Positions 1 to 64,000 of a DNA stretch of 64,000 nt are shown one piece after another; position 1 is the stretch's first letter, and every line of letters starts with the position of its first letter. The position numbers and the translations under genes are program-made. The notes beneath the pieces were generated by a model. It did no database searches, was not told the DNA's origin, and worked only from the letters and a program-made list of their open reading frames with translations. The stretch spans positions 1,178,001 to 1,242,000 of the forward strand of contig NZ_CP007030.1 of NCBI RefSeq assembly GCF_000227665.2, in the 5' to 3' direction. This stretch comes from Thiomicrospira aerophila AL3. Lineage in GTDB: Bacteria; Pseudomonadota; Gammaproteobacteria; Thiomicrospirales; Thiomicrospiraceae.

Positions 1-1433
1 TCTATAATCGCGTCAATTTTTACCAGTTCGCGCTTTTGCGCTGGGACCAATGCAGTAAACCAGGCTGTTTTGCCGGCGGATTGTGGACCCTGCAAAGTCA
101 AAACGCCTTTAGACCTAAAACCATGCGGCATAGCAGCGGCGGCCACGGCTGAAATAAGCCAACGGCGCAAAAGTAGGCGCAAAAGGTTGCGATCATAACC
201 AGGCCTGGTTGTTAGCGTTCCGGCCAATTCATCAAGCCGGCTGATGCCGTCCCAAGGATTTGACGTGATCCACTCCATGACCGAGTTAATTGGGTGTTGA
301 TCGCCAATACTCAAAAGGAATTCGGCCGCCTCGGTTTTTGGTAATCCGTTAAGCGCGCATAAACTCAAAACGGTATTGATCGCCGCCGCGCGGCTGTTAT
401 CAACCAGACCGGATTGGCCGGGGTAGGTTACTTTTAAATCTTTACCAATCACGTCATAACGCACATTAAAACCATAGTGCCTAAGCATATAATTTAGGTT
501 TGGTATCGTGTTAAGTGGTTTACCTTTTTCGCTCATGTGCGGCCATGTTCCGGGTGGCACCGGTGGCATAGTATGCACGTCGGTTAGGTTGTCATTGGCC
601 GCCGGCGTGGGTAGTTGCGCGGCCTCGAACATCGGCGCGGCCTTTACCAATTCAAGCATTTTTTCACGGGTACCGCCGGCGGCTATCCAGTCGGAAACGT
701 CGCCTTTGTTCGCCAGGCCTGGCAAATCAACCAGTTTTATTTTTTCAACGCCGGCGGCGCTAAGACTCAAAGCAATGGCTCGGCTATGGTCACGCCCGGC
801 CGCGTCATTATCGGCCAAAATTACCACGTCACGGCCAGCAAAATAGCGGTTAAGCGATGGTGGCCAGCCTTTACCGTTTTTCTTAGCGCCGCCGCTGTTT
901 GTGGTGGTCAAAAATCCAAGCGCGGCCAAGTTGTCTGCGTCCTTTTCACCCTCGCAAATAAAAACGGTCACACCAGGATTTGAGGCCATTTCTTGCAAGC
1001 GATAAGGCAAAGGCTCGACGCCTTTAACGGACCAATTCCAACCGGTGGGCTTTGTCGGATCGGGGCGGCGTTGTCTGAAGTCTTTCGGCTCAAATCTAAC
1101 GACTTGGTAAACTAACTCGCCTACCTCGTTGCAATAGTCATAAAATGCGATGGCTCGCCCGGTGCCTTGTTTGTTCGTGTTTACCGGCTCCGGCGCTTTA
1201 AAACCTTGGTTTGTTAGCCATTCATTAGGATTGGCGCCGGTTTCACGTTTAATCAATTCAAGGACGCCATAACCCTCGCCGTTTTCATGGTCATAAAATG
1301 CGCCCTTTTGTCTATTTAGTGCAAGGCTTCCTCGCGCACCCCAACGCAATTCAGTAGCGTTTGAAAGGTTGTGATTAGGTTCACCTAGCAAGGCTGTTGC
1401 TACAGGCTCGGCGATGTTTGCAAAATTAATCAT
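1..1433 (-). CDS. VapE-type phage/island primase-helicase (3' end beyond window)
   Basis: This reading frame starts at the ATG complementary to 1431-1433 and runs open off the left edge, so about 477 residues are visible and the C-terminus is missing. The middle has a Toprim-like block (FICEGEKDADNL, then LADNDAAGRDHSRA), as in P4-type primases. The last part matches the virulence-associated E (VapE) helicase family: SNPWDGISRLDEL, followed by a P-loop GPQSAGKT close to the window edge. In this family the protein primes and unwinds DNA to replicate a small integrative element. It overlaps the upstream small gene by 4 nt (ATGA), so the two are translationally coupled. Recognition of VapE is confident; which phage family it belongs to is not. 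Confidence 0.85.
   Translation of the reverse strand, partial: MINFANIAEPVATALLGEPNHNLSNATELRWGARGSLALNRQKGAFYDHENGEGYGVLELIKRETGANPNEWLTNQGFKAPEPVNTNKQGTGRAIAFYDYCNEVGELVYQVVRFEPKDFRQRRPDPTKPTGWNWSVKGVEPLPYRLQEMASNPGVTVFICEGEKDADNLAALGFLTTTNSGGAKKNGKGWPPSLNRYFAGRDVVILADNDAAGRDHSRAIALSLSAAGVEKIKLVDLPGLANKGDVSDWIAAGGTREKMLELVKAAPMFEAAQLPTPAANDNLTDVHTMPPVPPGTWPHMSEKGKPLNTIPNLNYMLRHYGFNVRYDVIGKDLKVTYPGQSGLVDNSRAAAINTVLSLCALNGLPKTEAAEFLLSIGDQHPINSVMEWITSNPWDGISRLDELAGTLTTRPGYDRNLLRLLLRRWLISAVAAAAMPHGFRSKGVLTLQGPQSAGKTAWFTALVPAQKRELVKIDAII
199..208. repeat. Iterated palindrome CCAGGCCTGG, copy 1
   Basis: Exact copy inside the VapE primase gene; the symmetry extends to AACCAGGCCTGGTT (197-210). 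One of ten exact copies in the window. Confidence 0.85.
713..722. repeat. Iterated palindrome CCAGGCCTGG, copy 2
   Basis: Exact copy inside the VapE primase gene; symmetry extends one base each side to GCCAGGCCTGGC. It encodes Pro-Gly-Leu in the primase. Confidence 0.85.
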
Positions 1434-1714
1434 GCTCGCACCTCCCTAGCCGCGTATCTCATAGATTCAAGTGCAATCATGTGTGCATCTAGTAAATGCA
1501 GCGTTTGGCGTTCACAATGGGCCACAAGTGCAACGGCTCTAAAAACATCATTATATTCGTAGCCTAGCAATAAACCTTGTTTAGCAATATTGAAACAACG
1601 CGCCCATAAAATGGCAAAGGAATTATTACCGTTAATTGAAATAGGTGTGTTATTATTAATATGCAAACTTTTAAAACTAGGCCCGCATAATACCGGGTCT
1701 TTTTTATTTTCCAT
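1430..1714 (-). CDS. Small hypothetical protein of the P4-like element
   Basis: 94 residues with no recognised domain. It is mostly helical in character, with a central stretch (FAILWARCFNIAKQGLLLGYEYNDVFRAVALVAHCERQ) and a basic C-terminus. It lies between the AlpA-like regulator and the primase on the same strand and overlaps the primase start by 4 nt, so it is the middle gene of a three-gene operon. Small genes at this place in P4-like elements are common and usually uncharacterised. I assign no function. Confidence 0.6.
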   Translation of the reverse strand: MENKKDPVLCGPSFKSLHINNNTPISINGNNSFAILWARCFNIAKQGLLLGYEYNDVFRAVALVAHCERQTLHLLDAHMIALESMRYAAREVRA

Positions 1715-1723
1715 TTCAGCCCC

Positions 1724-1996
1724 TTAGCAAAATGCGCTATCAGCGGTTGAAATTTGTTTAGTGGTATTGTTTTTAATCCACAACTCTAAATCTTCAAGTT
1801 CATAAAAGACTCTCGATCCAATTTTAATGAAATGAGGAGCGGTTACGCCCCAAAGCTTACCGGTTGTTCGGCTTATGCGAATGGTTGAGGGTGTGGTATT
1901 GATAAAGGCCGCTGCTTGAATATCTGTCAAGCGTTCAGGCCATTTGCCGTTTTGTGGAATGTGTGGTTCAGGATTGAATAAAGACTTCTTAGCCAT
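1724..1996 (-). CDS. AlpA/excisionase-like helix-turn-helix protein
   Basis: 90 residues. The centre has a MerR/AlpA-like winged helix-turn-helix: ERLTDIQAAAFINTTPSTIRISRTTG, then a wing-like IKIGSRVFYELEDLELWIKNN. Proteins of this kind next to an integrase in P4-like islands act as excisionases or regulate the integrase and primase operons. It is the first gene after the integrase on the same strand, with an A/T-rich 164-bp gap between them that could hold the operon promoter. Function is inferred from fold and position. Confidence 0.75.
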   Translation of the reverse strand: MAKKSLFNPEPHIPQNGKWPERLTDIQAAAFINTTPSTIRISRTTGKLWGVTAPHFIKIGSRVFYELEDLELWIKNNTTKQISTADSAFC

Positions 1997-2160
1997 AATA
2001 AAAATACTCCGTTTGAGTTGTTTGTATTTGTGTTTACGGCTTCACTTTATTTAATGTCTTTATTAAAACCCTCTGGCGGTTTTTCCTAATTTTTTATTAC
2101 TGCATAACTATTTATATTTAATAATCACCAATACTAACTAAACATCACTAAAAACATTTA

Positions 2161-3459
2161 TTATTTTTGATTATTTCTCGAAAAAATGTCTAAAACGTCC
2201 TTTGTCGCGCTTGGTGAAAGGTGTCCATAATGCTTTTCAATCATTAACGTGGTTTTATGTCCGGCCATGCGTGCAACTGTAAAAAGGGGTAAGCCGGCCA
2301 TCACTAATGTGCTGATCCAGTTGTGACGAAGTGCGTAAAAATCTAGTGCAGATGGTAAGCCGGCCAGGTTTTTAATTTTTACCCAGGGTTTAACATGGGC
2401 TTTTTTATCCATTCTGGCACCCGTAACAGGACTTGGAAAAACCCAATCGCTTTCTATTCCTTGTTTTTTTAAGTCGGCTTTCCAGTATTTAAGCATTTCG
2501 ATAATTTCAGCGTTAAGGTCTAGGTTTACCTCAATCGGGCTAGGGTGGTGCCTCGTTTTTTCTGGAATTTTGGTTAGTCTTTTAAGGTTTAAATTTACCT
2601 CCGACCATGTAAGGCCGTAAATGTCTCCGGTTCGCAATCCTGTGTAATATGCCAGCATGGTAAAAGGTATTGCCCAATGCGCATATTTCAAAGCTGATAG
2701 ATCAAACAGGTTAGGCTTGCCGTGGCGGATTGAGTTAAGGCGCTGCGCTTTGATTTCTTCATTAAACTGATTCAGTCCACTAAACAAGTTATTAATTTCT
2801 TGCTCTGTCAAAATGCGCCGGTCGTCGGTTGATTTTTTACTCTCTTGAGAATGGGGGCGTTCTAGGGGTGACTTTTTAGGTAGCGGGTTTGTATCAATAA
2901 ACCCATCTTCAACAGCGTTATTCAGCATAGTTTTAAACGCGCCGTAAACTCGTTTGATAGTGTCAAACTGTAACCCGGTTGCTTCTCGGTCAATTTGCCA
3001 GTTTTTAATATCGGCACGACTGATTTCTTTCATGGGGCGATCAAGCCAATCATTAAAGTGTCGTTCAATCATTTGAATGGTTTGTGTGCCAGACTTTTTG
3101 CGTGCTTGGTATTGAGCATATCGGCCTTTAAGGTAAGCCCCTAGTGTTTGTTGCTTTTCCTGTTTGGCTTTCTTAATTTTCTCTACTCGCTCCGCTGCGG
3201 GGTCAATACCGGCTGCAATCTTGCCGATTAGCTTTTGTACCTCTTTTCTCGCGTCGTCAGCATTTAAGCCCGGAAACTTTCCTATTGTGACGGCACCGCG
3301 TTTTTGCGTGGAAACGCTAAGGTAGCGATAGCGATAAGTTGCGCCGCGCGCTCCAATTCTGACTTGAAAGCCCTTGATTTCTGTATCGTGAATTTCGTCT
3401 ATGTTTTCACGCTTGGCTTTGGCAATAATTGCGTTTGATATTTTTGCAGACAGACCCAT
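2161..3459 (-). CDS. int: P4-family tyrosine site-specific integrase
   Basis: 432 residues, the usual length of P4-type integrases. The N-terminal ~95 residues form the arm-binding DUF4102 domain (EIHDTEIKGFQVRIGARGATYRYRYL). A SAM-like core-binding region follows at about 105-200. The catalytic domain shows the first Arg in YYTGLRTGDIYGLTW, the H-x-x-R-like box YALRHNWIST, and a C-terminal GHKTTLMIEKHYGH with the nucleophilic Tyr. It starts about 160 bp from a tRNA-Val 3' fragment and reads away from it, as expected for the integrase of the element on the left. Repeated TAGGGTCAA motifs sit directly upstream of the start and may be arm sites or operators. Confidence 0.92.
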   Translation of the reverse strand: MGLSAKISNAIIAKAKRENIDEIHDTEIKGFQVRIGARGATYRYRYLSVSTQKRGAVTIGKFPGLNADDARKEVQKLIGKIAAGIDPAAERVEKIKKAKQEKQQTLGAYLKGRYAQYQARKKSGTQTIQMIERHFNDWLDRPMKEISRADIKNWQIDREATGLQFDTIKRVYGAFKTMLNNAVEDGFIDTNPLPKKSPLERPHSQESKKSTDDRRILTEQEINNLFSGLNQFNEEIKAQRLNSIRHGKPNLFDLSALKYAHWAIPFTMLAYYTGLRTGDIYGLTWSEVNLNLKRLTKIPEKTRHHPSPIEVNLDLNAEIIEMLKYWKADLKKQGIESDWVFPSPVTGARMDKKAHVKPWVKIKNLAGLPSALDFYALRHNWISTLVMAGLPLFTVARMAGHKTTLMIEKHYGHLSPSATKDVLDIFSRNNQK

Positions 3460-3463
3460 GATT

Positions 3464-3501
3464 TTGACCCTAATTAAGAACTAGGGTCAATATAGGGTCA
3501 A
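3464..3501. promoter_or_regulatory. TTGACCCTA inverted/direct repeat upstream of int
   Basis: Three copies of a 9-mer lie just upstream of the integrase start: TTGACCCTA at 3464-3472, its complement TAGGGTCAA at 3482-3490, and a second TAGGGTCAA at 3493-3501. The two direct copies are 11 bp apart, one helical turn. They are candidate integrase arm-type sites or operator sites for the AlpA-like protein. Confidence 0.5.
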
Positions 3502-3617
3502 CGAATATAAAAGTCAATAAACAACCTTGAAAGGTAGTTTTCCATGTAAGTTGTTGAAATATTTAAACAAACTTAGGTTATTTTCTTTTATAAGAGTTTA
3601 TAAAAATTCGTCAAAAT

Positions 3618-3666
3618 CACCTTGACATGGTGGGGGTCGGTGGTTCGAATCCACTCGGTCGTACCA
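3618..3666 (+). other. tRNA-Val(GAC) 3' fragment, attachment site of the P4-like element
   Basis: The 49 nt match the 3' part of bacterial tRNA-Val(GAC): anticodon loop TTGACAT within a CACC/GGTG stem, variable region, T-loop TTCGAAT, acceptor strand CGGTCGT and ACCA. The 5' half of the tRNA is absent; A/T-rich DNA precedes it. Tyrosine integrases commonly target tRNA 3' ends and leave such a duplicate. The 5' half, completed by the element's own 3' copy, should lie left of the window. Confidence 0.8.
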
Positions 3667-3700
3667 ATAAAATCAAACACTTATCAATGATTCCAAGATT

Positions 3701-4006
3701 TTAGCCGATGCCACCCTTTGCTTGCGGCTGTAAACGAAACTCTAAACCGAGTGCATTGATGACCTTATAGACGGTTTCAAATCGTGGATGCTTGCCTTCA
3801 CCGAATGACTTATATAGGCTTTCGCGGCCCAGTCCGGTGCGCTGACTAATTTCCGTCATACCTTTGGAACGTGCGACCACGCCAAGCGCATAGATAAAAA
3901 ACTCAGGATCATTTTCTTCTAGGCAGGCTTCGAGATAAGCCATAACATCCTCTTCAGTGTTCAAGTAATCCGCTGAATCATAGGGTACAGACTCAAGTTT
4001 TTTCAT
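3701..4006 (-). CDS. HI1420-type antitoxin (addiction module antidote)
   Basis: 101 residues. It resembles the addiction-module antidote family typified by Haemophilus HI1420 (TIGR02684). The N-terminal part is conserved (DYLNTEEDVMAYLEACLEENDPEFFIYALGVVARSKGM) and is followed by an Xre-like helix-turn-helix (TEISQRTGLGRESLYKSFGEG) that should bind the operon's own promoter. It is the second gene of the pair and overlaps the toxin by 14 nt. In this family the toxin gene precedes the antitoxin, as here. It lies just outside the tRNA-Val att fragment. Confidence 0.85.
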   Translation of the reverse strand: MKKLESVPYDSADYLNTEEDVMAYLEACLEENDPEFFIYALGVVARSKGMTEISQRTGLGRESLYKSFGEGKHPRFETVYKVINALGLEFRLQPQAKGGIG

Positions 4007-4301
4007 TTAACCAGCTCCTTAGTATTTGTATATCATCGGATTGTTTTGGTTTATCACCCACCAACATGAGTAAAATAATTTCGTCACCTTCATGAGTATA
4101 GTAAACGCGCCAGCCCTTGCCGACATCAATTCGTAATTCATAAATCTGGGCATCAAGCTGCTTGTAATCTCCCGCATTGCCTTGGGCTAACCGGTCTAAT
4201 CGCATGGTAATTCTTGCTTTGGCGCGCGGGTCTTTAATCTGTTGAAAGCGTTCATCAAACGGAATCTTGCCATTGCGTTGATATTTTTTAATAAGCTTCA
4301 T
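3993..4301 (-). CDS. RelE/ParE-family toxin (HI1419 type)
   Basis: 102 residues of the phage-derived Gp49/HI1419-like addiction killer family (TIGR02683), related to RelE mRNA interferases. Signature features are FDERFQQIKDPRAKARITMRLDRLAQGNAGDYKQL, YELRIDVGKGWRVYYT and LLMLVGDKPKQSDDI. It would inhibit translation when its partner is lost. It is the first gene of a two-gene operon with the antitoxin at 3701. No catalytic change is evident, so the pair looks intact. Confidence 0.85.
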   Translation of the reverse strand: MKLIKKYQRNGKIPFDERFQQIKDPRAKARITMRLDRLAQGNAGDYKQLDAQIYELRIDVGKGWRVYYTHEGDEIILLMLVGDKPKQSDDIQILRSWLNEKT

Positions 4302-4325
4302 CGTATTGTATCCAATTTTATACAG

Positions 4326-4335
4326 CCAGGCCTGG
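4326..4335. repeat. Iterated palindrome CCAGGCCTGG, copy 3
   Basis: Exact copy in the intergenic region just upstream of the toxin gene; one of only two copies outside intact coding sequence. Confidence 0.85.
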
Positions 4336-4467
4336 TTATTTTATGTGCTGTTTTTGCTCTCTAATGACCACATCAAACGCTTGTAGCGCACCTTTGGCGC
4401 GGTCGGGGATAACCCCTCAGCGAATTTAGATAGGGCTGATTCTCCCCTACCTCACACAAAATAAATT

Positions 4468-5067
4468 TTACAACCACCTTAACCGAGCGTGCGTTTTAGC
4501 CCAGGCCAGCTTCGGCAGCGTAAAGCAACGTCGCCAAACTAAACCGATGACAAAAGCTTTAAATCCCAGCAACGCACCAATCGCCCACAGCAAAAGCTTC
4601 ACATCAGCCATCACTAAACCCAGTTGTTGCTTCTTTTGCTCAAACCCTGCGGTATTACATGCAATGTTATGCGGGTGCGGCTCGGTAGCAGACGAATTTT
4701 GCTTGGGATAATGAAGCATATCCAAATAACACTCCCATCGATCGGCATACTCATAATCCACCGTAACCTGATAGGTCTGCTCAAGCCACTGCCCAAATTG
4801 CTGTTTATTGGCTTCATAAGATTGATGGCTGTTAAACAAAATCAACGCCAAAATCACACTTGCTAATCCACCGACCACCATCGTCGCGGTGGCCATAATA
4901 TGCTCATTCAGCGCATGGTTCACCTCATCCAAACTCGCCACCGCACCCTGCTCAATTTGTGCGGCTAGTTTTTCCCTGTGCTCAACTGCCGCAAAAGACA
5001 TGCTGCCAAGAATGAATCCCAGAACAGTGAATGATATAAGCGCCAAAAAAATGTAGATCATCAACAT
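4468..5067 (-). CDS. Hypothetical membrane protein with three predicted TM segments
   Basis: 199 residues. Hydrophobic segments lie at about 3-25 (YIFLALISFTVLGFILGSMSF), 60-78 (ATATMVVGGLASVILALILF) and 155-175 (LLLWAIGALLGFKAFVIGLV). A polar domain of about 75 residues lies between the second and third segments and contains two cysteines (WECYLDM and NIACNTA). I recognise no family. It stands alone between the toxin-antitoxin pair and the ATPase gene. The hydrophobicity pattern makes a real inner-membrane protein likely; its role is unknown. Confidence 0.55.
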   Translation of the reverse strand: MLMIYIFLALISFTVLGFILGSMSFAAVEHREKLAAQIEQGAVASLDEVNHALNEHIMATATMVVGGLASVILALILFNSHQSYEANKQQFGQWLEQTYQVTVDYEYADRWECYLDMLHYPKQNSSATEPHPHNIACNTAGFEQKKQQLGLVMADVKLLLWAIGALLGFKAFVIGLVWRRCFTLPKLAWAKTHARLRWL

Positions 5068-5261
5068 GCTCAGCTCCAGTTTTAATCGACTAAAAATTCA
5101 CACACTAGTGAAAAAACCAGTGCCTGTAAAGCAGTTTTTACAATATATGTCATTGATTTAACTGGAGATTCTCAACGAGAATTAGGTAGTAAGAAAGATG
5201 CGTAAAAAGCAGTATATATGCGTAAATTTAAGTCTATTGAAGGCAAGCGTTGAAGGTGCCG

Positions 5262-6536
5262 CTATTCGGACTCGTCTATATTAAGTAAAAGATTATCGAT
5301 ACTTTGCTCTTGAATGTCCGCTGGCGTTTGTTCTATTTCAATACCTGTGTAGGTGATCAGCACGCACCGGTCGTTAGGTTGCTTGAAGTGTGCGAAGGCG
5401 TTGAGCTCTCGTTGCTGGGTTTTGGGTTGGTTGATCTGATAAGCCACTTGGTAGAGCGTCTGTTGGCTGTAAAAATCGACTTCATATTGCGCTTTTCGGT
5501 AGGTCAGCATAGGGTTTTGTTGGTACAGATGACAGAACACTAAATTTTCTAGCGATTGCCCTAGCCCCGGGCTGTTTTTCGGTGCCACCTGGAGAAAGCC
5601 GTTGTCGAGCACATAGAGTTTTTTGACGGATTTTAGTCGCTCTTTGGGCTTGGTGTGAAAATTATCGATGCGTTTGAATAGGAAAACGTTTTCAAAGTGG
5701 CTGATGTATTCCTTAATGCTTTTATCGCTCATCTCAAACAGGTTGGCGAGTTCGGTATAGTTGAGGGTTTGCGTTGCTTGACCGAGTAAGTAATAAAACA
5801 GGCGTTCAATAATCTCGGTTTGGCGAATTTTAAAGCGCGGCACGATGTCACGGTAAATAATGTTTTTGGCATAGCTGTTAAGTAGGTCTTTTTTGATAAT
5901 CGGGTCGTTTGTTTCCATCACCTCATAAAAGCCGCCCCAATTGAGATATTCCTCTTTGGCGATTTCAATTTGAATGCGGTTTTGGATGCGCTGGATTTCT
6001 GTGTCGTGTGCAATGCCTTTGTAATGCAAATATTCACGAAAATTAAACGGTGTTAAATGAAGGGTGAGCGTCCGACCGGTGAGCAGCGTGTTGATTTCTG
6101 CTGAGAGCATCGAGGAGTTGGAGCCGGTAATGATAAATTTGATGTCTTCAATTTCATACTTGGATTTGACGAACACTTGCCAGTTTTCAAAAAATTGTAC
6201 CTCATCAAAGATGACAAAAATTCGTCCACTTGGATTGCAGAGTGTTTTGTAGGTGTCGATCACGGTTTGCAAATACTGCGGCTGATGGCGGTATTCAAGA
6301 AAAATCGGTTGTTCGAGATTCACAAACAAAATATTGGTCGGTGCTGTGCCCTGCTCTATTAGATGGTTAATCGCCATTTTAGCCAGCGTACTTTTGCCAC
6401 AACGCCGGATTCCGGTAATGGTGATGATGTGTTTAAGCGGCAAATAGCTGACCAGCTTGGCTAGCGCTTCACGGTGTGCATAGGTTTTGGGGGGCTGTGT
6501 CCAATGCGGATTTTGTTCAATCAAGACTTCTTTCAT
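5262..6536 (-). CDS. AAA_14/DUF4143 ATPase
   Basis: 424 residues. The N-terminal half is an AAA-type ATPase with Walker A GIRRCGKST (about 43-51), Walker B FVIFDEVQ and a sensor-like IITGSNSSML. The C-terminal half is the DUF4143 domain: a winged-helix-like stretch (LNYTELANLFEMSDKSIKEYISHFENVFLFKRID), then a region resembling a PD-(D/E)XK fold (LENLVFCHLYQQ, TYRKAQYEVDFY). This large bacterial and archaeal family has no firmly established function. The gene appears complete and is monocistronic. Confidence 0.85.
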   Translation of the reverse strand: MKEVLIEQNPHWTQPPKTYAHREALAKLVSYLPLKHIITITGIRRCGKSTLAKMAINHLIEQGTAPTNILFVNLEQPIFLEYRHQPQYLQTVIDTYKTLCNPSGRIFVIFDEVQFFENWQVFVKSKYEIEDIKFIITGSNSSMLSAEINTLLTGRTLTLHLTPFNFREYLHYKGIAHDTEIQRIQNRIQIEIAKEEYLNWGGFYEVMETNDPIIKKDLLNSYAKNIIYRDIVPRFKIRQTEIIERLFYYLLGQATQTLNYTELANLFEMSDKSIKEYISHFENVFLFKRIDNFHTKPKERLKSVKKLYVLDNGFLQVAPKNSPGLGQSLENLVFCHLYQQNPMLTYRKAQYEVDFYSQQTLYQVAYQINQPKTQQRELNAFAHFKQPNDRCVLITYTGIEIEQTPADIQEQSIDNLLLNIDESE

Positions 6537-6674
6537 CTATACTTCTTCATTTTATATAAAACTAAGAACTGTACTTACCAATAATGCAAAGTATATCGTT
6601 TTTTAGCGAACATGACTACAATTTACATACCTTGCACTCGCATGTATGTGTCCGATTCAGTGGGTTAAGCCTTG

Positions 6675-7253
6675 TTATGCCTTTAAATACGCACACACGT
6701 CTTCTGCCGACAGAATGGTGTGCTCACCTCTTTCTAAACCGGTATCGATATACAACCGATTGGCCACCTAAATCGGCTGGGTTACCAACGTATGCCCATG
6801 CACCACCGCATCAATACCATTCACTGGCGCAACATCTCTACCCGCTAAAAAATCTTGCAATACAGCTCTGCCCCAGACGGCCTGCTCACGCGTTGCCGGG
6901 CGAAGCATACTAAACCACTTACCACCGTTGGCCGCATGTGCCGTTGAAGAACGCCCAAAACTATAGATGTCAAAATCTTGGTCTTGCTGATTATTCTCAA
7001 ACGCCTCCATCAGCATCACTTCATGGTTGCCGATAATCGAATGAAAGCTGTTCCAATGCAGTTGCTTACCTAAAATCTCCAAGTTATCTTCACCCCGATC
7101 AACCAAATCACCGACACAAAACAACCGGTCACCGGCGTCAGCATTAAAGCCCACACGCGCTAGAGCGCGCTCGAACTTGCGCTTATGCCCAAAAATGTCG
7201 CTGATGAAAAAATCACGCCCTTGAGGATTTTGCTCAAAAACTAGATGTGTCAT
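6675..7253 (-). pseudogene. PP1-type metallophosphoesterase with an in-frame TAG stop
   Basis: The gene resembles PrpA-type serine/threonine phosphatases: RLFCVGDLVDRGEDN, SIIGNHEVM and VVHGHT are intact. Two defects are visible. The first metal motif, normally GDxHG, reads SDIFGH, so the first-metal His is Phe. After the C-terminal VTQPI a TAG (6768-6770) interrupts the frame, yet the same frame continues VANRLYIDTGLERGEHTILSAED and ends naturally at 6675. The visible ORF is therefore 161 residues instead of about 192. I treat it as a pseudogene; the lost segment holds the last core strand. Confidence 0.75.
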
Positions 7254-7337
7254 CGCTTTTTCTCACTTATCGACTAAGACAAAACAACAGGCCCGCCTAA
7301 ATCACAGCGGGCACTATTCTTAATCACACCTTAGTCA

Positions 7338-8013
7338 CTAAAAGGTCGGTGACGCTCCCCACTGTTGCGGACGGTCCAACTCTGAGGGGCTTAAAACCAC
7401 CTTCTCACGCCCCCAGCGACCATCTGCACGGCTAAAGTAATACTCGCCCAAGCCTAACGTCATTAAGGGTCTAGCATCCACCACATGCATACCCGACCCA
7501 TTAGGTGACGAGGGTAACCAGTTTTTTAATTCACTTTTGGTGTCATTATCCGAGGTTCGCATCACAATTTTATTCGACAAATTGATTAACAAACTTCCCA
7601 AAGCGGCCCTCCCCGCTATTGGTTTCTGCTCCATCACCTTATTTTTCAAATGCATGACACTTTGGGTCACCAACACACAGCTCACTCTAAAGACGCGGCA
7701 TTTATCCAAAAAGTTTTGATCGCCTGTCACCGAATCTGTCGTAATAAAGTTTTGAAACTCATCGGCTACATAGGCCATCGGTGCGAGCATATTGTCACGC
7801 GACATCATGGCATTGAAAATCAACCCTTTAAGAAGCTTAATGGCCAGGGTGTCCGCCTCGCCCCCAACACCAGGCGTAATGACAATAAAGCGCTCATTCG
7901 CAATCATGTTTTGAATCGGACCATCTGCACATTCAGGTTCTGTTAACAACCTATCCAAATCAAATAGACGGCGAATACTGGACGAAGTAATGGTATTGAA
8001 CATCAGCTCAAGG
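7338..8013 (-). pseudogene. Truncated conjugative coupling protein (TraD/TraG-like), C-terminal part
   Basis: About 224 codons of a TraG/TraD-type type IV coupling ATPase. The text includes FIVITPGVGGEADTLAIKLL, a Walker B-like MAYVADEFQNF, CVLVTQSVMHLK and a TraM-recognition-like tail. The frame stays open (LELMFNT) right up to the inverted repeat of the IS element at 8014, and the N-terminal half with Walker A is absent. It is a relic of a conjugative element different from the large ICE on the right, whose TraD is at 50829. An ATG at 8001-8003 could start a shortened product, but it would lack the P-loop. Confidence 0.75.
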
Positions 8014-8027
8014 TGTCCACTTCCCCA

Positions 8028-8873
8028 TTAGTGAAACACTGGTAAAGTAGAGTTTTCCAGTTTTACTCGATAAGCCGCCGGTGGCAGATTACCCAGACTT
8101 TCATGGGTGCGTTCTTCGTTATAATCTAACCGCCAGAACCAAGCCATCTCCCTAACTTGATCGAGCGATTCAAACAGATACGCATTTAAAAACTCATGTC
8201 TGAACGAGCCATTAAATCGTTCTACAAAACCATTTTGTTGTGGCTTACCTGGTTGGATATAAGCCAACTTAACGTCATGCTGCTCACACCAGTCCGTTAA
8301 CTTGGCCGAGATTAGTTCTGGCCCATTATCCAGCCTGATTTGCTTTGGCAGACCACGCTCTTCTTTTAATTGTTCAAGGGTTCGCACCACGCGTTCTGCA
8401 GGCAGTGAGCTGTCCACTTCAATGGCTAAACATTCGCGTGTACCTTCATCGAGCACATTCAGCGTTCTAAAACGTTTGCCGCAATAAAGCGTGTCGTGCA
8501 TAAAATCCAACGCCCATTTATGATTGGGTTGATTGAGCACGGTAAGTGGTTGGACAACTCGCTTAGGAAGCACGCGTTTCGTCCGCCGCTTGAGGTTTAA
8601 TCCCATTTGGCAGTACACCCGGTAAACCCGTTTATGGTTAAACGGATGGTTTTTAAACCTTATGCGACCGTAACACTTCCAGAACCCCGCACGCGGTGAT
8701 TTTTTCAGCACTTGATTAATCGCATCAATGACAGCAGCATCGGTTTTACGCCAGTCTTTTTGTTTACGGTAAAAGCTGGCTCGGCTTATCCCCTTCAGTA
8801 AACAGGCTTTGAGAATGCTCAAGCCCGAATTGACTAGGGTTTTGGCACACTCTTTTTTGTCTGCTGTCACCAA
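8028..8873 (-). CDS. IS3-family transposase OrfB (DDE integrase domain)
   Basis: 281 residues. An HTH_21-like N-terminus (PRAGFWKCYGRIRFKNHPFNHKRVYRVYCQMGLN) is followed by an rve integrase core. The DDE residues are visible: WALDFMHDT, IRLDNGPELIS and QQNGFVERFNGSFRHEFL. Its first codon would be TTG, but in IS3 elements OrfB is normally made as an OrfAB fusion by -1 frameshifting. The classical slippery heptamer A_AAA_AAG is at 8876-8882 (minus strand), just before the OrfA stop. OrfB looks intact. Confidence 0.9.
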   Translation of the reverse strand: MVTADKKECAKTLVNSGLSILKACLLKGISRASFYRKQKDWRKTDAAVIDAINQVLKKSPRAGFWKCYGRIRFKNHPFNHKRVYRVYCQMGLNLKRRTKRVLPKRVVQPLTVLNQPNHKWALDFMHDTLYCGKRFRTLNVLDEGTRECLAIEVDSSLPAERVVRTLEQLKEERGLPKQIRLDNGPELISAKLTDWCEQHDVKLAYIQPGKPQQNGFVERFNGSFRHEFLNAYLFESLDQVREMAWFWRLDYNEERTHESLGNLPPAAYRVKLENSTLPVFH

Positions 8874-9158
8874 CCCTTTTTTGCGAATAATTCCTTCATC
8901 GCATGGTTTTCAAGGCTGACATCGGCAAACAGCTTTTTTAGCTTGGCATTTTCTTCTTCAAGCTCTTTAATGCGCTTAATATCCGACGCTTCCATGCCAG
9001 AGTATTTGGACTTCCACTTGTAGTAAGTCGCGCTGCTGATACCATGCTTGCGGCAGATTTCTTCAACTTTTAGTCCCGCATCTGATTCTTTAAGAATGGC
9101 GATGATTTGGATTTCGGTAAATCGTGATTTTTGATCGCTTCGCGTTACTTCGTTGCAT
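8867..9158 (-). pseudogene. IS3-family OrfA with a +1 frameshift near its start
   Basis: The ATG at 9158 follows a good AGGAG. It opens MQRSNAKRSK, but a run of five A residues (9128-9132 on the plus strand as T5) puts it out of frame with the rest. Removing one A gives a typical OrfA: SRFTEIQIIAILKESDAG, helix-turn-helix EEICRKHGISSATYYKWKSKY, leucine zipper IKRIKELEEENAKLKKLFADVS, ending KKGW at the OrfAB slippery site. As read, the OrfAB transposase cannot be made from this ATG. A sequencing error in a homopolymer is the main alternative. Confidence 0.75.
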
Positions 9159-9239
9159 ATCGGTCTCCTGCGTTAATGATCGCAGAAAACTCTATTTATC
9201 GCTGTCTCATTTTAGGGGAAGTGGACATCACTTAACCGT

Positions 9240-10883
9240 TTAGTGAACATAGTTTTTTGGAAAAATTTTTGCAGATTTAAGGTTGTTAAGGTGTGTGCTG
9301 TAAACACCTTCGCCTTCAGCCGCCTTGGCATTCGCATCATCAAAAACCTGTTGCGATTTAACACCTAATCGCTTAGATAAGAACTCAACCAACCATGTGT
9401 TGTCGTTGGACGGCAAAAACGGAAACGCGCCAATATCGATTTCATCAATCGCTTCGTGGTAGGGATTTTTACCTTTTTTCTGGTCTTTAAAATAACCGGG
9501 ATACAAAGCATAAGCACCATAAACTGGGCGTGATAACACCTTAACTTCATTTCCATTGCGATCAAATTCATAACGCTGGTGAATAATCGCATCCCGATAA
9601 CGGTGCATTTGCGCTAACGCATCCACTGGCACCATGTCGCTGCCATTTGTTTCTGGGTCAATCCGATACTTGGCATCAAACAACCACACATACTCACGCT
9701 TATCGGCAAAGGTCACTTTCATAAAAATATCCGGCTTATGCTCCGCCATCCAAGCCACGTAAGCACTCTTTTCATTTTTTGCAAACTTGTTCTTTTTACC
9801 AATCGCAAATTCATGCTTGAGTTCAATTTTAATTTCTTGTGTGCCTTCACCCCGACTAAACAAAAACAAACGATCTTGTCGGTCTTTATTCTTTTTGGTT
9901 GCATCCTCGAAATATAACTGATCAATATCATCAACGAGATTTGGGCTCGCTCCTTCCTGCTTAAAACTAAACTTGTTTTTCAAAATATCCGCCAACTGCA
10001 AAAAACACCAAACTTCATACAACTCCGCAATGTTTTTCACCGAAACCGCCGCATCATCACCCAGCACATCCAAATAATATTTCAGCTTATGCCAGGCCTG
10101 GTACACCGCTGAATAACCGGTTTTTTGTTGTAACACCAAAGATTCTGATTTTAAACCCTTAAAATCGCCAACCTCTTTAAACAAAGGGAAGCGCTTAAAT
10201 TTTTGGTACGGTGCAATCAGACCATCCAAATTCTTGTAGAACGCATCACTAAAAACAGCAACTTTGTCCTGTTTTGCGACCGCATTATCAAGCACCCTCA
10301 CCTTCTGCTTAATCTGTTCCAACTTCTGGCTGACTGCATTAAGCGCGTACTTAATAAACTGATTTTCCGGTGTATCCACACTCAAGCGTTTTTGATCCAA
10401 CGCATAACGTCGATTAACCAGGCCTGCTTGAATATCAGCGCGCGCTTTTTCCGCCAATTTATTCGGTAACTTGCCTTTTAAACGCTCGGCTTTTAAATGC
10501 GCCACCTCCGGCAACAAGCGATTATGTGGTGCGTTTAAAATCTGCTTATAGCCCTTTTTCATTTGCTCGTTCAGCGACTTAAATTCTGCTAACCACAACA
10601 ACTCAAACGGCTCATGCTGAAACCGCGAGCGATTAAATTCCTGCTCGGTGGCCGACTTCCAAGAAAAACGTAATAACGGATGCGCCTGATCCAACACCTT
10701 ATAAATCGCGTTTAAATCCCGCGCCATATCCATCTTAAACGGCCACACCTCAAACGACAGGCTTTGCTCAATCGTCATGCCGTTTTTGACATAACGAAAC
10801 GGCAAACTAAACCAACCCAAATTATTGCTAAAAATCAAATTAACAATAACTAACCCACCGCCAACTTTGCCGCATCGTGCCAC
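9240..10883 (-). CDS. DUF2357 / PD-(D/E)XK (PDDEXK_7-like) nuclease, McrC-related
   Basis: 547 residues. The N-terminal two thirds resemble DUF2357 (LSFEVWPFKMDMARDLNAIYKVLDQAHPLLRFSW; DTPENQFIKYALNAVSQKL). The C-terminal third has a restriction-type PD-(D/E)XK core: PDIFMKVTFADKREYVWLFDAKYRI (D-x-K near residue 400), preceded by an ELKHEF element. DUF2357 proteins relate to McrC and partner ATP-dependent restriction motors. The frame overlaps the helicase 3' end by 34 nt. The first ~20 residues look like out-of-frame helicase sequence, so a later ATG (10778, MTIEQSL) or N-terminal truncation is possible. Usual members are longer. Confidence 0.75.
   Translation of the reverse strand: MARCGKVGGGLVIVNLIFSNNLGWFSLPFRYVKNGMTIEQSLSFEVWPFKMDMARDLNAIYKVLDQAHPLLRFSWKSATEQEFNRSRFQHEPFELLWLAEFKSLNEQMKKGYKQILNAPHNRLLPEVAHLKAERLKGKLPNKLAEKARADIQAGLVNRRYALDQKRLSVDTPENQFIKYALNAVSQKLEQIKQKVRVLDNAVAKQDKVAVFSDAFYKNLDGLIAPYQKFKRFPLFKEVGDFKGLKSESLVLQQKTGYSAVYQAWHKLKYYLDVLGDDAAVSVKNIAELYEVWCFLQLADILKNKFSFKQEGASPNLVDDIDQLYFEDATKKNKDRQDRLFLFSRGEGTQEIKIELKHEFAIGKKNKFAKNEKSAYVAWMAEHKPDIFMKVTFADKREYVWLFDAKYRIDPETNGSDMVPVDALAQMHRYRDAIIHQRYEFDRNGNEVKVLSRPVYGAYALYPGYFKDQKKGKNPYHEAIDEIDIGAFPFLPSNDNTWLVEFLSKRLGVKSQQVFDDANAKAAEGEGVYSTHLNNLKSAKIFPKNYVH
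10092..10101. repeat. Iterated palindrome CCAGGCCTGG, copy 4
   Basis: Exact copy inside the DUF2357 nuclease gene. Confidence 0.85.
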
Positions 10884-13800
10884 ATAAAACTCGGCATCGC
10901 GTTTTTAAGTCGCCATGTAATACTCATCGGTTGCGAACCCGTATGTGAAACGTATTCCACTTCACCAAAATTAACAAATCCCATTGTCCGCCCAAACTCA
11001 TCTTTGATTTGCTCGCGAACAAATAAGAACAATCGTTTTCCGAGCTGACGATGATGAATATACTCGCTGCCCCGCCCGCGGTCTGGGCGCGCACTGTTTT
11101 GCGACTGCCAATGAAACAGGTTTTCATTAATCGCATAGTCGTGATACATCGTAGTAGGTGAAAACTGTTTTTCATTTTTATTCAGTGTTACAAAAAGCAG
11201 CTCAATATTTTGCTCTGCAATAACAAAAACGCCTTCTCTAGCGGGCGGCTGGCGCTCAAAGGTCGTTGCGCCAAACCCAACCAAAATTTGCTCGCGCGCA
11301 TAGCGTGCATGCAAACGCAGTGATACCTCTGGCAAATTCGGCATCGTTAACTGTTCATGTTTAATCTGTTTGAGCTGTAAAACCAATACATCCAATAACA
11401 ATTCTCGCCACAAATGTATTTTCATGGCACCTAAACTTTGTTCAAGCGTTTCAAAACCCAAATCAATGCCACTTTTCTGCCAAAAATCATAATGAAACAT
11501 CAACATTAAACGCGAATCCGCAACGCTATCAGTGCTATTCGATTCGCATAACACTTTAAGAAAGTTCAAATAATGATGGTCATCACAGGTCAAAATGCGT
11601 GTTTTAATGGCTTTCTCAAGTTGTTTCATCAAAGCAACATTGGGCGAGTCTTCATTCACGCCGGTTTTGGCATGCTCAATCAACTCCGTCCACGTAGTGC
11701 GTTTATAGAGATCATTAAGATCAATATGAGGATTTAATTTCAGGAAGTTGCCCAAGGTTAGTGGGAGTGTGGTTTGTTGTGGAAATTGCCTCACCATCGA
11801 CACCAAACGATTCAAGTTCAGTGTCGCTTGTCGAATATGACTGAGCACCATTTCTTGAGTGCGTTTTGTCAACTCAATGCGGCAACCTAAAGGTGCATGA
11901 GGAAAACCTTGCTTGATTTCGTCAGAAATCGCACGATTGGTTTTGCCAATTAGCGCCCGAAATTTATTTGCAAAGTCATATTCTGGGCGTGAATTGCCGA
12001 CAAAATCGAGCACGGTACAGCAGTCCTTGTCCTCCGACAGACGAAGACCCCGCCCCAATTGTTGCAGAAAAATCGTTAAACTTTCAGTTGGTCTTAAAAA
12101 CAACAGCGTATCAATTTCAGGGATATCGACCCCTTCATTAAAAATATCGACCACACACAACACATTAACTTCACCACTGCGAATCGCTTGTTGCTTTTGT
12201 TGCCGTTCATGACTGTTATCACTGGTTAAAACATCGGCTTTAATGCCTTTCAATAAAAATTGTTGACTCATGTATGTGGCATGCTCACGGCTAACACAAA
12301 AAGCTAACGCCTTCATCTGACTAATATCTGTGACGATCTGCTGCAAACTCAACAAAATCTTATTCACTCTGGCTTGGTTGTGAGTGAACAAGTTAGTCAG
12401 TTGCGAAATATCATACCGTCCTCTGCTCCAGCTAACTTGCCTTAGGTCAGTATCATCATCAATCGCGAAATATTGAAACGGACACAAATGCCGGCGATTA
12501 ATGGCTTCTGGCAATCGAATTTCTGCCGCAATAACGCCACAGAAATCTTCAAGAATATCACCACCATCATGACGTTCTGGTGTTGCGGTTAAACCGAGCA
12601 AAATCTGTGGTGTAAAATAATTGAACACTTTGCGGTAACTGTTCGCGGCGATGTGATGCACCTCATCGATGACAATATAGTCATAATAATCGGGCGTTAA
12701 ATTTACATTATCTAATTGATTATTTAATGTTTGAATCGATACAAACAATTGACAGTGGTGCTCGGGTAAATGTCCAGCCACCCATAATTCGCCAAACGCG
12801 CCATTTTTTAAAACGCCTTGATAGGCTTCACTCGCTTGTTTAAGGATTTCCTCTCTATGCGCAACAAATAAAAAATGCGCATTCGGTTTGGTTTTAAGAA
12901 AACGGGCAAAATCAAAAGCTGAAATTAACGTTTTTCCGGTTCCCGTCACGGCTACAACCAAATTACGATAACGCTGATGGATTTTTCGCTCCACATCAAG
13001 CTGTTCCAAAATGTCTATTTGATGGGGAAAAGGCTTGATGTCAAAATAATGCTTTACCCCACCATCCGTAATACCTCGAGCTTCGCTGAGTGCTTGCTTT
13101 AACTTGATTTGGCTTTCCGCTTTTCCATCAAAAATCTCAAAATCATTTGATGCCCAATAGGTTTCAAATGTGCTTAGAGATTTTTGAATAATGTGCGGAA
13201 TTTCTTGGGCCGTTATTTTCAGGTTCCACTCTAAACCATTGGTTAATGCTGAACGCGATAGATTCGATGAACCGATATAGCCTGTATGAAAGCCGGTATT
13301 CCTTAGAAATAAATAACTTTTGGCATGCAAACGCTCGCGGTCGGTGTTATAACTCAGCTTGACTTCTGTATTCGGTAAGCTGGCAAGGTATTCTACCGCT
13401 TTAGCATCGGTTGCCCCCATGTAAGAGGTTGTAATGACTTTTAGCTCGCGACCACTTCGCGTAAAGGCTTCGAGCTCTTTTTGAAAAATGCGAATGCCTG
13501 CCCACTTAATAAACGATACCAGCCAATAAATTTTATCCGCCGACAAAATTTCGCGTTTTAGCTCGGATTCAAGCGATAACCCCGCATTACTGCCGCTAAA
13601 CAATTCGCTCTGGGTTAAACCCGTTAAAGGGAAAATGTCTTCAACGTATTTTTTTAAGTCAGCCGCAACCGGATTTTCTAGCTCATAAAGTGCAGTGAGT
13701 ATTTTGCCTTGACTACTTAATAAGTTTTCATCAATCAAGCCATCATCTGAAATTCGATTTTTTAGCCAAAGTAAAAGCTGATTCGATAACTCAATTTGAG

Positions 13801-13990
13801 CTTGCAATTGATCATCACCTGATGGAACAGAAGAAATTGCAAACTCTAAAATGTTTGACAAAAACCGCGATAGCCAGATGGATGCTTCATTTGTCGTTAA
13901 GGTTCTCTGACCAATATAAAAACGCTTTTTATCCAAACGTTGTTCAATGACTTGTGTTATGAGCTTTTCGTACAAACCAACCTGCTGCAT
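10850..13990 (-). CDS. PLD-DEAH helicase-DUF3427 protein
   Basis: 1046 residues, full length for this architecture. There is an N-terminal phospholipase D-like domain at about 130-290 (GSSNLSRSALTNGLEWNLKI). A superfamily 2 helicase follows with Walker A VAVTGTGKT (near 345), DEVHH (near 447), GLTATPER and motif VI FLQQLGRGLRL. The C-terminus is DUF3427, ending SITWRLKNAMPSFMWHDAAKLAVG. Such proteins occur in defence and restriction loci, where the PLD domain may be nuclease-active. Here the PLD motif reads HAKSYLFLRNTGFHTGYIGSSN, with the H-x-K kept. It overlaps the downstream nuclease gene, so the two form an operon. Confidence 0.88.
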   Translation of the reverse strand: MQQVGLYEKLITQVIEQRLDKKRFYIGQRTLTTNEASIWLSRFLSNILEFAISSVPSGDDQLQAQIELSNQLLLWLKNRISDDGLIDENLLSSQGKILTALYELENPVAADLKKYVEDIFPLTGLTQSELFSGSNAGLSLESELKREILSADKIYWLVSFIKWAGIRIFQKELEAFTRSGRELKVITTSYMGATDAKAVEYLASLPNTEVKLSYNTDRERLHAKSYLFLRNTGFHTGYIGSSNLSRSALTNGLEWNLKITAQEIPHIIQKSLSTFETYWASNDFEIFDGKAESQIKLKQALSEARGITDGGVKHYFDIKPFPHQIDILEQLDVERKIHQRYRNLVVAVTGTGKTLISAFDFARFLKTKPNAHFLFVAHREEILKQASEAYQGVLKNGAFGELWVAGHLPEHHCQLFVSIQTLNNQLDNVNLTPDYYDYIVIDEVHHIAANSYRKVFNYFTPQILLGLTATPERHDGGDILEDFCGVIAAEIRLPEAINRRHLCPFQYFAIDDDTDLRQVSWSRGRYDISQLTNLFTHNQARVNKILLSLQQIVTDISQMKALAFCVSREHATYMSQQFLLKGIKADVLTSDNSHERQQKQQAIRSGEVNVLCVVDIFNEGVDIPEIDTLLFLRPTESLTIFLQQLGRGLRLSEDKDCCTVLDFVGNSRPEYDFANKFRALIGKTNRAISDEIKQGFPHAPLGCRIELTKRTQEMVLSHIRQATLNLNRLVSMVRQFPQQTTLPLTLGNFLKLNPHIDLNDLYKRTTWTELIEHAKTGVNEDSPNVALMKQLEKAIKTRILTCDDHHYLNFLKVLCESNSTDSVADSRLMLMFHYDFWQKSGIDLGFETLEQSLGAMKIHLWRELLLDVLVLQLKQIKHEQLTMPNLPEVSLRLHARYAREQILVGFGATTFERQPPAREGVFVIAEQNIELLFVTLNKNEKQFSPTTMYHDYAINENLFHWQSQNSARPDRGRGSEYIHHRQLGKRLFLFVREQIKDEFGRTMGFVNFGEVEYVSHTGSQPMSITWRLKNAMPSFMWHDAAKLAVG

Positions 13991-14012
13991 CGAACAATCC
14001 TTTTAATCGTTT

Positions 14013-14322
14013 TTAATTATCAAGAGATAAACGCTCACGCTGCAACTCACGCTGCAATTCTTCTTCAGTTGGCAGGTAGGGTAAGTATTTGGCACTGAAC
14101 CGTTGTTTTTGGTCGGCCAGCACCGAGTATTTCGCCGCCGCTTCGCTTTTTCACTGCATAACACTAAGCCAATGGTCGGGTTGTCGTCTTCGCCTTTGCG
14201 CTGTTCATAATACAGACGAATATGGTGTCCATTTGGCCGACATCTTGGTGAGTGAGTTTACCGAGTTTTAGATCAACCAATAAAAAACATTTAAACTTGA
14301 AGTTGTAAAACACGACATCGAC
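14013..14322 (-). pseudogene. YhcG/DUF1016 nuclease remnant with two frameshifts
   Basis: Conceptual translation in three successive frames gives the C-terminus of a YhcG-type PD-(D/E)XK nuclease: VDVVFYNFKFKCFLLVDLKLGKLTHQDVGQMD, then YYEQRKGEDDNPTIGLVLCSEK, then AAKYSVLADQKQRFSAKYLPYLPTEEELQRELQRE and a stop at 14013. The DLK of the nuclease core is retained, but the N-terminal half is missing. The break after QMD and the one after CSEK are single-base shifts. It is clearly non-functional. Confidence 0.8.
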
Positions 14323-14416
14323 CTAAAAACTCTTATTAATAGCTATAAGCCAACCACTTTGTCCGATTGGTTATCTGCAGTTTTTTTACAGGCTTATTGA
14401 TTCAGTCACCGTCTTA

Positions 14417-15163
14417 TCATTCGTTCACAGTAGTTTGCGTTGTTTGATATTTCTGTTTTGGGCTACTGGGCTTGTCCGGTAAGGTCATGGTTAGCAGGCC
14501 TGCTTCAACTAGCGGTTTTAGCCAAACATCCCTAAACGATTTTCGGTGTTTAAGATCCATAAATGCCATCATTTCCTGCACGGATCTTGGCGTTTTGCAA
14601 AACATCAAAAATTTCTCGCGCGAGTCGGTAGCTTGGTCGGTAGCCTGAGGGGTCGCTTGTGGGGTCGTTGTAAACCCTTCGGCATAAGGGAACACGACAC
14701 GAGTAAAGTTGCTTAAAAACACATAGCTGGTTTTCGGATAAAACTGCAAGATTCTCGGCACGCCTGACCCAAGATGCTCCACCATGTCTAAATCACGGAA
14801 TACGCGCATCAACACCTTGTTTTGCGGATGCGATATGCCACTGAAAAAATCGTCTTCATTCATACCTTCGGGCAAACTGCCGGTAGAGGTGATTTCGAAT
14901 CGGTCATTCACCGGCTCGCCTTGCCAGTCGGTGACGAACACATCAAACAAGCCGAGTGCCGATGGCGCGACATTGTGTTTAATGCGGTCTTTGATTTTGA
15001 GCTGTAGGTCGTCTAAATCAGCTAAGGCAATCGGCTGTTGCGTCACATCATCAACCCCGATATAAATCTCACCGCCCTGTTTGGCATTCAAGAACGCGAC
15101 CACCTCTTTTTCAAGCGTGTCGGTAAGCTGGCGTTTAAATTCTGTGCGGTGTGATTCGGTCAT
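14417..15163 (-). CDS. AlbA_2 (Schlafen-like) regulator with a large internal deletion
   Basis: 248 residues. It starts like AlbA_2-domain proteins (HRTEFKRQLTDTLEKEVVAFLNAKQGGEIYIGVDD). At about residue 97 it jumps from SALGLFDVFVTDWQGEPVNDRF to the C-terminal half of the same family (EITSTGSLPEGMNEDDFFSGISHPQNKVLMRVFRDLDMVEHLGSGVPRIL). The intervening ~150-200 residues are missing, in frame. The tail has a winged-helix segment after a TPQATPQATDQATD linker. It may be a decayed, non-functional transcription regulator; translation remains possible. Confidence 0.7.
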   Translation of the reverse strand: MTESHRTEFKRQLTDTLEKEVVAFLNAKQGGEIYIGVDDVTQQPIALADLDDLQLKIKDRIKHNVAPSALGLFDVFVTDWQGEPVNDRFEITSTGSLPEGMNEDDFFSGISHPQNKVLMRVFRDLDMVEHLGSGVPRILQFYPKTSYVFLSNFTRVVFPYAEGFTTTPQATPQATDQATDSREKFLMFCKTPRSVQEMMAFMDLKHRKSFRDVWLKPLVEAGLLTMTLPDKPSSPKQKYQTTQTTVNE

Positions 15164-15241
15164 AGTTAATCTGCGTTAAGTTTATGCCTGAATTTTACAG
15201 CATACGCTCTGCTTGTAACACTTTCATTTCGTTTTAACCTC

Positions 15242-15685
15242 TCACATCAACGCGAACACAAACGGCCATACTGTGCCGCTTTGTTTGGCTTGGATAAAAT
15301 CGACATCGAGCAGGTCGGCGAGTAACGCACTGGTTTGCTCTTGGTCGATGGGTTGGTCAGTCAGCGATTTTATCCAACGAATCGGTGTGCCGCGCTCAAA
15401 GGTTTGTTGCAGTGCGCTACGCGGTATGCCGACCGAATAGCCTAATGCACCCTCTTGTTGATAAATATTGAGCTCGACTAGGCCTGGTGTGTGGGTTGCT
15501 AAATTAGCTTGCGATTTACTAAAGCGTAATAGAATGCCGTGTTGCTTGATAAAGGCATCAAAGGCTTTATAGGCCAGGCTGCTTTGCCCCAAGCCTTTGC
15601 TGATTATTTGGTTGATTTGTTTGCGATTAAGAATTTCATCGCTATCGTGCTCGTTTAGCAACTGCGTAAATTTATCTAAGCGCAC
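15242..15685 (-). pseudogene. Unrecognised fragment downstream of the helicase remnant
   Basis: 147 codons opening with GTG, with weak ribosome binding support. I do not recognise the family. Text such as IISKGLGQSSLAYKAFDAFIKQHGILLRFSKSQANLATHTPGLVELNIYQQEG and a natural end (TVWPFVFALM) suggest a C-terminal fragment. It follows the helicase remnant by 17 nt in a different frame, so both may be leftovers of one larger gene joined by a deletion at the palindrome (15706-15715). A separate small gene is the alternative. Confidence 0.4.
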
Positions 15686-15702
15686 AGATTGCTCGGCATC
15701 GG

Positions 15703-16116
15703 CTACCAGGCCTGGTCAGTTAGCGTGTTTGCGCGCTTATTGAGTTCAAGGAAACTGGCCACTGCTTTAAAACCTTTTCCTTTGAAGTTGTCAGGGATAT
15801 TTGTTTTCACCTCATCAAACTGTTCTTTAAAGCTATCAAAGCGACTCGGCAAACGCAGAAAAACTTGCTCAAAAAGTTCGGTTTTTTTATGCCGTTCAAA
15901 CGCCTTTTCAAGCGTGTCAATCGGCAGGTTTTTGAGCAGTGGCGTAACAAAAATCACTTTGCGCTTTTGTTCGATAATGCGCTCAATGTTTTTAGCGATA
16001 AAATCACAAGTCACATAGGTTTTACCAAAACCGGTCGGTGCGGGTATCAAAGCCAAGCCTTTTAAGTCTTGATTCTGCTCGACCCCAAATACAAATCGCT
16101 CTAATACCTGCTCCAT
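15703..16116 (-). pseudogene. N-terminal remnant of a DEAD/DEAH helicase
   Basis: 137 residues carrying only the start of a superfamily 2 helicase: ALIPAPTGFGKTYVTCDFIAKNI (Walker A near residue 27) and VIFVTPLLKNLP (motif Ia-like). Helicases of this type are several times longer; all later motifs are missing. The frame ends in TGG TAG, which falls at the edge of the CCAGGCCTGG palindrome. It is divergent from the WYL regulator, which suggests a formerly regulated defence operon that has lost most of its body. Confidence 0.65.
15706..15715. repeat. Iterated palindrome CCAGGCCTGG, copy 5
   Basis: Exact copy, flanked A/T as ACCAGGCCTGGT, at the 3' end of the helicase remnant where its stop codon occurs. 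Confidence 0.85.
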
Positions 16117-16270
16117 AACGCCTCCTTAAATCCATAGACCCACCAATTTAATATGACTGCCCTGCGCGCCAGAAGTTACATCAATGCGCAGCGAGATATA
16201 GCTTGCACTATTCGTTGGAAAACAATATTTGCAATATACAATAGACGTTTTTTAATAGTCAAATATTTTA

Positions 16271-16287
16271 ACCATAAATGGTATAAT
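16271..16287 (+). promoter_or_regulatory. Palindromic operator overlapping a -10 box upstream of the WYL regulator
   Basis: ACCATAAATGGT (16271-16282) is a perfect 12-bp palindrome and overlaps a consensus TATAAT (16282-16287), 32 bp before the start of the WYL-domain gene. The position suits autoregulation by that protein. The 200-bp gap also serves the divergent helicase remnant. Confidence 0.55.
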
Positions 16288-16318
16288 AAATGAATCATAT
16301 TATTAAAAGGTAGCAATC

Positions 16319-17134
16319 ATGGCGATAGCACTGACCGATTTGAAATGGGATGCCATTCAACGAATGGAAGAGATCGAGCGCTGTTTGTTTTGGCAGGGAA
16401 GCCTTGGCCGAACAGAGCTGGCACTTAGACTGCGTATGTCAAACCCACAAACAACCGCTATCTTAAAGCAATACCAGGCGCTCAATCCAAGCAAAATAGC
16501 GTTAAATAATTCCTCCAAACGCTATGAGGTGGATGATGCTATTCAAAACCTGTTCTACAGTCCTTCTTTGGCTGATTTGGAGTCACATACAGACACCTTT
16601 GAAATAAATAGTTACAGCATGTCAGCCCCCTCACGCCACACCCCGATGGCCGTGGTGCGAGACATTGCACGTACCATTTATCACAACCAAAGTATCGAGA
16701 TTTTTTACCATTCGCACAAAGAGCCTAACGGCAGACGTCGCCGTATCACGCCGCATACATTTGTGACAACAACTCAACGCACTCACGTCCGCGCTTGGTG
16801 TCATGAAAGCAAGGGGTTTCGCGATTTTATAATTGGGCGCATTAGCGAAACAGGCTCGCTAGGTGACCCCGGTCAAACAGGCTTATCAGATGAGGCCTGG
16901 CATACGCTGTTAATTCTTAAGCTCAAAGCCAACCCCAAACTAGATAGTGCGCAAAAGAAATTGATCGAAATGGATTTTGAAATGCAGGCGGGATCTCGCG
17001 AAATTAAAGTTAAACAAGCTTTGCTCTGGTATTACTTTGAGCTCTACAACCTGTGGCCCGAACACCAAATCCAAGACCCGAAACATCAGCCGGTTATCCT
17101 TGGCAATATTGAAATCATGAAGTTTTTGAGCTAA
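16319..17134 (+). CDS. WYL-domain transcriptional regulator (BrxR/CapW-like)
   Basis: 271 residues. The order matches BrxR/CapW-type repressors of phage-defence loci: an N-terminal winged helix (IERCLFWQGSLGRTELALRLRMSNPQTTAILKQYQ), then a WYL domain (SIEIFYHSHKEPNGRRRRITPHTFVTTTQRTHVRAWCHESKGFRDFIIGRI), then a C-terminal dimerisation-like extension. WYL domains are thought to sense nucleic acid or nucleotide ligands. It is divergent from a broken helicase gene, with a palindromic operator between them. It appears intact although its presumed target operon is decayed. Confidence 0.8.
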   Translation: MAIALTDLKWDAIQRMEEIERCLFWQGSLGRTELALRLRMSNPQTTAILKQYQALNPSKIALNNSSKRYEVDDAIQNLFYSPSLADLESHTDTFEINSYSMSAPSRHTPMAVVRDIARTIYHNQSIEIFYHSHKEPNGRRRRITPHTFVTTTQRTHVRAWCHESKGFRDFIIGRISETGSLGDPGQTGLSDEAWHTLLILKLKANPKLDSAQKKLIEMDFEMQAGSREIKVKQALLWYYFELYNLWPEHQIQDPKHQPVILGNIEIMKFLS

Positions 17135-17529
17135 ACCCAATTCTCCAACCTTAAACTTGACACACGTTCAAACTCTTTAAGGTTATTGCTCACCAAAATA
17201 AGCCCCCTGCTTCGCGCATGGCCAGCAATCATCATATCGTAAGGACCAATCGGCTGTCCTTTGGCATACAACTCAGCACGGATCTGACCAAAATGCGTGG
17301 CCGCTTGGGTATCAAAATCTAATACGTCTAGGCGTGCGATTAAGCCTTCTATATCAGCAAGATTACGTTCAGGCTGAGCGGAACGTTCGGCACCATAGAC
17401 CAGTTCCCCTACTGTAATTGTCGACACAGCCATCTGCATCACATGGCGATTAAATGTGTCCCGGACTTGCTTAGGTCGATTTTTTAAGGTGTAAATCAAG
17501 ATATTGGTATCGAGCAGATACTTAATCAT
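17131..17529 (-). CDS. vapC: VapC-family PIN-domain toxin
   Basis: 132 residues. The PIN-domain acidic residues are present: YLLDTNILIY at the N-terminus, GELVYGAERS in the middle and GPYDMMIAGHARSRGLILVSNN near the end. VapC toxins are site-specific RNases, often acting on initiator tRNA or rRNA. The gene overlaps the antitoxin by 4 nt in an antitoxin-first operon, the usual VapBC arrangement. Its 3' end overlaps the end of the convergent WYL gene by 4 bp. Confidence 0.9.
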   Translation of the reverse strand: MIKYLLDTNILIYTLKNRPKQVRDTFNRHVMQMAVSTITVGELVYGAERSAQPERNLADIEGLIARLDVLDFDTQAATHFGQIRAELYAKGQPIGPYDMMIAGHARSRGLILVSNNLKEFERVSSLRLENWV

Positions 17530-17765
17530 AGCGCTTCTCGGGTTTGATCCGGCTCTTGTTCACGTTCGCTCATAAAATCTTCACTCACACCTTTAGAGTC
17601 AAACCAATCATCCCAGCTTTGCTCTAGCGGGCTAATAATGCGCGTTTTACCCAGCGCTGTTATAACAACTTGCTTAACACCCTCATCAAGCGCAACCGAC
17701 TTGGGCAAGCGCACCGCCTGAGATTGATTATTTTTAAACACGGTCGTTGTAATCGCTGTCATCAC
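17526..17765 (-). CDS. vapB: VapB-family antitoxin
   Basis: 79 residues. The N-terminus is an AbrB/SpoVT-type swapped-hairpin DNA-binding fold (TTVFKNNQSQAVRLPKSVALDEGVKQVVITALGKTRIISP). The acidic tail (DDWFDSKGVSEDFMSEREQEPDQ) would bind and block VapC. It is the first gene of the operon and presumably autoregulates its promoter upstream of 17765. Intact. Confidence 0.88.
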   Translation of the reverse strand: MMTAITTTVFKNNQSQAVRLPKSVALDEGVKQVVITALGKTRIISPLEQSWDDWFDSKGVSEDFMSEREQEPDQTREAL

Positions 17766-17893
17766 ACAATCCTTGTATATCCAAACATGTTATACATAGT
17801 AATCTAGCATCCAAAAAACGTCAAACGACCCTTCCTACACCACTCAAAAACCCCATCCCTTTTATAGGGCTGTAGCCGGTAGGGTTAAAACTC

Positions 17894-18072
17894 CTAAACC
17901 CAATTCTCAAGCTTTAAACTATCGACTCTGACGAATTCTTTTATATTATTGCTCACCAAGGTTGCCCCTAGGGTGCGCGCGTGCGCAGCAATTCATCGCC
18001 ACGACCAGGCCTAATTAAGCTTTAACTCTCCAAAATGCGTTGCGGCTTGGGTATCAAAACCCAAAACAAGCA
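17894..18072 (-). pseudogene. Second vapC copy, decayed C-terminal remnant
   Basis: The translated minus strand gives LGFDTQAATHFGELKLN-stop, then IAAHARTLGATLVSNNIKEFVRVDSLKLENWV-stop. These align with the C-terminal half of the intact VapC just upstream (DFDTQAATHFGQ; SNNLKEFERVSSLRLENWV). Internal stops and the loss of the active-site segment show decay. It is a paralogue or an old duplication of the neighbouring toxin. Confidence 0.75.
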
Positions 18073-18120
18073 AGCATCTGGGACTGGCTTGCCACGGCTT
18101 TTACCGGCTCGTCAATTAAC

Positions 18121-18550
18121 TCAAAGTAGGTTTCGATCAAACCAATTCTCTATTTTCAAATGCGGTATCGCTTGATAGTCGGTGACGTTTCTTGTTATAA
18201 GCGTTAGGCCGTTGACGATGGCAATAGCGGCAATTTGACTATCGACAACACTGTGCGTGATGCCTGTTTTTTCAAGCTGCGCTCTAAATTCAGCATGAAC
18301 ACGCAGCCGATTGGTCATAATCAAAAACAGGTAATTTACTTACCACTAAGTGCAGATAATTGCCAATCGCTTGCTTGCGCTTACCCTCCGGCATTTTTTA
18401 GCCAGCCATAACGCATTTCGTGCCAAACCAAGCTTGGAATCGCAAGCAAGTGTTCATTACGCTTAAGATTAGACAATACCTGCTGATTGGCTGAGGTTTA
18501 ACAGCTTCGGATAATACATTCATATCCAGCAAATAACTCGCCTCTACCAT
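18121..18550 (-). pseudogene. Frameshifted PIN-domain toxin gene
   Basis: The start at 18550 reads MVEASYLLDMNVLSEAVKP. After a frame change it continues VLSNLKRNEHLLAIPSLVWHEMRYGWLK, and a further change leads to the intact C-terminal piece (FRAQLEKTGITHSVVDSQIAAIAIVNGLTLITRNVTDYQAIPHLKIENWF). All three PIN segments are recognisable but no single frame links them. The gene overlaps the end of an antitoxin remnant, as in intact loci. Confidence 0.7.
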
Positions 18551-18671
18551 GAAAACTCCCGCCCCTTATCCTCGGTGCGAACCGGCTCAAAAACTTCATC
18601 AACCTTGTCGGCTTGGTTATTAGCATGCCATTGTTCAAGCGCATTCATAAAACCACGCCTAGCGTCCAGGT
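18544..18671 (-). pseudogene. C-terminal remnant of the partner antitoxin
   Basis: The frame reads LDARRGFMNALEQWHANNQADKVDEVFEPVRTEDKGREFSW-stop. It ends with the stop overlapping the start codon of the PIN remnant (ATGGTAG), typical of antitoxin-toxin coupling. The N-terminal DNA-binding half is missing; the frame begins directly after the stop codon of the gene at 18681, so a deletion probably joined them. Confidence 0.55.
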
Positions 18672-18680
18672 TGAAATAAA

Positions 18681-19124
18681 TCACTCATGCACCCGTTTTG
18701 CATTAACCACTAATCGTGTATTGCGCGTGTTGACGTGGGCAGAATGACCTTCTGGTCGATCAAAGCGATCTGCTGATGCACGCAAAATGCCACCATAACG
18801 ACGGGCTTCACGCATAATCTCGCTCGGTGTTGTTGCGCGTTCGGCAAAATAAAATGTCGTGGTTAACAAATCAACAAAGACATAAATCTGATCGCGAGCC
18901 GTCTCTTCGCCAAGCACTAGAACACCCACCTGCCCGACCTCACCAGTTTTCACCTCGAGCGTTTGGGGGGCGAGGATTAACTGCTGTCGTAAATGGGTTA
19001 AGGTACCGCTTTCAATCACAAACTGATATGTCGCATCGCTATGGGCTTTGGCAACAGGCAAAACTAATAACGTCATCCAACTCACCAAAACAACACTCGA
19101 CATTAACTTTAGTAGATTTCTCAC
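18681..19124 (-). CDS. Hypothetical exported protein
   Basis: 147 residues beginning with a clear Sec signal peptide (MRNLLKLMSSVVLVSWMTLLVLPVAKA, cleavage likely after AKA). The mature part is small and predicted mainly beta (YQFVIESGTLTHLRQQLILAPQTLEVKTGEVGQVGVLVLG), with a basic C-terminus. I recognise no family. It ends exactly where decayed toxin-antitoxin DNA begins, and it marks the left edge of the better preserved chromosomal block. Confidence 0.6.
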   Translation of the reverse strand: MRNLLKLMSSVVLVSWMTLLVLPVAKAHSDATYQFVIESGTLTHLRQQLILAPQTLEVKTGEVGQVGVLVLGEETARDQIYVFVDLLTTTFYFAERATTPSEIMREARRYGGILRASADRFDRPEGHSAHVNTRNTRLVVNAKRVHE

Positions 19125-19244
19125 GACACGGTCCTCGGTAGGTTTAGTATTTTTTTAATCATAACACTAGCATCAATGCGCAACATCTCTATAATTTGTA
19201 AAAAAAATTAACTCGTATTCAAGCATAAGGAACTTACACACATC

Positions 19245-20066
19245 ATGACTCACACAGCTGGCTCTCTTACCTCGCGTGCTCAACAGATTGTTGAAGCAAA
19301 ATGGTTTGGTAACTTTATTATTGGGGTCATCCTATTTAATGCGGCGATTTTAGGCATTCAAACCTCAAAAAGTCTCTCAAATGACGTGATTAATGCCCTC
19401 GATTGGTTAGACACCTTGTGTTTATCCATCTTTGTGGTCGAAATCTTGATGAAACTCTTTGTATACCGCTTGCAGTTTTTCCGTAACGGTTGGAACAATT
19501 TTGATTTCATCATCGTCGGTATCGCATTAATCCCAGGTTCTGGCAGCCTAGAAGTGCTACGTGCATTACGTATTCTGCGTTTATTGCGCTTAGTCAACGC
19601 CGTGCCCAGTATGCGTCGCGTAGTCAGTGGTATGTTACGCGCTATCCCTGGCGCAGTATCGGTAGCAGGCCTGCTGGCGATTCTGTTTTATATTGGCGCG
19701 GTAATGAGTACTAATCTATTTGGCGAGTCCTTCCCTGAGTGGTTCGGCACCATGGGTGCGAGTATGTATACGCTCTTTCAGATTATGACGTTTGAATCTT
19801 GGTCGATGGGGATTGTCCGCCCAGTGATGGAAGTCTATCCACAATCCTGGCTATTCTTTATTCCATTTATTATTGTCACATCTTTTACGGTGCTAAACCT
19901 ATTTATAGGGATTATCATTGATGCGATGAATGAGGCCAAAGAAGAAGAAACGCATGCCGAAGAACATAATAGGCAGAATTACGAAAATATTAACTATATT
20001 CGTGCGGAAATGGATGAGCTTAAACAACAAATCAAAACCCTTGTTGAAGCTCAGAACAAAAAATAA
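19245..20066 (+). CDS. Bacterial voltage-gated sodium channel (NaChBac/NavMs type)
   Basis: 273 residues with six predicted membrane segments. The S4 voltage sensor carries regularly spaced arginines (LEVLRALRILRLLRLVNAVPSMRRVV, about 100-125). The pore filter reads MTFESWSMG (near 180-188), matching the TLESWS-type selectivity filter of bacterial sodium channels with Phe for Leu. The C-terminus ends in a coiled coil (NYENINYIRAEMDELKQQIKTLVEAQ) that assembles the tetramer. Channels of this family admit Na+ and occur in marine and alkaliphilic bacteria. It appears monocistronic and intact. Confidence 0.93.
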   Translation: MTHTAGSLTSRAQQIVEAKWFGNFIIGVILFNAAILGIQTSKSLSNDVINALDWLDTLCLSIFVVEILMKLFVYRLQFFRNGWNNFDFIIVGIALIPGSGSLEVLRALRILRLLRLVNAVPSMRRVVSGMLRAIPGAVSVAGLLAILFYIGAVMSTNLFGESFPEWFGTMGASMYTLFQIMTFESWSMGIVRPVMEVYPQSWLFFIPFIIVTSFTVLNLFIGIIIDAMNEAKEEETHAEEHNRQNYENINYIRAEMDELKQQIKTLVEAQNKK

Positions 20067-20128
20067 TGCTGGCGATTGCTTCGCGACTCAGCAATCGCGA
20101 AGCAATCTCGAATTAAACATCAACCCTA

Positions 20129-21721
20129 TTAGACCCAGCCCTTATGAGCAAGATAAGCTTCATAATTATCATTAAAATCTTCAACGCCCTCAGCCGACAT
20201 CGCCCACAAACGCTGGGCAAGTGATGATACAAATTCACGATCATGACTAACAAAAATCACCGTACCGGGATACTCTTCTAATGCCATATTGAGCGATTCA
20301 ATCGACTCCATATCCATGTGGTTAGTTGGCTCATCCATTAACAGCACATTGGGTTTTTCCATCATCAACTTACCAAAGAGCATCCGCCCTTTTTCGCCAC
20401 CCGATAACACCTTGACCGACTTATCGATATCTTTTTGCGAAAACAACATCCGACCTAACATTGCGCGCACGGCTTGCTCGTCATCACCGGGTTTTTTCCA
20501 TTGACTCATCCAGTCGAACAGGGTCATATCAATTGCAAACTCGTGCGCATGGTCTTGCGCGTAATAACCGATACTGGCATTTTCCGCCCACTTAACCTGA
20601 CCTGCATCCAACTCAATATCGCCGACTAACGCACGCAATAAAGTGGTTTTACCGATACCGTTAGGACCGATGATGGCAATCTTCTCACCCGCTTCAACCA
20701 ACGCACTAAAACGCTTAAACACCGGTGCTTTGTCAAAGGTTTTGCTGATGTTTTCCGCTTCAACCGCTAAACGGAATAACTTTTTCTCTTGCTCAAAACG
20801 TATGAACGGATTCATCCTGCTGGAGGGTTTGACCTCGGCCAGTTCAATTTTATCAATTTGTTTGGCGCGCGAAGTCGCTTGCTTGGCTTTGGAAGCATTC
20901 GCCGAGAAACGACTCACAAAGGTTTTTAGCTCGGCAATTTGGGCCTTCTTCTTGGCATTATCTGACAACAGTTGCTCACGCGCTTGGGTCGAGGCCAGCA
21001 TATATTCATCGTAATTGCCGGGGTAAATTCGAATTTCACCATAATCGACATCAGCCATGTGAGTACAAACACTATTTAAAAAGTGACGATCATGGGAAAT
21101 TATAATCATCGTACTATTGCGGGCATTAAGGATGTTTTCCAACCAACGGATGGTGTTGATATCCAGGTTGTTGGTCGGCTCATCCAATAATAGAATATCG
21201 GGATTAGAAAATAGTGCCTGCGCCAATAACACGCGCAATTTCCAACCGGGCGCTACCGCAGACATCGGGCCATAATGCAAATCAACCGGGATTTCTAAAC
21301 CCAACAACAACTCGCCAGCGCGGGCATCGGCGGTATAGCCATCCATCTCACCAAACGCCACTTCAAGCTCAGCCACTTTCAGGCCGTCTTCTTCCGACAT
21401 TTCAGCCAGACCATAAATACGATCACGCTCTTTTTTTATTTCCCAAAGTTCCGCGTGCCCCATAATTACGGTATCGATGACGCTAAAACTTTCATAGGCA
21501 AATTGATCCTGACGCAACTTCCCTAAACGTTCATTTGGGTCAAGCATCACCTGTCCGGCGGTAGGTTCCAGATCACCACCAAGGATTTTCATAAAAGTCG
21601 ATTTGCCGCAACCGTTGGCGCCGATTAAACCGTAACGGTTACCACCGCCGAACTTGATCGAGATGTTTTCAAAAAGCGGCTTTTCGCCAAACTGCATGGT
21701 GATATTAGCGGTAGAGATCAA
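20129..21721 (-). CDS. ybiT: ABC-F family ribosome-associated ATPase YbiT
   Basis: 530 residues, the length of E. coli YbiT and very similar to it along its whole length (for example [30 protein letters not shown]). Two ABC domains are present: Walker [10 protein letters not shown] and GPNGIGKTT, with Walker B plus catalytic Glu [11 protein letters not shown] and [11 protein letters not shown]. The second signature, VLSGGEKGR, is canonical; the first is the degenerate APGWKLR typical of YbiT. There are no membrane segments. ABC-F proteins bind the ribosomal E site and relieve stalling. Intact. Confidence 0.95.
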
Positions 21722-21815
21722 AACACTATTCCTGTTAACTCAAAGATAAACGCGCATTCTACTCTTTTTAACCGTCGAGTGCGAACGCGCATCAAATTGA
21801 GTAGGTTGAATTTGG

Positions 21816-22244
21816 TTAAAACGGCTTGAATACCACCATCACCAATAGACCGAAGGTCAAAAATAACGGAATTTCGTTGGCCCAGCGATAATAGATACCT
21901 GAATGATCTAAGTGCCCGGCCTGCATTTCCAGTACCCTTTTGCGCGCCCAAAAATGATAGGCAATTAATAATGCCACCAGTAACAGTTTGACATGCAACC
22001 AGCCGCCACTAAAACCAAACCCTAGCCACAACCACACCCCCGTAATAAGCGTTAACACCATCATAATGGTCATAAAATTCCATAGCTTACGGCCCATAAT
22101 AGCCAAACGTGTCACTTGCTGACCAGCCACCTGACCGTCTACAAAATGAACAAAAATTCGTGGTAAATAAAAAATACCCGCCATCCACGACATCATAAAC
22201 AGCAAATGAAATACCTTTAACCACAAATACCCACTGTCCCACAT
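21816..22244 (-). CDS. hemJ: Protoporphyrinogen oxidase HemJ
   Basis: 142 residues from the ATG at 22244 (MWDSGYLWLKVFHLLFMMSWMAGIFYLPR); a longer frame from 22268 is possible but lies poorly with the family start. There are four hydrophobic helices, with the conserved His near residue 13, WMAGIFYLPR, and the Lys in WLHVKLLLV that is essential in HemJ. HemJ oxidises protoporphyrinogen IX to protoporphyrin IX in the inner membrane, the penultimate step of heme synthesis, replacing HemG or HemY. Intact and divergent from slyD. Confidence 0.88.
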   Translation of the reverse strand: MWDSGYLWLKVFHLLFMMSWMAGIFYLPRIFVHFVDGQVAGQQVTRLAIMGRKLWNFMTIMMVLTLITGVWLWLGFGFSGGWLHVKLLLVALLIAYHFWARKRVLEMQAGHLDHSGIYYRWANEIPLFLTFGLLVMVVFKPF

Positions 22245-22322
22245 ACACGATCCTTTTTGATAAATCACCCATTAAAGGTTATGATAAAAAACTCTATTTT
22301 AGCCTAAAACCAAAGGACACCC

Positions 22323-22802
22323 ATGAAAGTTGCTGCTGACCATGTCGTACAAATTGAATACACATTAACCAACGCCGAAGGCGAAGTTTTAGACCAGTCT
22401 AATGGACAACCGCTTGCCTATCTGCATGGCCATCACAACCTGATTCCTGGTTTAGAGGCTGAATTAGCCGACAAAGAAATGGGCGCCAAATTCACCACGA
22501 CCATTGCAGCAGCAGAGGCCTATGGCGAAATTGAACCCATGTTGATTCAACAAGTGCCACGCGACTTATTTGAAGGCGTAGATAACCTAGAAGTCGGGAT
22601 GCGTTTTGAAGCGCAATCTGACCAAGGTATGCAGTCGGTAGTGATTAAAGCCATTGACGGCGACATGATTATGGTTGATGCCAATCACCCGCTGGCTGGC
22701 CAAGATCTCACTTTTGATATTGAAATCATGAACATTCGCACCGCCACTGCCGAAGAATTAGATCACGGGCATGCGCATGGTGATGGCGGCGTACAACATT
22801 AA
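22323..22802 (+). CDS. slyD: FKBP-type peptidyl-prolyl isomerase SlyD
   Basis: 159 residues. The FKBP core (VQIEYTLTNAEGEVLDQSNGQPLAYLHGHHNLIPGLEAEL) is interrupted by the insert-in-flap chaperone domain (about 75-125), as in SlyD. The C-terminal tail is short and His-rich (ELDHGHAHGDGGVQH), shorter than the metal-binding tail of E. coli SlyD. It catalyses proline isomerisation, acts as a chaperone, and in other species delivers nickel to hydrogenase. The start has a good spacing and the gene is intact. Confidence 0.92.
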   Translation: MKVAADHVVQIEYTLTNAEGEVLDQSNGQPLAYLHGHHNLIPGLEAELADKEMGAKFTTTIAAAEAYGEIEPMLIQQVPRDLFEGVDNLEVGMRFEAQSDQGMQSVVIKAIDGDMIMVDANHPLAGQDLTFDIEIMNIRTATAEELDHGHAHGDGGVQH

Positions 22803-22821
22803 TCCTAATGGAGTTTTTCCC

Positions 22822-23904
22822 ATGCGTCTACGTCATTTTCGTTTAAGTCTTGCTGCGGCAGGACTGATAGGCTTAACCGGCTTGGTAGGCTTTAATCCAA
22901 TTACGATCAGTGAAAGCCAGGCCTGCACCCGCGTGGTTTATCAAGGTCCCGAGAACACCATTATTACCGGGCGCACGATGGACTTCTCCATTGACATCCC
23001 AGCTAATCTTTGGGCTTTTCCTCGCGGTATGACACGACACGGTGAAGTGGGGCCTAATTCCATCTCCTGGACGTCACGTTACGGCAGTATTGCCGCGAGC
23101 TCTTGGGATATTGCTACACCAGATGGCATGAATGAAAAAGGGTTAGTGGCTAATCTACTCTGGCTAGTTGATTCTGAGTATCCAGCTTTTAACCCTAAAG
23201 GTGATAAGCCCGGTTTAACGATTGCCGCTTGGGCACAATATGCACTGGATAACTTTGCCACTGTTGCTGAAGCCGTAACCGAACTGAGTAAAGAAGAGTT
23301 TGTTATTGTGACTGACTTTATTCCTGGCACCGACAAATTCACTACGGTGCATTTATCCTTGTCAGATGCCACGGGCGATAGTGCAATTTTTGAATATGTT
23401 GGCGGTAAACTGGTTATACACCATGATCGCACTTATCAAGTCATGACCAATGATCCGGTTTATGAACAGCAACTCGCTATTCAAGGCTACTGGGACACTA
23501 TACCGGGTACGATTATGCTGCCGGGCTCTAACCGTGCGGCTGATCGTTTTGTACGTGCCGCTTACTACATCAACGCGATTCCTCAAACGACCGATACCCA
23601 AACAGCCATCGCCAGTGTATTTAGTGTTATTCGCAATGTATCCGTACCCTATGGTATTTCAACACCCAATCAGCCACATATTTCTAACACCCGTTGGCGC
23701 TCCGTTTCCGACCAACGCAACAAAGTCTATTACTTTGAAAACGTGCTTACTCCTTCGGTGTTGTGGGTAGATTTAAAACAAATGGATTTTACAGAAGGCG
23801 CTCCAGTCAAAAAACTGACGCTGGATAACGGGCCATTTGTAGGCGGCAAGGCGAATGCTTTATTTGAACCCACCGAACCCTTTAAATTTCAAGGGATCGA
23901 ATAA
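22822..23904 (+). CDS. Exported choloylglycine hydrolase-family Ntn amidohydrolase
   Basis: 360 residues from the ATG at 22822, just after slyD. A signal peptide (about 1-34) ends SESQA, exposing Cys35 (ACTRVVYQGPENTIITGRTMDFS), the N-terminal nucleophile of the penicillin V acylase/bile salt hydrolase family. TGRTMDF, the GMNEKGL-type motif and the later LPGSNRAADRF region fit the fold. In Gram-negatives, periplasmic members often cleave acyl-homoserine lactones or other linear amides. The substrate here is unknown. Its 3' end overlaps the convergent phosphomannomutase by 23 bp. Confidence 0.88.
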   Translation: MRLRHFRLSLAAAGLIGLTGLVGFNPITISESQACTRVVYQGPENTIITGRTMDFSIDIPANLWAFPRGMTRHGEVGPNSISWTSRYGSIAASSWDIATPDGMNEKGLVANLLWLVDSEYPAFNPKGDKPGLTIAAWAQYALDNFATVAEAVTELSKEEFVIVTDFIPGTDKFTTVHLSLSDATGDSAIFEYVGGKLVIHHDRTYQVMTNDPVYEQQLAIQGYWDTIPGTIMLPGSNRAADRFVRAAYYINAIPQTTDTQTAIASVFSVIRNVSVPYGISTPNQPHISNTRWRSVSDQRNKVYYFENVLTPSVLWVDLKQMDFTEGAPVKKLTLDNGPFVGGKANALFEPTEPFKFQGIE

Positions 23905-25243
23905 GCTTTTCAAGTTCCGCTACTTTCTGCCAAACGAGCGCTTCGTTACCCTTACTTTCGACATTCAAGCGTAGTAAGGGTTCGGTGTTAGACGCTCGAA
24001 TATTCAAACGCCAATGTCCAAAATCCAATCCCAGACCATCGGTATCATCTTGTTGCGGATTCAAGGCGGCAAAATACGCCTCTACGCGGGCTAACACCGC
24101 CGCCACATCAGCCACCTTATAATTTAGCTCGCCACTACAAGGATAGGCCGCAACCCGTTCAGCCACTAACGCGCTGAGAGGCTGAACGGTCACCGACATC
24201 AACTGGGTAATCAATAGCCACGGAATCATCCCCGAATCGCAATAGAAAAAATCTTTAAAATAATGATGTGCCGACATCTCGCCGCCATACAAGGCATCTT
24301 CTAAGCGCATCCGTTCTTTAATAAACGCATGACCCGTTTTTGATTGAATCGGTATGCCACCAGCCTGTATAACCTGCTCAATGGTATTCCAGGTTAAACG
24401 CGGATCATAGATAATCTTGGCACCGGGCTGTTTGGCCAATAGGGTTTTAGCCAACAAGCCGACCAGATAATAACCCTCAACAAATTCACCGGTTTCATCA
24501 AACAAAAAGCAACGATCAAAATCCCCATCCCAAGCAATGCCTAAATCGGCCTGATGCTCGCGCACCGCGGAGGCGGTGATTTCACGCATAGTGGGTAGTA
24601 AAGGATTGGGCACCCCATTAGGAAAATTGCCATCAGGTGTATCATTCACAAACACACACTCAAACGGAAGATGCGCGGCAATATCTCGAATCACCGCACC
24701 CGCCGCCCCGTTTCCACAATCCATCACCACTTTCAGCGGCTTTAAACTGGCAAGATCCACATAGCTCATTAAATGCTTAATATAGCGCCCTTTACTCAAA
24801 AAAGGTGTCACCAGGCCTGGTTGTGCCGCTGCCTCGCCCAAGTCATCGGCCAAAATCCGCTCGGCAAAGCGAGTTAAGCCCGAATCGCGCGAAATCGGTT
24901 GCGCGCCCTTCGACACCAACTTCATACCGTTATAGCCTTTTGGATTATGGCTTGCGGTGACCATAATGCCGCCATCTGCATTCAAATCCACGGTATTAAA
25001 ATAGACCTCCTCGGTGCCACACAAACCCAATGACAACACCTCAGCGCCAGCCTCAGTTAACCCAGATGTCAAAGCTGCTGCCAAGCCTTCACTTTCTAAA
25101 CGAATGTCATAACCAAGCACCACACGCTTGGCCTGCAATTGATCAACAAATACTCGACCCAACTTATAGGCCAAGTCAACATTTAATTCATCGGGTACCT
25201 TGCCACGAATATCATAGGCTTTAAATGCACTTAATTTTGTCAT
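23882..25243 (-). CDS. manB: Phosphomannomutase/phosphoglucomutase (CpsG/ManB type)
   Basis: 453 residues, the usual length. Conserved features: FKAYDIRG at the N-terminus, the phosphoserine loop TASHNPKGYNGMK (near residue 97), the Mg2+ loop DGDFDRC, the sugar loop GGEMSAHHYFKDF and the C-terminal phosphate loop RASNTEPLLRLN. It converts mannose-6-P to mannose-1-P for GDP-sugar and surface polysaccharide synthesis. It lies between the Ntn hydrolase gene and the ICE-tRNA junction, and is the last chromosomal gene before the ICE. Confidence 0.92.
   Translation of the reverse strand: MTKLSAFKAYDIRGKVPDELNVDLAYKLGRVFVDQLQAKRVVLGYDIRLESEGLAAALTSGLTEAGAEVLSLGLCGTEEVYFNTVDLNADGGIMVTASHNPKGYNGMKLVSKGAQPISRDSGLTRFAERILADDLGEAAAQPGLVTPFLSKGRYIKHLMSYVDLASLKPLKVVMDCGNGAAGAVIRDIAAHLPFECVFVNDTPDGNFPNGVPNPLLPTMREITASAVREHQADLGIAWDGDFDRCFLFDETGEFVEGYYLVGLLAKTLLAKQPGAKIIYDPRLTWNTIEQVIQAGGIPIQSKTGHAFIKERMRLEDALYGGEMSAHHYFKDFFYCDSGMIPWLLITQLMSVTVQPLSALVAERVAAYPCSGELNYKVADVAAVLARVEAYFAALNPQQDDTDGLGLDFGHWRLNIRASNTEPLLRLNVESKGNEALVWQKVAELEKLIRSLEI
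24811..24820. repeat. Iterated palindrome CCAGGCCTGG, copy 6
   Basis: Exact copy inside the phosphomannomutase gene, flanked as ACCAGGCCTGGT; it encodes Pro-Gly-Leu. Confidence 0.85.
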
Positions 25244-25345
25244 TACTACTCTCTAAACTAGGCTAATGATTTTAAGTATAAAGACAATTAGCTACATATT
25301 TATGAAACACGCTAAATAGATTACTCGGGTTTAACAAAATTAAAC

Positions 25346-25380
25346 AAAAAAAAACCGGCATCTCTTTGAGAATACCGGTT
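25346..25380 (-). terminator. Terminator of the tRNA-fMet transcription unit
   Basis: On the minus strand AACCGG ... CCGGTT form a stem-loop with an internal CTC/GAG pairing, followed by a run of nine T residues. It lies 10 nt past the tRNA CCA end and is presumably the native chromosomal tRNA terminator, left with the displaced 3' half. Confidence 0.8.
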
Positions 25381-25389
25381 TTATAAAAT

Positions 25390-25449
<60 letters not shown>

Positions 25450-25532
25450 ACTAAAACCTAGCAATATTTAGCGACTCCCAAATACTTTATGTTACATCGG
25501 ACTATCTGGTGAAAATTTCACTGGAGACAATG

Positions 25533-26351
25533 ATGTATCAAAATATCTTATCAGTTGTATCGACCAAGGGTGGTGTTGGTAAAACAACACTCACTGCTAA
25601 TCTTGGCGCATATCTTGCCGATCAAGGCTATAAAGTCCTTCTGATCGATGCAGATGTTCAACCTTCCCTCTCGTCTTACTTTGCTATAAATGATGTTGCA
25701 GAGTTTGGTTTGCAACAACTCATTTCAAACTCAACCGTTACACCCGAAATGGTGGCATCCAAGATTGAAGACAATCTTGATATTGTAATAAGCGATGATC
25801 CAAATGGTGAGTTACAAAACTGGGTCAAAAATACACCCGATGGCCGAGTAAGGCTGCGCGGTATTCTGCGTCAAAGATTTAACAATTACAACTTTATTCT
25901 TATAGATACCCAAGGAGCCGTTGGGCCACTGCAAGAAGCCACCGTTATAGCCGCCGATAAACTTATATCCCCTGTCGTACCCGACAAGCTTTCAGCGACG
26001 GAATTTCTTCACAACACAACCAATATGCTCAATCGTTTAGCCGAGTCTGCTAGTTGGTTGGGCGTTGAAATTGCTCCGCTTTATGCGCTTTTAAATCGAG
26101 TCGAAAATACCTCAGTATCGAAACACTACTCAGAACAAATCCAGCAAATGGGTTTTGAAAAAGTGTGCCGTGTTCCGGTACATCTATGTCAAACGACCAT
26201 CCCTAGGGCAACCGTCTGGAATGACGCTGTTGCACAACAAATGCCTGCTCACAGGATTGAAAAAACATCCTCACGTAAAACAGGTTCCGCACTTGAAATC
26301 ATCGCAAGTCTTGTTGAAGAAACCAATATCCTAGGAGATCGTCATGTCTAA
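25533..26351 (+). CDS. parA: ParA-family ICE partition/maintenance ATPase
   Basis: 272 residues from the ATG at 25533, chosen because GGAG (25523-25526) is 6 nt away. Deviant Walker A STKGGVGKTTLTANLG near residue 10, LLIDADVQPS, and Walker B FILIDTQGAVG are present. It is the first gene of the ICE after the tRNA att site and overlaps parB by 8 nt. In ICEclc/PFGI-1 relatives a ParA (Soj) at this place stabilises the excised circular form. Confidence 0.92.
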   Translation: MYQNILSVVSTKGGVGKTTLTANLGAYLADQGYKVLLIDADVQPSLSSYFAINDVAEFGLQQLISNSTVTPEMVASKIEDNLDIVISDDPNGELQNWVKNTPDGRVRLRGILRQRFNNYNFILIDTQGAVGPLQEATVIAADKLISPVVPDKLSATEFLHNTTNMLNRLAESASWLGVEIAPLYALLNRVENTSVSKHYSEQIQQMGFEKVCRVPVHLCQTTIPRATVWNDAVAQQMPAHRIEKTSSRKTGSALEIIASLVEETNILGDRHV

Positions 26352-27930
26352 GAAAAAACAATTTACCGGTTTAACAGAAGGCCAGGTTCGTTTGAATGGT
26401 GGTTTGGATCTAGCTCCACAGGATCCTATCAGCCGCACACCTATGATCGTTAATGTATTTGATGTTATGACCTACCAACACAACCCCAGAAAACATACAA
26501 ACGAGTCATATCAGGAAATCAAAAACTCTATTCTCAAAAAAGGATTAGAGCAGCCTTTTTTAATTACTCGCCGTCCTGGAGACCCAAAATACACGGTCAA
26601 GGCAGGCGGCAATACACGTTTACAGATTCTGCAAGAACTCTACAACGAGACCAAGGATAACCGTTTCTTAAAAACGCAATTGATCTTTGATCCCTGGGTG
26701 TCAGAGACCGACACCTTGATTTCGCATTTAACCGAAAACGATATGCGCGGTAATTTAATGCTTATTGACCGAGCAAAAGCGGTAGCAGAAGCTAAATCTC
26801 TCATTGAAAAAGAAGTTAAGGTCGATCTGAGTGCGCGAGAACTATCTAACGCTCTTTCAGAACGTGGGTATGCTATTAATCATTCTCACGCCACCCTGCT
26901 TTTGTACGCAGTGCGAATCGAAGCCTACCTGCCTGAAGCCCTTGAAGCCGGTGCTGGGAAGGCAATCATTTCTAAAATACGCAAAATTGAAAATGATTTC
27001 AAAAAGGTTTGCACAAAATTGGATTTGGAGGTCAGTGAGACCGAAACCGAAGCTTGGTTTTTTGAAGCACTCAAAGCCATTGATGGTGAAATGATTAACC
27101 TTGATCACTTAAGATCTGAGCTTAAAGATAAGCTTCACCATGAAACCGGCACAAGCTTTTCAATTCTTGATATGTATTTTTATGAGGCTGAGGGTGGATT
27201 TAAAGCATCTGAGGACTTTGATGACTCTCAAGATGAAGACACCAGCCCTTCAACTCCAAGTATTACTCCACAGTCAAAAGAACAGGATGACCCTAAGCCA
27301 AGTGATGACGATCATTACAGCGAAGAGGACATGGGTAGCCATGACAAAATTGATTTTGATCTAACAGATGGTGAGGACTTAGATACGCAAGACGGTCACA
27401 TTGAGACTAATCAACCGCAAGCTTCAAAATCAGATACACCGGATACAGACAGTCAACCTCGTTTTACCGTTGCTGAATTGCGAGATCATGTACTAGACCA
27501 AGCTATTACACTACTTGCCGAGCATGGTCTTGATGACCTCATATCGCCGGTTAACGATGGCTTTGGCTGGATACTAATGGATACGCCAGACCTTGAAATA
27601 ATGCCCGATAGTGAAGCTTTTCATCAAGCGTGGGCAGCTTGGCTAACTGCTTTTCAGTTATCCGGCATGACAGACCGAAACTACCGCTCAGAAGTGTTAT
27701 CACACCTTGAGTCTGAAACCGATTTAGATCACCTGCTCAACGAAAACTTTGATCAACTGAGTGAGTCTGCACAGTGGATTAGCATGGCCGCTATCAATAC
27801 AAACTTTTGGTCTGGCCAAATCGATACCACCGCACATAAAAGTGCTAAAGCAATCATTGAATTGCATGGTCGCATTTACCGCACGCTCCAAATTGCCAGC
27901 AAACCAATCTGGCAAGGGATGGAGGGCTAA
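26344..27930 (+). CDS. parB: ParB-family partition protein of the ICE
   Basis: 528 residues. The ParB/Spo0J N-terminal domain (VNVFDVMTYQHNPRKHTNESYQEIKNSILKKGLEQPFLI, then KAGGNTRLQIL) is at about 35-100. A helix-turn-helix region (LSARELSNALSERGYAINHSHATLLLYAV) follows. Residues ~285-375 form a strongly acidic linker rich in Asp, Ser and Pro, then a C-terminal helical domain. It is longer than typical ParB, as is usual for PFGI-1-class ICEs. It should bind a parS-like site and stimulate ParA. Confidence 0.9.
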   Translation: MSKKKQFTGLTEGQVRLNGGLDLAPQDPISRTPMIVNVFDVMTYQHNPRKHTNESYQEIKNSILKKGLEQPFLITRRPGDPKYTVKAGGNTRLQILQELYNETKDNRFLKTQLIFDPWVSETDTLISHLTENDMRGNLMLIDRAKAVAEAKSLIEKEVKVDLSARELSNALSERGYAINHSHATLLLYAVRIEAYLPEALEAGAGKAIISKIRKIENDFKKVCTKLDLEVSETETEAWFFEALKAIDGEMINLDHLRSELKDKLHHETGTSFSILDMYFYEAEGGFKASEDFDDSQDEDTSPSTPSITPQSKEQDDPKPSDDDHYSEEDMGSHDKIDFDLTDGEDLDTQDGHIETNQPQASKSDTPDTDSQPRFTVAELRDHVLDQAITLLAEHGLDDLISPVNDGFGWILMDTPDLEIMPDSEAFHQAWAAWLTAFQLSGMTDRNYRSEVLSHLESETDLDHLLNENFDQLSESAQWISMAAINTNFWSGQIDTTAHKSAKAIIELHGRIYRTLQIASKPIWQGMEG

Positions 27931-27933
27931 ATC

Positions 27934-28530
27934 ATGTCAAAACAGAAATCATTGTATCTAGGTATTATGAGTTATGTTCACGATCTGATTCAAGATGGTG
28001 ATTTAGCACGAGTAAAAAACATGGGCTTCGATCAAGAAATGATCGAGCGCATTTCAAAAATCAGCATGGCTGAGCTAAACAACATTTGCAATCGCCGTGT
28101 ATGCCTTTTCGATATTCAAGTATCTAAAGCTATGACACTGCTTTTAAAAGATGTTGATGAAGGTGATTTACTTGATAAGTGCATACTGGCAGGCGCATCT
28201 AACGAATTTTTGTATCGTTATTTTGGTTTAACGTCAAAAGCAGCGTCAACACGTCGATTTATTCTGCGCTTTAATGTAAGACATCATCGACGCATACCTG
28301 CTGACGAAAACCAAGAACACGAGATCATGTATGTGTACCACCACTTTTTAGGTGATAGGACATTGGATGACCTTGAGCCTATTGATTTTTTAGACTTGCA
28401 TAGTCAAGTCAATCAAGTTGTGAAGGATGAAAGCGAGATAAGCTTAAAAGTTATTTGGGGGGTTGTTAATCGTTACCACGACTATGAACCCCAGATAGCA
28501 AGCAAAATCAATCGCACTAAAGCGGGTTAA
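27934..28530 (+). CDS. DUF2857-family ICE protein
   Basis: 198 residues. Sequence and position (directly after parB) fit DUF2857, a conserved family of PFGI-1-type ICEs with no assigned function. The middle contains an HTH-like region (ILAGASNEFLYRYFGLTSKAASTRRFILRFN) that could contact DNA. It sits 3 nt after parB and 3 nt before the replicase gene, so all are in one operon. Family assignment is from memory of sequence character and synteny. Confidence 0.7.
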   Translation: MSKQKSLYLGIMSYVHDLIQDGDLARVKNMGFDQEMIERISKISMAELNNICNRRVCLFDIQVSKAMTLLLKDVDEGDLLDKCILAGASNEFLYRYFGLTSKAASTRRFILRFNVRHHRRIPADENQEHEIMYVYHHFLGDRTLDDLEPIDFLDLHSQVNQVVKDESEISLKVIWGVVNRYHDYEPQIASKINRTKAG

Positions 28531-28533
28531 GTC

Positions 28534-29799
28534 ATGTCACATGGCCTAACCCGCCTGCTTGATCAGGCTCCCTACTACCCTCGTTGCAGTGATAACAAGA
28601 CTGCTGCCCGAGTATTGCCGCGTGAGTACGCCATTAAGCAGCCCTACATGCAGGTTAATCAACCAGGCCTGGCTAGTTGGCTGGTTTTTGATTTAGACCA
28701 CACAAATTCTTGGATCTGGGAAGATGAAGGCCTGCCTGAACCAAATCTAATAGTGAGCAATCCCAAAAATGGCTCTTCTCACATTTTCTATGCCATCAAG
28801 CCGGTATGCACAAGCGACAACGCACACCTAAAGCCCATTAGATATATGAAAGCCGTTTATAAAGCGATGGCTAAAGCACTAAATGCGGATCCTGCTTATA
28901 GTGGCCCGGTCGCTAAGACACCCTTTCATGCCTGGTGGCGTACAGCCGAATTACACACCTATGAATATGAACTTGGTGATTTAGCGAAGTCACTTACGCT
29001 TGAGTTGGCTCCGCTATGGTCTGATAAAGAGCGCAATATGGATGATATAGAGCACTCTAGGCATTGTTACTTGTTTGAGCGCATCAGACACCAAGCATAC
29101 GCACTTAAAAGCCAGCATAGCTGCTACAAAGCATTTCATGATGATGTTGAGACTATTGCACTCAAATCAAACAATTTCAAACAAGAAGGTTTTGCAGCCA
29201 ACTTACGCATTAGCGAAGTTAAGGCTACCGTAAAGTCAATCTGTCGCTGGACTTGGGAGAAATATACAGGCAAAGGCGGTAATAGAGGCGTAATGCAGCT
29301 GTCTAAAGCCATGCCACTGCATAAAAAGCAAGCACTCGCCGCAAAGCATACTCACGCTGCTCGCAGAAAGACATCCGAACAAAAAGTACGCCAAGCAATC
29401 CGAATTCTCTCTAAAGACCACAAAAAAATCACAATCAATCTTATAGCACAGTTTGCAAAGTTGTCACGCCAAACCGTGGCCAAGTACAAATCCCTCATTA
29501 ATCCAGCCGCCTTAAGTGAAGGTGTTATCAGTCTCAAGGAGGCTTTTAACCGGTCAGCAAAAAATGTTAAAAATGCTGTCTATCAGATAACTGCACCCGG
29601 CAGGGTATCAAGAGGTCGCTTTGCGACTCTTATTGCTCGGGCATCGAATGATGCCATTAGCGGCGATAGCCGCCCCATTTTCAGGCCGACGCACCGACCG
29701 TTAGGGCGGTCTGGTTATTCGGTACGTCGGTTTTTACATCCCACACAGTTTTGTGCATGTTGGCGTCGGGGCGAAGGGAGTGAAACGACCGGAGGGTAG
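28534..29799 (+). CDS. ColE2-type replicase (Rep) with PriCT-like middle domain
   Basis: 421 codons. The N-terminal half is a Replicase-family (PF03090) domain as in ColE2 Rep, a plasmid-specific primase-initiator: SWLVFDLDHTNSWIWEDEGLPEPNLIVSNPKNGSSHIFYAI and KTPFHAWWRTAELHTYEY. A PriCT-like segment follows, then a helix-turn-helix (KITINLIAQFAKLSRQTVAKYKSL). The last ~65 codons run through a strong hairpin and look non-coding, so the frame is real to about 29600 but the true C-terminus is uncertain. A plasmid Rep here replaces the replication protein usual for these ICEs and implies autonomous replication of the circle. Confidence 0.8.
   Translation: MSHGLTRLLDQAPYYPRCSDNKTAARVLPREYAIKQPYMQVNQPGLASWLVFDLDHTNSWIWEDEGLPEPNLIVSNPKNGSSHIFYAIKPVCTSDNAHLKPIRYMKAVYKAMAKALNADPAYSGPVAKTPFHAWWRTAELHTYEYELGDLAKSLTLELAPLWSDKERNMDDIEHSRHCYLFERIRHQAYALKSQHSCYKAFHDDVETIALKSNNFKQEGFAANLRISEVKATVKSICRWTWEKYTGKGGNRGVMQLSKAMPLHKKQALAAKHTHAARRKTSEQKVRQAIRILSKDHKKITINLIAQFAKLSRQTVAKYKSLINPAALSEGVISLKEAFNRSAKNVKNAVYQITAPGRVSRGRFATLIARASNDAISGDSRPIFRPTHRPLGRSGYSVRRFLHPTQFCACWRRGEGSETTGG
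28663..28672. repeat. Iterated palindrome CCAGGCCTGG, copy 7
   Basis: Exact copy inside the ColE2-type replicase gene; it encodes Pro-Gly-Leu. Confidence 0.85.
29686..29735 (+). terminator. Hairpin plus T-run inside or just after the rep frame
   Basis: CCGACGCACCG (29686-29696) pairs with CGGTACGTCGG (29720-29730) with one mismatch and is followed by TTTTT. It is either the terminator of the parA-rep operon or part of the replication origin, which lies just downstream of rep in ColE2-type plasmids. Confidence 0.6.
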
Positions 29800-29803
29800 G
29801 CAC

Positions 29804-29823
29804 GGCCCCGTTAGGGGCCTTTG
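29804..29823 (+). terminator. GGCCCC/GGGGCC hairpin downstream of rep
   Basis: A perfect 6-bp stem (29804-29809 with 29814-29819) around a GTTA loop, followed by a short T stretch. The 110-bp gap to the next gene holds an A/T-rich segment and the likely promoter of the PFL_4669-like gene. Confidence 0.5.
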
Positions 29824-29936
29824 ATTCAAATATTGATGGTTATTTATAAAAATTTGTTTTGTTTTTTGCAATTGAGGTTGGACTAATTTATAGCGTTATT
29901 ATCCAAGACTAAATCATTTAAAACTTGGAGAGCATT

Positions 29937-30809
29937 ATGGTAGAAGAGAATCAAAACCCTGAAAAACAGGAGTCGAAACCTAGTCAAAACGCCAGAAAGA
30001 AGCTAGTTCGGCCTCCGCGATCTAAAGTCAAAGCTGCACAATCTGAGAAGCCAGACGAAAAAGTAGTTGTTAATGTGAAAAGGAAAGTGAGCCGAGGCAA
30101 AACTGAAGTGCTGTCTGATCATAAAAACCCTGGATTAATTAACACTGATAAAAGCCTTTCTCTACATACAAAAATTGGATTAATGATTTTTAAAGGACGT
30201 GCTGGCGATAAAGAAACTGGCGTGACCGAAATTCCAGGTATGCCCATTTATGCTGATCTACTTAAACGCGTTTGGATTGCTGCTCTTGCTGGGGATGTCT
30301 ATGCAAATTGGTGGATTAAAAAACTAGAAGACAATCTCGACAAGGCTAAGCACATTACCAAAGAAATTAATGATGAACTTGATGAGGTATTTGCTGGCGT
30401 AAGTGATCGCATCGATCTTGGCAAATCCGAAGCGAGCAAGCCGGTTGCTGTTGATATTGATTTTGCAAGCCCTTACACCTATCTCGTTGTCTATAATCTG
30501 ATTGATATTGATCGACTCGTTGCAAAAATGATCAATCTTCGTCATATCGCACTCATTACACCAGATGAATTTGAAGCTTATCGACGTAAACTTACTTCTG
30601 CAATGAGGCGAATCCTGTTAGATCTTCGTGGATTTAAACAAACGGGCTGCACACTTGAAGATGCCAACAACAAGACTGCACGCTATCTTGAAGCTGAAGA
30701 AAGCATGGGGGTCTTACCCGTTGAAATCATGACCTTTAACCCACTACACATCCCCACTAAAACCAAGCGCAAAATTTTAGGGTTCAAAAAAGTTGAGGCT
30801 AAATCATGA
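29937..30809 (+). CDS. PFL_4669-family (TIGR03761-like) ICE protein
   Basis: 290 residues from the ATG at 29937, preceded by GGAGAG at 29927; an upstream TTG frame is not needed. The N-terminal ~55 residues are basic and disordered. The conserved body (TDKSLSLHTKIGLMIFKGRAGDKETGVTEIPGMPIYADLLKRVWIAALAGDVYANWWIKKLED) fits TIGR03761, a family restricted to integrating conjugative elements. Function is unknown; position suggests DNA processing or maintenance. It overlaps the next gene by 4 nt (ATGA). Confidence 0.78.
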   Translation: MVEENQNPEKQESKPSQNARKKLVRPPRSKVKAAQSEKPDEKVVVNVKRKVSRGKTEVLSDHKNPGLINTDKSLSLHTKIGLMIFKGRAGDKETGVTEIPGMPIYADLLKRVWIAALAGDVYANWWIKKLEDNLDKAKHITKEINDELDEVFAGVSDRIDLGKSEASKPVAVDIDFASPYTYLVVYNLIDIDRLVAKMINLRHIALITPDEFEAYRRKLTSAMRRILLDLRGFKQTGCTLEDANNKTARYLEAEESMGVLPVEIMTFNPLHIPTKTKRKILGFKKVEAKS

Positions 30810-31093
30810 AATATTTAGTTCTAATGGCGGTTTTATTCTCCCCTATCGTTCATGCTGAAAAGCCAAAAAACGTGCTTCCTGATAATTGGTCATCACATGT
30901 TTATGGCATTAAAGTCAGTGAATCAGATCTAGGTCGATATTTTGGTATGGATCAACTTGAAGACGAAGCATTTCATTTTTTTTGGAATGAAATTAAGGAC
31001 TCTAAGGGCGCTCCCCTTTTCTGTTTTTACCCGGTTCATGCTGAGCATTACTATATCGGCATGGTTTATTGCACCGGTTTAAGAGATCGGTAA
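30806..31093 (+). CDS. Small exported hypothetical protein
   Basis: 95 residues with a short signal peptide (MKYLVLMAVLFSPIVHA). The mature part contains two cysteines (FCFYPVHAEHYYIGMVYCTGLRDR), which could form a disulfide in the periplasm. No family recognised. The ATGA overlap with the upstream ICE gene makes translation likely. Confidence 0.6.
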   Translation: MKYLVLMAVLFSPIVHAEKPKNVLPDNWSSHVYGIKVSESDLGRYFGMDQLEDEAFHFFWNEIKDSKGAPLFCFYPVHAEHYYIGMVYCTGLRDR

Positions 31094-31111
31094 TTGAAGG
31101 AACCGTTAGTA

Positions 31112-31333
31112 ATGAAGTGTGATATGACTAATGATGTTTTTGCTGACACATGGTTTGGTAAAGCTGCGCTTGAACGAATGATGTCAGAACACGAGAACTT
31201 TTGACTTTTTGAAGCAGAAATACTAGAGGATAGAACAGTGCGCGTTTCTGGTGCTGTTTTTAGAGCTGCTAAACGTGGGCCAAACAAGGGCAAACTCTCT
31301 GTTATGGTTGCGGATACAGTTCAAACCGCGTAA
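31112..31333 (+). pseudogene. Small ICE gene interrupted by one in-frame TGA
   Basis: From the ATG at 31112 the frame reads MKCDMTNDVFADTWFGKAALERMMSEHENF, then TGA (31202-31204), and continues in the same frame LFEAEILEDRTVRVSGAVFRAAKRGPNKGKLSVMVADTVQTA to TAA at 31333. The post-stop segment is well-formed and basic, so one substitution probably inactivated a 73-residue protein. Readthrough is a less likely alternative. Confidence 0.5.
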
Positions 31334-31446
31334 GTGAACATGCGAGATTATGTGACAAGCATTCGTGTCAATCGATGTTAAAACCCTTAAAGAAGTCGAT
31401 AGGATCTTAACTGTATTTTTGGGGATCTATTAAAACCAGACCTGAC

Positions 31447-32763
31447 GAGCCTGTAAATTAAATTGTGTAAACGCTCATAGTTTAAAATCCCCCAAAAAGG
31501 AAAAATACTATGAGCCAATTCGATCAAGAAAAACTTAAAGCCATGGCTGCTGAGCTGGCCAAAGACGTTAAAACCCAAGCCGACTTATCTCAACTTTCCG
31601 CCGCACTGCTCAAAATGACCGTAGAAGCGGCTCTCGGCGCTGAGATGGAAGCTCACCTAGGCTATGCCAAACATCAGCCATCCGAGGGTGCTAACAGTCG
31701 TAATGGCTATTCCACCAAAACCCTCAAGGGCGACCATGGTGAGGTTGATATTAGCGTACCGCGAGACCGCGAAAGCACCTTTGAGCCCGTTATGGTGAAA
31801 AAGGGTCAGACGCGCTTGACCAGCATGGATGACCAAATTCTCGCCCTCTATGCCAAAGGCATGACCACCCGTGATATCGTCGCGACCTTTCAAGAGATGT
31901 ATGGCGCGGAGGTTTCGCCCACACTCATCTCAAAAGTCACCGAAGCGGTGATGGAAAAGGTCACCCTTTGGCGTTCCCGTCCGCTCGATGAGGTTTATCC
32001 GGTGCTCTATCTCGACGGCATTGTGATCAAAGTCCGTCAAGACAAGCAGATCGTCAGAAAAACCATGTACGTCGCACTCGGCATCAACCTCTCTGGTCAA
32101 AAAGAATGCTTAGGGCTATGGCTGTCAGAAACCGAATCTTCCAAGTTCTGGTTAAGCGTATTGAATGACATTCACGCCCGTGGCGTGAAAGACATTCTTA
32201 TCGCCTCGGTCGACGGTTTAACCGGTTTTCCCGAAGCGATTAGTGCTGTGTACCCTAAAACCGATGTGCAACTGTGTATTGTTCACATGGTGCGCAATTC
32301 ACTCAAATACGTCGGCTACAAAGAGCGCAAGGCGGTAGCCACTGACCTCAAGCAGATTTACCAATCCGTTACAGAGGAAGAGGCTCTATTGGCGCTGGAG
32401 CAGTTCGAGACGAAATGGGATGCCAAATTCCCCAGTATCAGCCGTTCCTGGCGCAATCATTGGGACAATATCGCCACGGTATTCCAATACTCGCAGGCGA
32501 TTCGTAAGGTGATTTACACCACCAATGCCATTGAATCCTTGAACTCAGTGATTCGCAAGGCGATTAAAAATCGCAAACTATTCAGTCATGACAATTCGGC
32601 CTTTAAAATCATCTTTCTGGCGATTGAATCAGCCTCAAAGAAATGGACGATGCCAATTCGTGACTGGAATGCAGCAATGAACCAGTTTATGATTCTGCAT
32701 GAAGAACGCTTGCAAGCATATGTTTAACCCAACGAGCGTTTACACAGAATTATTTACAGGCTC
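31447..32763 (+). mobile_element. IS256-family insertion sequence with 8-bp target duplication
   Basis: The ends match over about 30 bp as imperfect inverted repeats beginning GAGCCTGTAAAT. The 8-bp sequence GACCTGAC flanks both sides (31439-31446 and 32764-32771), a clean target duplication. The element is 1317 bp with one transposase gene. It interrupted the 3' end of the small regulator gene now at 32750-32989. Confidence 0.93.
31510..32727 (+). CDS. IS256-family (Mutator-type) transposase
   Basis: 405 residues, the usual length. Mutator-family features include EAALGAEMEAHLGYAKHQPSEGANSRNGYSTKTL, ISVPRDREST, the first catalytic Asp in VLYLDGIVIKV, the second in IASVDGLTGFPEAI with C-x2-H (CIVHMVRNSLKYV), and the Glu in YTTNAIESLNSVIRKAIKNRKLF. 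It appears intact and the IS may still be active. Confidence 0.95.
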   Translation: MSQFDQEKLKAMAAELAKDVKTQADLSQLSAALLKMTVEAALGAEMEAHLGYAKHQPSEGANSRNGYSTKTLKGDHGEVDISVPRDRESTFEPVMVKKGQTRLTSMDDQILALYAKGMTTRDIVATFQEMYGAEVSPTLISKVTEAVMEKVTLWRSRPLDEVYPVLYLDGIVIKVRQDKQIVRKTMYVALGINLSGQKECLGLWLSETESSKFWLSVLNDIHARGVKDILIASVDGLTGFPEAISAVYPKTDVQLCIVHMVRNSLKYVGYKERKAVATDLKQIYQSVTEEEALLALEQFETKWDAKFPSISRSWRNHWDNIATVFQYSQAIRKVIYTTNAIESLNSVIRKAIKNRKLFSHDNSAFKIIFLAIESASKKWTMPIRDWNAAMNQFMILHEERLQAYV

Positions 32764-32989
32764 GACCTGACTTGATTAGCTGCTCCAGTATTTCTCTTTT
32801 TGTCAGCCCTTTTCTTTGGGCCAGTTCATTTAACTGTTTATAAACTCCTGCATCAATTCGTAGATCAAGTCTTTGCGTCAGATTAGATTCTAATTGCCTG
32901 CGGCGATATTCACGCTGGCGCTCGCTATTCGATTTTGCACCAAACTTTAATCTCAGCTCTTGCGTAAACGCATCTGCATCATCTTTCAT
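32750..32989 (-). CDS. Small ribbon-helix-helix-like regulator with IS-altered C-terminus
   Basis: 79 residues: a basic segment (SNSERQREYRRRQLESN), then a CopG/RHH-like unit (LTQRLDLRIDAGVYKQLNELAQRKGLTKREILEQLIKSG), reminiscent of plasmid copy-control repressors. The last residues (RACK) come from the IS256 end. Removing the IS and one target copy restores SGLVLIDPQKYS and a stop near 31407. The DNA-binding core is intact, so the product may still work. It points away from the iteron-like region and could regulate the ICE replicon. Confidence 0.6.
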   Translation of the reverse strand: MKDDADAFTQELRLKFGAKSNSERQREYRRRQLESNLTQRLDLRIDAGVYKQLNELAQRKGLTKREILEQLIKSGRACK

Positions 32990-33189
32990 GTTCTACCTTT
33001 AGGCTGGCCCAGTTTTTCGTTACCCGATTATTTTAATGGGTGGTTGGTTATTACCATGCAGTTTTAAAAACTGAAATTGGATTATTGTTTTATAGTAAAT
33101 AATAATCATTTAATTTTTGTAACCCCCGGTCACAGTTATTGAATGATTATTATTTTTAATATTGGGTCAAATTAATTCGATTTCTGCTT

Positions 33190-33254
33190 CATGATGGGTC
33201 ATCTTTCATGATGGCGTACCTCCATGATGGGTGGTGCAACGATTTGATGATGGG
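33190..33254. repeat. Iteron-like CATGATGG repeats
   Basis: Four copies of ATGATGG with similar flanks (cores at 33191, 33208, 33224 and 33247) lie next to an A/T-rich segment (33055-33180). The spacing is 16-17 bp for the first three. Such arrays bind replication or partition proteins. The 470-bp gap 32990-33460 holds no gene. Confidence 0.45.
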
Positions 33255-33269
33255 GGTTCCTATAAAACC

Positions 33270-33306
33270 CTTAAGGGAAGGGAAGGCAGCTTTGGCTCCC
33301 TTCCCT
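33270..33306. terminator. 15-bp G/A-rich hairpin in the gene-free region
   Basis: Two runs of GGAAGGGAAGG type and its complement face each other around a TTTG loop, with 14 of 15 positions paired. Two more hairpins follow (CCCGCG/CGCGGG and TTAATCAC/GTGATTAA, about 33331-33382). They may be origin structures or terminators. Confidence 0.5.
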
Positions 33307-33460
33307 TCCAATTGATGTTGATGTGGTTGACCCGCGAGGGATGACGCGGGTGGGTTAATCACTTCGTGATTAACAAGTCGTTTTTGAATATTTTAGTTTG
33401 ATCTGTTGTGGGTTGATCTGGTGTTAAAGTTTTCAAAAGTTAGTTAACTAGGATTTTGTG

Positions 33461-33928
33461 ATGAACCATGATGAATTGAATCTTTATCGTCGTAAACTCG
33501 ATTTACCTTTTAGTGGGATCCGTGATGCAAAGCTAATGCTTCAAATAATGGAATCAAAATTTGAGCGGGTATCTAATGACGTAACCGATCTTCTTGAAGC
33601 CTTTAAAGACAGTTTTCCTAAAAACAGGCCTGTGTACCTACATCGATCTTCTGATACAGCAGCGCGTGCGCTTAAGTGGCGATTAAGTAGCTCCAAGATT
33701 TACGATTTTAGCGATGCAGCAAAATCCTTTCGACTTGTAACTGGTGAAGTAATTGAATTGTTAAGCCAAGCCGGTATGAGTAACGATGAATTAACGATGA
33801 TTTTGGAGTTTGATTTTAAAAAAAGTCATTTGAACTATGAGTTAAGTTACCTGTATGCCGAAATTGGTCGATTAAAAGTGTTCATTGAGGACTTTGAGGC
33901 CTGGAGAAAAACACCAAAATTGGTTTGA
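33461..33928 (+). CDS. ICE hypothetical protein, possibly DUF3158-like
   Basis: 155 residues from the ATG at 33461. Mostly helical with no clear motif. The segment RPVYLHRSSDTAARALKWRL and the location between the PFL_4669-like gene and the SSB-like gene fit DUF3158, which occupies this slot in PFGI-1-type ICEs. The assignment rests on synteny more than on sequence. Confidence 0.5.
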   Translation: MNHDELNLYRRKLDLPFSGIRDAKLMLQIMESKFERVSNDVTDLLEAFKDSFPKNRPVYLHRSSDTAARALKWRLSSSKIYDFSDAAKSFRLVTGEVIELLSQAGMSNDELTMILEFDFKKSHLNYELSYLYAEIGRLKVFIEDFEAWRKTPKLV

Positions 33929-34040
33929 TGAAGAAATCCCATGATTCTAAGTATTAAAAATCCAACTTTGTAATCAATGACTTAGTTGTTTTTGATGGTT
34001 TAATGCCCTTGAATTTATCAAAAACCAATAGGGAGTTTTT

Positions 34041-34493
34041 ATGGCTAATCAAATTATGACAGTGACAGGTAATATTGGATCAACACCGACTTTCAAAAGT
34101 GCGGATTACAACTTGTGTGAGATCTTTTTGGTAACTGAAGAGTACAAGTCTGGCGAAAATGGCATAGAGACACGCCAGGGATCACAAGCTGCATATCAGG
34201 TTACGGTATGGGCACCGCGTGACCAGCCGCAAGCATTAGAGCAATTGAGAGTCCTTAAGACGGGTATGCGTATAGAAGTATCTGGTGCCTATAAAGACGG
34301 TATCTACACAAAGGAAGATACAGGCGAGCAATTGATTGGTCGTTCTATTAGCTGCTCCCCTTCTGACATCAAAATTAAGTTAAATCGTATTGAAAATATC
34401 ACCATGCGAGCTAAACAAAATAATGGCCAACGTCAAAATATGGGGCAGCCCCAATTCAACCAAGACAATCATGATGATAATTACGGTTTTTAA
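34041..34493 (+). CDS. SSB-like OB-fold protein of the ICE
   Basis: 150 residues. The start (MTVTGNIGSTPTFKSADYNLCEIFLVTEEYK) and AAYQVTVWAPRDQPQALEQLRVLKTGMRIEVSGAYKDGIYT resemble an SSB-type OB fold. The C-terminal tail is Gln/Asn-rich and ends DNHDDNYGF, acidic with a terminal Phe like the SSB partner-binding tip. It likely coats transferred single-stranded DNA. A good GGGAG precedes the start; a terminator follows. Confidence 0.75.
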   Translation: MANQIMTVTGNIGSTPTFKSADYNLCEIFLVTEEYKSGENGIETRQGSQAAYQVTVWAPRDQPQALEQLRVLKTGMRIEVSGAYKDGIYTKEDTGEQLIGRSISCSPSDIKIKLNRIENITMRAKQNNGQRQNMGQPQFNQDNHDDNYGF

Positions 34494-34529
34494 GTTTTAA
34501 TATTTTCGTCATCCTCCTCGTGCGATTTT

Positions 34530-34553
34530 GGCCCTTCAATGGGCCGTTTTTTT
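34530..34553 (+). terminator. Intrinsic terminator between the SSB-like and topoisomerase genes
   Basis: GGCCC (34530-34534), loop TTCAAT, GGGCC (34541-34545), then G and seven T. It ends 12 nt before the topoisomerase start, with the ribosome binding site directly after the T-run. This is the same hairpin-before-RBS layout as in the cargo cassettes, although the sequence differs. Confidence 0.8.
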
Positions 34554-34565
34554 ATGGAGTACGCT

Positions 34566-36671
34566 ATGAATCTGTTTATTGTTGAATCCCCCGGTAAAAT
34601 TAAATCGATCCAAAAATACCTTGGTCATGGTTGGCAAGTGATGGCCTCGGTCGGTCACATTAGAGATCTTCCGGTTAAAGAAATGGGGATTGAATTTAAT
34701 ACCTGGCGATTAAAGTATCAGTTAACCGATAAAGGTAAAGGCGTTTACAGTAAGCTTAAAGCCGCCGCAGCTAATGCAGATAGGATTTATCTTGCTACCG
34801 ACTTAGATCGTGAAGGTGAGGCTATAGCATGGCATCTAGCGGTCATGCTTAAAATCCCTGAATCGAAAATTTATCGGGTTAAATACCCTGAGATTACTGA
34901 AACCGCGATTAAAAAAGCCTTATCGAATCCAGGCAAGATAAATATGAATCTTGTACATGCACAAGAAGCACGTCGGGCCATTGATCGACTGGTCGGTTAT
35001 ACGGTATCACCGGCAGTATCACGCGCTAATAATCTTAAGCTTTCAGCCGGTCGTGTGCAGTCGATTATTGTTAGATTGATTGCAGATCGCTACCAGGCTT
35101 TTGTCGATTTTAAACCGCGTGATTATTATGGTGCTCTCATTAAGCTCAATGGGTTTGAAGCTGATTGGAATACCAAGCCACATTTAGCCGCTGGCGATGA
35201 TTACAATTTTAATCGCTCGCTTGCAGTTGAGGCCGCTGGTGTTACCAGTGTTCGCGTTGTGGCCACTGAACACAAAGACACAACACAAAAGCCCCCCGCT
35301 CCGTTTATCACATCCAGTATGCAACAAGCCGCTGTTAAAAAACTCAATATGAATACTGAGCAGGCGATGAAATTTGCTCAAGAACTGTATGAGGCCGCGC
35401 TGATTACTTATCACCGTACTGATAGTGTTGAGTTGTCTGATGATGCTATTCGTATGATCCGCGGGTATGCACAATCTCAAGGTCTTCCTTTACCGGCCAC
35501 GCCTAACTCATTCAAAGGCAAGTCTAAAAACGCACAGGAAGCCCATGAAGCGATTAGACCCACTGATATTAACGTGACTAGCGCATCAAGTGTGAGTGAA
35601 GGAGCAGCGATGCTTTATGCGCTTATACATAAGCAAGCCTTGGTATGTCAGTTGGCTCCGGCCAAGTTGAAAAAAACCACGGTGAAACTGGTATCTGATG
35701 ATGGTCGGTTTGAATATTTAGCCAAAGGATCCATTTTAGTGAGTCCGGGCTTTATGGTTATTAGTGGATCCGCTGAGGATGCAGTCTTACCGTCTATTGA
35801 TGAAGGTGAAATTTATGATGTGATTGAAGGTGTTGTTCAGGATAAAAAAACCAAGGCACCGAGTCTATTTGATGAAGCCAGTTTGTTAGGTGAATTGGAA
35901 CGTCTTGGGATTGGCAGGCCTGCTACTTGGGCACCGACAATTAAAAATATTAAACAGCGTGAATACATTAAAGTCGATAAGAAAAAACTGGTACCGACGG
36001 AAACCGGTATGGTGCTTCGTCGATCACTTGATGGGTTCGGGTTTATGGAATATGGTTTTACCGCTGAAATCGAAGATCAGATGGATGCTGTATCCAGTGG
36101 CCACGATTCATATCAAAATTGTGTAACCCAAGTGTTTCAATCCGTGGTTAAGGATTTATCGTCTCATTTTGGGTATGCCGGTGAGGGTGAGGATTTTTTC
36201 TTGCCACCTAAAGAACGTGACTATCAGGCTAGTGAAAAGCAAGTGGCCGTCGCTAAGAAAATGGCCGATGTTTTGGGTCTGGAGTTGGATATTGATTTAA
36301 CATCCGGTAAGGCTGTTTCTGCTTTTTTAGAAGCTAATGCTACTGCCTATAAGTCATCATTCAAGCCATCTGATAAACAGCTTGAGTACGCTCAAGGTTT
36401 GGCTTTGACTTTAGGTGTGACTATTGGCCCTGATATGTTATCAAGTGCGCTTAAATTATCCGAATGGATAGATAAAAATCGTCAACTTGCTTTTGCTAAG
36501 CGTCCACCAACCGAGAAGCAATTGGCATTCGCTCAGAAATTGGCTGATGAAAACGGTGTGTCATTGCCAAGTGATGTATCTACTAGCAGTGGTACTTGCA
36601 GTGATTTCATCAACCAATATATGGGTGATAAACCTAAAAAAATAAAGCGAGTTGTGAAAAAGGCTAAATAG
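34566..36671 (+). CDS. Type IA DNA topoisomerase, TopA-like, with repeated C-terminus
   Basis: 701 residues from the ATG at 34566 (MNLFIVESPGKIKSIQKYLG). Toprim acidic motif DLDREGEAIAWH is near residue 80, and the active-site Tyr is in ALITYHRTDSVE (near 280). NLKLSAGRVQS and HEAIRPTDI are typical. It is closer to TopA than to the TopB (topo III) usual in these ICEs. The C-terminus has no zinc fingers but three repeats of a SEKQVAVAKKMA / SDKQLEYAQGLA / TEKQLAFAQKLA unit (about 555-690). Role: resolving or relaxing ICE DNA during transfer. Confidence 0.88.
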   Translation: MNLFIVESPGKIKSIQKYLGHGWQVMASVGHIRDLPVKEMGIEFNTWRLKYQLTDKGKGVYSKLKAAAANADRIYLATDLDREGEAIAWHLAVMLKIPESKIYRVKYPEITETAIKKALSNPGKINMNLVHAQEARRAIDRLVGYTVSPAVSRANNLKLSAGRVQSIIVRLIADRYQAFVDFKPRDYYGALIKLNGFEADWNTKPHLAAGDDYNFNRSLAVEAAGVTSVRVVATEHKDTTQKPPAPFITSSMQQAAVKKLNMNTEQAMKFAQELYEAALITYHRTDSVELSDDAIRMIRGYAQSQGLPLPATPNSFKGKSKNAQEAHEAIRPTDINVTSASSVSEGAAMLYALIHKQALVCQLAPAKLKKTTVKLVSDDGRFEYLAKGSILVSPGFMVISGSAEDAVLPSIDEGEIYDVIEGVVQDKKTKAPSLFDEASLLGELERLGIGRPATWAPTIKNIKQREYIKVDKKKLVPTETGMVLRRSLDGFGFMEYGFTAEIEDQMDAVSSGHDSYQNCVTQVFQSVVKDLSSHFGYAGEGEDFFLPPKERDYQASEKQVAVAKKMADVLGLELDIDLTSGKAVSAFLEANATAYKSSFKPSDKQLEYAQGLALTLGVTIGPDMLSSALKLSEWIDKNRQLAFAKRPPTEKQLAFAQKLADENGVSLPSDVSTSSGTCSDFINQYMGDKPKKIKRVVKKAK

Positions 36672-36689
36672 ACAACCAGGCCTGGTTGT
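36672..36689. repeat. Iterated palindrome, copy 8, longest symmetry (18 bp)
   Basis: The core CCAGGCCTGG (36676-36685) is flanked symmetrically to 18 bp, directly after the topoisomerase stop. It is the longest version in the window and one of the few intergenic copies. Confidence 0.85.
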
Positions 36690-36740
36690 GGGCGGGGTGG
36701 GCCAACTTTATTCCCGCCCCTATGGGGCAGGTTTTGGTTT
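36690..36740 (+). terminator. Two alternative GC hairpins after the topoisomerase gene
   Basis: GCCCC TAT GGGGC (36716-36728) is followed by a T-rich tract and is the likely terminator. GGGCGGG (36690-36696) could instead pair with CCCGCCC (36713-36719). The rest of 36740-37052 shows one further hairpin (TTTAGGGC/GCCCTAAA near 36877-36905) and no supported gene. Confidence 0.55.
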
Positions 36741-36753
36741 TATAAGCATGACT
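36739..36753 (+). repeat. 15-nt direct repeat, left copy
   Basis: TTTATAAGCATGACT, repeated exactly at 37796-37810. The pair brackets the Sel1-repeat gene and may mark an insertion. Confidence 0.6.
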
Positions 36754-37052
36754 CATATTGTTCAGACTTCATAAAATTGTGACAGTTGGGTTGATCGGCG
36801 TTTGGGTTTTAGGATGGGTTGGATCAGGTTTACTTTATTGGGATATTTGCATTCTAAGGTTGGAAACTTGGTGATTTAGGGCTAGAAGCCATCTTCGCCC
36901 TAAACTTTGATTTCTACAATTAAAACTTTAAAAATTACCGCCTTGTGAAGCTCTTTCTTTGGCTTCTCTAGCTCGTTTTTGATGATCCATTTCAGACTTT
37001 TGTTCCTCGCGGTTCTTAACATGCGTATAGGTAAGAAACGTTGTTGAATATG

Positions 37053-37583
37053 CTACCTTCTATTTAATATAGCATAGTTATTACAGCCACCTTGATCCCC
37101 ATTGTCACAGGCTTTACCAAACCACTCTTTGGCTGTAGCATCGCTCTGCCGCACGCCGCGACCATTGGCATACATCACCCCAAGATTGAATTGCGCACCG
37201 GCATCCCCTTGATTAGCAGCTTTGGTGTACCATTCAACGGCTTTTTGATCATCCTGCCGCACGCCGCGACCATTGGTATACGCCACCCCAAGATTGAATT
37301 GCGCACCGGCAACCCCTTGATTAGCAGCTTTGGTGAACCATTCAACGGCCTTTTGATCATCCTGCCGCACGCCGAGACCATTGGCATACATCATCCCAAG
37401 ATTGTATTGCGCATCGGCATCCCCTTTTTCGGCTAAAGGCGTCCATTCTTTTAAAGCGGTTGCGTAATCACCTGTTTGAGCCGCAAAAAGTCCAGCATTA
37501 AAGTCCGCATGAACGGGTGATACAAACATTGCGGCACTTAATACAGCCGCGCTTAAAAACTTCATCTTCATAAAAAACTTCAT
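37053..37583 (-). CDS. Exported Sel1-repeat (SEL1-like TPR) protein
   Basis: 176 residues with a signal peptide (MKFFMKMKFLSAAVLSAAMFVSPVHA). Four Sel1-like repeats follow, of the form AQYNLGMMYANGLGVRQDDQKAVEWFTKAANQG. The middle repeats are nearly identical at the DNA level (108-nt period), so they amplified recently. A final CDNGDQGGCNNY segment has two Cys. Sel1 proteins are scaffolds for protein contacts, often secreted or periplasmic. It is opposite in strand to the rest of the ICE and flanked by 15-nt direct repeats, so it is probably a late insertion. Confidence 0.85.
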   Translation of the reverse strand: MKFFMKMKFLSAAVLSAAMFVSPVHADFNAGLFAAQTGDYATALKEWTPLAEKGDADAQYNLGMMYANGLGVRQDDQKAVEWFTKAANQGVAGAQFNLGVAYTNGRGVRQDDQKAVEWYTKAANQGDAGAQFNLGVMYANGRGVRQSDATAKEWFGKACDNGDQGGCNNYAILNRR

Positions 37584-37795
37584 ATGTTGAAAAATAAATT
37601 ATAAGTAAATTATACCATAGAGGAAACAATTCAACCAGCTTATGCACAAAACAGTTAGGTTTTAAATTAAAACTAATTTTAGGGATTCCAACCTCAGATT
37701 ACAAATAGCCCTTTATTGATTAGGCTGTTTCAAAGCAATATTTGTCAGGTTATTTGATGTAATTGGGTACTAGCTTGCCTTCTACTTGCCCCAAA

Positions 37796-37810
37796 TTTAT
37801 AAGCATGACT
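37796..37810 (+). repeat. 15-nt direct repeat, right copy
   Basis: TTTATAAGCATGACT, identical to 36739-36753. The surrounding 37584-37920 has no supported gene. Confidence 0.6.
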
Positions 37811-37923
37811 GGCTATTTTTTGATGCTACAACACAATTTTTTGGCGTGCTGGCTCAGGTTTTAATCGGACTACTAAAGTTTTGGCCCAAAGTCATATTTC
37901 ATGGTTGTTCTGGCGTGGAATGT

Positions 37924-37952
37924 TTGACAAATCGATGTTTTTTATATACATT
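37924..37952 (+). promoter_or_regulatory. Sigma-70-like promoter of the DUF3577 cassette
   Basis: TTGACA (37924-37929), 17 bp, then TACATT (37947-37952). Transcription would start just before hairpin P1 of RNA copy 1. Confidence 0.55.
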
Positions 37953-37966
37953 TAAATTTGTTTTGA

Positions 37967-38051
37967 GTGATCTTTGATCACACAAATGCCAACATTGTTG
38001 GCACCCACGTCAGCCCCCGGTCTCATTCGCTGACACGCATTTGCGGAGACC
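37967..38051 (+). ncRNA. Structured leader RNA, copy 1 (divergent sequence, same fold)
   Basis: Order: P1 GTGATC/GATCAC (37967-37981); linker ACAAAT; P2 GCCAA-CATTG-TTGGC (37988-38002); ACCC; pseudoknot stem 1 GTCAGC (38009-38014) with GCTGAC (38029-38034); pseudoknot stem 2 GGTCTC (38019-38024) with GAGACC (38046-38051); inserted hairpin CGCA/TGCG. Every stem differs in sequence from copies 3-6, yet all pair. The CATTG loop and ACCC are invariant. Confidence 0.8.
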
Positions 38052-38070
38052 ATGTTTAATTCAAATTTTT

Positions 38071-38121
38071 ACCCATAAGGGATATATCACTCCCTTGTGG
38101 GTCGTGGTGTATCCCTTTTTT
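38071..38121 (+). promoter_or_regulatory. Attenuator-like alternative hairpins before the DUF3577 gene
   Basis: Hairpin 1: ACCCATAAGGGA (38071-38082) with TCCCTTGTGGGT (38091-38102). Hairpin 2: GGGATA (38079-38084) with TATCCC (38110-38115), followed by six T. They share GGGA, so only one can form. The RBS AGGAG and ATG follow within 30 nt. Confidence 0.75.
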
Positions 38122-38147
38122 ATTTTTAATATCTTAGGAGATATATC

Positions 38148-38849
38148 ATGACTACTGTTAATCAAAATGCTGTTCAAAACTCTAATGACTACTTTAACTT
38201 GCATACAAAAGGTTTGTGTTACGTTAATCGTTTTAGAGCAGTTTCAACTCGTAAAGATACCTTCTACTCGGTAACACTTGGTTTTTTGCGAGGCCATGTT
38301 GATGAGGTTGAAACAACTTATATCGATTGCGTTATTCGCAACGATGATGTCTTAGAGATTTTGACTCAATATCAAGACGCTATTAATGGCGACTCTAAAG
38401 TTATGGCTGTAGCCATTGTCGGTGACATTTTCGCTCAAACTTACAAAAAGCGTGATGGTTCACTTGCAGCCGGTATTAAAGGCCGACTAATTGGGTTAAA
38501 CCAATTAAAGGTCGATGGTGATGTTGTTTTTAAGCGTGAAAATGCTGATCAAGACAACGATATTCCAGTTGATCAGGTTCGCCATCAAGCGCCTGTTCAA
38601 CAACCTGTTGCACAAGCTCCTAGAGCGCGAACAGTGGCTCCAGTCACACAACCAGCGCCAGTTGCTCAGGTTCGGCAGCAGGCTCCGGCTCAACAACCTG
38701 TTGTTGCACCGGCAAACTTTGAAGGCGAGTTTTTGGATGTTGTGAAGTTGGATAAAAATGATCCAAACTTTATGGCAAAAAAAGATGAACTGAAAGCTAA
38801 TGGATACCGTTGGAATCGTGAATTAGCTTCATGGGTTTTAGCGGCTTAA
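38148..38849 (+). CDS. DUF3577 (STY4534-like) ICE replication-associated protein
   Basis: 233 residues. The N-terminal ~135 residues (DYFNLHTKGLCYVNRFRAVSTRKDTFYSVTLGFLRGHVDEVETTYIDCVI) match DUF3577, an OB-fold-like family of PFGI-1-type ICEs linked to replication. A Pro/Gln/Ala-rich linker with repeated VRQQAPxQQP units (about 145-190) leads to a small C-terminal module (LDVVKLDKNDPNFMAKKDELKANGYRWNRELASWVL). It is the first gene of the cargo region and has the full RNA leader. Confidence 0.8.
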   Translation: MTTVNQNAVQNSNDYFNLHTKGLCYVNRFRAVSTRKDTFYSVTLGFLRGHVDEVETTYIDCVIRNDDVLEILTQYQDAINGDSKVMAVAIVGDIFAQTYKKRDGSLAAGIKGRLIGLNQLKVDGDVVFKRENADQDNDIPVDQVRHQAPVQQPVAQAPRARTVAPVTQPAPVAQVRQQAPAQQPVVAPANFEGEFLDVVKLDKNDPNFMAKKDELKANGYRWNRELASWVLAA

Positions 38850-38852
38850 TCA

Positions 38853-38880
38853 CAAAAAAGGAACTTCGGTTCCTTTTTTT
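38853..38880 (+). terminator. Terminator after the DUF3577 gene
   Basis: GGAAC-TTCG-GTTCC (38860-38873) followed by seven T. It ends 19 nt before the next start codon, again hairpin then RBS. Confidence 0.85.
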
Positions 38881-38899
38881 ATATGAATGGAGGTTGTTT

Positions 38900-39157
38900 A
38901 TGGACTATCGTGAATTACTTGTAAAAGAGTTAAACAGTATAGCTAAGCATTATGTTGAGCACTGGTTTGAACAACAAGGTGAGCGCATATATGGTGAGGT
39001 ACTGATCTTTGAAGGTCGAGTCACTGGCTGGACTATTGATGAACCGCCCTTCCCTTATGAGTGGCGACCCGGTACTTATGCTGTATCTAAGGATCAGATA
39101 CTTTTGGCAGTTGGTGGTAATGATGCCGATGGCGCTGAAGATTGGATCACGGTTTGA
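38900..39157 (+). CDS. Small acidic hypothetical protein
   Basis: 85 residues from the ATG at 38900, preceded by GGAGG. Acidic, with no motif I know (HYVEHWFEQQGERIYGEVLIFEGRVTGWTIDEPPFPYEWRPGTYAVSKDQILLAVGG). The predicted fold is a small alpha/beta domain. It lies in the cassette region between terminators, so it is transcribed either by readthrough from the DUF3577 gene or from its own promoter. Small size, acidity and context make an anti-defence role conceivable but unproven. Confidence 0.6.
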   Translation: MDYRELLVKELNSIAKHYVEHWFEQQGERIYGEVLIFEGRVTGWTIDEPPFPYEWRPGTYAVSKDQILLAVGGNDADGAEDWITV

Positions 39158-39169
39158 TTTTCTTTTTTT

Positions 39170-39212
39170 CCCATCAGGGGTGTTACCCCTGGTGGGTTGG
39201 CACCCCTTTTTT
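39170..39212 (+). promoter_or_regulatory. Attenuator-like hairpin pair, divergent sequence
   Basis: Hairpin 1: CCCATCAGGGGT (39170-39181) with ACCCCTGGTGGG (39185-39196). Hairpin 2: GGGGTG (39177-39182) with CACCCC (39201-39206), then six T. Same architecture as the other attenuators with different bases, and no pseudoknot RNA upstream. Confidence 0.75.
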
Positions 39213-39227
39213 ATTTTGAGGTGTGTT

Positions 39228-39716
39228 ATGAATAAAAAAACCTATTTACCCGTATGGGAGCCAATTGATTTACTTCAAGGTGGTCATAAAGAGGCTTATT
39301 TTGAAGCAAAATTAAACGATGATGGCTCGCACTCTTACCGGTTGTTAGAATGTGATATGGACACGCTGGTTGAAGTTAATGGTGAACTTGTGCGTGGTTT
39401 AAAACCGACTAAAAAATGGCTCACCGAGTCAGAGTTTAATCGCCGCTGGATTACCAATCACTTGTGCAAACGTAATTTAGCGGTCGTGGAGTTGGCAGGC
39501 CCCTTAATTGGCAAGCTTGTCGATTTATATGATCGACGCATTGGTGGGCAGTGGCGAAGCACGTATAACACCTGTAAACACAACACCATGATGCTTTTTA
39601 TTAATCAATATGGTTTAGATGAACACCGTGCCAAACTGCTTGCAATCACTATTTGTCGCGGAGAATGTTCATTTGAGAACATTGTTTTTGAGTATAGCCT
39701 AGAAAAAAAAGGATAG
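39228..39716 (+). CDS. Hypothetical cargo protein, 162 residues
   Basis: Starts at the ATG 39228 after GAGG. No family recognised. A region with many charged and aromatic residues (KKWLTESEFNRRWITNHLCKRNLAVVELAGPLIGKLVDLYDRRIGGQWRSTYNTCKHNTMMLFIN) looks like a folded helical domain with two cysteines. It is preceded by a short-form attenuator and followed by a terminator, so it forms its own unit. Confidence 0.6.
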   Translation: MNKKTYLPVWEPIDLLQGGHKEAYFEAKLNDDGSHSYRLLECDMDTLVEVNGELVRGLKPTKKWLTESEFNRRWITNHLCKRNLAVVELAGPLIGKLVDLYDRRIGGQWRSTYNTCKHNTMMLFINQYGLDEHRAKLLAITICRGECSFENIVFEYSLEKKG

Positions 39717-39730
39717 TACATTTCACAAGT

Positions 39731-39755
39731 GGCGGCCAATCGGTCGCCCCTTTTT
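39731..39755 (+). terminator. Terminator after the 39228 gene
   Basis: GGCGGCC with GGTCGCC around a short loop, followed by CCTTTTT. One G-T pair in the stem. Confidence 0.7.
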
Positions 39756-39832
39756 ATTTTTGGGTCAGAACATTATTGATTTGTGTTTTTTGTGTAAAAT
39801 ACAAAGTAATAGCGTTTTTAACCGGTTTTGTT

Positions 39833-39919
39833 GCTCGTTGAGCGCAAAAGGCCAGCATTGCTGGCACCCTTGAAGCGTCACGACACCTGCAAGCTTCAGC
39901 CCTTTTTTTGGGTGGTGTC
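39833..39919 (+). ncRNA. Structured leader RNA, copy 2 (orphan)
   Basis: P1 GCTC-GTT-GAGC; linker GCAAAAG; P2 GCCAG-CATTG-CTGGC (39851-39865); ACCC; stem 1 TGAAGC (39871-39876) with GCTTCA (39893-39898); inserted hairpin GCCC-T7-GGGT; stem 2 GACACC (39882-39887) with GGTGTC (39914-39919). All stems differ from copies 1 and 3 but pair. No gene with a credible start follows before RNA copy 3. Confidence 0.75.
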
Positions 39920-39979
39920 ACTTCTGAGAAAGATACATTGGAACTGCACTTTCTCTTCACATCCAGTTGGATATTGCTA

Positions 39980-39995
39980 GGAGAGCTTGCTCTCC
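39980..39995. other. GGAGAG-CTTG-CTCTCC hairpin
   Basis: Perfect 6-bp stem with a CTTG tetraloop, in the gene-free stretch after orphan RNA copy 2. It could be a terminator without a T-run or part of a longer folded RNA. Confidence 0.5.
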
Positions 39996-40034
39996 ACCCC
40001 TATTTAGCGTTTATGCAGGCTGTGTGTTGCATAG

Positions 40035-40070
40035 AGGCCTTATTTAAGCTGACTTGCTTAAATAAGGCCT
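40035..40070. other. 15-bp perfect inverted repeat
   Basis: AGGCCTTATTTAAGC (40035-40049) and its exact complement (40056-40070) around a 6-nt loop; outer GAGGCC/GGCCTC and CTGT/ACAG pairings could lengthen it. The whole stretch 39920-40250 has no supported gene but several hairpins, including GTGACCC/GGGTCAC at 40209-40230. Confidence 0.65.
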
Positions 40071-40254
40071 TTGGCCTCTACACAGATATGCAGTCTATCT
40101 GTTGCCTGGCTGCCCCTTAGTGCATAAGCGCCTCGACATAATTTTCTCAATGATAGCGATGATTTAGGGATGATGATTCGCAAAAAATGCTTTTAAATGA
40201 TTTTCTTCGTGACCCTTTTACCAGGGTCACGCGGTAAGTTATTTAGGTTTTGTG

Positions 40255-40345
40255 GCTCAACTGAGCACAAAAGGCTTGCATTGCAAGCACCCATCACCGG
40301 CCCTCGACTGCGTTAGCCGGTAACGATCCCATAGGTCGTGCAGTC
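40255..40345 (+). ncRNA. Structured leader RNA, copy 3
   Basis: P1 GCTC-AACT-GAGC (40255-40266); P2 GCTTG-CATTG-CAAGC (40274-40288); ACCC; stem 1 ACCGGC (40296-40301) with GCCGGT (40316-40321); stem 2 GACTGC (40306-40311) with GCAGTC (40340-40345); inserted hairpin ACGATC/GGTCGT with one G-T pair. P1 and the inserted hairpin differ from copies 4-6. Confidence 0.8.
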
Positions 40346-40374
40346 ATGATTACAATTCATTTAATTAACCCTTC

Positions 40375-40415
40375 TAGGGATGCACTTTCCCTATGGGGCG
40401 GTGTATCCCTTTTTT
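40375..40415 (+). promoter_or_regulatory. Attenuator-like hairpins before the 40435 gene
   Basis: Hairpin 1 TAGGGA (40375-40380) with TCCCTA (40388-40393). Hairpin 2 GGGATGCA (40377-40384) with TGTATCCC (40402-40409), one G-T pair, then six T. RBS GGAG follows. Confidence 0.7.
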
Positions 40416-40434
40416 ATTAATTTGGAGATATGCC

Positions 40435-40650
40435 ATGTCAAGTTTTGAATTAGTTTTTAAATCAGCTACCCAACCGGTTTCAATGGAGCAATATGGTCTT
40501 AAAGATCTATGGCTTCATCCGATTAAAATCGATTACGGTTATTGGGGTGATGGTGAACAGCACTTCGAGGTTGAAGATGAGTGCGGCAATGTGCTCATGT
40601 CCGGTAACGCCTCTACAATCGAAGACTACTTGTCTTCGATGTGTAATTAA
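40435..40650 (+). CDS. Small acidic hypothetical cargo protein
   Basis: 71 residues (MSSFELVFKSATQPVSMEQYGLKDLWLHPIKIDYGYWGDGEQHFEVEDECGNVLMSGNASTIEDYLSSMCN). Acidic, probably a small beta-rich fold, no known motif. Start chosen at 40435 because GGAGATATGCC precedes it, the same RBS block as in neighbouring cassettes. It has the full leader: RNA copy 3, attenuator and RBS. No function assigned. Confidence 0.65.
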   Translation: MSSFELVFKSATQPVSMEQYGLKDLWLHPIKIDYGYWGDGEQHFEVEDECGNVLMSGNASTIEDYLSSMCN

Positions 40651-40663
40651 TCAAATTAACAAG

Positions 40664-40710
40664 CCCATGGGGATACATCATCCCCATGGGATCCGTGTAT
40701 CCCCTTTTTT
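40664..40710 (+). promoter_or_regulatory. Attenuator-like hairpins before the 40734 gene
   Basis: Hairpin 1 CCCATGGGGAT (40664-40674) with ATCCCCATGGG (40680-40690), perfect. Hairpin 2 GGGGATACA (40669-40677) with TGTATCCCC (40696-40704), perfect, then six T. Short form without the pseudoknot RNA. Confidence 0.8.
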
Positions 40711-40733
40711 GTTTTAAAATCGGAGATACACAA

Positions 40734-40979
40734 ATGGATAAATTGTCTTTTAAAGCGGATATTTTAAAATCTGGTCAAGCAGAACGGTGTGATGGTGTTG
40801 TTGTTGAGATAAATAACATCCTACCCTACGTCTCAATTGTCTCAAGAATGAATGAGGAGCACTCCTATTTCTTCCAAGGGGATGAAGCAATAGAGCTTTT
40901 AAGCGAGATGGAAAAAAAAGCCGATATGTTTGATGTTAGTGTAGAAGATGCACTTCTTCACTATTACCAGGGTTGGTAA
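40734..40979 (+). CDS. Small hypothetical cargo protein
   Basis: 81 residues (start MDKLSFKADILKSGQAERCDGVVVEINNILPYVSIVSRMNEEHSYFFQGDEAIELLSEMEKKADMF). Looks like a small alpha/beta domain with an acidic helix. RBS GGAGATACACAA precedes the ATG. It has only the attenuator part of the leader and follows the 40435 gene by 84 nt, so readthrough from that cassette may supply transcription. No family recognised. Confidence 0.6.
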   Translation: MDKLSFKADILKSGQAERCDGVVVEINNILPYVSIVSRMNEEHSYFFQGDEAIELLSEMEKKADMFDVSVEDALLHYYQGW

Positions 40980-41075
40980 TAACCTTTCAATTTTGCAGTG
41001 GTTTAGAGTCTGCCGCTGAGGATGAATCCTTAGTAGGTTTTTAAATTCACCTGCAAGGTCAGTCATTCAAACCTT

Positions 41076-41122
41076 ACCCACGGGGATACATTATCCCTAT
41101 GGGTCGGTGTATCCCCTTTTTT
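41076..41122 (+). promoter_or_regulatory. Attenuator-like hairpins before the 41147 gene
   Basis: Hairpin 1 ACCCACGGGGAT (41076-41087) with ATCCCTATGGGT (41093-41104), one mismatch and one G-T. Hairpin 2 GGGGATACA (41082-41090) with TGTATCCCC (41108-41116), then six T. Confidence 0.75.
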
Positions 41123-41146
41123 ATTTTTAAAATTTGGAGATATGCC

Positions 41147-41746
41147 ATGAAAACTGATAATTTCATACTCAACGAAATTGCTTTTAATTCTAACAAGCCC
41201 CATCTTTTGCATAGACATGCAGTGGGTTTAATTGCAGACCAAAAATTCACCGGAATCGTACATTTTTGGTCTGAGACATTTGCAGGAAATCCTTTCATGG
41301 ATACTGTTTACATGATTGATGGTGTGACTTTAAATAACTTGGATTTTATAGATGGTGATGATGAGCGTCAAAGACTTGTCAATCACGCACTTCATGGCCT
41401 GATTGGTCAAGATGTGGCTGCTATTCAATCTGATTTAAAGCTTGGAGAAATATTTGAATATGTTTGGGATGATGACGGTGACGACATGGGTACTTATGCT
41501 GTTCGCCGTCAATTTTCTCATGACGAAATAATCAATAACCTTCATAGAAAAATCACTAAGCCGGTTAATAAAATCGGTGAGATTTACACTGGTGGTTGCG
41601 TGAAAATAGTTGTTGATGGCTCTGATTTTATTGAATCCGTCGAAGATCCAATGGATGCAGAGTTTTTTACAGTCTATGTCAGAAATATAGATGGATTTTC
41701 AAGTTCACTCTACGATTTCGAGCGCGGCGAGCAACCTTGTTGTTAA
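41147..41746 (+). CDS. Hypothetical acidic cargo protein, 199 residues
   Basis: Start at the ATG 41147 after GGAGATATGCC. Acidic throughout (FIDGDDERQRL, YVWDDDGDDMG). The N-terminal half (LNEIAFNSNKPHLLHRHAVGLIADQKFTGIVHFWSETFAGNPFMDTVYMIDG) could be a beta-rich domain. Strong net negative charge is common in DNA-mimic anti-restriction proteins, but I see no ArdA or Ocr motif, so this is only a hint. It ends just before a terminator. Confidence 0.6.
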   Translation: MKTDNFILNEIAFNSNKPHLLHRHAVGLIADQKFTGIVHFWSETFAGNPFMDTVYMIDGVTLNNLDFIDGDDERQRLVNHALHGLIGQDVAAIQSDLKLGEIFEYVWDDDGDDMGTYAVRRQFSHDEIINNLHRKITKPVNKIGEIYTGGCVKIVVDGSDFIESVEDPMDAEFFTVYVRNIDGFSSSLYDFERGEQPCC

Positions 41747-41761
41747 ACGAGTAAAACCACA

Positions 41762-41785
41762 ACCCATACTTATGTATGGGTCTTT
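41762..41785 (+). terminator. Terminator at the start of cassette 4
   Basis: ACCCATAC-TTAT-GTATGGGT (41762-41781), then TCTTT. The equivalent hairpin at 42479 and 43802 reads ACCCACAC-TTCG-GTGTGGGT, so stem changes are compensated. Confidence 0.75.
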
Positions 41786-41810
41786 ACATTAAGCGATTTG
41801 GTATTACAAT
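41783..41810 (+). promoter_or_regulatory. Promoter of the radC cassette
   Basis: TTTACA (41783-41788), 16 bp, TACAAT (41805-41810). The -35 overlaps the tail of the preceding terminator. Start expected near 41817, just before P1. Confidence 0.65.
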
Positions 41811-41825
41811 CATTTGATGTAAGGA

Positions 41826-41916
41826 TCCACGTTGTGGAACTTAGGCTTGCATTGCAAGCACCCATCACCGGCCCTCGACTGCGTTAGCCGGTAACGATCC
41901 CTCGGATCGTGCAGTC
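41826..41916 (+). ncRNA. Structured leader RNA, copy 4
   Basis: P1 TCCAC-GTT-GTGGA; P2 GCTTG-CATTG-CAAGC (41845-41859); ACCC; stem 1 ACCGGC (41867-41872) with GCCGGT (41887-41892); stem 2 GACTGC (41877-41882) with GCAGTC (41911-41916); inserted hairpin CGATCC-CTC-GGATCG. Nearly identical to copies 5 and 6. Confidence 0.8.
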
Positions 41917-41938
41917 ATGCTTACAATTCAATTTTTTA

Positions 41939-41987
41939 CCCCATGGGGATACATCATCCCTGTGGGGTTCGGTGTATCCCCTTTTTT
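41939..41987 (+). promoter_or_regulatory. Attenuator-like hairpins before radC
   Basis: Hairpin 1 CCCCATGGGGAT (41939-41950) with ATCCCTGTGGGG (41956-41967), two G-T pairs. Hairpin 2 GGGGATACA (41945-41953) with TGTATCCCC (41973-41981), then six T. RBS AGGAG and ATG at 42012 follow. Confidence 0.8.
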
Positions 41988-42011
41988 ATTTTTCAAATCA
42001 GGAGATATGCC

Positions 42012-42473
42012 ATGTTTAAATTATCTAGCCAGCAAAAAGCCATCTTAAAAGAAGCTGAGGCAATCTATGCGCTTATGGCATCAAATGCTAGTGATGAAGT
42101 GTTTAACTCGCCGGAGTTATCCGCTGAGTTATTTAAAACTAGGTTAGTGGGAGAAGAAAGAGAGCATTTTGAAGTTCTTTTTTTGAATCAACAGCACATC
42201 ATGATTGATGTTCAAAGACTGTTTTCAGGAACTATAAATCAAGCAAGCGTTCACCCACGGGAGATCGCTAAAAAGGCCTTGGAGTTAAATGCGGCTGCAA
42301 TTGTGATAGCGCATAACCACCCATCAGGCAAAGCTAATCCATCAAAAAGTGACATTAACATGACGCGGATTGTCAAAGATGCGATGGAGCTTATTGAAGT
42401 AAAACTGCTCGATCACATTATTGTCGGCCATCATGGGCTATGGCACTCAATGGCCCAAGCAGGCGAAATATGA
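42012..42473 (+). CDS. radC: RadC/JAB-domain protein
   Basis: 153 residues from the ATG at 42012. JAB/MPN-like metal motif IVIAHNHPSGKANPSKSDI (His-x-His-x-Pro, near 100-115), with LVGEEREHFEVLFLNQQHIMIDVQRLFSGTINQASVHPREIAKKALELNAAA typical of RadC-like proteins. The N-terminal helix-hairpin-helix of chromosomal RadC is absent, as in plasmid and phage copies. RadC-like proteins are frequent in mobile elements next to anti-restriction genes; their biochemical role is unsettled. Confidence 0.88.
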   Translation: MFKLSSQQKAILKEAEAIYALMASNASDEVFNSPELSAELFKTRLVGEEREHFEVLFLNQQHIMIDVQRLFSGTINQASVHPREIAKKALELNAAAIVIAHNHPSGKANPSKSDINMTRIVKDAMELIEVKLLDHIIVGHHGLWHSMAQAGEI

Positions 42474-42478
42474 CCACA

Positions 42479-42501
42479 ACCCACACTTCGGTGTGGGTCT
42501 T
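42479..42501 (+). terminator. Terminator after radC
   Basis: ACCCACAC-TTCG-GTGTGGGT (42479-42498) followed by CTTT; first element of the next cassette. Confidence 0.75.
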
Positions 42502-42527
42502 TACATTAAGCGATTTGGTATTAAAAT
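42500..42527 (+). promoter_or_regulatory. Promoter of the 42728 cassette
   Basis: TTTACA (42500-42505), 16 bp, TAAAAT (42522-42527), matching the cassettes at 41783 and 43823. Confidence 0.65.
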
Positions 42528-42542
42528 CATTTGATGTAAGGA

Positions 42543-42633
42543 TCCACGTTGTGGAACTTAGGCTTGCATTGCAAGCACCCTTTACTGGCCCTCGACTGCG
42601 TTAGCCGGTAACGATCCCTTGGATCGTGCAGTC
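42543..42633 (+). ncRNA. Structured leader RNA, copy 5
   Basis: As copy 4, but pseudoknot stem 1 reads ACTGGC instead of ACCGGC against GCCGGT, giving a G-T wobble rather than a mismatch; the inserted hairpin loop also differs. Stem 2 GACTGC/GCAGTC ends at 42633. Confidence 0.8.
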
Positions 42634-42656
42634 ATGCTTACAATTCTATTTTTAAC

Positions 42657-42705
42657 CCCATGGGGATACATCATCCCTGTGGGGTTCGGTGTATCCCCTT
42701 TTTTT
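42657..42705 (+). promoter_or_regulatory. Attenuator-like hairpins before the 42728 gene
   Basis: Hairpin 2 GGGGATACA (42662-42670) with TGTATCCCC (42690-42698), then seven T. Hairpin 1 uses the preceding CCCCAT with ATCCCTGTGGGG, as before radC. Confidence 0.78.
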
Positions 42706-42727
42706 GTTTAAAATCAGGAGAGACACC

Positions 42728-43045
42728 ATGCTAGTTACCATTAACCAAGTAGAAAACTTTGTTTCAAAAGCCATCGCAAATCAAATTTGTGCTGATGATC
42801 TGGGTATAAGGCTTCAATGGAGATTTCAAAAGCATCTATTTGTAGCCAAATTTTATAAGTCAGAACCCATCATGCACGTTGGATTGATTAATGGCACTGT
42901 AGAGCTTGAATCAATTGAACTGCCTTATGATCCTAAAACCAACATGCAGCGCTTGGTTCAGGAGCTTAAACTTCGCAAGGTTAGTGAAGTATTGCTTCAT
43001 CAAGCTAGGCAGGTTGGTCTAGTGGATGGCGTTAAATTTCAATAG
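42728..43045 (+). CDS. Hypothetical cargo protein, 105 residues
   Basis: ATG at 42728 after AGGAGAGACACC. Sequence (VTINQVENFVSKAIANQICADDLGIRLQWRFQKHLFVAKFYKSEPIMHVGLINGTVELESIELPYDPKTNMQRLVQELKLRKVSEVLLHQARQVG) suggests a helix, a beta sheet and a C-terminal helical pair. No family recognised. It has the full leader and starts its own cassette. Confidence 0.6.
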   Translation: MLVTINQVENFVSKAIANQICADDLGIRLQWRFQKHLFVAKFYKSEPIMHVGLINGTVELESIELPYDPKTNMQRLVQELKLRKVSEVLLHQARQVGLVDGVKFQ

Positions 43046-43057
43046 CTAATTAATTTT

Positions 43058-43107
43058 ACCCTGTGGGGATACAACATCCCTGTGGGGTTCGGTGTATCCC
43101 CTTTTTT
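43058..43107 (+). promoter_or_regulatory. Attenuator-like hairpins before the 43133 gene
   Basis: Hairpin 2 GGGGATACA (43065-43073) with TGTATCCCC (43093-43101), then six T. Hairpin 1 (CCCTGTGGGGAT with ATCCCTGTGGGG) has four G-T pairs and is the weakest of the set. Short form without pseudoknot RNA. Confidence 0.72.
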
Positions 43108-43132
43108 CTTTCAAAAATTAGGAGATACACCA

Positions 43133-43795
43133 ATGAATATCACAATCAATAACGAGCAAAAACTGTTTGTAATCAAAAACGACTATGGCGTAACCTGTCA
43201 AGGTTTTACGAATGTTTATGAAGACCTGATTCAAGTCAAAAAAAAGCTTGGTCTCAATGCTCCATTGGATTCAGAGATTGGAACCATTGAGCAGTATTCT
43301 GAATACCAAGCAACAATGAAGGTGCTGCGAGAGAAGGGTGGACTGAAAACCACTTTCTATAAATACAGAACACCAAAGAAAGTGCAGAGTATTCTTGAGG
43401 GCTATCGCAAGTCTGAAGAAAAAATACGCATTTTTTATGGTGACTATGAATCCGGTCGAGATTGGCTGGAGGAATATGACACGGTGGGGCGTGTAAGTCG
43501 CTCTGGTGGCTTGTTAAAAGTGCCTATTCTTGTAGCTGATGATGAATGCGGCGGCCCCGCCCTGCTGGATCATTGCATTGTTAAGTTGCAAGACGTGACA
43601 ACCGGTAAGGTTTTGTGGCAACACAAAAACTACCAGCAGCCAAAATTCCACATTCAGGAAGTAAGTGAGTTTGCACACGGACTAACTCACGAAGTTCTTG
43701 TAAATGAGAAAGTCCATGCCCGTTTTAGCTCACTAGCAAAAGCAGCGCATTGGGTGGCGTTTATGTCTGGCGAAACATCTTGCTGTCCTAACTAA
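43133..43795 (+). CDS. Hypothetical cargo protein, 220 residues
   Basis: ATG at 43133 after AGGAGATACACCA. Contains a run resembling a helical then beta domain (GGLKTTFYKYRTPKKVQSILEGYRKSEEKIRIFYGDYESGRDWLEEYDTVGRVSRSGGLLKVPILV). The RIFYGD...GRDW...GRVSRSGG pattern looks conserved and may be a small beta-barrel. Similar proteins are common on plasmids, but I know no function. Four Cys, two adjacent in the C-terminal ETSCCPN. Confidence 0.62.
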   Translation: MNITINNEQKLFVIKNDYGVTCQGFTNVYEDLIQVKKKLGLNAPLDSEIGTIEQYSEYQATMKVLREKGGLKTTFYKYRTPKKVQSILEGYRKSEEKIRIFYGDYESGRDWLEEYDTVGRVSRSGGLLKVPILVADDECGGPALLDHCIVKLQDVTTGKVLWQHKNYQQPKFHIQEVSEFAHGLTHEVLVNEKVHARFSSLAKAAHWVAFMSGETSCCPN

Positions 43796-43801
43796 CCCAC
43801 A

Positions 43802-43825
43802 ACCCACACTTCGGTGTGGGTCTTT
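43802..43825 (+). terminator. Terminator after the 43133 gene
   Basis: ACCCACAC-TTCG-GTGTGGGT (43802-43821) and CTTT, identical to the one at 42479. Confidence 0.75.
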
Positions 43826-43850
43826 ACATTAAGCGATTTAGTATTAAAAT
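43823..43850 (+). promoter_or_regulatory. Promoter of the ardC-like cassette
   Basis: TTTACA (43823-43828), 16 bp, TAAAAT (43845-43850). Confidence 0.65.
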
Positions 43851-43865
43851 CATTTGATGTAAGGA

Positions 43866-43956
43866 TCCACGTTGTGGAACTTAGGCTTGCATTGCAAGCA
43901 CCCATTACCGGCCCTCGACTGCGTTAGCCGGTAACGATCCCCTGGATCGTGCAGTC
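43866..43956 (+). ncRNA. Structured leader RNA, copy 6
   Basis: As copy 4, with pseudoknot stem 1 extended to TTACCGGC/GCCGGTAA (8 bp) and a different loop in the CGATCC/GGATCG hairpin. Stem 2 ends at 43956. Confidence 0.8.
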
Positions 43957-43978
43957 ATGCTTACAATTCTATTTTTAA

Positions 43979-44028
43979 CCCCATGGGGATACATCATCCC
44001 TGTGGGGTTCGCTGTATCCCCTTTTTTT
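43979..44028 (+). promoter_or_regulatory. Attenuator-like hairpins before the ardC-like gene
   Basis: Hairpin 1 CCCCATGGGGAT (43979-43990) with ATCCCTGTGGGG. Hairpin 2 GGGGATACA (43985-43993) with TGTATCCCC (44013-44021), then seven T. RBS AGGAG follows. Confidence 0.8.
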
Positions 44029-44052
44029 GTTTTTCAAATTAGGAGATACATC

Positions 44053-45030
44053 ATGTCTATGGATAAAGTTTTTCAAAAAGTTACTGATCAAATTGTTGCT
44101 GCGCTTGAAGCGGGTGTTGATGGCTCTTTTGAGTTGCCATGGGTTCGCATGAAATCCGTGGCAATCAATGCTAAAACCGGTCGTCGTTTAGTGGGTATTT
44201 CTCAACTTCTTTGCTCTATGAGCATGGTTGAGCATGGCTTTGAAACCAATAAATGGTTAACCATGAAACAAGCGAATGAACTTGGCGGCAAGATCGATAA
44301 AGGGTCAAAGTCAACGCTAGTGTTCTGGCTTCGACCTTTTCTTGAGGTTTTGGTTGATGGCAAAAAGAAATTGATTTCGCCTGAAGGCAATCAGCTTCAT
44401 GAAGCTATGGAAGCCGGTGAACCAATTATTTGGTCATATCGCTTTGCGCCCTATTTTAATGTGGAGCAAATTAGTGATCTACCCGATGAAATGTATGAGC
44501 CAGTGAATCAAACATTGGCACATGGTCTAGGGGATGGATTTGAGCCTATCCAAGAGGCTGAAGAGTTTGTAAGGATGTTGCAGTCTTCTACAGATCCTCT
44601 CAAACTGATACATAAAGGAGTTTCGGCGCATTATGCGCCGGGGCTGGATCAGGTAGTCATGCCTCAGCGTGAAAAGTTTAAGTCTGAATTAGGCTACTAC
44701 TCAACAATTTTTCACGAAATCGGGCATTGGACGGGGCATCAGTCTCGTAATGCCCGTGAGGGAATTGTGAACTTTGATCGTTTTGGCTCTTCTAAATACG
44801 CTTTTGAAGAATTGGTGGCTGAATTATCAGCATCATTCAAGATGGCTGAAATGGGCTTGGAGCGTGAAGTGCGCGAAGATCACATTCATTACATCGCTGA
44901 CTGGATCAAGGTTTTAAAAAATGATCCCAAAGCAATATTTAAAGCAGCACAGGATGCAGCGCGAGCGGTGCGTTATGTCAACAAACTGGTCGATGAACAT
45001 CAACCGGCTTTGTTTGAATCTGTTGCTTAA
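44053..45030 (+). CDS. ArdC-like antirestriction protein (ssDNA-binding zincin)
   Basis: 325 residues from the ATG at 44053. The N-terminal domain (DKVFQKVTDQIVAALEAGVDGSFELPWVRMKSVAINAKTGRRLVGISQLLCS) resembles the ArdC ssDNA-binding domain. A zincin-like metallopeptidase domain follows, with HEIGHWTGH near residue 220 and a downstream Glu (FEELVAELSASF). ArdC-type proteins protect incoming conjugative DNA from type I restriction. It is the last gene of the cassette region and has the full RNA leader; a strong terminator follows. Confidence 0.85.
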   Translation: MSMDKVFQKVTDQIVAALEAGVDGSFELPWVRMKSVAINAKTGRRLVGISQLLCSMSMVEHGFETNKWLTMKQANELGGKIDKGSKSTLVFWLRPFLEVLVDGKKKLISPEGNQLHEAMEAGEPIIWSYRFAPYFNVEQISDLPDEMYEPVNQTLAHGLGDGFEPIQEAEEFVRMLQSSTDPLKLIHKGVSAHYAPGLDQVVMPQREKFKSELGYYSTIFHEIGHWTGHQSRNAREGIVNFDRFGSSKYAFEELVAELSASFKMAEMGLEREVREDHIHYIADWIKVLKNDPKAIFKAAQDAARAVRYVNKLVDEHQPALFESVA

Positions 45031-45033
45031 TCT

Positions 45034-45060
45034 TAAACCGGCTTTTTAGCCGGTTTTTTT
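45034..45060 (+). terminator. Terminator closing the cargo region
   Basis: AAACCGGC-TTTTTA-GCCGGTTT then T-run. Separates the cassettes from the transfer operon promoter. Confidence 0.88.
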
Positions 45061-45076
45061 ATGGTGCGCCGGGCAA

Positions 45077-45138
45077 AAATCTAAAAAAATATTTTGATTT
45101 TTTAGATTTGATGTCTATCTTTTAAATAATGGCATTAT
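45077..45138 (+). promoter_or_regulatory. A-tract palindrome and -10 of the pilL operon (site a)
   Basis: AAATCTAAAAAA (45077-45088) and TTTTTTAGATTT (45098-45109) form a perfect 12-bp inverted repeat. The -10-like CATTAT ends 35 nt after the TTTTTT block (45133-45138). No -35 box is present at the expected place, so an activator is likely. Confidence 0.65.
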
Positions 45139-45173
45139 GCAAAGTGAGATTAATTACCTTACGGATTTATGCC

Positions 45174-45950
45174 ATGAAAATTAAAACTGCATTACTTGCC
45201 GCCCTGATTGCATCCAATGCCTCACTTGTATTTGCGGATGAACGGATTGGTCGTTACACATCTGCGACACCCGGCCCTGCACCCTACCAAACTAACCTGC
45301 TTAGTAGCGTTATCCATCTAACCCTGCCTAGAGAAATTAATCGTATTGGTGATGCCTATACGGTTTTGTTATCTGAATCCGGCTACCGCTTATCAAGCGA
45401 GCAAGATCCCAATATCCACCAACTTTTTAATCAGCCGGTTCCGGCGGTACATCGTCAGATCGGGCCTATGCAGTTAATTCAAGCATTAGAGGTATTGGCC
45501 GGTGAGCAATGGATGATAAATATTAATCCCGTGCTTAGGACAATTAGTTTTGAGTTACGCGATGAATACCGCCATTTTTTAGATGGCGTAGAATCTACCG
45601 GCTGTTTTGCCAACCAAGTTAAATCGTTTATACCACTTCATTTCGACACAAATTCCGTAGCACTGCAACCAAGGCATAAAACTTTGATAGACGCCTTGGT
45701 GTCTGATTTGAGACTTAATCCAGATGCCAAAATCAATATCCGAGGGTTTTCTGATCCTATTGGTTCAGATGAAGCAAAAATGACCATTTCTCTTCAAAGA
45801 GCGTTGTCAGTTGCCAATCAAATTGAAGACATGGGGCTAAAACCTCAGATCCTATCTGTTAAAGGCATGGGGCATGTTGATGAAAAACATGATTTACCTT
45901 ATGCCCAGCAGCGTGTTGTTGAAATTGAGGTTCTTGGTTGTAATAAATAA
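45174..45950 (+). CDS. PilL-like ICE lipoprotein-type protein with OmpA C-terminus
   Basis: 258 residues from the ATG at 45174, with signal peptide MKIKTALLAALIASNASLVFA. The first domain (ERIGRYTSATPGPAPYQTNLLSSVIHLTLPREINRIGDAYTVLL, then HRQIGPMQLIQALEVLAGEQWMININPVLRTISFEL) is the PFGI-1-type PilL/TIGR03748 module. The C-terminal ~110 residues are an OmpA-like peptidoglycan-binding domain (FIPLHFDTNSVALQPRHKTLIDALVSDLRLNPDAKINIRGFSDP). The fusion would anchor the outer part of the transfer apparatus to the cell wall. Confidence 0.8.
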   Translation: MKIKTALLAALIASNASLVFADERIGRYTSATPGPAPYQTNLLSSVIHLTLPREINRIGDAYTVLLSESGYRLSSEQDPNIHQLFNQPVPAVHRQIGPMQLIQALEVLAGEQWMININPVLRTISFELRDEYRHFLDGVESTGCFANQVKSFIPLHFDTNSVALQPRHKTLIDALVSDLRLNPDAKINIRGFSDPIGSDEAKMTISLQRALSVANQIEDMGLKPQILSVKGMGHVDEKHDLPYAQQRVVEIEVLGCNK

Positions 45951-45961
45951 GGCCTGTGATC

Positions 45962-47782
45962 ATGAAAAAGTTGAAGCAAAAAGCCTGTGTTGCATTATTT
46001 TCAATATTAGTAACAAGTCCTGCAAAATCAAATACATTTTCGACTGATACCCTCTTTGAAGCTTGGCTTACCGATCAGTGTGTAGAATATTGCTTTGTCG
46101 GTATTTGTGTGTTTTTGCGTTCCTCAGCTTTTCCACCATCATGCACAATAGTAACCACGCCTAGAGTTGAGCACTATTGGCCAGATTTTTTAGTTACTGT
46201 GCAAAATCGGCCTTCAGAGAATCCCTATAACGAGTTTAGAATGGCTATGGAGGCTGTTGAGAACGAGGCGTTATCAGCTCAATCATCTATAATTTCAGCC
46301 GTTTTATCATCACGAAATCCTGGTAGTACCGGTGCAGGTTCTCTCGCCGTACCAGATACAAACAGAGATAAAATCACCAACTTCAAAGAAGCCAATGTTA
46401 TTGGCAACCCAGTATTGATCATGTCAGATGCCATGAGTGAATATACATGCCCTACCCGCGTTAGGCCCTTTACACCCTACTATTCTTCCGCCTTTGATGC
46501 GTTTGCTTGGAGAACCGGTATATCCGATATTTTCACACTTGATGCTTGGACGCCCGGACGACGCGAAATTGGCTCTATGACTCCAACAAACCCATTTGGT
46601 AATACTTGGGGTGCTGTACAACCCAGACAGGGCTTTACAGCGCAAGGTAATGACATTAAAGCATCAGCTGTGGTTGCACAAAGAGCCGTCGATATTGTTT
46701 TAGCTGGCGGCGGCGGCCACTTGTACGTATCGCCCCGATCCGGCGGCGGTAGCTTTAATCCTTTTAACCCGGGATCCCAAGATAGTTTTGCAGAGAATGT
46801 AGGCATCAATTTTAGGAATCAAATTGGCAGTGCAAACCCAGGATCAGACGCTAACATTGCGCCCAATCATGGTAATGTGAATCAACCTGTTGGATCAAAT
46901 GAAAAAACAGCAAGATGGCAGATGGTTTCACCACGCAAAGATAATATTTGCCGTGCATTTGGTGCCGATAATCAATGGTTTAATACTGGTATTACTGACG
47001 TGATGCGTTATAACAATAATCGTCAATCCGAAAGACAACAATATGCTTATAACTATTGGCAAAAATATGCTTGCTGCTGGCCCAGTGGTGGCAGGCATTT
47101 AACAACTATTTCAATACCAAGGGTTTGTTTAACTTTTGGCTCGGGAGGGTCAGGTGGTTCGGGGGATGATTCTGGTGGATCAAGTGGTTCGGGGGATGGC
47201 TCTACTGGCTCTGGTGTCGGGTCACAAGTCGTGGCAGGCTCTGCTGCTGTAGGTGCCGTCGGCTTGGTGTCAGCTGGTTCAGCCTCATCAACCGATCAAA
47301 AGTATGATGATTCTATAGATGATATGGAGCGAGAGCGTGGTGAATTACATGAAAGAATTGAATATCTTGAAACGCAGATTATCGTTAATAACCAAAAAAG
47401 GGATGCTTTACATGCCGAGTACACCCAACACTACAATAATCTGCCTGGTCTTCAATCTCAACAGACTCAATTACAAAATGAGATTGCAGACTTAACGAGA
47501 AGAATTAACAACGCTAACAGGCAATTGAGTGACTTAGATGAACAAATAAGCAACACTGACGATGAAGCTGAGCTTGAAGAACTCAATCAGCAACGAAACA
47601 GTCTTGTTGGATTTATCAATAACCTTCAAACAAATCGATCAAGATTAAATGGCCAATTGGCAAATATTAATCAGCAAATTAGCCATGCCGAATCCCGGCT
47701 TAACGCTATCCCTGGTGAAATAAGACAAACAGATGCCAAGATAGTAGAACTTGAAACAGAGAGGCAGGGTCTGCCCTACTAA
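45962..47782 (+). CDS. TraU-like TIGR03756-family ICE protein with coiled-coil extension
   Basis: 606 residues from the ATG at 45962. The first ~385 residues match the TraU-like TIGR03756 family: LFEAWLTDQCVEYCFVGICVFLRSSAFPPSCTIVTTPRVEHYWPDFLV, later CPTRVRPFTPYYSS and YAYNYWQKYACCWPSGGR. Then comes a Gly/Ser linker (about 395-425), a weakly hydrophobic stretch and a coiled coil of ~150 residues to the end. The extension is not typical. In related ICEs the gene sits between TIGR03757 and TIGR03755; here it is 14 kb upstream. Exported, probably needed for pilus assembly. Confidence 0.75.
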   Translation: MKKLKQKACVALFSILVTSPAKSNTFSTDTLFEAWLTDQCVEYCFVGICVFLRSSAFPPSCTIVTTPRVEHYWPDFLVTVQNRPSENPYNEFRMAMEAVENEALSAQSSIISAVLSSRNPGSTGAGSLAVPDTNRDKITNFKEANVIGNPVLIMSDAMSEYTCPTRVRPFTPYYSSAFDAFAWRTGISDIFTLDAWTPGRREIGSMTPTNPFGNTWGAVQPRQGFTAQGNDIKASAVVAQRAVDIVLAGGGGHLYVSPRSGGGSFNPFNPGSQDSFAENVGINFRNQIGSANPGSDANIAPNHGNVNQPVGSNEKTARWQMVSPRKDNICRAFGADNQWFNTGITDVMRYNNNRQSERQQYAYNYWQKYACCWPSGGRHLTTISIPRVCLTFGSGGSGGSGDDSGGSSGSGDGSTGSGVGSQVVAGSAAVGAVGLVSAGSASSTDQKYDDSIDDMERERGELHERIEYLETQIIVNNQKRDALHAEYTQHYNNLPGLQSQQTQLQNEIADLTRRINNANRQLSDLDEQISNTDDEAELEELNQQRNSLVGFINNLQTNRSRLNGQLANINQQISHAESRLNAIPGEIRQTDAKIVELETERQGLPY

Positions 47783-47839
47783 TTCTAAAAAATTTTTCTT
47801 GTTTTTTAGAATAGCTGTCTAGTAAAAAAGTTATGTAAT
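47782..47839 (+). promoter_or_regulatory. A-tract palindrome and -10 of the 47874 operon (site b)
   Basis: ATTCTAAAAAA (47782-47792) and TTTTTTAGAAT (47802-47812), perfect inverted repeat. -10-like TGTAAT at 47834-47839, 32 nt after the T-block (35 in the other three). No -35 box. Confidence 0.6.
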
Positions 47840-47840
47840 C

Positions 47841-47869
47841 ATTCCTCATGAATAACACTCATGAGGAAT
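47841..47869 (+). promoter_or_regulatory. 11-bp hairpin covering the Shine-Dalgarno of the 47874 gene
   Basis: ATTCCTCATGA (47841-47851) and its exact complement TCATGAGGAAT (47859-47869) flank a 7-nt loop. The RBS GAGGA (47864-47868) is in the 3' strand, 5 nt before the start codon, so the folded form hides it. Confidence 0.65.
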
Positions 47870-47873
47870 CGTT

Positions 47874-48701
47874 ATGCAAGACCCAAACACAACTACCCTT
47901 CAATCACTGCCACCACTGCCAGGTGAAACTGAAGCGCCTGCAAATCATCTTAACCCAACTGAAACCGCTAAGAATAGTAACTCCAAGGTCGCTTTTGCGT
48001 TCATTGGTATTATTTTTATTGCTGTGGGCGTAGGTGGCTATATGCTTTATAAGTCCGTGAGTGATCAACTGGGATTAAATCAAGCAGCAACACCGGCTGA
48101 AGTGATTGACGCACTAAACTCAAGTGTCATTAGTGATGATCAAAAATCATTATTACCTGCTGCTGGTGTTGTGCCCAAGCAAGATATTGACATTACCAAT
48201 GCCACTGAATTTGTATCTGAAATCGCTCCAGTGGATGAATTTGATCAGCTTAATAGTCAAGTAAATGACCTGCTTGATGCTTTAAATCAAGTCAATAATC
48301 TATCCGAACAACTTAACAGGCAGATTAATCAAGTCAATCAACGAGTTGATAGCTTAGAGGGTGTTATCAATTCACAATCTGAGCAATCTCAATTAGTCGT
48401 CGCCGAACTTGATGACATCAAAAAGCTTGTACAAAGTCTTGATCAAAAAGTATCAGATACAGCTAGATCAGCTAAAACATCTGAGCAAACCCGAGTTGTA
48501 CAGCCCTCACCTCCCAAAACATTATCATCAGCAATATGGCAAGGACGCCAGGCGGTGCTTGTTAATGATAGAGCAGCTATTAGGATGTTTTATGTGGGTG
48601 ATACCGTGGCAAATTGGCAAATTGAAGCACTTAACAGCCACTCAATTGTCTGGCGTTCATTACTGAGCAATGAGCGTATTACTGCGGAAATAGGAGGGTA
48701 A
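47874..48701 (+). CDS. Membrane-anchored coiled-coil protein of the transfer region
   Basis: 275 residues. A cytoplasmic N-terminus (~40) is followed by one membrane segment (VAFAFIGIIFIAVGVGGYMLYK), then a coiled coil (FDQLNSQVNDLLDALNQVNNLSEQLNRQINQVNQRVDSLEGVI). The last ~60 residues (SSAIWQGRQAVLVNDRAAIRMFYVGDTVANWQIEALNSHSIVWRSLLSNERITAEIGG) resemble the small periplasmic domain of GspC/PilP-type pilus proteins. It likely connects inner and outer parts of the conjugation machine. First gene of an operon that runs to 53663. Confidence 0.6.
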   Translation: MQDPNTTTLQSLPPLPGETEAPANHLNPTETAKNSNSKVAFAFIGIIFIAVGVGGYMLYKSVSDQLGLNQAATPAEVIDALNSSVISDDQKSLLPAAGVVPKQDIDITNATEFVSEIAPVDEFDQLNSQVNDLLDALNQVNNLSEQLNRQINQVNQRVDSLEGVINSQSEQSQLVVAELDDIKKLVQSLDQKVSDTARSAKTSEQTRVVQPSPPKTLSSAIWQGRQAVLVNDRAAIRMFYVGDTVANWQIEALNSHSIVWRSLLSNERITAEIGG

Positions 48702-48702
48702 T

Positions 48703-49461
48703 ATGCGCCTTCCCTACCTAATAACCTGTGCCGCCCTGATTTTACCTCTGGGTAGTGTATCTGCAAGCACAAGCACACAAGATCAATCAGTTTTTATTAA
48801 CTCAACACAAGATCATCAGTCGAGTCCTACAGGGTTGAGCCTGGATGCCATTTTACAAGAGTATTGGGATCTAACCGATGAAGAGTGGGAGCGTTATAAG
48901 TTGCTCAAGCCCATTGCACAAGCACTTGGGCAATATCAGGTGGAACCTACTCCACTAGAATTATTGGGGATTTATGCACGCTCCGAAACAGAGCGTCAGC
49001 GTTATGCCTTGCGGTATGTTCAGCGTATGGATCAGTATGTAGCTGGCAGCCTTGTTTTTCAACGAACAGTCTCAGCGGTACAGCGCGAATTTTACAAAAA
49101 TACGCCTATGATTGATGTCAATCTCTTAAATAAAGCACGTAATATTGACTTCACTGAGAATGATACTGTGGCCGTTTTTGTGAATGTTGTTGAGCCGTGC
49201 TTAGCCTGTGATGTTGCGATTCGTAAAGCCATCATGCAGGTTGAAAAATACGGTATCAAATTAGATGTGTTCTTTAACTCGCTCGATGACAATTTAATCC
49301 AAAGCTTTGCGACAAGTACCATACCACCTCAATTTGTTGTTGATGGACGTATTCGCTTAGCCGCTAACCCGGACTACATTGATCGTTATCAGATCCCACT
49401 CCCAACCGCTTTCATAAGTCGAAATGGTGGTAACTATGAAGCCCACGATCTCGATATTTAA
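48703..49461 (+). CDS. TIGR03759-family (PFL_4693-like) ICE protein
   Basis: 252 residues with a signal peptide (MRLPYLITCAALILPLGSVSA). The middle (WDLTDEEWERYKLLKPIAQALGQYQVEPTPLELLGIYARSETERQRYALRYVQRMDQYV) is the conserved TIGR03759 block. A C-terminal thioredoxin-like part includes VFVNVVEPCLACDVAIRK, a CxxC pair suggesting disulfide chemistry in the periplasm. It overlaps the transglycosylase gene by 26 nt. Confidence 0.75.
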   Translation: MRLPYLITCAALILPLGSVSASTSTQDQSVFINSTQDHQSSPTGLSLDAILQEYWDLTDEEWERYKLLKPIAQALGQYQVEPTPLELLGIYARSETERQRYALRYVQRMDQYVAGSLVFQRTVSAVQREFYKNTPMIDVNLLNKARNIDFTENDTVAVFVNVVEPCLACDVAIRKAIMQVEKYGIKLDVFFNSLDDNLIQSFATSTIPPQFVVDGRIRLAANPDYIDRYQIPLPTAFISRNGGNYEAHDLDI

Positions 49462-49960
49462 AGTATTAACTCTATGTGTCACTCTAGCGTTTTTGCCAAA
49501 ACAAGCCTGGTCATCATTATTTGATCAGGTCGCACAAGAGAAGCAAGTAAATGCCTCGATACTATGGTTAATCGCATTACAAGAATCGGCCCCGCCTGGC
49601 ACGCTAATACCTCACCCATGGACGGCTAATTTCAATGGACGTGGGTATTACTATAGTTCGAGAGAAGAGGCTTACTTCGCTATCAAGCAGGCTGTTAATG
49701 ATGGGTTTAAGGTTGATGTTGGATTGATGCAAGTTAATTGGTTTTATCATGCCGACCGTTTTAATAACGATCTTTGGTCAGCACTCGATCCACTCACTAA
49801 TATTCGCGTAGCCTCCGACATTCTCCTAGATTTCTCAAAGCACGGCACATTTGAAGCTATTGGGCGCTATCACTGCCCAAACTGGCAACTGGATTGGTGT
49901 AAGGATAAAGCTCACACCTATGCTAATAGCGTTATACGGAGGTTAAGACACTATGAGTAG
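49436..49960 (+). CDS. Periplasmic lytic transglycosylase of the transfer apparatus
   Basis: 174 residues from the ATG at 49436, with signal peptide (MKPTISIFKVLTLCVTLAFLPKQAWS). SLT-type motifs: catalytic Glu in LWLIALQESAPPG (near residue 50), VDVGLMQVNWFYH and IGRYHCP. It would open peptidoglycan to let the transfer channel cross the wall, as VirB1-type enzymes do. Its position between the TIGR03759-like gene and TraD fits PFGI-1-type ICEs. Confidence 0.88.
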   Translation: MKPTISIFKVLTLCVTLAFLPKQAWSSLFDQVAQEKQVNASILWLIALQESAPPGTLIPHPWTANFNGRGYYYSSREEAYFAIKQAVNDGFKVDVGLMQVNWFYHADRFNNDLWSALDPLTNIRVASDILLDFSKHGTFEAIGRYHCPNWQLDWCKDKAHTYANSVIRRLRHYE

Positions 49961-50279
49961 ATTTGAAGTTTCAGCAGATTTAATAACCTTATCTTTGGTC
50001 GCTAAGAGCCACTACAAGGCATCACTTGATAAGGTCGCTAAGCAAATCGGATTAAGTGCAGATCCTTTTGATCGAGAGCTTAATAGTGAGCGTTTTTTTG
50101 TTGAAGTCTATTACTGTTTACTTCGGCAAAGATGGATCGAGAATTTATTAATCGAAGTTAACGATGCAAATGATCGATGTGTATTTGAGTGCGTTATACC
50201 GTCTAGTGAGTTTGAACTGCTTTCAAATCCCCACCGTCATATCATGTATCAAATACAGGAGTCCGGTCATTATGCTTAA
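49953..50279 (+). CDS. Small hypothetical transfer-region protein
   Basis: 108 residues, no signal peptide, helical N-terminus (LITLSLVAKSHYKASLDKVAKQIGL). No family recognised. It overlaps the neighbours on both sides by 8 nt, so it is clearly part of the operon and co-translated. Possibly cytoplasmic and specific to this branch of ICEs. Confidence 0.6.
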   Translation: MSRFEVSADLITLSLVAKSHYKASLDKVAKQIGLSADPFDRELNSERFFVEVYYCLLRQRWIENLLIEVNDANDRCVFECVIPSSEFELLSNPHRHIMYQIQESGHYA

Positions 50280-50832
50280 AGTAATCAACAAATCCGTTAT
50301 TGTCTCGTGCTTCGCTCTAGGCTTTGGTTTTAATGCCGCCCATGCACAATTGCCCGTAATTGCAGAAGTTGGCCCAACTTACCCGGTTACATCCATGTTT
50401 TCCCATTTACACAAATTCACAAAACTAGATGTGCGCGAGGTTTTCACTCAAATAGACCAGGCCGGGGTCAACCGTGTAACGCCGGTCGATTATTACACGA
50501 TGGTGCAAAACCAATTACCCATTAACACTCATGCCCAGCCCGGGCCATTTGCTCAGTATGAGAGTGTTATGGCTGCTCGTGTTGATGTGCCGGTGTGCAT
50601 TGTAGGTGACGATGGATTTAGCCAGGCCTGGTTGCGTCAAAATGCGGCTAAGCTTATAGAATACGGAGCCGTCTGTTTAATTGCTCATGCTCAAGATATG
50701 GACGGGTTAAAGAACATTATCCAGAGTGCATCGGGCGTGTACATTCAACCTGCATCAGCCAGTACGTTGATTGATGAACTCGAAATAAAGCACTACCCTG
50801 CTTTGATCTATAACGGCTGGGTGGTGCAATGA
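50272..50832 (+). CDS. PFL_4695-family (TIGR03765-like) ICE protein
   Basis: 186 residues from the ATG at 50272, with a signal peptide (MLKVINKSVIVSCFALGFGFNAAHA). The mature part (LPVIAEVGPTYPVT, then VDVPVCIVGDDGFSQAWLRQNAAKLIEYGAVCLIAHAQDMDGLKNI) matches TIGR03765, found next to traD in integrating conjugative elements. Two Cys may bond in the periplasm. Function unknown. It overlaps traD by 4 nt. Confidence 0.8.
   Translation: MLKVINKSVIVSCFALGFGFNAAHAQLPVIAEVGPTYPVTSMFSHLHKFTKLDVREVFTQIDQAGVNRVTPVDYYTMVQNQLPINTHAQPGPFAQYESVMAARVDVPVCIVGDDGFSQAWLRQNAAKLIEYGAVCLIAHAQDMDGLKNIIQSASGVYIQPASASTLIDELEIKHYPALIYNGWVVQ
50622..50631. repeat. Iterated palindrome CCAGGCCTGG, copy 9
   Basis: Exact copy inside the PFL_4695-like gene; it encodes Gln-Ala-Trp here. 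Confidence 0.85.
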
Positions 50833-53000
50833 TCTTTAAAAATCACTACCCCGTCGAAGCATTACTAAGGCCACCGGTTGAGTTTTATGCAGCTTTAACC
50901 GCTTGGACGCTTGCTTTAATTGCAGTCACCATGCCTACAGTTATTATGATGACCGATAGCGTGGCCTATGCCTCCGCAGGGGTATTATTTCTATTTGGTT
51001 TGCGTCGATTTAGACAGGGTTATGCTGTTTGGTCATATCATCGTCATCTTGTGAGGCTGCCCTACTATGGGTTACGCCCACGTCAAATACCGGTGTCTAA
51101 CCGGTTTTTGTTTTTGGGATTAGGCTTTAAATGGACGCAAACCCATACCCAGCGACTGCTTGATACGACCGATCCGGTAAACAAACGATTTATAACTCCC
51201 AATGTCTTCTACCGCCTGGCAAGACAAATTGAATTTAAGTTAGATCGTTTACGCGCTTTAGCATTTGTTATTTCAATTCTGTCTTCATCTAGTCGTTGGA
51301 ATCCGGTCGCACCCCTGCCACCGGTTGGCGGCAATCCGGCGATTCATGCCGTCGGGATGCCAGAAGGCGAGGATCCAATACGTTTACCGATTGGAGAGCG
51401 GGTTGGTCACATACTGGTATTGGGCGCCACACGAGTTGGTAAAACACGTTTAGCCGAAATCTTAATTACCCAAGATATTCGCCGGGGTGATGTGGTCGTC
51501 GTCATGGATCCCAAGGGCGACGCGGATCTGTTAATGCGTTGCAAAATGGAAGCAGAACGTGCCAAGCGCCCATTTTTTGCTTTCCATTTAGGTTTTCCTG
51601 AAATCTCTGCTCGCTATAACGGTATTGGCACCTTTTCAAAGATCACAGAACCTGCCGGTCGCTTAACTGATGCGCTACCCTCCGAAGGCAACTCAGCTGC
51701 TTTTAAAGAGTTCGGTTGGCGATTTGCCAACATTATTATCCAGGCCGATGTTGCCCTGGGCAATAAACCGCACTATCAATCAATTCGCCGTTACATCAAC
51801 AACATTGAGCCTTTATTGTTGGCTTATGGGAAGAAAATTCTGACCCTAAAAGGGCCGGATGGTTGGGCAAATGTTTATAAGCAAATTATGGGCAATCTTG
51901 ATCCTAAAACCCTGCCCTTCGCTCTAAAAGACCGAAACCCTGAAGGAATTGCTTTGCTTAAGTTGGTTGAGCAAATTGATTTTTATGATCCGGTACTCGA
52001 TGGCTTGTTGTCTGCCTTTAAGTATGACCGTACCTACTTTGACAAAATCGTATCCTCACTTGGCCCCTTACTTGAAAAGCTTACAACCGGTCGCGTGGCT
52101 GAATTGATTGCGCCGGATTATGAGGATATTCAAGATAAGCGCCCGATTTTCGATTGGATGTCGGTTATTCGTCAAAACGCCGTTGTTTATGTGGGCTTGG
52201 ATGCGCTATCCGATTCGACCGTTGCCTCAGCGGTGGGGGCTTCTATGTTTGCCGATCTTACGTCGGTATCAGGCTTTGTTTATAAGCACGGTATAGGCTT
52301 TGGCTTACCAAATGACATAGCTACCGGCCAACGCAAGGTGGCTATTCATGCCGATGAATTTAACGAGTTGGTAGGTGATCAGTTTATTCCGATGATCAAC
52401 AAGGCCGGTGGCTCGGGCTATCAAGTAACCGCCTACACTCAAACGGTCTCGGACATTGAAGCGCGAATTGGTTCTAAAGCCAAGTCTGGCCAAATTCAAG
52501 GTAACTTTAACAACCTCATTATGATGCGCGTTAAAGAGCCTATGACAGCTGAAGTGCTCACTAATCAGTTACCCATGGTCAAGATTAACGAATTGATGCA
52601 AGTATCTGGTGTCGGTGATTCATCTGACCCAGGCTCCGGGGTAGATTTTACTTCTAAGAACGAAGATCGTTTATCAACACGCGAAGTTGCCATGATCGGT
52701 GTGCATGATGTTATCAAACTGCCCAAAGGCCAGGCTTTCGCGTTAATTGAGGGCGGTCAACTCTACAAGCTTCGAGTGCCTATGCCGGAAAAAGAAGATG
52801 ATCCGAACATTACAACGGAGTGGTCGATGGCGCTTACTCAAATGAAGGCAAAATATAAAACAGGTTCTGGTTTAATGCAGCGCGATAACTTATGGCTTGA
52901 TGATCAAGTACAAGCCAATGAGCAGCAAAACCTTGAGCGCCGTTTTGGTGGTGGCGATAACGATATTGCTGGCACAAGTTCAAGTGATTCAGGGGATTAA
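50829..53000 (+). CDS. traD: Type IV coupling protein TraD (SXT/TOL subfamily)
   Basis: 723 residues. Two N-terminal membrane segments (about 18-60) are followed by a VirD4/TraD ATPase: Walker A LVLGATRVGKTRLAE (near 200), GDVVVVMDPKGDADL, and Walker B VAIHADEFNELVGDQF (near 503). TAYTQTVSDIEARIG fits the motor domain. It carries the relaxase-DNA complex to the secretion channel at the inner membrane. Complete and co-transcribed with its TIGR03765 and TIGR03747-like neighbours. Confidence 0.93.
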   Translation: MIFKNHYPVEALLRPPVEFYAALTAWTLALIAVTMPTVIMMTDSVAYASAGVLFLFGLRRFRQGYAVWSYHRHLVRLPYYGLRPRQIPVSNRFLFLGLGFKWTQTHTQRLLDTTDPVNKRFITPNVFYRLARQIEFKLDRLRALAFVISILSSSSRWNPVAPLPPVGGNPAIHAVGMPEGEDPIRLPIGERVGHILVLGATRVGKTRLAEILITQDIRRGDVVVVMDPKGDADLLMRCKMEAERAKRPFFAFHLGFPEISARYNGIGTFSKITEPAGRLTDALPSEGNSAAFKEFGWRFANIIIQADVALGNKPHYQSIRRYINNIEPLLLAYGKKILTLKGPDGWANVYKQIMGNLDPKTLPFALKDRNPEGIALLKLVEQIDFYDPVLDGLLSAFKYDRTYFDKIVSSLGPLLEKLTTGRVAELIAPDYEDIQDKRPIFDWMSVIRQNAVVYVGLDALSDSTVASAVGASMFADLTSVSGFVYKHGIGFGLPNDIATGQRKVAIHADEFNELVGDQFIPMINKAGGSGYQVTAYTQTVSDIEARIGSKAKSGQIQGNFNNLIMMRVKEPMTAEVLTNQLPMVKINELMQVSGVGDSSDPGSGVDFTSKNEDRLSTREVAMIGVHDVIKLPKGQAFALIEGGQLYKLRVPMPEKEDDPNITTEWSMALTQMKAKYKTGSGLMQRDNLWLDDQVQANEQQNLERRFGGGDNDIAGTSSSDSGD

Positions 53001-53003
53001 CCG

Positions 53004-53663
53004 ATGGCCGCACAACAGGAAAAAGTATCCTTTTTTGGAGCAATTGTAGGACTGTTTTTTGGCATGATTGGAGCCATCATTGGTGCCCTATTCTTATCCA
53101 TTATTTTTGAATGGGTGGGCATGTTTTTTAACTGGTGGACTTTACCAGGATCAGAACATGCCAAGATGATGCTTGATCGGGAAATATCATGGGTCAGTAG
53201 TGATTTTAAAGCTGCCATGATTACACCGCTATCCGTTGTAACGCTCTTTACTGAGTACGCCTATTTTTATTTGGTGAAGTTTACCGGTTTAGAGTGGCTG
53301 GTTTTAAAGTTTCAAGGATCCGTTTTTTATGATTATGGCTTGGCCATGATTTACATCATTGAGCTAACCGCTGTGCGCCTGGCGGTCATCCTGTTATCGC
53401 TGCCAGCCTTGTTTTTGTTTGGTCTTTTTGCACTTGTAGATGGCCTAGTTGAGCGAGATCTGCGTACTTGGGGCGGCGGTCGTGAGACCTCTTTTGTCTA
53501 TCATCATGCTCGCAAGTGGATTTCATTATTTCTTTATTTGCCAGTCATGCTCTACATATCCGCACCCTGGAGTATTCACCCCTCTATTTTTGTTCTAGTG
53601 TTTGCGTTGCCGTTTGGGTACACGGTCTGGTTAGCTGCAACCTATTTCAAAAAATATCTTTAA
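53004..53663 (+). CDS. TIGR03747-family ICE membrane protein
   Basis: 219 residues with four or five hydrophobic segments (IVGLFFGMIGAIIGALFLSIIFEWVGMFF; YGLAMIYIIELTAVRLAVILLSLPALFLFGLFALVDGLVERDLR; WISLFLYLPVMLYISAPWSIHPSIFVLVFALPFGYTVWLAAT). GLVERDLRTWGGGRETSFVYHHAR is characteristic of TIGR03747, which follows traD in this ICE family. Last gene of the 47874-53663 operon; probable TraD partner in the inner membrane. Confidence 0.82.
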   Translation: MAAQQEKVSFFGAIVGLFFGMIGAIIGALFLSIIFEWVGMFFNWWTLPGSEHAKMMLDREISWVSSDFKAAMITPLSVVTLFTEYAYFYLVKFTGLEWLVLKFQGSVFYDYGLAMIYIIELTAVRLAVILLSLPALFLFGLFALVDGLVERDLRTWGGGRETSFVYHHARKWISLFLYLPVMLYISAPWSIHPSIFVLVFALPFGYTVWLAATYFKKYL

Positions 53664-53823
53664 TAGTTTTTTGCGGATTTTTTGACCTGCTCCAAAAATC
53701 CGCAAAAACGATCTTAGTGTTTTTCAACACCTGCCTATTACGCTATGAACGACCATACTCAAATGAGTAACACGCCTGTTTTTACTCCCTTAACTAGCCA
53801 GTCTTTTTAAATTTCACTCACTA

Positions 53824-53885
53824 AATTACAAAAAATTTTTTTTGATTTTTAGAAATCGAGTCTTTGTTAGTTCATTTGTCATAAT
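53824..53885 (+). promoter_or_regulatory. A-tract element and -10 of the pilin operon (site c)
   Basis: ATTACAAAAAA ... GATTTTTAGAAAT, an imperfect version of the palindrome at sites a and b. CATAAT at 53880-53885 ends 35 nt after the T-block. No -35 box. The gap 53664-53925 has no gene. Confidence 0.55.
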
Positions 53886-53925
53886 CAATCACGAACTTTT
53901 TGATTATGAATGGGATAACAAGTTT

Positions 53926-54375
53926 ATGAAGAAAGTGATATTGATGGCATCAGCCATTTCGATACTCTCAGGATGTCAGACGGCACAAACACGAATCGAC
54001 GATTCAGATAGTGAATACTGGTACAAAGTTACATCAGCACAACCTAGTCAGGGCGTTGCGGTAGTTGAAGCTCCAGAGGTAATTGAGTTATCGCAAGATT
54101 TTGTAATGCCTATATCTGTTAGTTACGAACCGGCTTTTAGTAGCCAGGCAGCAGAGCGACGCGCTTTATTAGATGTGCTTGCTCATATTGAACAAACTGA
54201 ATCGTTGATTAGGGCTGCACAAGCGCAGCAAAACCCTGATCAGCGAATCAAGTTTCGATATGACTGGCTCAGACACGATCTGGGAAAAATGTCTTCCGGT
54301 ATCAGAAACCATTTGAATGACCCATCTAGTCAGCCGCGTGTTATTGAACCCCTTATTGGCGATTATCGCCGTTAA
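53926..54375 (+). CDS. RAQPRD-family ICE lipoprotein
   Basis: 149 residues from the ATG at 53926, beginning MKKVILMASAISILSGC, a lipoprotein signal with lipobox LSGC. The C-terminal half (RRALLDVLAHIEQTESLIRAAQAQQNPDQRIKFRYDWLRHDLGKMSSGIRNHLN) is the RAQPRD family (TIGR01690), here reading AAQAQQNPDQRIKFRYDW. The N-terminal extension of ~60 residues is longer than usual. First gene of the pilin/assembly operon. Confidence 0.82.
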   Translation: MKKVILMASAISILSGCQTAQTRIDDSDSEYWYKVTSAQPSQGVAVVEAPEVIELSQDFVMPISVSYEPAFSSQAAERRALLDVLAHIEQTESLIRAAQAQQNPDQRIKFRYDWLRHDLGKMSSGIRNHLNDPSSQPRVIEPLIGDYRR

Positions 54376-54404
54376 TTTTTGTCAACTTACGAGAGATAAA
54401 GACT

Positions 54405-54827
54405 ATGAAAAAAATGATAACCAAGTTAACAGCGTCTAAAGAACAGCTATTAGGTGTAGGTGTGTTTGGATTAGCTATTGGTATGGCAATGGTTGCTGAC
54501 CCTGTTATGGCCAGTAGCGTACCCGCTGCACCAGGCATTAATGTTGGCAGCATTGTTGATGAAAGTGATGGTATGGATAACATGCTGACCAGCATCATGG
54601 GTTGGGTTATTCAGATCCTCTCAGCTATCGCTATGGCTGGTGCGGCTCTAGGTTACACCTTTGCGCTGTGGACAGGATTTCAAAAATTACAAGATGATAA
54701 TGAGTCCAAAAGCTACAAGATGGGTAACTTTATGACTACTGCAATTGTAGGGATCATCGTAGTGGCCGTGGTCGTTGTCATGGGCATGATCATGTACAAC
54801 TATGGCGGCAGCTTAAGAGGTGCATAA
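54405..54827 (+). CDS. TIGR03745-family pilin-like protein
   Basis: 140 residues. A long signal sequence (to about AMVADPVMA) is followed by a short mature part with two membrane helices (MGWVIQILSAIAMAGAALGYTFALW and FMTTAIVGIIVVAVVVVMGMIMYNYGG). This two-helix small protein with a charged loop matches TIGR03745/DUF2976 and resembles VirB2/TraA pilins. It probably forms the conjugative pilus. A smaller TIGR03758-type gene, often upstream in relatives, is not evident here. Confidence 0.82.
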   Translation: MKKMITKLTASKEQLLGVGVFGLAIGMAMVADPVMASSVPAAPGINVGSIVDESDGMDNMLTSIMGWVIQILSAIAMAGAALGYTFALWTGFQKLQDDNESKSYKMGNFMTTAIVGIIVVAVVVVMGMIMYNYGGSLRGA

Positions 54828-54829
54828 CA

Positions 54830-55216
54830 ATGGCTCATCTACCTGAAACTGATCTAGTGGCCGCTGTACTCGACCGAGATCCACGCGTCATAAAAGGCGC
54901 AACAATGGACGAACTGCTCATGCTGGTGAAGTTTTTCGGTGGATCGGGTTTTGTAACAGGCCTAATCATAGGCCTGATTTTTGTACCTTCATACGCCTTG
55001 ATACCCGCCATTGTTATTACCCTGATTTCCTTGGGGTTAGGGGTATGGATGGGTTCGGTATCTCTGCTCACAATAAAAAGGGATAAGCCACAAGGTTATG
55101 TACTGCAATGGATCTCTATCAAGTTAAGTCAAAAAGCTAGTGGGCTGAAACCCAAGTTTATTTACGGTGCTCGCCACTTTTCGATTAATCGTAAACCCTT
55201 CACTCAAAACAAATAA
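54830..55216 (+). CDS. TIGR03750-family (DUF3487) ICE membrane protein
   Basis: 128 residues. The cytoplasmic N-terminus (TDLVAAVLDRDPRVIKGATMDELLMLVKFFGGSG) and two membrane helices (FVTGLIIGLIFVPSYALIPAIVITLISLGLGVWMGSV) fit TIGR03750, comparable to TraL/VirB3. It starts 2 nt after the pilin-like gene, the conserved order in these elements. Inner-membrane assembly component. Confidence 0.8.
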   Translation: MAHLPETDLVAAVLDRDPRVIKGATMDELLMLVKFFGGSGFVTGLIIGLIFVPSYALIPAIVITLISLGLGVWMGSVSLLTIKRDKPQGYVLQWISIKLSQKASGLKPKFIYGARHFSINRKPFTQNK

Positions 55217-55231
55217 TTCTAGGTTTAGGCT

Positions 55232-55909
55232 ATGTTTAAAAATCGTATGAAAGATGCGAGTTCGCATATCAATACTCTCCGCTTTGGCTTAATTGGTGTG
55301 AGCATACTCGTTGTTGTACTACTAATTATCGTGTTAGTGCAAGCACAAACACCTCCGGCACAAAGGCTGAGCTTGCCACCTGATTTACGCTACGGCGCTC
55401 AAGTTACAGCGGGTGAAATCAATCCATGGGAAGTCTATGCGTTTGCAGGCACTATCAATCAACTGGTGCATACATGGAATAGCAATGCTCAAGAAGAGTA
55501 CAGCGACAACTTGGGGCGCTATAGCGCACTTATGACACGGCGATATATCACGCAAAAATACAGCGACTATCAAGAACGTTTAAAACGTAATGAATTGCAA
55601 GGCCGCCAACGCGTCGTTGCACCAATGGGCGGTTATACAGCTGAGAACCATTGTGGCTTCTATCACCGCGATTGTGTTCAAGTGCTCAGTCCAGGTCGCT
55701 GGCAAGTTTGGTTAGATGTCAATATTAAGGACTATCAGAGAACTACCCGAGGTAATAATCAAGCGCCCTTTCTGCTTCGAGATATTAATGTGCGTGTGCC
55801 GATTATTGTTATTTATGAGCCGGACAACACTGAGTTTAACCCTTGGGGTCTCAAACTTGACTATGAAGCTGTTAATGAGATCACCACCATACAGGTAGAT
55901 AAAAAATGA
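55232..55909 (+). CDS. TIGR03746-family (PFL_4703-like, TraE/VirB8-type) protein
   Basis: 225 residues, one N-terminal membrane segment (LRFGLIGVSILVVVLLIIVLVQA), then a periplasmic domain (PWEVYAFAGTINQLVHTWNSNAQEEYSDNLGRYSALMTRRYITQKYSDYQERLK). Matches TIGR03746, functionally equivalent to TraE/VirB8. It overlaps the next gene by 4 nt and sits in the conserved TIGR03750-03746-03749 order. Confidence 0.82.
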   Translation: MFKNRMKDASSHINTLRFGLIGVSILVVVLLIIVLVQAQTPPAQRLSLPPDLRYGAQVTAGEINPWEVYAFAGTINQLVHTWNSNAQEEYSDNLGRYSALMTRRYITQKYSDYQERLKRNELQGRQRVVAPMGGYTAENHCGFYHRDCVQVLSPGRWQVWLDVNIKDYQRTTRGNNQAPFLLRDINVRVPIIVIYEPDNTEFNPWGLKLDYEAVNEITTIQVDKK

Positions 55910-56715
55910 AGACACTCTTTTTATTCATCATGCTTGGATTTTCAGCAGCGGCTCATGCAACGAGTCCTGAGAGAATCGTTTTTAACAATCAGCCAATTGA
56001 TGTTTTATTACAGGCTGGGCAAGAACGTGCAATAGAGTTCCCTGAAAAGATACAAGTAGGCCTTCCTGCACAAGCCATGGCGCTTTTTGATGGATTAACT
56101 TATGTCGATAATCAGCTTTTTTTAACGCTTGCTAATGACATACAAGATCATGTGCGCTTGATTGTACGTGGTCAATCAGGAACTAATTACATCATTAATG
56201 TTCGCTCTGTTACGGAAGGTGTCGATACGCTGCCAGGCAGAGTCATTATTCATCGTGCAGAAACATCTAGCATGACGGATGCAACACAACCTGAGCGGAA
56301 ACGATTTGTCGAAAGCTACCCTGCATTAACACGCTATGCCATGCAAGCCCTTTATGCACCAGAGCGACTTGTTAATAGCAACTACGCGATAGGTGAGCTG
56401 GGGTTAAACAGAACACCGATGATGAATTTTTTTAGATGTACTAACCACTCTACAGCCTGTCGCTCACTTCGCGTTACACCCGTCGCTGGCTGGCAAGCAA
56501 CACATCATTACGTCACCGCACTCGAAGTTGAAAACATATCCAATCAACCTATCGAAATTGATCCACGTTTAATTCGCACTGTTACACCCGGTGCCCTTAA
56601 AGCGGCCACATCCATGCACGGACGCTTGTTAAGTCATGAACAGGGTGACAAGGCCACCACAATTCTTGTCATCATCCATACCGAACCCTTTGAAAAATTA
56701 GTGGGGATTTATTGA
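55906..56715 (+). CDS. TIGR03749-family (PFL_4704-like, TraK/VirB9-type) protein
   Basis: 269 residues with a signal peptide (MKTLFLFIMLGFSAAAHA). The mature protein (ERIVFNNQPIDVLLQAGQERAIEFPEKIQVGLP, then LTYVDNQLFLTLANDIQDHVRLIVRGQSGTNYIINV) is the TIGR03749 secretin-like family, comparable to TraK/VirB9. It likely forms the outer-membrane core ring with the TraB-like protein encoded next, which starts 1 nt later. Confidence 0.82.
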   Translation: MKTLFLFIMLGFSAAAHATSPERIVFNNQPIDVLLQAGQERAIEFPEKIQVGLPAQAMALFDGLTYVDNQLFLTLANDIQDHVRLIVRGQSGTNYIINVRSVTEGVDTLPGRVIIHRAETSSMTDATQPERKRFVESYPALTRYAMQALYAPERLVNSNYAIGELGLNRTPMMNFFRCTNHSTACRSLRVTPVAGWQATHHYVTALEVENISNQPIEIDPRLIRTVTPGALKAATSMHGRLLSHEQGDKATTILVIIHTEPFEKLVGIY

Positions 56716-56716
56716 T

Positions 56717-58159
56717 ATGGTCAAGCCTCGTAATCGACTACTGCCCTTTCTGGCTGTTTCGTTATTAGTTGTCGCCGGTTGGTTTGTTTTTTCAGCGGTA
56801 AACAAGAGTGGTGATATTAGAACGGTAGATGGAAAACCGGCTGGTTCGCCCCCTTTGGTATCCAATGCCCCTGTAGATCGTGATGCACCCCGCGAAGATC
56901 TGATCAAGGTGATGGCTGATGTGCAAAACATTAATCAAACCATGAATGAGTTGCAAGAAACCATCAATGCACTTCGGCAGCAAAATACCGAACAAAAAAA
57001 CTTGATAGCCAAGCTTAAAAGTGAACCAAAACCAACTCAATCGCCACCAAGTATGAGTCAATTTCCAACACCGGACAGTCTCGCTCGCCAGCCGAATGAG
57101 GGCGATGGTTTAATCACACCACCAGCGGCGTTAGCTGATCGCTCAGTACCCTCTACAATCGGTGATAGCCTGCCACCAGTAATCCGGGATCTGCAAAATA
57201 ACTTTGTAGGTGGTTCGACTAATGCTCAGAGAGCACCTGCATCAGCAGCCGATGCAAATGGTATTGTCTGGCTGGCTCCAATGGATGCAGGAATAGATGT
57301 GGATGCTAGAGGGCGACGTATTGCAAATCCACAAGCAGCTGAAACATCAGGAACCGGCGTAAACCTATTAGCCTCAAACGTGGTTAATCAAGTTAATCCT
57401 ACTGTGGCAAGGGTCGAAAGGGATTTGACGGGTAATCAACGAACCAACATTGATCCAAGATTTACTATTCCCCACGGCTCGGTCATTGCGGATTCTCGGA
57501 GTGTTACTGCCTTAGTCGGCAAGATACCAGTACAAGGTCAGCTGACAGATCCATGGCGCTTTAGAGTAAGCACCGGTGCCAACATCATTATGCCCAACAA
57601 TCATACCCTTCCGGGCCTTGAAAGAACCATTGTTGAAGGTACAGCAATCGGTGATCTCAACCTTTCTTGCGTAACAGGTCGGATTGATGTGGCGACGTTT
57701 ATTTTTCGGGATGGTCGCATTGTAACTCAGCGTTCAAAAAACCAAAACGAAGGACTGGGCTACATCACAGATCGCAATGGCAACCCTTGTATTCCAGGCA
57801 CCTTAATAACCAATGCGCCTCAAGCCATTACCCAACTATCAGCTTTAGGTGCTCTTGAGGGATTAGCGAATGCCTACGCCGCCGCCGAGACAACAAATGT
57901 ACTTAACAGTGCCGGTGGTGTAACCAGTTCAGTGACAGGTGATCCACTCAGAGCAGCTGGGTTTAGTGCCCTGTCTGGCGGTGCATCTGAAGTCAAAAAA
58001 TGGTTTGTTGATCGTATGGGGCAGTTTTTTGATGTGATTTATGTACCCGCTAATCAACGCGTGGACATTTTAATTTCTGAGGCAATACACCTTGACTATA
58101 ACCAAGAAGGACGGATGGTACGGTATGAAAAAGCAAGTGAAAACGGTTATATGGATTAG
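56717..58159 (+). CDS. TIGR03752-family (PFL_4705-like, TraB/VirB10-type) protein
   Basis: 480 residues. One N-terminal membrane segment (LLPFLAVSLLVVAGWFVFSAV), a coiled coil (about 65-100), a Pro-rich spacer, then a TraB/VirB10-type C-terminal domain (NIDPRFTIPHGSVIADSRSVTALVGKIPVQGQLTDPWRFRVSTGANII). It spans the envelope and couples inner-membrane ATPases to the outer core. Its 3' end overlaps the next gene by 35 nt. Confidence 0.85.
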   Translation: MVKPRNRLLPFLAVSLLVVAGWFVFSAVNKSGDIRTVDGKPAGSPPLVSNAPVDRDAPREDLIKVMADVQNINQTMNELQETINALRQQNTEQKNLIAKLKSEPKPTQSPPSMSQFPTPDSLARQPNEGDGLITPPAALADRSVPSTIGDSLPPVIRDLQNNFVGGSTNAQRAPASAADANGIVWLAPMDAGIDVDARGRRIANPQAAETSGTGVNLLASNVVNQVNPTVARVERDLTGNQRTNIDPRFTIPHGSVIADSRSVTALVGKIPVQGQLTDPWRFRVSTGANIIMPNNHTLPGLERTIVEGTAIGDLNLSCVTGRIDVATFIFRDGRIVTQRSKNQNEGLGYITDRNGNPCIPGTLITNAPQAITQLSALGALEGLANAYAAAETTNVLNSAGGVTSSVTGDPLRAAGFSALSGGASEVKKWFVDRMGQFFDVIYVPANQRVDILISEAIHLDYNQEGRMVRYEKASENGYMD

Positions 58160-58538
58160 CGTTTTGAGTGCATTGAGCGTGGGTTGTTCAACAAATGCTC
58201 CGCTTAATACCCTGCAAAACGAAGGCCCAAGTACAAGCGAGTTGATGCGCGCTGCACCCTTGTCACCAGAGACAACGATGCCAAGCACTTCGACTTACCA
58301 AGTACCAGGCCGTACCTTGTTTGATTACAACTACAGTCATTACACCCGTGATGCGATGAATGAGCTAGATGTGTTATTTCCAAGGCTGCCTAATCCTACA
58401 TTGGTGATGTATGTGTACCCTTATATTGCACGGTCTGGTGTGCCGGTACCCGGCTATTCGACAGCTTTTCCACTGTTTGATCAGCCTCACTACGCCTTGC
58501 CAGGGGAGGCACCTACTCATTTACAAGGAGAGTGGTAA
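58125..58538 (+). CDS. TIGR03751-family conjugative-transfer lipoprotein
   Basis: 137 residues from the ATG at 58125 (MKKQVKTVIWISVLSALSVGC), a lipoprotein signal with lipobox LSVGC. The downstream segment (PGRTLFDYNYSHYTRDAMNELDVLFPRLPNPTLVMYVYPYIARSGVPVPGYSTAFPLFDQPHYALPGE) is the TIGR03751 hallmark. It is functionally similar to TraV/VirB7, stabilising the outer-membrane core. The stop TAA overlaps the ATG of the ATPase. Confidence 0.85.
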   Translation: MKKQVKTVIWISVLSALSVGCSTNAPLNTLQNEGPSTSELMRAAPLSPETTMPSTSTYQVPGRTLFDYNYSHYTRDAMNELDVLFPRLPNPTLVMYVYPYIARSGVPVPGYSTAFPLFDQPHYALPGEAPTHLQGEW

Positions 58539-61432
58539 TGCAATGGATTGATAAAATCATGGGATTGGGCGGCAAAGATGGTGAGGTGATAGATGATCCT
58601 GTGCCTACTGAAAAAGGCACATATTATCACTGGAGCGGTGCCAACAAATTACCTTTGACTATCAAGCAATGGCTGGCACCTATAGGCACAACGCCGGATA
58701 TTGCCAACCTAGAGTCTATGCCAAGCTTTACCGACTTGGTTAACCCTCGTGTCGATATGGGTAATGAAGTATTGATGTCTGACCTAAATAGCGTCGGGGC
58801 TGTATTTGATGTTACGCCTATCGAAGCCGATGCGCGATCAGAAGAGTTTATGCAGGAGTTGCTAGATAAGGTTGTGGGCGTCATTAAAGACTCGATTCCG
58901 CGTGATGCACAAAGCCCATGGTTGCTTCAAATAACCATGGAGGATACAACAGATTTAAGTGCCTTCAAAAACAAAGTCGAAAGCTACCCCTCAGCAAGAG
59001 CGAAGGATAAACCATTTACAAAACACTGGGTCGAAGTGCTTAAAGAACATCTTGATGATGTGGCTGATGATAATAATGGCCGAGGCTTGTTTATCGATCA
59101 TGAAGTAGCAGGCGGCCCATGGTTTGCGCGTTTTCGATCAGTACGTTTATACCTCTGGCGCTGGGTGCCTAAAAAAGACACCGGCGAAACCATTGAAGGC
59201 GTTGTTGAGCAGCTAGAGAACCGATTTTCAGCCGCCGGTATCAAGGTTGATAGACTGCCCGTATCTGATTTAACGACATGGTTAAATCGCTTCTTTTACC
59301 CTGCCTGTGAGTCAAACAAAGCTTATCGTGAGTTAATAAAATCCTTTGCAAATGATCAACTAAGCGATGATGAAATTGCCATGCAACGTACTCTGGCCAT
59401 GATGGATGATACAAGTGATGACATTGCCCGTATTGCATTAAATGGCAAGCGACCTTTCAGTGATGAAGATGGTAATTGGTATTTTGATGGTAAACCCATG
59501 CGCTTTATCGGTATCGATCAGCCCTTGGCTGTTAAATCCATCAAGGTTGGCCACCTTTCAGCCGAAATTGCGCATGGCGAAAGACGCTATGCACTCTGGG
59601 ATAAAATGCCGCCGGGTTGTGTTTGGTCACAAACTATCATCTTCAATACTGAAGAAGCCATTGAAGCCGAGTTAGACCGCTTGCGCTCTGGCACCATAGG
59701 CGACGATGACCGCTCCATGATTTTGCGTGAACAGATTAGAGTTGCTCGTGATCAGATTGCGCGGGGTAACTCCATTATCAAAAGCTTTATGGGCATTTAT
59801 GTTCGTGATAATGATCCAAAAGCACTCAAACGCAAGGTACGCAAGGTTTGTGCAACAATTGATGCAACCGGACTAAAGACAATAAACCCCGATGTGGATT
59901 TACTTGCCCAAGACTCATTTGTGCGAGCGCTTCCATTTGGATTTGATCCGGCACACGATAGAAGGCCCTCCATTCGCCGGTCACGAAAATGGTTTGCAAG
60001 CCATCTGGCCAAACTCATTCCGCTGTATGGCCGCTCGCGTGGCACCGGCAATCCCGGTTTTATGTTTTTTAACCGTGGCGGTGAACCCTATTCTGTTGAT
60101 CCCTTAAGGGATCGTAAGAAGAATGCCTTTTCATTGATCCTTGGGCCAACTGGATCAGGTAAGTCAGCCATGCTGAATTTCCTGATCGCTCAATATGTTG
60201 CTTTCTATGATGCAAAATTATTCATTATTGAGAAAGGGAAATCCTTTTATCTGTTAGGTCAATATTTACAAAACTATGATGTATCCGTGAATCAAGTTAC
60301 GGTATCACCCAATAACCCGGTATCCCTAAACCCCTTTGCTGAAGCCTCTACATTGCGTGAAATCGACCAGATTTTCACTGAATCAGATGCCGATAAGTAT
60401 GACTTTTTACATGATAAACAAGATGAACCGTCAGTACCTGAGGGTGAAGAGCAACCTCAAAACAAAATACATGATGACTCAATCGAAGACGACCAGCGCG
60501 ATCAATTAGGTGAAATGGTCATTGCGGCTGTCACCATGATCACCGGCGGCGAAGAGAAGGAACTTGAAGAACTCAAACGCCATGAGCGTTATGACATCAT
60601 GATGGCCATTCTTATAGCGGGTAAAAATACGCGTGAACGCGGCTATACCCTACCTGAAGATATTGCAGCAGCTTTTTTAGAAATGTCTAAGAATGAAGCA
60701 GAATATGAACCGGCTCGACGCGCAAGATTGCGCCAGTTTAGTGATAACTTGCAGCAGTTTTGCTCCGGTGTGCGAGGTGATTTTTTCAACCGCCCTGGCG
60801 AGGCCTGGCCCGATGCCGATGTCACAATTTTTGACGTGGGTATGATGGTATCAGATCAATATTCAGACATGCTCGGTGTCAGTGTGATTTCAATGTTGAA
60901 TCATGTTATTGGTATTGCGGAGGCCAATCAGTACAGTGGCCGCCCCATTATCGTTTTGGCCGATGAAGGCCATTTAACTACCACTAACCCTATGATTGCG
61001 CCAGTTGTAACCAATATGACCAAGATGGCTCGTAAGCTCAATCTGTGGTTCTGGCTGGCCACGCAGAACTTAGCTGACTTTAAAGATGTATCTGCAAAGA
61101 TGCTAACGAACATGGAATGGTGGCTCACCATGGCGACCTCTCGTGAAGAGGTGGATCAGATCTCAAGGTTTAGGCAGTTAAGCCCCGATCAAAAGGCCCT
61201 TTTATTAGCTGCTCGTAAAGAGCCAGGTAAGTACACCGAGGGAGCGGTCATGTCCGATACACAAATGGCATTGTTCAGAAATGTGCCGCCTGCTATTGCC
61301 ATGGCACTTGCTCAGACGGAGGGTGATGAAAAAGTGGCTCGGAAAAAACTGATGGATGAGCATGGGATTTCAGAATTAGAAGCGGCTGAGTTAATCGCTG
61401 AGACAATGCGCGCAAGGCGCAAGATGGGGTGA
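58538..61432 (+). CDS. traC: Conjugative transfer ATPase TraC/VirB4 type (TIGR03744-like)
   Basis: 964 residues from the ATG at 58538; a GTG 6 nt earlier is possible. VirB4-type ATPase with Walker A LILGPTGSGKSAML (near 540), Walker B RPIIVLADEGHLTT (near 805), and NLWFWLATQNLADFKDVS. A very acidic insert (about 610-660) lies inside the ATPase domain. It powers pilus assembly and substrate transfer at the inner membrane. Length and context fit TIGR03744. Confidence 0.9.
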   Translation: MQWIDKIMGLGGKDGEVIDDPVPTEKGTYYHWSGANKLPLTIKQWLAPIGTTPDIANLESMPSFTDLVNPRVDMGNEVLMSDLNSVGAVFDVTPIEADARSEEFMQELLDKVVGVIKDSIPRDAQSPWLLQITMEDTTDLSAFKNKVESYPSARAKDKPFTKHWVEVLKEHLDDVADDNNGRGLFIDHEVAGGPWFARFRSVRLYLWRWVPKKDTGETIEGVVEQLENRFSAAGIKVDRLPVSDLTTWLNRFFYPACESNKAYRELIKSFANDQLSDDEIAMQRTLAMMDDTSDDIARIALNGKRPFSDEDGNWYFDGKPMRFIGIDQPLAVKSIKVGHLSAEIAHGERRYALWDKMPPGCVWSQTIIFNTEEAIEAELDRLRSGTIGDDDRSMILREQIRVARDQIARGNSIIKSFMGIYVRDNDPKALKRKVRKVCATIDATGLKTINPDVDLLAQDSFVRALPFGFDPAHDRRPSIRRSRKWFASHLAKLIPLYGRSRGTGNPGFMFFNRGGEPYSVDPLRDRKKNAFSLILGPTGSGKSAMLNFLIAQYVAFYDAKLFIIEKGKSFYLLGQYLQNYDVSVNQVTVSPNNPVSLNPFAEASTLREIDQIFTESDADKYDFLHDKQDEPSVPEGEEQPQNKIHDDSIEDDQRDQLGEMVIAAVTMITGGEEKELEELKRHERYDIMMAILIAGKNTRERGYTLPEDIAAAFLEMSKNEAEYEPARRARLRQFSDNLQQFCSGVRGDFFNRPGEAWPDADVTIFDVGMMVSDQYSDMLGVSVISMLNHVIGIAEANQYSGRPIIVLADEGHLTTTNPMIAPVVTNMTKMARKLNLWFWLATQNLADFKDVSAKMLTNMEWWLTMATSREEVDQISRFRQLSPDQKALLLAARKEPGKYTEGAVMSDTQMALFRNVPPAIAMALAQTEGDEKVARKKLMDEHGISELEAAELIAETMRARRKMG

Positions 61433-61434
61433 GT

Positions 61435-61845
61435 ATGTTGCGTTGGATAATATTGTTATTAGCGATTCAACCAGGCCTGGTTATCGCTCAAACTGTTGAA
61501 AAGGTGACGTTCTTCTTAAAAGAACCCCTAGTTGTTAGCAATAAAGCCTTAGCGAATGAAATTGAAATAAATATCATCTACTTAGATGACTACGCAAAAA
61601 TCGTTCAGCAGATTAATAGAAACTTACCGGCTAATGAACAAGAGGCTGAGCGTATTGCGCTTGATTTGCTCAGTGATCCCAAAACACAAAGCAAATTGAC
61701 CGCCTCTTTTGAGCAAGATTTAAACGCATACAGATTAGGCATAGATCGGGTACCCGCAGCAATTGTAAATGATGCCTTCATCATTTATGGCAGTGCTGAT
61801 CTTGCAAAGATCCTGAGTATCGCTGATGAAGCATTATCACGCTGA
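61435..61845 (+). CDS. TIGR03757-family (PFL_4709-like) ICE protein
   Basis: 136 residues from the ATG at 61435; an upstream in-frame GTG (61429) exists. Signal peptide MLRWIILLLAIQPGLVIA. The mature part (ALDLLSDPKTQSKLTASFEQDLNAYRLGIDRVPAAIVNDAFIIYGSADLAKIL) matches TIGR03757, a TrbC-like periplasmic family with thioredoxin-like character. It follows the ATPase gene directly. Confidence 0.8.
   Translation: MLRWIILLLAIQPGLVIAQTVEKVTFFLKEPLVVSNKALANEIEINIIYLDDYAKIVQQINRNLPANEQEAERIALDLLSDPKTQSKLTASFEQDLNAYRLGIDRVPAAIVNDAFIIYGSADLAKILSIADEALSR
61471..61480. repeat. Iterated palindrome CCAGGCCTGG, copy 10
   Basis: Exact copy in the TIGR03757-like gene; symmetry extends to AACCAGGCCTGGTT (61469-61482). 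It encodes Pro-Gly-Leu of the signal peptide. Confidence 0.85.
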
Positions 61846-61906
61846 ATTACAAATAAATTTTTTGTTTTTTTGGATTTCAGAATTTGCTGATTGAGTTTGA
61901 TGTAAT
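61846..61906 (+). promoter_or_regulatory. A-tract element and -10 of the TIGR03755-like operon (site d)
   Basis: ATTACAAATAAATTTTTTG then TTTTTTTGGATT, the most diverged of the four elements. TGTAAT at 61901-61906 ends 35 nt after the T-block. No -35 box. Confidence 0.5.
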
Positions 61907-61936
61907 AGGTTCAACTAATAAGGTATGGGTTTTACT

Positions 61937-63307
61937 ATGAGACGGTCATTAATTGCTTTCGCAATCCTAGGTCTGACATCAACGAGTTATGCTAACAATG
62001 TGATCTTACCGATTGTAGGTGAGGTGCCACAACGATATGAGAGTGCAACAACTTCAGGTGTTGGGGATGGCGTCACTGATGCGCTGACTGCTCGACGTTA
62101 CTCGCGGTTCTATTATCAGGTGGGTACCGGGCTACCCCGCTCACAACCACCGGTTACAGCAACTGTGAGAATCAGAGCACAAGCGAATATTGGCCTAGGG
62201 TACTCGTGTGGCAAATTTGATCCTGTAGCATCGTTAACCGATAGCTTTAATAATCTAGGTGATGAGTTGCGTGGTGCGCTTAATGTTGTGCAACAAAGCG
62301 CGACAGCGGCTGTGCAGGCCGCCCCAATGCTACTTCTACAGCGTGTAAACCCTGGACTTTATCAATTAATGCAGCACCATATCGTAGGCTTTGAAGAGCA
62401 ATTTAGAGTATCTGCATTAACGTGCCAAGAAATGGAGCGCCAAATTGCACAGGGAGGCAATCCATTTAAAAAGTGGGAAGAGTTCTCTGGCTTTACGATG
62501 CTTAGAAACACGGGTACATCTAATGCCAAAAGAACAATGGATGATGTGCACGAGCGAGGATCTGAACACGGTGTTTATTTGCCTAACCCGGGTCGGGGCA
62601 TTCAGCGTATGGGTGGCCGAAATCAGGATGCTATTGAAGTAAATAGTATTGGCTCGGTGACAGGGTATAACCTTGCAATAGGCCGAAATGACGTTACTTC
62701 TGTTGCATCAGGCACAAGTGTTACCGACTCAAAGCTAACCCACTACTTTCCAACTCCTATTGATTTGCACAACTGGTTAGTTCGAGTCATTGGTGAACGA
62801 ACCATTCACCTAGTGGATGGCACCAATCAAAACAATGTACCAGGTGTTGGGTTAATTGCTGTAGCACAGCAAGACAAAGGTGATTTTAATAACGCGTTAC
62901 TTGATTTAGTTTCGACCCGCAGCGCCGCACAGCGTCAAGCTAAAGTTAGGGTTTTCAATAATAACTATGAAATATCTGGCATTACTCTAACCGCTGATCT
63001 TATTGAATTAGTTGGCAGCTCGCCTACTCGGGATCAGCTGATAGATGCCCTAACCTCACAATATTCTGTTACTCGTGAAATTGACAAGGCACTGGTGGCC
63101 CGTCGGATCTTAGTGACCTCATTAACTGAAGGTAACATTTACAAATCGCCGATGAAAGATGAAATTGAAGAAAGTGTTTCATTACTTGAACGCGAAATCG
63201 ATATGGCTATGCTGGAATTTAGGATTCAACGCGAAATGGTATCTGAACTGATTGATCGAATTTACCGCGAACCTCGTGCTTCCGGCTCTCCAGTAGATAA
63301 TCGATAG
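61937..63307 (+). CDS. TIGR03755-family (PFL_4711-like, TraH-type) protein
   Basis: 456 residues from the ATG at 61937; an in-frame ATG at 61925 lies too close to the AAGG. Signal peptide MRRSLIAFAILGLTSTSYA. Conserved stretches (FYYQVGTGLPRSQPP, ANIGLGYSCGKFDPVASLTDSFNNLGDELRGALNVVQQSATAAV, ALTCQEMERQIAQG) fit TIGR03755. Exported pilus-assembly protein. In relatives a TIGR03756 gene precedes it; here that gene is at 45962. Confidence 0.82.
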   Translation: MRRSLIAFAILGLTSTSYANNVILPIVGEVPQRYESATTSGVGDGVTDALTARRYSRFYYQVGTGLPRSQPPVTATVRIRAQANIGLGYSCGKFDPVASLTDSFNNLGDELRGALNVVQQSATAAVQAAPMLLLQRVNPGLYQLMQHHIVGFEEQFRVSALTCQEMERQIAQGGNPFKKWEEFSGFTMLRNTGTSNAKRTMDDVHERGSEHGVYLPNPGRGIQRMGGRNQDAIEVNSIGSVTGYNLAIGRNDVTSVASGTSVTDSKLTHYFPTPIDLHNWLVRVIGERTIHLVDGTNQNNVPGVGLIAVAQQDKGDFNNALLDLVSTRSAAQRQAKVRVFNNNYEISGITLTADLIELVGSSPTRDQLIDALTSQYSVTREIDKALVARRILVTSLTEGNIYKSPMKDEIEESVSLLEREIDMAMLEFRIQREMVSELIDRIYREPRASGSPVDNR

Positions 63308-63314
63308 GTGACAA

Positions 63315-63539
63315 ATGGATTACTTTATTGAATTGGCTGGAAACCCAAACGCTTACAAATATGCACTCCATGGTGGTGTCATTGCATATCTCTCAATTCG
63401 GTTTATGTTTGTAACAAACTCTACCTTTGGCCTTTTGGTTGAAGGAAAAACAAGCCTAGCGGAAGCAGCCAAAACTGTTGGATTGATGTTTATTTCCATC
63501 ATCCTATTAGTTTGGTTTTTGCTCTTCCAAGTTAACTAA
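63315..63539 (+). CDS. Small transfer-region membrane protein
   Basis: 74 residues with two hydrophobic segments (YALHGGVIAYLSIRFMFVT and TVGLMFISIILLVWFLLFQV). A small membrane protein at this place, between TIGR03755 and TraG, is a conserved position in these ICEs, although I do not recognise the family. It lies 7 nt after the upstream gene. Confidence 0.65.
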   Translation: MDYFIELAGNPNAYKYALHGGVIAYLSIRFMFVTNSTFGLLVEGKTSLAEAAKTVGLMFISIILLVWFLLFQVN

Positions 63540-63554
63540 TCTTGGGGTCAGTAT

Positions 63555-64000
63555 ATGTATAGCGATAGTATGGTTGAAATTGGAATGACTGCACTTGCAT
63601 GGAGTCATTACAATTATTACCTGGGTCTCATTGCATCAATCGGTGTATTGGCAATACCATTTTTTGTAATGATTTATAACAATCATCAAGAAACCCGCCG
63701 GTCTCAAAATGCGATGGCTGCTTCTCTTGCAGAGTCCAGAAGAACCTCAAGCGATGTGATTATGATGGTGGTGGTTGCCGCTTTATTTATTGTACCAATG
63801 CAAGCGACATCTATTAATCCAGGTCAGTGGACTCATCAACTTCAAATGAAACAAGCCGGTATTCAAGATGCTGACGACGAAGAGTTTGTTGTTGATACAA
63901 ATAGCTCAATTCCCGTACCACCCGCTTGGTATTTCATAACTCACATTTCAAAAGCTATTGTGAATGCTTACAAGGATATTGCCAGTCTGGATCAGTTAGA
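63555..64000 (+). CDS. TraG-like mating-pair protein, N-terminal part (continues beyond window)
   Basis: About 148 residues are visible from the ATG at 63555. There are two hydrophobic segments (LGLIASIGVLAIPFFVMIY and SDVIMMVVVAALFIVPM). Start and context match the TraG-N domain at the end of PFGI-1-type transfer operons, which mediates mating-pair stabilisation and entry exclusion. The frame is open to the window edge. Confidence 0.72.
   Translation, partial: MYSDSMVEIGMTALAWSHYNYYLGLIASIGVLAIPFFVMIYNNHQETRRSQNAMAASLAESRRTSSDVIMMVVVAALFIVPMQATSINPGQWTHQLQMKQAGIQDADDEEFVVDTNSSIPVPPAWYFITHISKAIVNAYKDIASLDQL

Follow-up and report, generated by a model that had tools for sequence, protein, structure and literature searches.

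The window analysed here is a stretch of 64,000 nt from Thiomicrospira aerophila AL3 (NZ_CP007030.1, 1,178,001-1,242,000, forward strand), and all feature coordinates are window positions. One ICE of the PFGI-1/SPI-7 class, flanked by a 65-bp tRNA repeat, holds nine copies of a pseudoknotted RNA element, six of them (A-F) in the window and three (G-I) downstream, the latter found by whole-genome search (G000 1245124, 1259439, and 1261405). The six window positions given by a sequence-only reading (37967, 39833, 40255, 41826, 42543, and 43866) are correct and all lie on the + strand, and, as that reading had it, five copies stand before a gene and one is an orphan. Between the knot (module 1) and the start codon lies a predicted Shine-Dalgarno (SD) switch (module 2), which also precedes four neighboring genes without a knot. 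The earlier reading did not see this switch downstream of the pseudoknot. The features are as follows:

37924..37952, +, sigma-70-like promoter TTGACA-17-TACATT before copy A (consensus match only)
37962..38051, +, copy A, with P1, P2 (37988-38002), ACCC, and inserted hairpin
38009-38014/38029-38034 and 38019-38024/38046-38051, +, pseudoknot stems S1 and S2 of copy A (S2 by eye)
38072..38147, +, segments 1-6 of the SD switch ahead of the DUF3577 gene
38148..38849, +, DUF3577 gene, predicted SSB-like OB fold (score above the cut-off for Pfam PF12101, below that for the STY4534 model)
39170..39227, +, knotless SD switch, 12 nt past the preceding ORF
39826..39919, +, copy B (orphan), 5' side of a noncoding RNA candidate
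39920..40140, +, structured noncoding region behind copy B, conserved
40248..40345, +, copy C
40369..40434, +, SD switch before a 71-aa gene (start 40435)
40664..40733, +, knotless SD switch ahead of the gene at 40734
41077..41146, +, knotless SD switch ahead of the gene at 41147
41783..41810, +, promoter-like site TTTACA-16-TACAAT, within a dyad, before copy D
41820..41916, +, copy D
41939..42011, +, SD switch ahead of the JAB gene (RadC-like, start 42012)
42537..42633, +, copy E
42656..42727, +, SD switch before the gene at 42728
43059..43132, +, knotless SD switch ahead of the gene at 43133
43860..43956, +, copy F
43979..44052, +, SD switch ahead of the antirestriction gene (ArdC-like, start 44053)

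Copy B heads a conserved structured noncoding region, a noncoding RNA candidate. Pairing of the GCAGTC loop of this orphan RNA in trans with S2 was considered and rejected, since the loop pairs inside the orphan RNA itself.

Using a 13-base pattern, nine forward and no reverse matches were detected in the own genome, and the same subtype was present in two further genomes (G059 and Methyloprofundus locus L232), resulting in 15 copies, 12 of them distinct, from three genomes. These support the earlier proposal that structured leader RNAs containing an H-type pseudoknot form a family. In an alignment fitted to the proposed structure itself, 97.2% of the pairs in P2 and S1 were standard, 21 cells were altered on both sides, and the covariation score reached 0.461 compared to 0.190 +/- 0.029 after shuffling (0 of 500 shuffles reached it), while the number of pair types was unremarkable (119 of 500 shuffles). 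A MAFFT alignment of nine copies agreed with the structure-fitted one. P2 reads GCTTGC/GCAAGC in copy D and GCCAAC/GTTGGC in L232:7460, and S2 pairs 6/6 in all 15 copies, 13 by script and two (copy A and L232:5581) by eye. The stem changes with retained pairing that the first reading had described do covary, but they represent three independent copy types and not six, since seven of the nine own copies (C-I) are near-identical from P2 onward. Hairpin P1 was likewise recovered; the A-rich linker placed behind it is mostly its 3' strand, so that P1 is longer than described (by eye, TTTG/CAAA in A-C and TAAG/CTTA in D-F). CATTG is indeed invariant in the 15 subtype copies, but instead of forming a loop it is an ATT triloop closed by C-G, which varies in relatives outside the subtype.

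Non-Watson-Crick cells in the knot helices comprised 22 G-U and 4 A-C, which fits a + strand RNA, though alignments lean to G-U. This count argues against elements that act as single-stranded DNA in conjugation (STAXI-like, or as Frpo-like ssDNA promoters), as does the anti-SD:SD pairing described below, for which mRNA is required. Antirestriction and SSB-like genes close by, the location of all nine copies on one strand, and a copy D promoter region that can fold as ssDNA would be in line with such a role; however, -35 and -10 of copy D, the only copy inspected (by eye), do not lie together on one arm of an ssDNA hairpin, as they would in an Frpo-type stem, and we regard this explanation as very unlikely. 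H-type pseudoknots with an extra hairpin are known in riboswitches (preQ1-II), and this precedent, together with one fold occurring in several copies per element upstream of mixed genes, would suit a small-molecule riboswitch with the knot as aptamer and module 2 as expression platform. Yet loops L1, L2, and the P2 loop differ among subtypes, by eye no conserved unpaired core beyond CCC was seen, and none of the genes with a Pfam match (DUF3577, RadC-like, and ArdC-like, 3 of 10 proteins scanned) is metabolic, which makes a riboswitch improbable.

In module 2, one segment (the anti-SD, segment 5) can pair with the SD region or with an upstream SD mimic (segment 2). Co-changing anti-SD:SD pairing and a competing anti-SD:SD-mimic pairing, as expected for a translational SD switch, are both present: for segment 2:5 as well as for segment 5:SD, no permutation of partners did as well, either in 1000 rounds on 54 non-redundant leaders or in 300 rounds on 68 leaders. 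Near-duplicates at 0.8 string similarity were dropped from the pairing, accessibility, and T-run counts. For segment 5:SD, G-U was not clearly above A-C (43 to 30; permuted 18.7 to 16.8). The switch recurs in related elements, as 20 of 22 placed DUF3577 starts (L157 unplaced) passed the switch test compared to 5 of 339 control ORFs, although some leaders among the 20 recur (three times in G306, and almost unchanged in other genomes). DUF3577 relatives are encoded in at least 542 stretches, 80 of which were kept as a second set; here, 51 of 80 starts passed a strict switch test and 29 failed. The loci of both sets are in part near-duplicates, and in both the best of several start codons was taken, while controls had one. 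Predicted SD accessibility without an SD-pairing filter was 0.23 (68 leaders) and 0.16 (32 non-redundant DUF3577 starts) compared to 0.38 in 97 control genes. Masking of segments 3/4 raised it in 48 of 58 leaders, with a modest mean shift from 0.18 to 0.27, the 0.18 being partly circular since these 58 leaders were chosen for SD pairing, so that the unfiltered set serves as the check. A leader peptide starting from an ATG after the pseudoknot was discarded, as the ATG is missing in B, G, and H and the frames differ.

Switches with a knot are separated from the last ORF by long gaps; the distances for the four knotless ones are 12, 13, 13, and 97 nt. Three of these four internal switches thus begin 12-13 nt past a stop codon, so that a terminating ribosome could cover segment 1. 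Predicted promoters were located immediately upstream of P1 in four copies, with 12 promoter-like sites in the region compared to 14.9 expected from shuffles. Both observations would suit a knot that merely stabilizes the mRNA or blocks 5'-end-dependent decay, with module 2 under translational coupling to the preceding gene. We consider this doubtful, since in other ICEs the switches lie at very variable distances from the stop codon ahead of them and a three-helix pseudoknot is more than a simple stability hairpin would need.

A further reading concerns transcription attenuation, in which the knot, by analogy to the cis-acting antitermination element HK022 put RNA, would allow RNA polymerase to pass the terminator-like 2:5 hairpins that precede the individual genes of the operon. 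All ten switches that were selected strictly in this ICE have 6-7 consecutive T in the interval from segment 4 to the SD, and at least five T follow segment 5 in 16 of 51 non-redundant leaders compared to 3.4 expected (one leader skipped). The region contains 14 terminator-like sites compared to 5.7 in shuffles, and the arrangement, with the knot at the likely transcript start and terminator-like hairpins at genes further down, would also be suitable. Since about two thirds of the leaders are without a T-run, whereas anti-SD:SD pairing is general, we see attenuation as a possible but rather unlikely explanation compared to a translational switch.

Comparison of positions 37600-44200 with Rfam 15 resulted in no match to the knot family, even at E<=5, and sub-threshold matches (mir-1245, a snoRNA, Trp leader, and others) were attributed to chance. 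STAXI (RF01728), which had been named as a candidate, dropped out, with no match at gathering score or at E<=5 in this region and no tandem pseudoknots. According to an excerpt of PMC2864571, STAXI shares with the window family pseudoknots near SSB, topoisomerase, and antirestriction genes, but shows two or three tandem pseudoknots and frequent UUCG and occurs in Enterobacteriales. The radC model (RF01754) likewise matched nothing in the window at gathering (40 bits), and nothing in 37600-44200 at E<=5. Of the covariance models, R1 and R2, built from outside knots, matched no window copy, while R3, built from the window knots, revealed the nine own copies and no credible match elsewhere in 369 genomes, three matches at E 0.002-0.005 being judged by eye as chance, and nothing below E 0.1 in 18 outside ICE loci. 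Viral contigs were dismissed; in them, the pattern occurred in at least 120 stretches, and a P2-plus-pseudoknot descriptor gave one full match (L081), by eye also chance. No plasmid DNA was similar to copy D and its switch.

The radC motif was found upstream of DUF3577 in 15 of 34 related loci, hand-picked from the 80, and is the only subtype of these leaders that Rfam recognizes among them. This motif (Weinberg et al. 2010, PMC2864571), for which an excerpt of the paper names no function, precedes DUF3577 as well as further genes of this ICE class, with several copies per element. It also displays a hairpin with a three-base loop, CCC, and an H-type pseudoknot with a hairpin between S1' and S2', and a same-type SD switch follows in the five leaders inspected. 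The window copies likewise have a 5' hairpin, CCC, and an H-type pseudoknot with inserted hairpin, and lie in an ICE upstream of DUF3577, RadC, or antirestriction genes. Unlike radC, which has no CATTG hairpin and, in three of the four scanned copies, harbors a tandem of two pseudoknots, they possess both P1 and P2, i.e., one extra hairpin, and a single pseudoknot. The downstream switch can be drawn as the absent second one, but it is about 20 nt off and also present before genes without module 1. Scanning 79 of the 80 DUF3577 loci (one was too short) for a knot with inserted hairpin upstream of the gene resulted in scores of at least 45 in 34 (shuffles reached this in 0.17% of cases, control regions in 1 of 73) and of at least 40 in 45 (shuffles 1.2%, control regions 5 of 73), while 34 of 79 leaders had no knot scoring 40. 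The earlier reading could not tell whether the motif is new; it is unmatched in Rfam 15, yet a radC RNA of the same position and topology is already described, so that the window family represents a diverged branch within a familiar kind, with radC as its nearest described RNA, though not a member by score.

Altogether, we read these RNAs as cis-regulatory leaders of modular build on the mRNAs of a PFGI-1/SPI-7-class ICE, with module 1 (P1, P2, CCC, and the H-type pseudoknot with inserted hairpin) at the likely transcript 5' end and module 2 as a switch before knot-led genes and some neighbors. The two modules, their presence in related elements, and alternative pairings that change together are shown computationally. 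On balance, we lean towards a leader that is off by default at the level of translation, here perhaps also of transcription, and takes its input through the 5' pseudoknot. Segments 1:4 and 2:3 would form a long hairpin, freeing segment 5 for the SD region (segment 6), so that translation would be off. If segment 2 captured segment 5 instead, the SD would become free, and 2:5 with 1:4 would form an H-type pseudoknot. Given the T-run after segment 5 in this ICE, intrinsic termination at the 2:5 hairpin is conceivable as well, which would make that state off and not on. In translational riboswitch expression platforms, mutually exclusive anti-SD and anti-anti-SD pairings similarly hide or free the SD; here, unlike there, the platform is repeated before many genes of one element, often without an aptamer-like part.

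The most likely input, which we propose tentatively, would be the SSB-like DUF3577 protein encoded by the ICE itself, in a circuit resembling that of phage T4 gp32. Its tie to the RNA consists of position and predicted fold (pLDDT 87.8; best matches SSB proteins at TM-scores of about 0.5), and it is by this predicted fold that the regulated gene encodes an SSB-type protein. As described in an excerpt of PMC535899, gp32 binds the 5' pseudoknot of its own mRNA; the gene 32 operator resembles the window leaders in that the mRNA for a single-strand-binding protein carries a 5' pseudoknot ahead of its ribosome-binding site, but the 3' part of the operator is less structured and that excerpt describes no SD-mimic switch.

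A post-transcriptional regulon of this ICE class, suggested here with considerable reserve, would have the DUF3577 protein, perhaps with the orphan RNA, read the amount of single-stranded ICE DNA. Free of ssDNA, the protein would bind the 5' pseudoknots and hold the switches off, and ssDNA arising in replication, transfer, or entry would titrate it, so that many genes would be translated at once. For the radC motif, the SD-switch model supplies a hypothesis of function that laboratory strains would allow to be tested. A widespread ICE class, judging from the DUF3577 relatives, appears to run much of its replication and antirestriction region via RNA leaders. Should the switch operate in this way, a single RNA logic would time antirestriction, RadC-like, and SSB-like proteins, and such timing, if true, bears on how ICEs settle in new hosts.

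Most of one PFGI-1/SPI-7-class ICE is contained in the window (G000:C1:1178001-1242000). A profile search revealed a type I topoisomerase, PFL_4669, PilL2, TOL-type TraD and a PFL_4706-type ATPase above the curated cut-offs, as well as a MobH relaxase downstream; matches to a tyrosine recombinase and to an SSB-like protein fell below cut-off. A 65-bp perfect direct repeat overlaps tRNA matches at two positions, which are probable attachment sites of the ICE:

window 25385-25449: 65-bp direct repeat
own genome (G000) 1266805-1266869 (= L002:10805-10869): 65-bp direct repeat

Based on this repeat, the ICE probably spans about 63.5 kb, and genome searches placed all nine copies of the knotted leader motif (A-F in the window, G-I downstream) inside it, each on the + strand. 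The same 405-aa transposase, presumably of IS256 type, occurs twice (window 31510-32727 and L001:786-2003), the second copy lying amid conjugation genes.

The motif consists of hairpin P1 with an internal loop and the six-pair hairpin P2 with an ATT triloop, followed by ACCC and the pseudoknot, in which both 5' strands (S1, then S2) precede the 3' strand of S1, and a small hairpin separates the latter from the 3' strand of S2. Outside its own genome, two copies were identified in a second genome (G059) and four in the Methyloprofundus MAG contig L232. P2 and S1 showed 97.2% standard pairs over these 15 copies (12 distinct). The strong covariation claimed by the sequence-only reading was borne out by a covariation score above all 500 shuffles and above slid controls, in an alignment fitted to the structure model, but not by the number of pair types (not above shuffles, 119/500); a MAFFT alignment of nine copies agreed. 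The three proposed compensatory sets correspond to independent sequence types, namely A, B and C/D, with further changes in L232: a P2 swap within the D type and, by eye, an orphan S1 of GAGGC/GCCTC.

The proposed comparison with Rfam left the motif unmatched at the gathering score, a partial tRNA being the sole match in the window, and gave no credible match to it at E<=5. The radC RNA (RF01754) was found in one of 274 genomes searched (G321, four copies), one copy lying directly upstream of DUF3577, the gene also downstream of copy A; among 34 DUF3577 loci scanned, 15 had a radC RNA upstream, no more than about 0.6 kb from the DUF3577 match. In three of four radC copies, a descriptor scan detected a first hairpin followed by two pseudoknots, each with a hairpin inserted. 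The topologies are alike, except that radC adds a second knot and lacks P2; the window motif stands outside Rfam but near radC.

Other DUF3577 leaders, unflagged by Rfam, harbored one knot, several with P1, P2 and CCC as in the window. Sixteen distinct outside knots had 97.1% standard pairs and a covariation score reached by none of 500 shuffles; S2, unused in model building, paired in 99% of cells. Knot scores of at least 45 occurred in 34/79 DUF3577 leaders, some of these being radC RNAs or near-duplicates, compared with 0.17% of shuffles and 1/73 control regions. The outside knots served to build covariance models R1 and R2, neither of which matched the window copies; R2 matched 6/369 genomes with 3-8 copies each, four of the six having supplied its sequences. 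Model R3, built from the window knots, recovered the nine own copies in 369 genomes plus three weak matches elsewhere, which we judged to be chance. Since R1 and R2 miss the window copies and R3 is credible for its own copies only, homology across subtypes rests on position, topology and a shared second module, not on sequence. By eye, DUF3577 leaders of three Vibrionaceae plasmids (L224, L226, L229) also show a knot with an inserted hairpin and a longer S1-S2 insertion, perhaps a further subtype.

This second module, a six-segment switch, follows all five knots that stand upstream of a gene, always between knot and gene, and also precedes four further genes nearby. Its segments in the window are ACCC(C), GGGGATACA (segment 2, the SD mimic), ATCCC, TGTGGGG, GGTGTATCCCC (segment 5, the anti-SD) plus a T-run, and the SD region GGAGATACACC or similar. 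Pairings 1:4 and 2:3 form one long hairpin, and segment 5 is able to pair with 2 or 6. ICE stretches from 15 additional genomes also carry the switch, with as many as about 15 switch-preceded genes in a single stretch; a few of these matches resemble chance hits. It was detected in five of six stretches from plasmids as well (Vibrio, Aliivibrio, Comamonas, Pseudomonas). Its segments change in concert, e.g., to GGGCAAGC / GCGCTTGTTCC / GGAGCAAGTGC in the L172 copy. A diverged Methyloprofundus switch without T-run (L232:6365-6425) reads GGGATTC / GAATCCC / GGAGATTCG, a triple co-change seen by eye. Top-ranked, open-access literature on ICE leader RNAs, radC/STAXI, DUF3577 leaders and ICEclc-type elements contained no description of the switch.

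Candidates for permutation were chosen without use of 2:5 or 5:6. Both pairings exceeded permuted partners in 54 leaders (z 9.7 and 8.0, 0/1000 each), and in 68 leaders permuted partners were as high in 0/300 each. The switch score test was passed by 20/22 placed DUF3577 starts (all except L156 and L158) versus 5/339 control ORFs, and these five themselves resemble the switch. In a second set, kept from at least 542 stretches encoding DUF3577 relatives, 51/80 loci passed; in 12 of the 29 failing loci the hairpin was present, but 2:5 scored lower.

Ten leaders of the window ICE fold with ViennaRNA as two hairpins, 1:4+2:3 and 5:6, with the SD buried. Mean SD accessibility was 0.18 in 58 leaders selected for both pairings and, without this filter, 0.23 (68 leaders) and 0.16 (32 non-redundant DUF3577 starts), compared with 0.38 in 97 control genes. 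Forbidding segments 3 and 4 raised it in 48/58 leaders; masking segment 2 did not raise the mean in these 58. The predicted effect is moderate and thermodynamic only. Since T-runs follow segment 5 in 16/51 non-redundant leaders (3.4 expected) and in all ten strict copies of the window ICE, segment 5 may take part in termination in this ICE, though not as a general feature.

A promoter scan listed the following sites near knots, no commoner than in shuffles:

window 37924: promoter-like site
window 41783: promoter-like site
window 42500: promoter-like site
window 43823: promoter-like site

The same scan found none before copies B and C. The site of D-type copy D lies in a dyad, TTACATTAA...TTGATGTAA (window 41783-41823), and similar dyads were seen by eye before copies E, F and I and at L232:7400; such an operator-like palindrome suggests an ICE repressor.

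Copy B, the orphan, is followed by a noncoding stretch of about 220 nt (window 39920-40140). No match to this stretch turned up in 61 further genomes from the order; L232 retains it (L232:5630-5890), with both-sided changes in 5/61 predicted pairs, two sequences being too few for statistics. By eye, stems differ in sequence and loops such as TTGGAACTGCA are unchanged. The region is possibly an ICE noncoding RNA with two conserved loops able to pair mutually.

Knots are placed where a new transcript could begin, and knot-free switches stand 12-97 nt after an upstream ORF. This placement suggests that a transcript receives its input at the knot and gives its output through the switch at each gene. 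As a candidate for this input, the DUF3577 protein behind copy A (window 38148-38546) was modeled with an OB-like strand order (pLDDT 87.8), and its best PDB matches were single-strand-binding proteins (E 2e-4, TM about 0.5), so that an SSB-like OB fold is predicted. T4 gp32, as PMC535899 describes, binds a 5' pseudoknot of its own mRNA and spreads over the ribosome-binding site, leading to self-repression. The most specific idea offered, still a long shot in our estimate, is that an SSB-like protein would use 5' knots to control both itself and the element encoding it.
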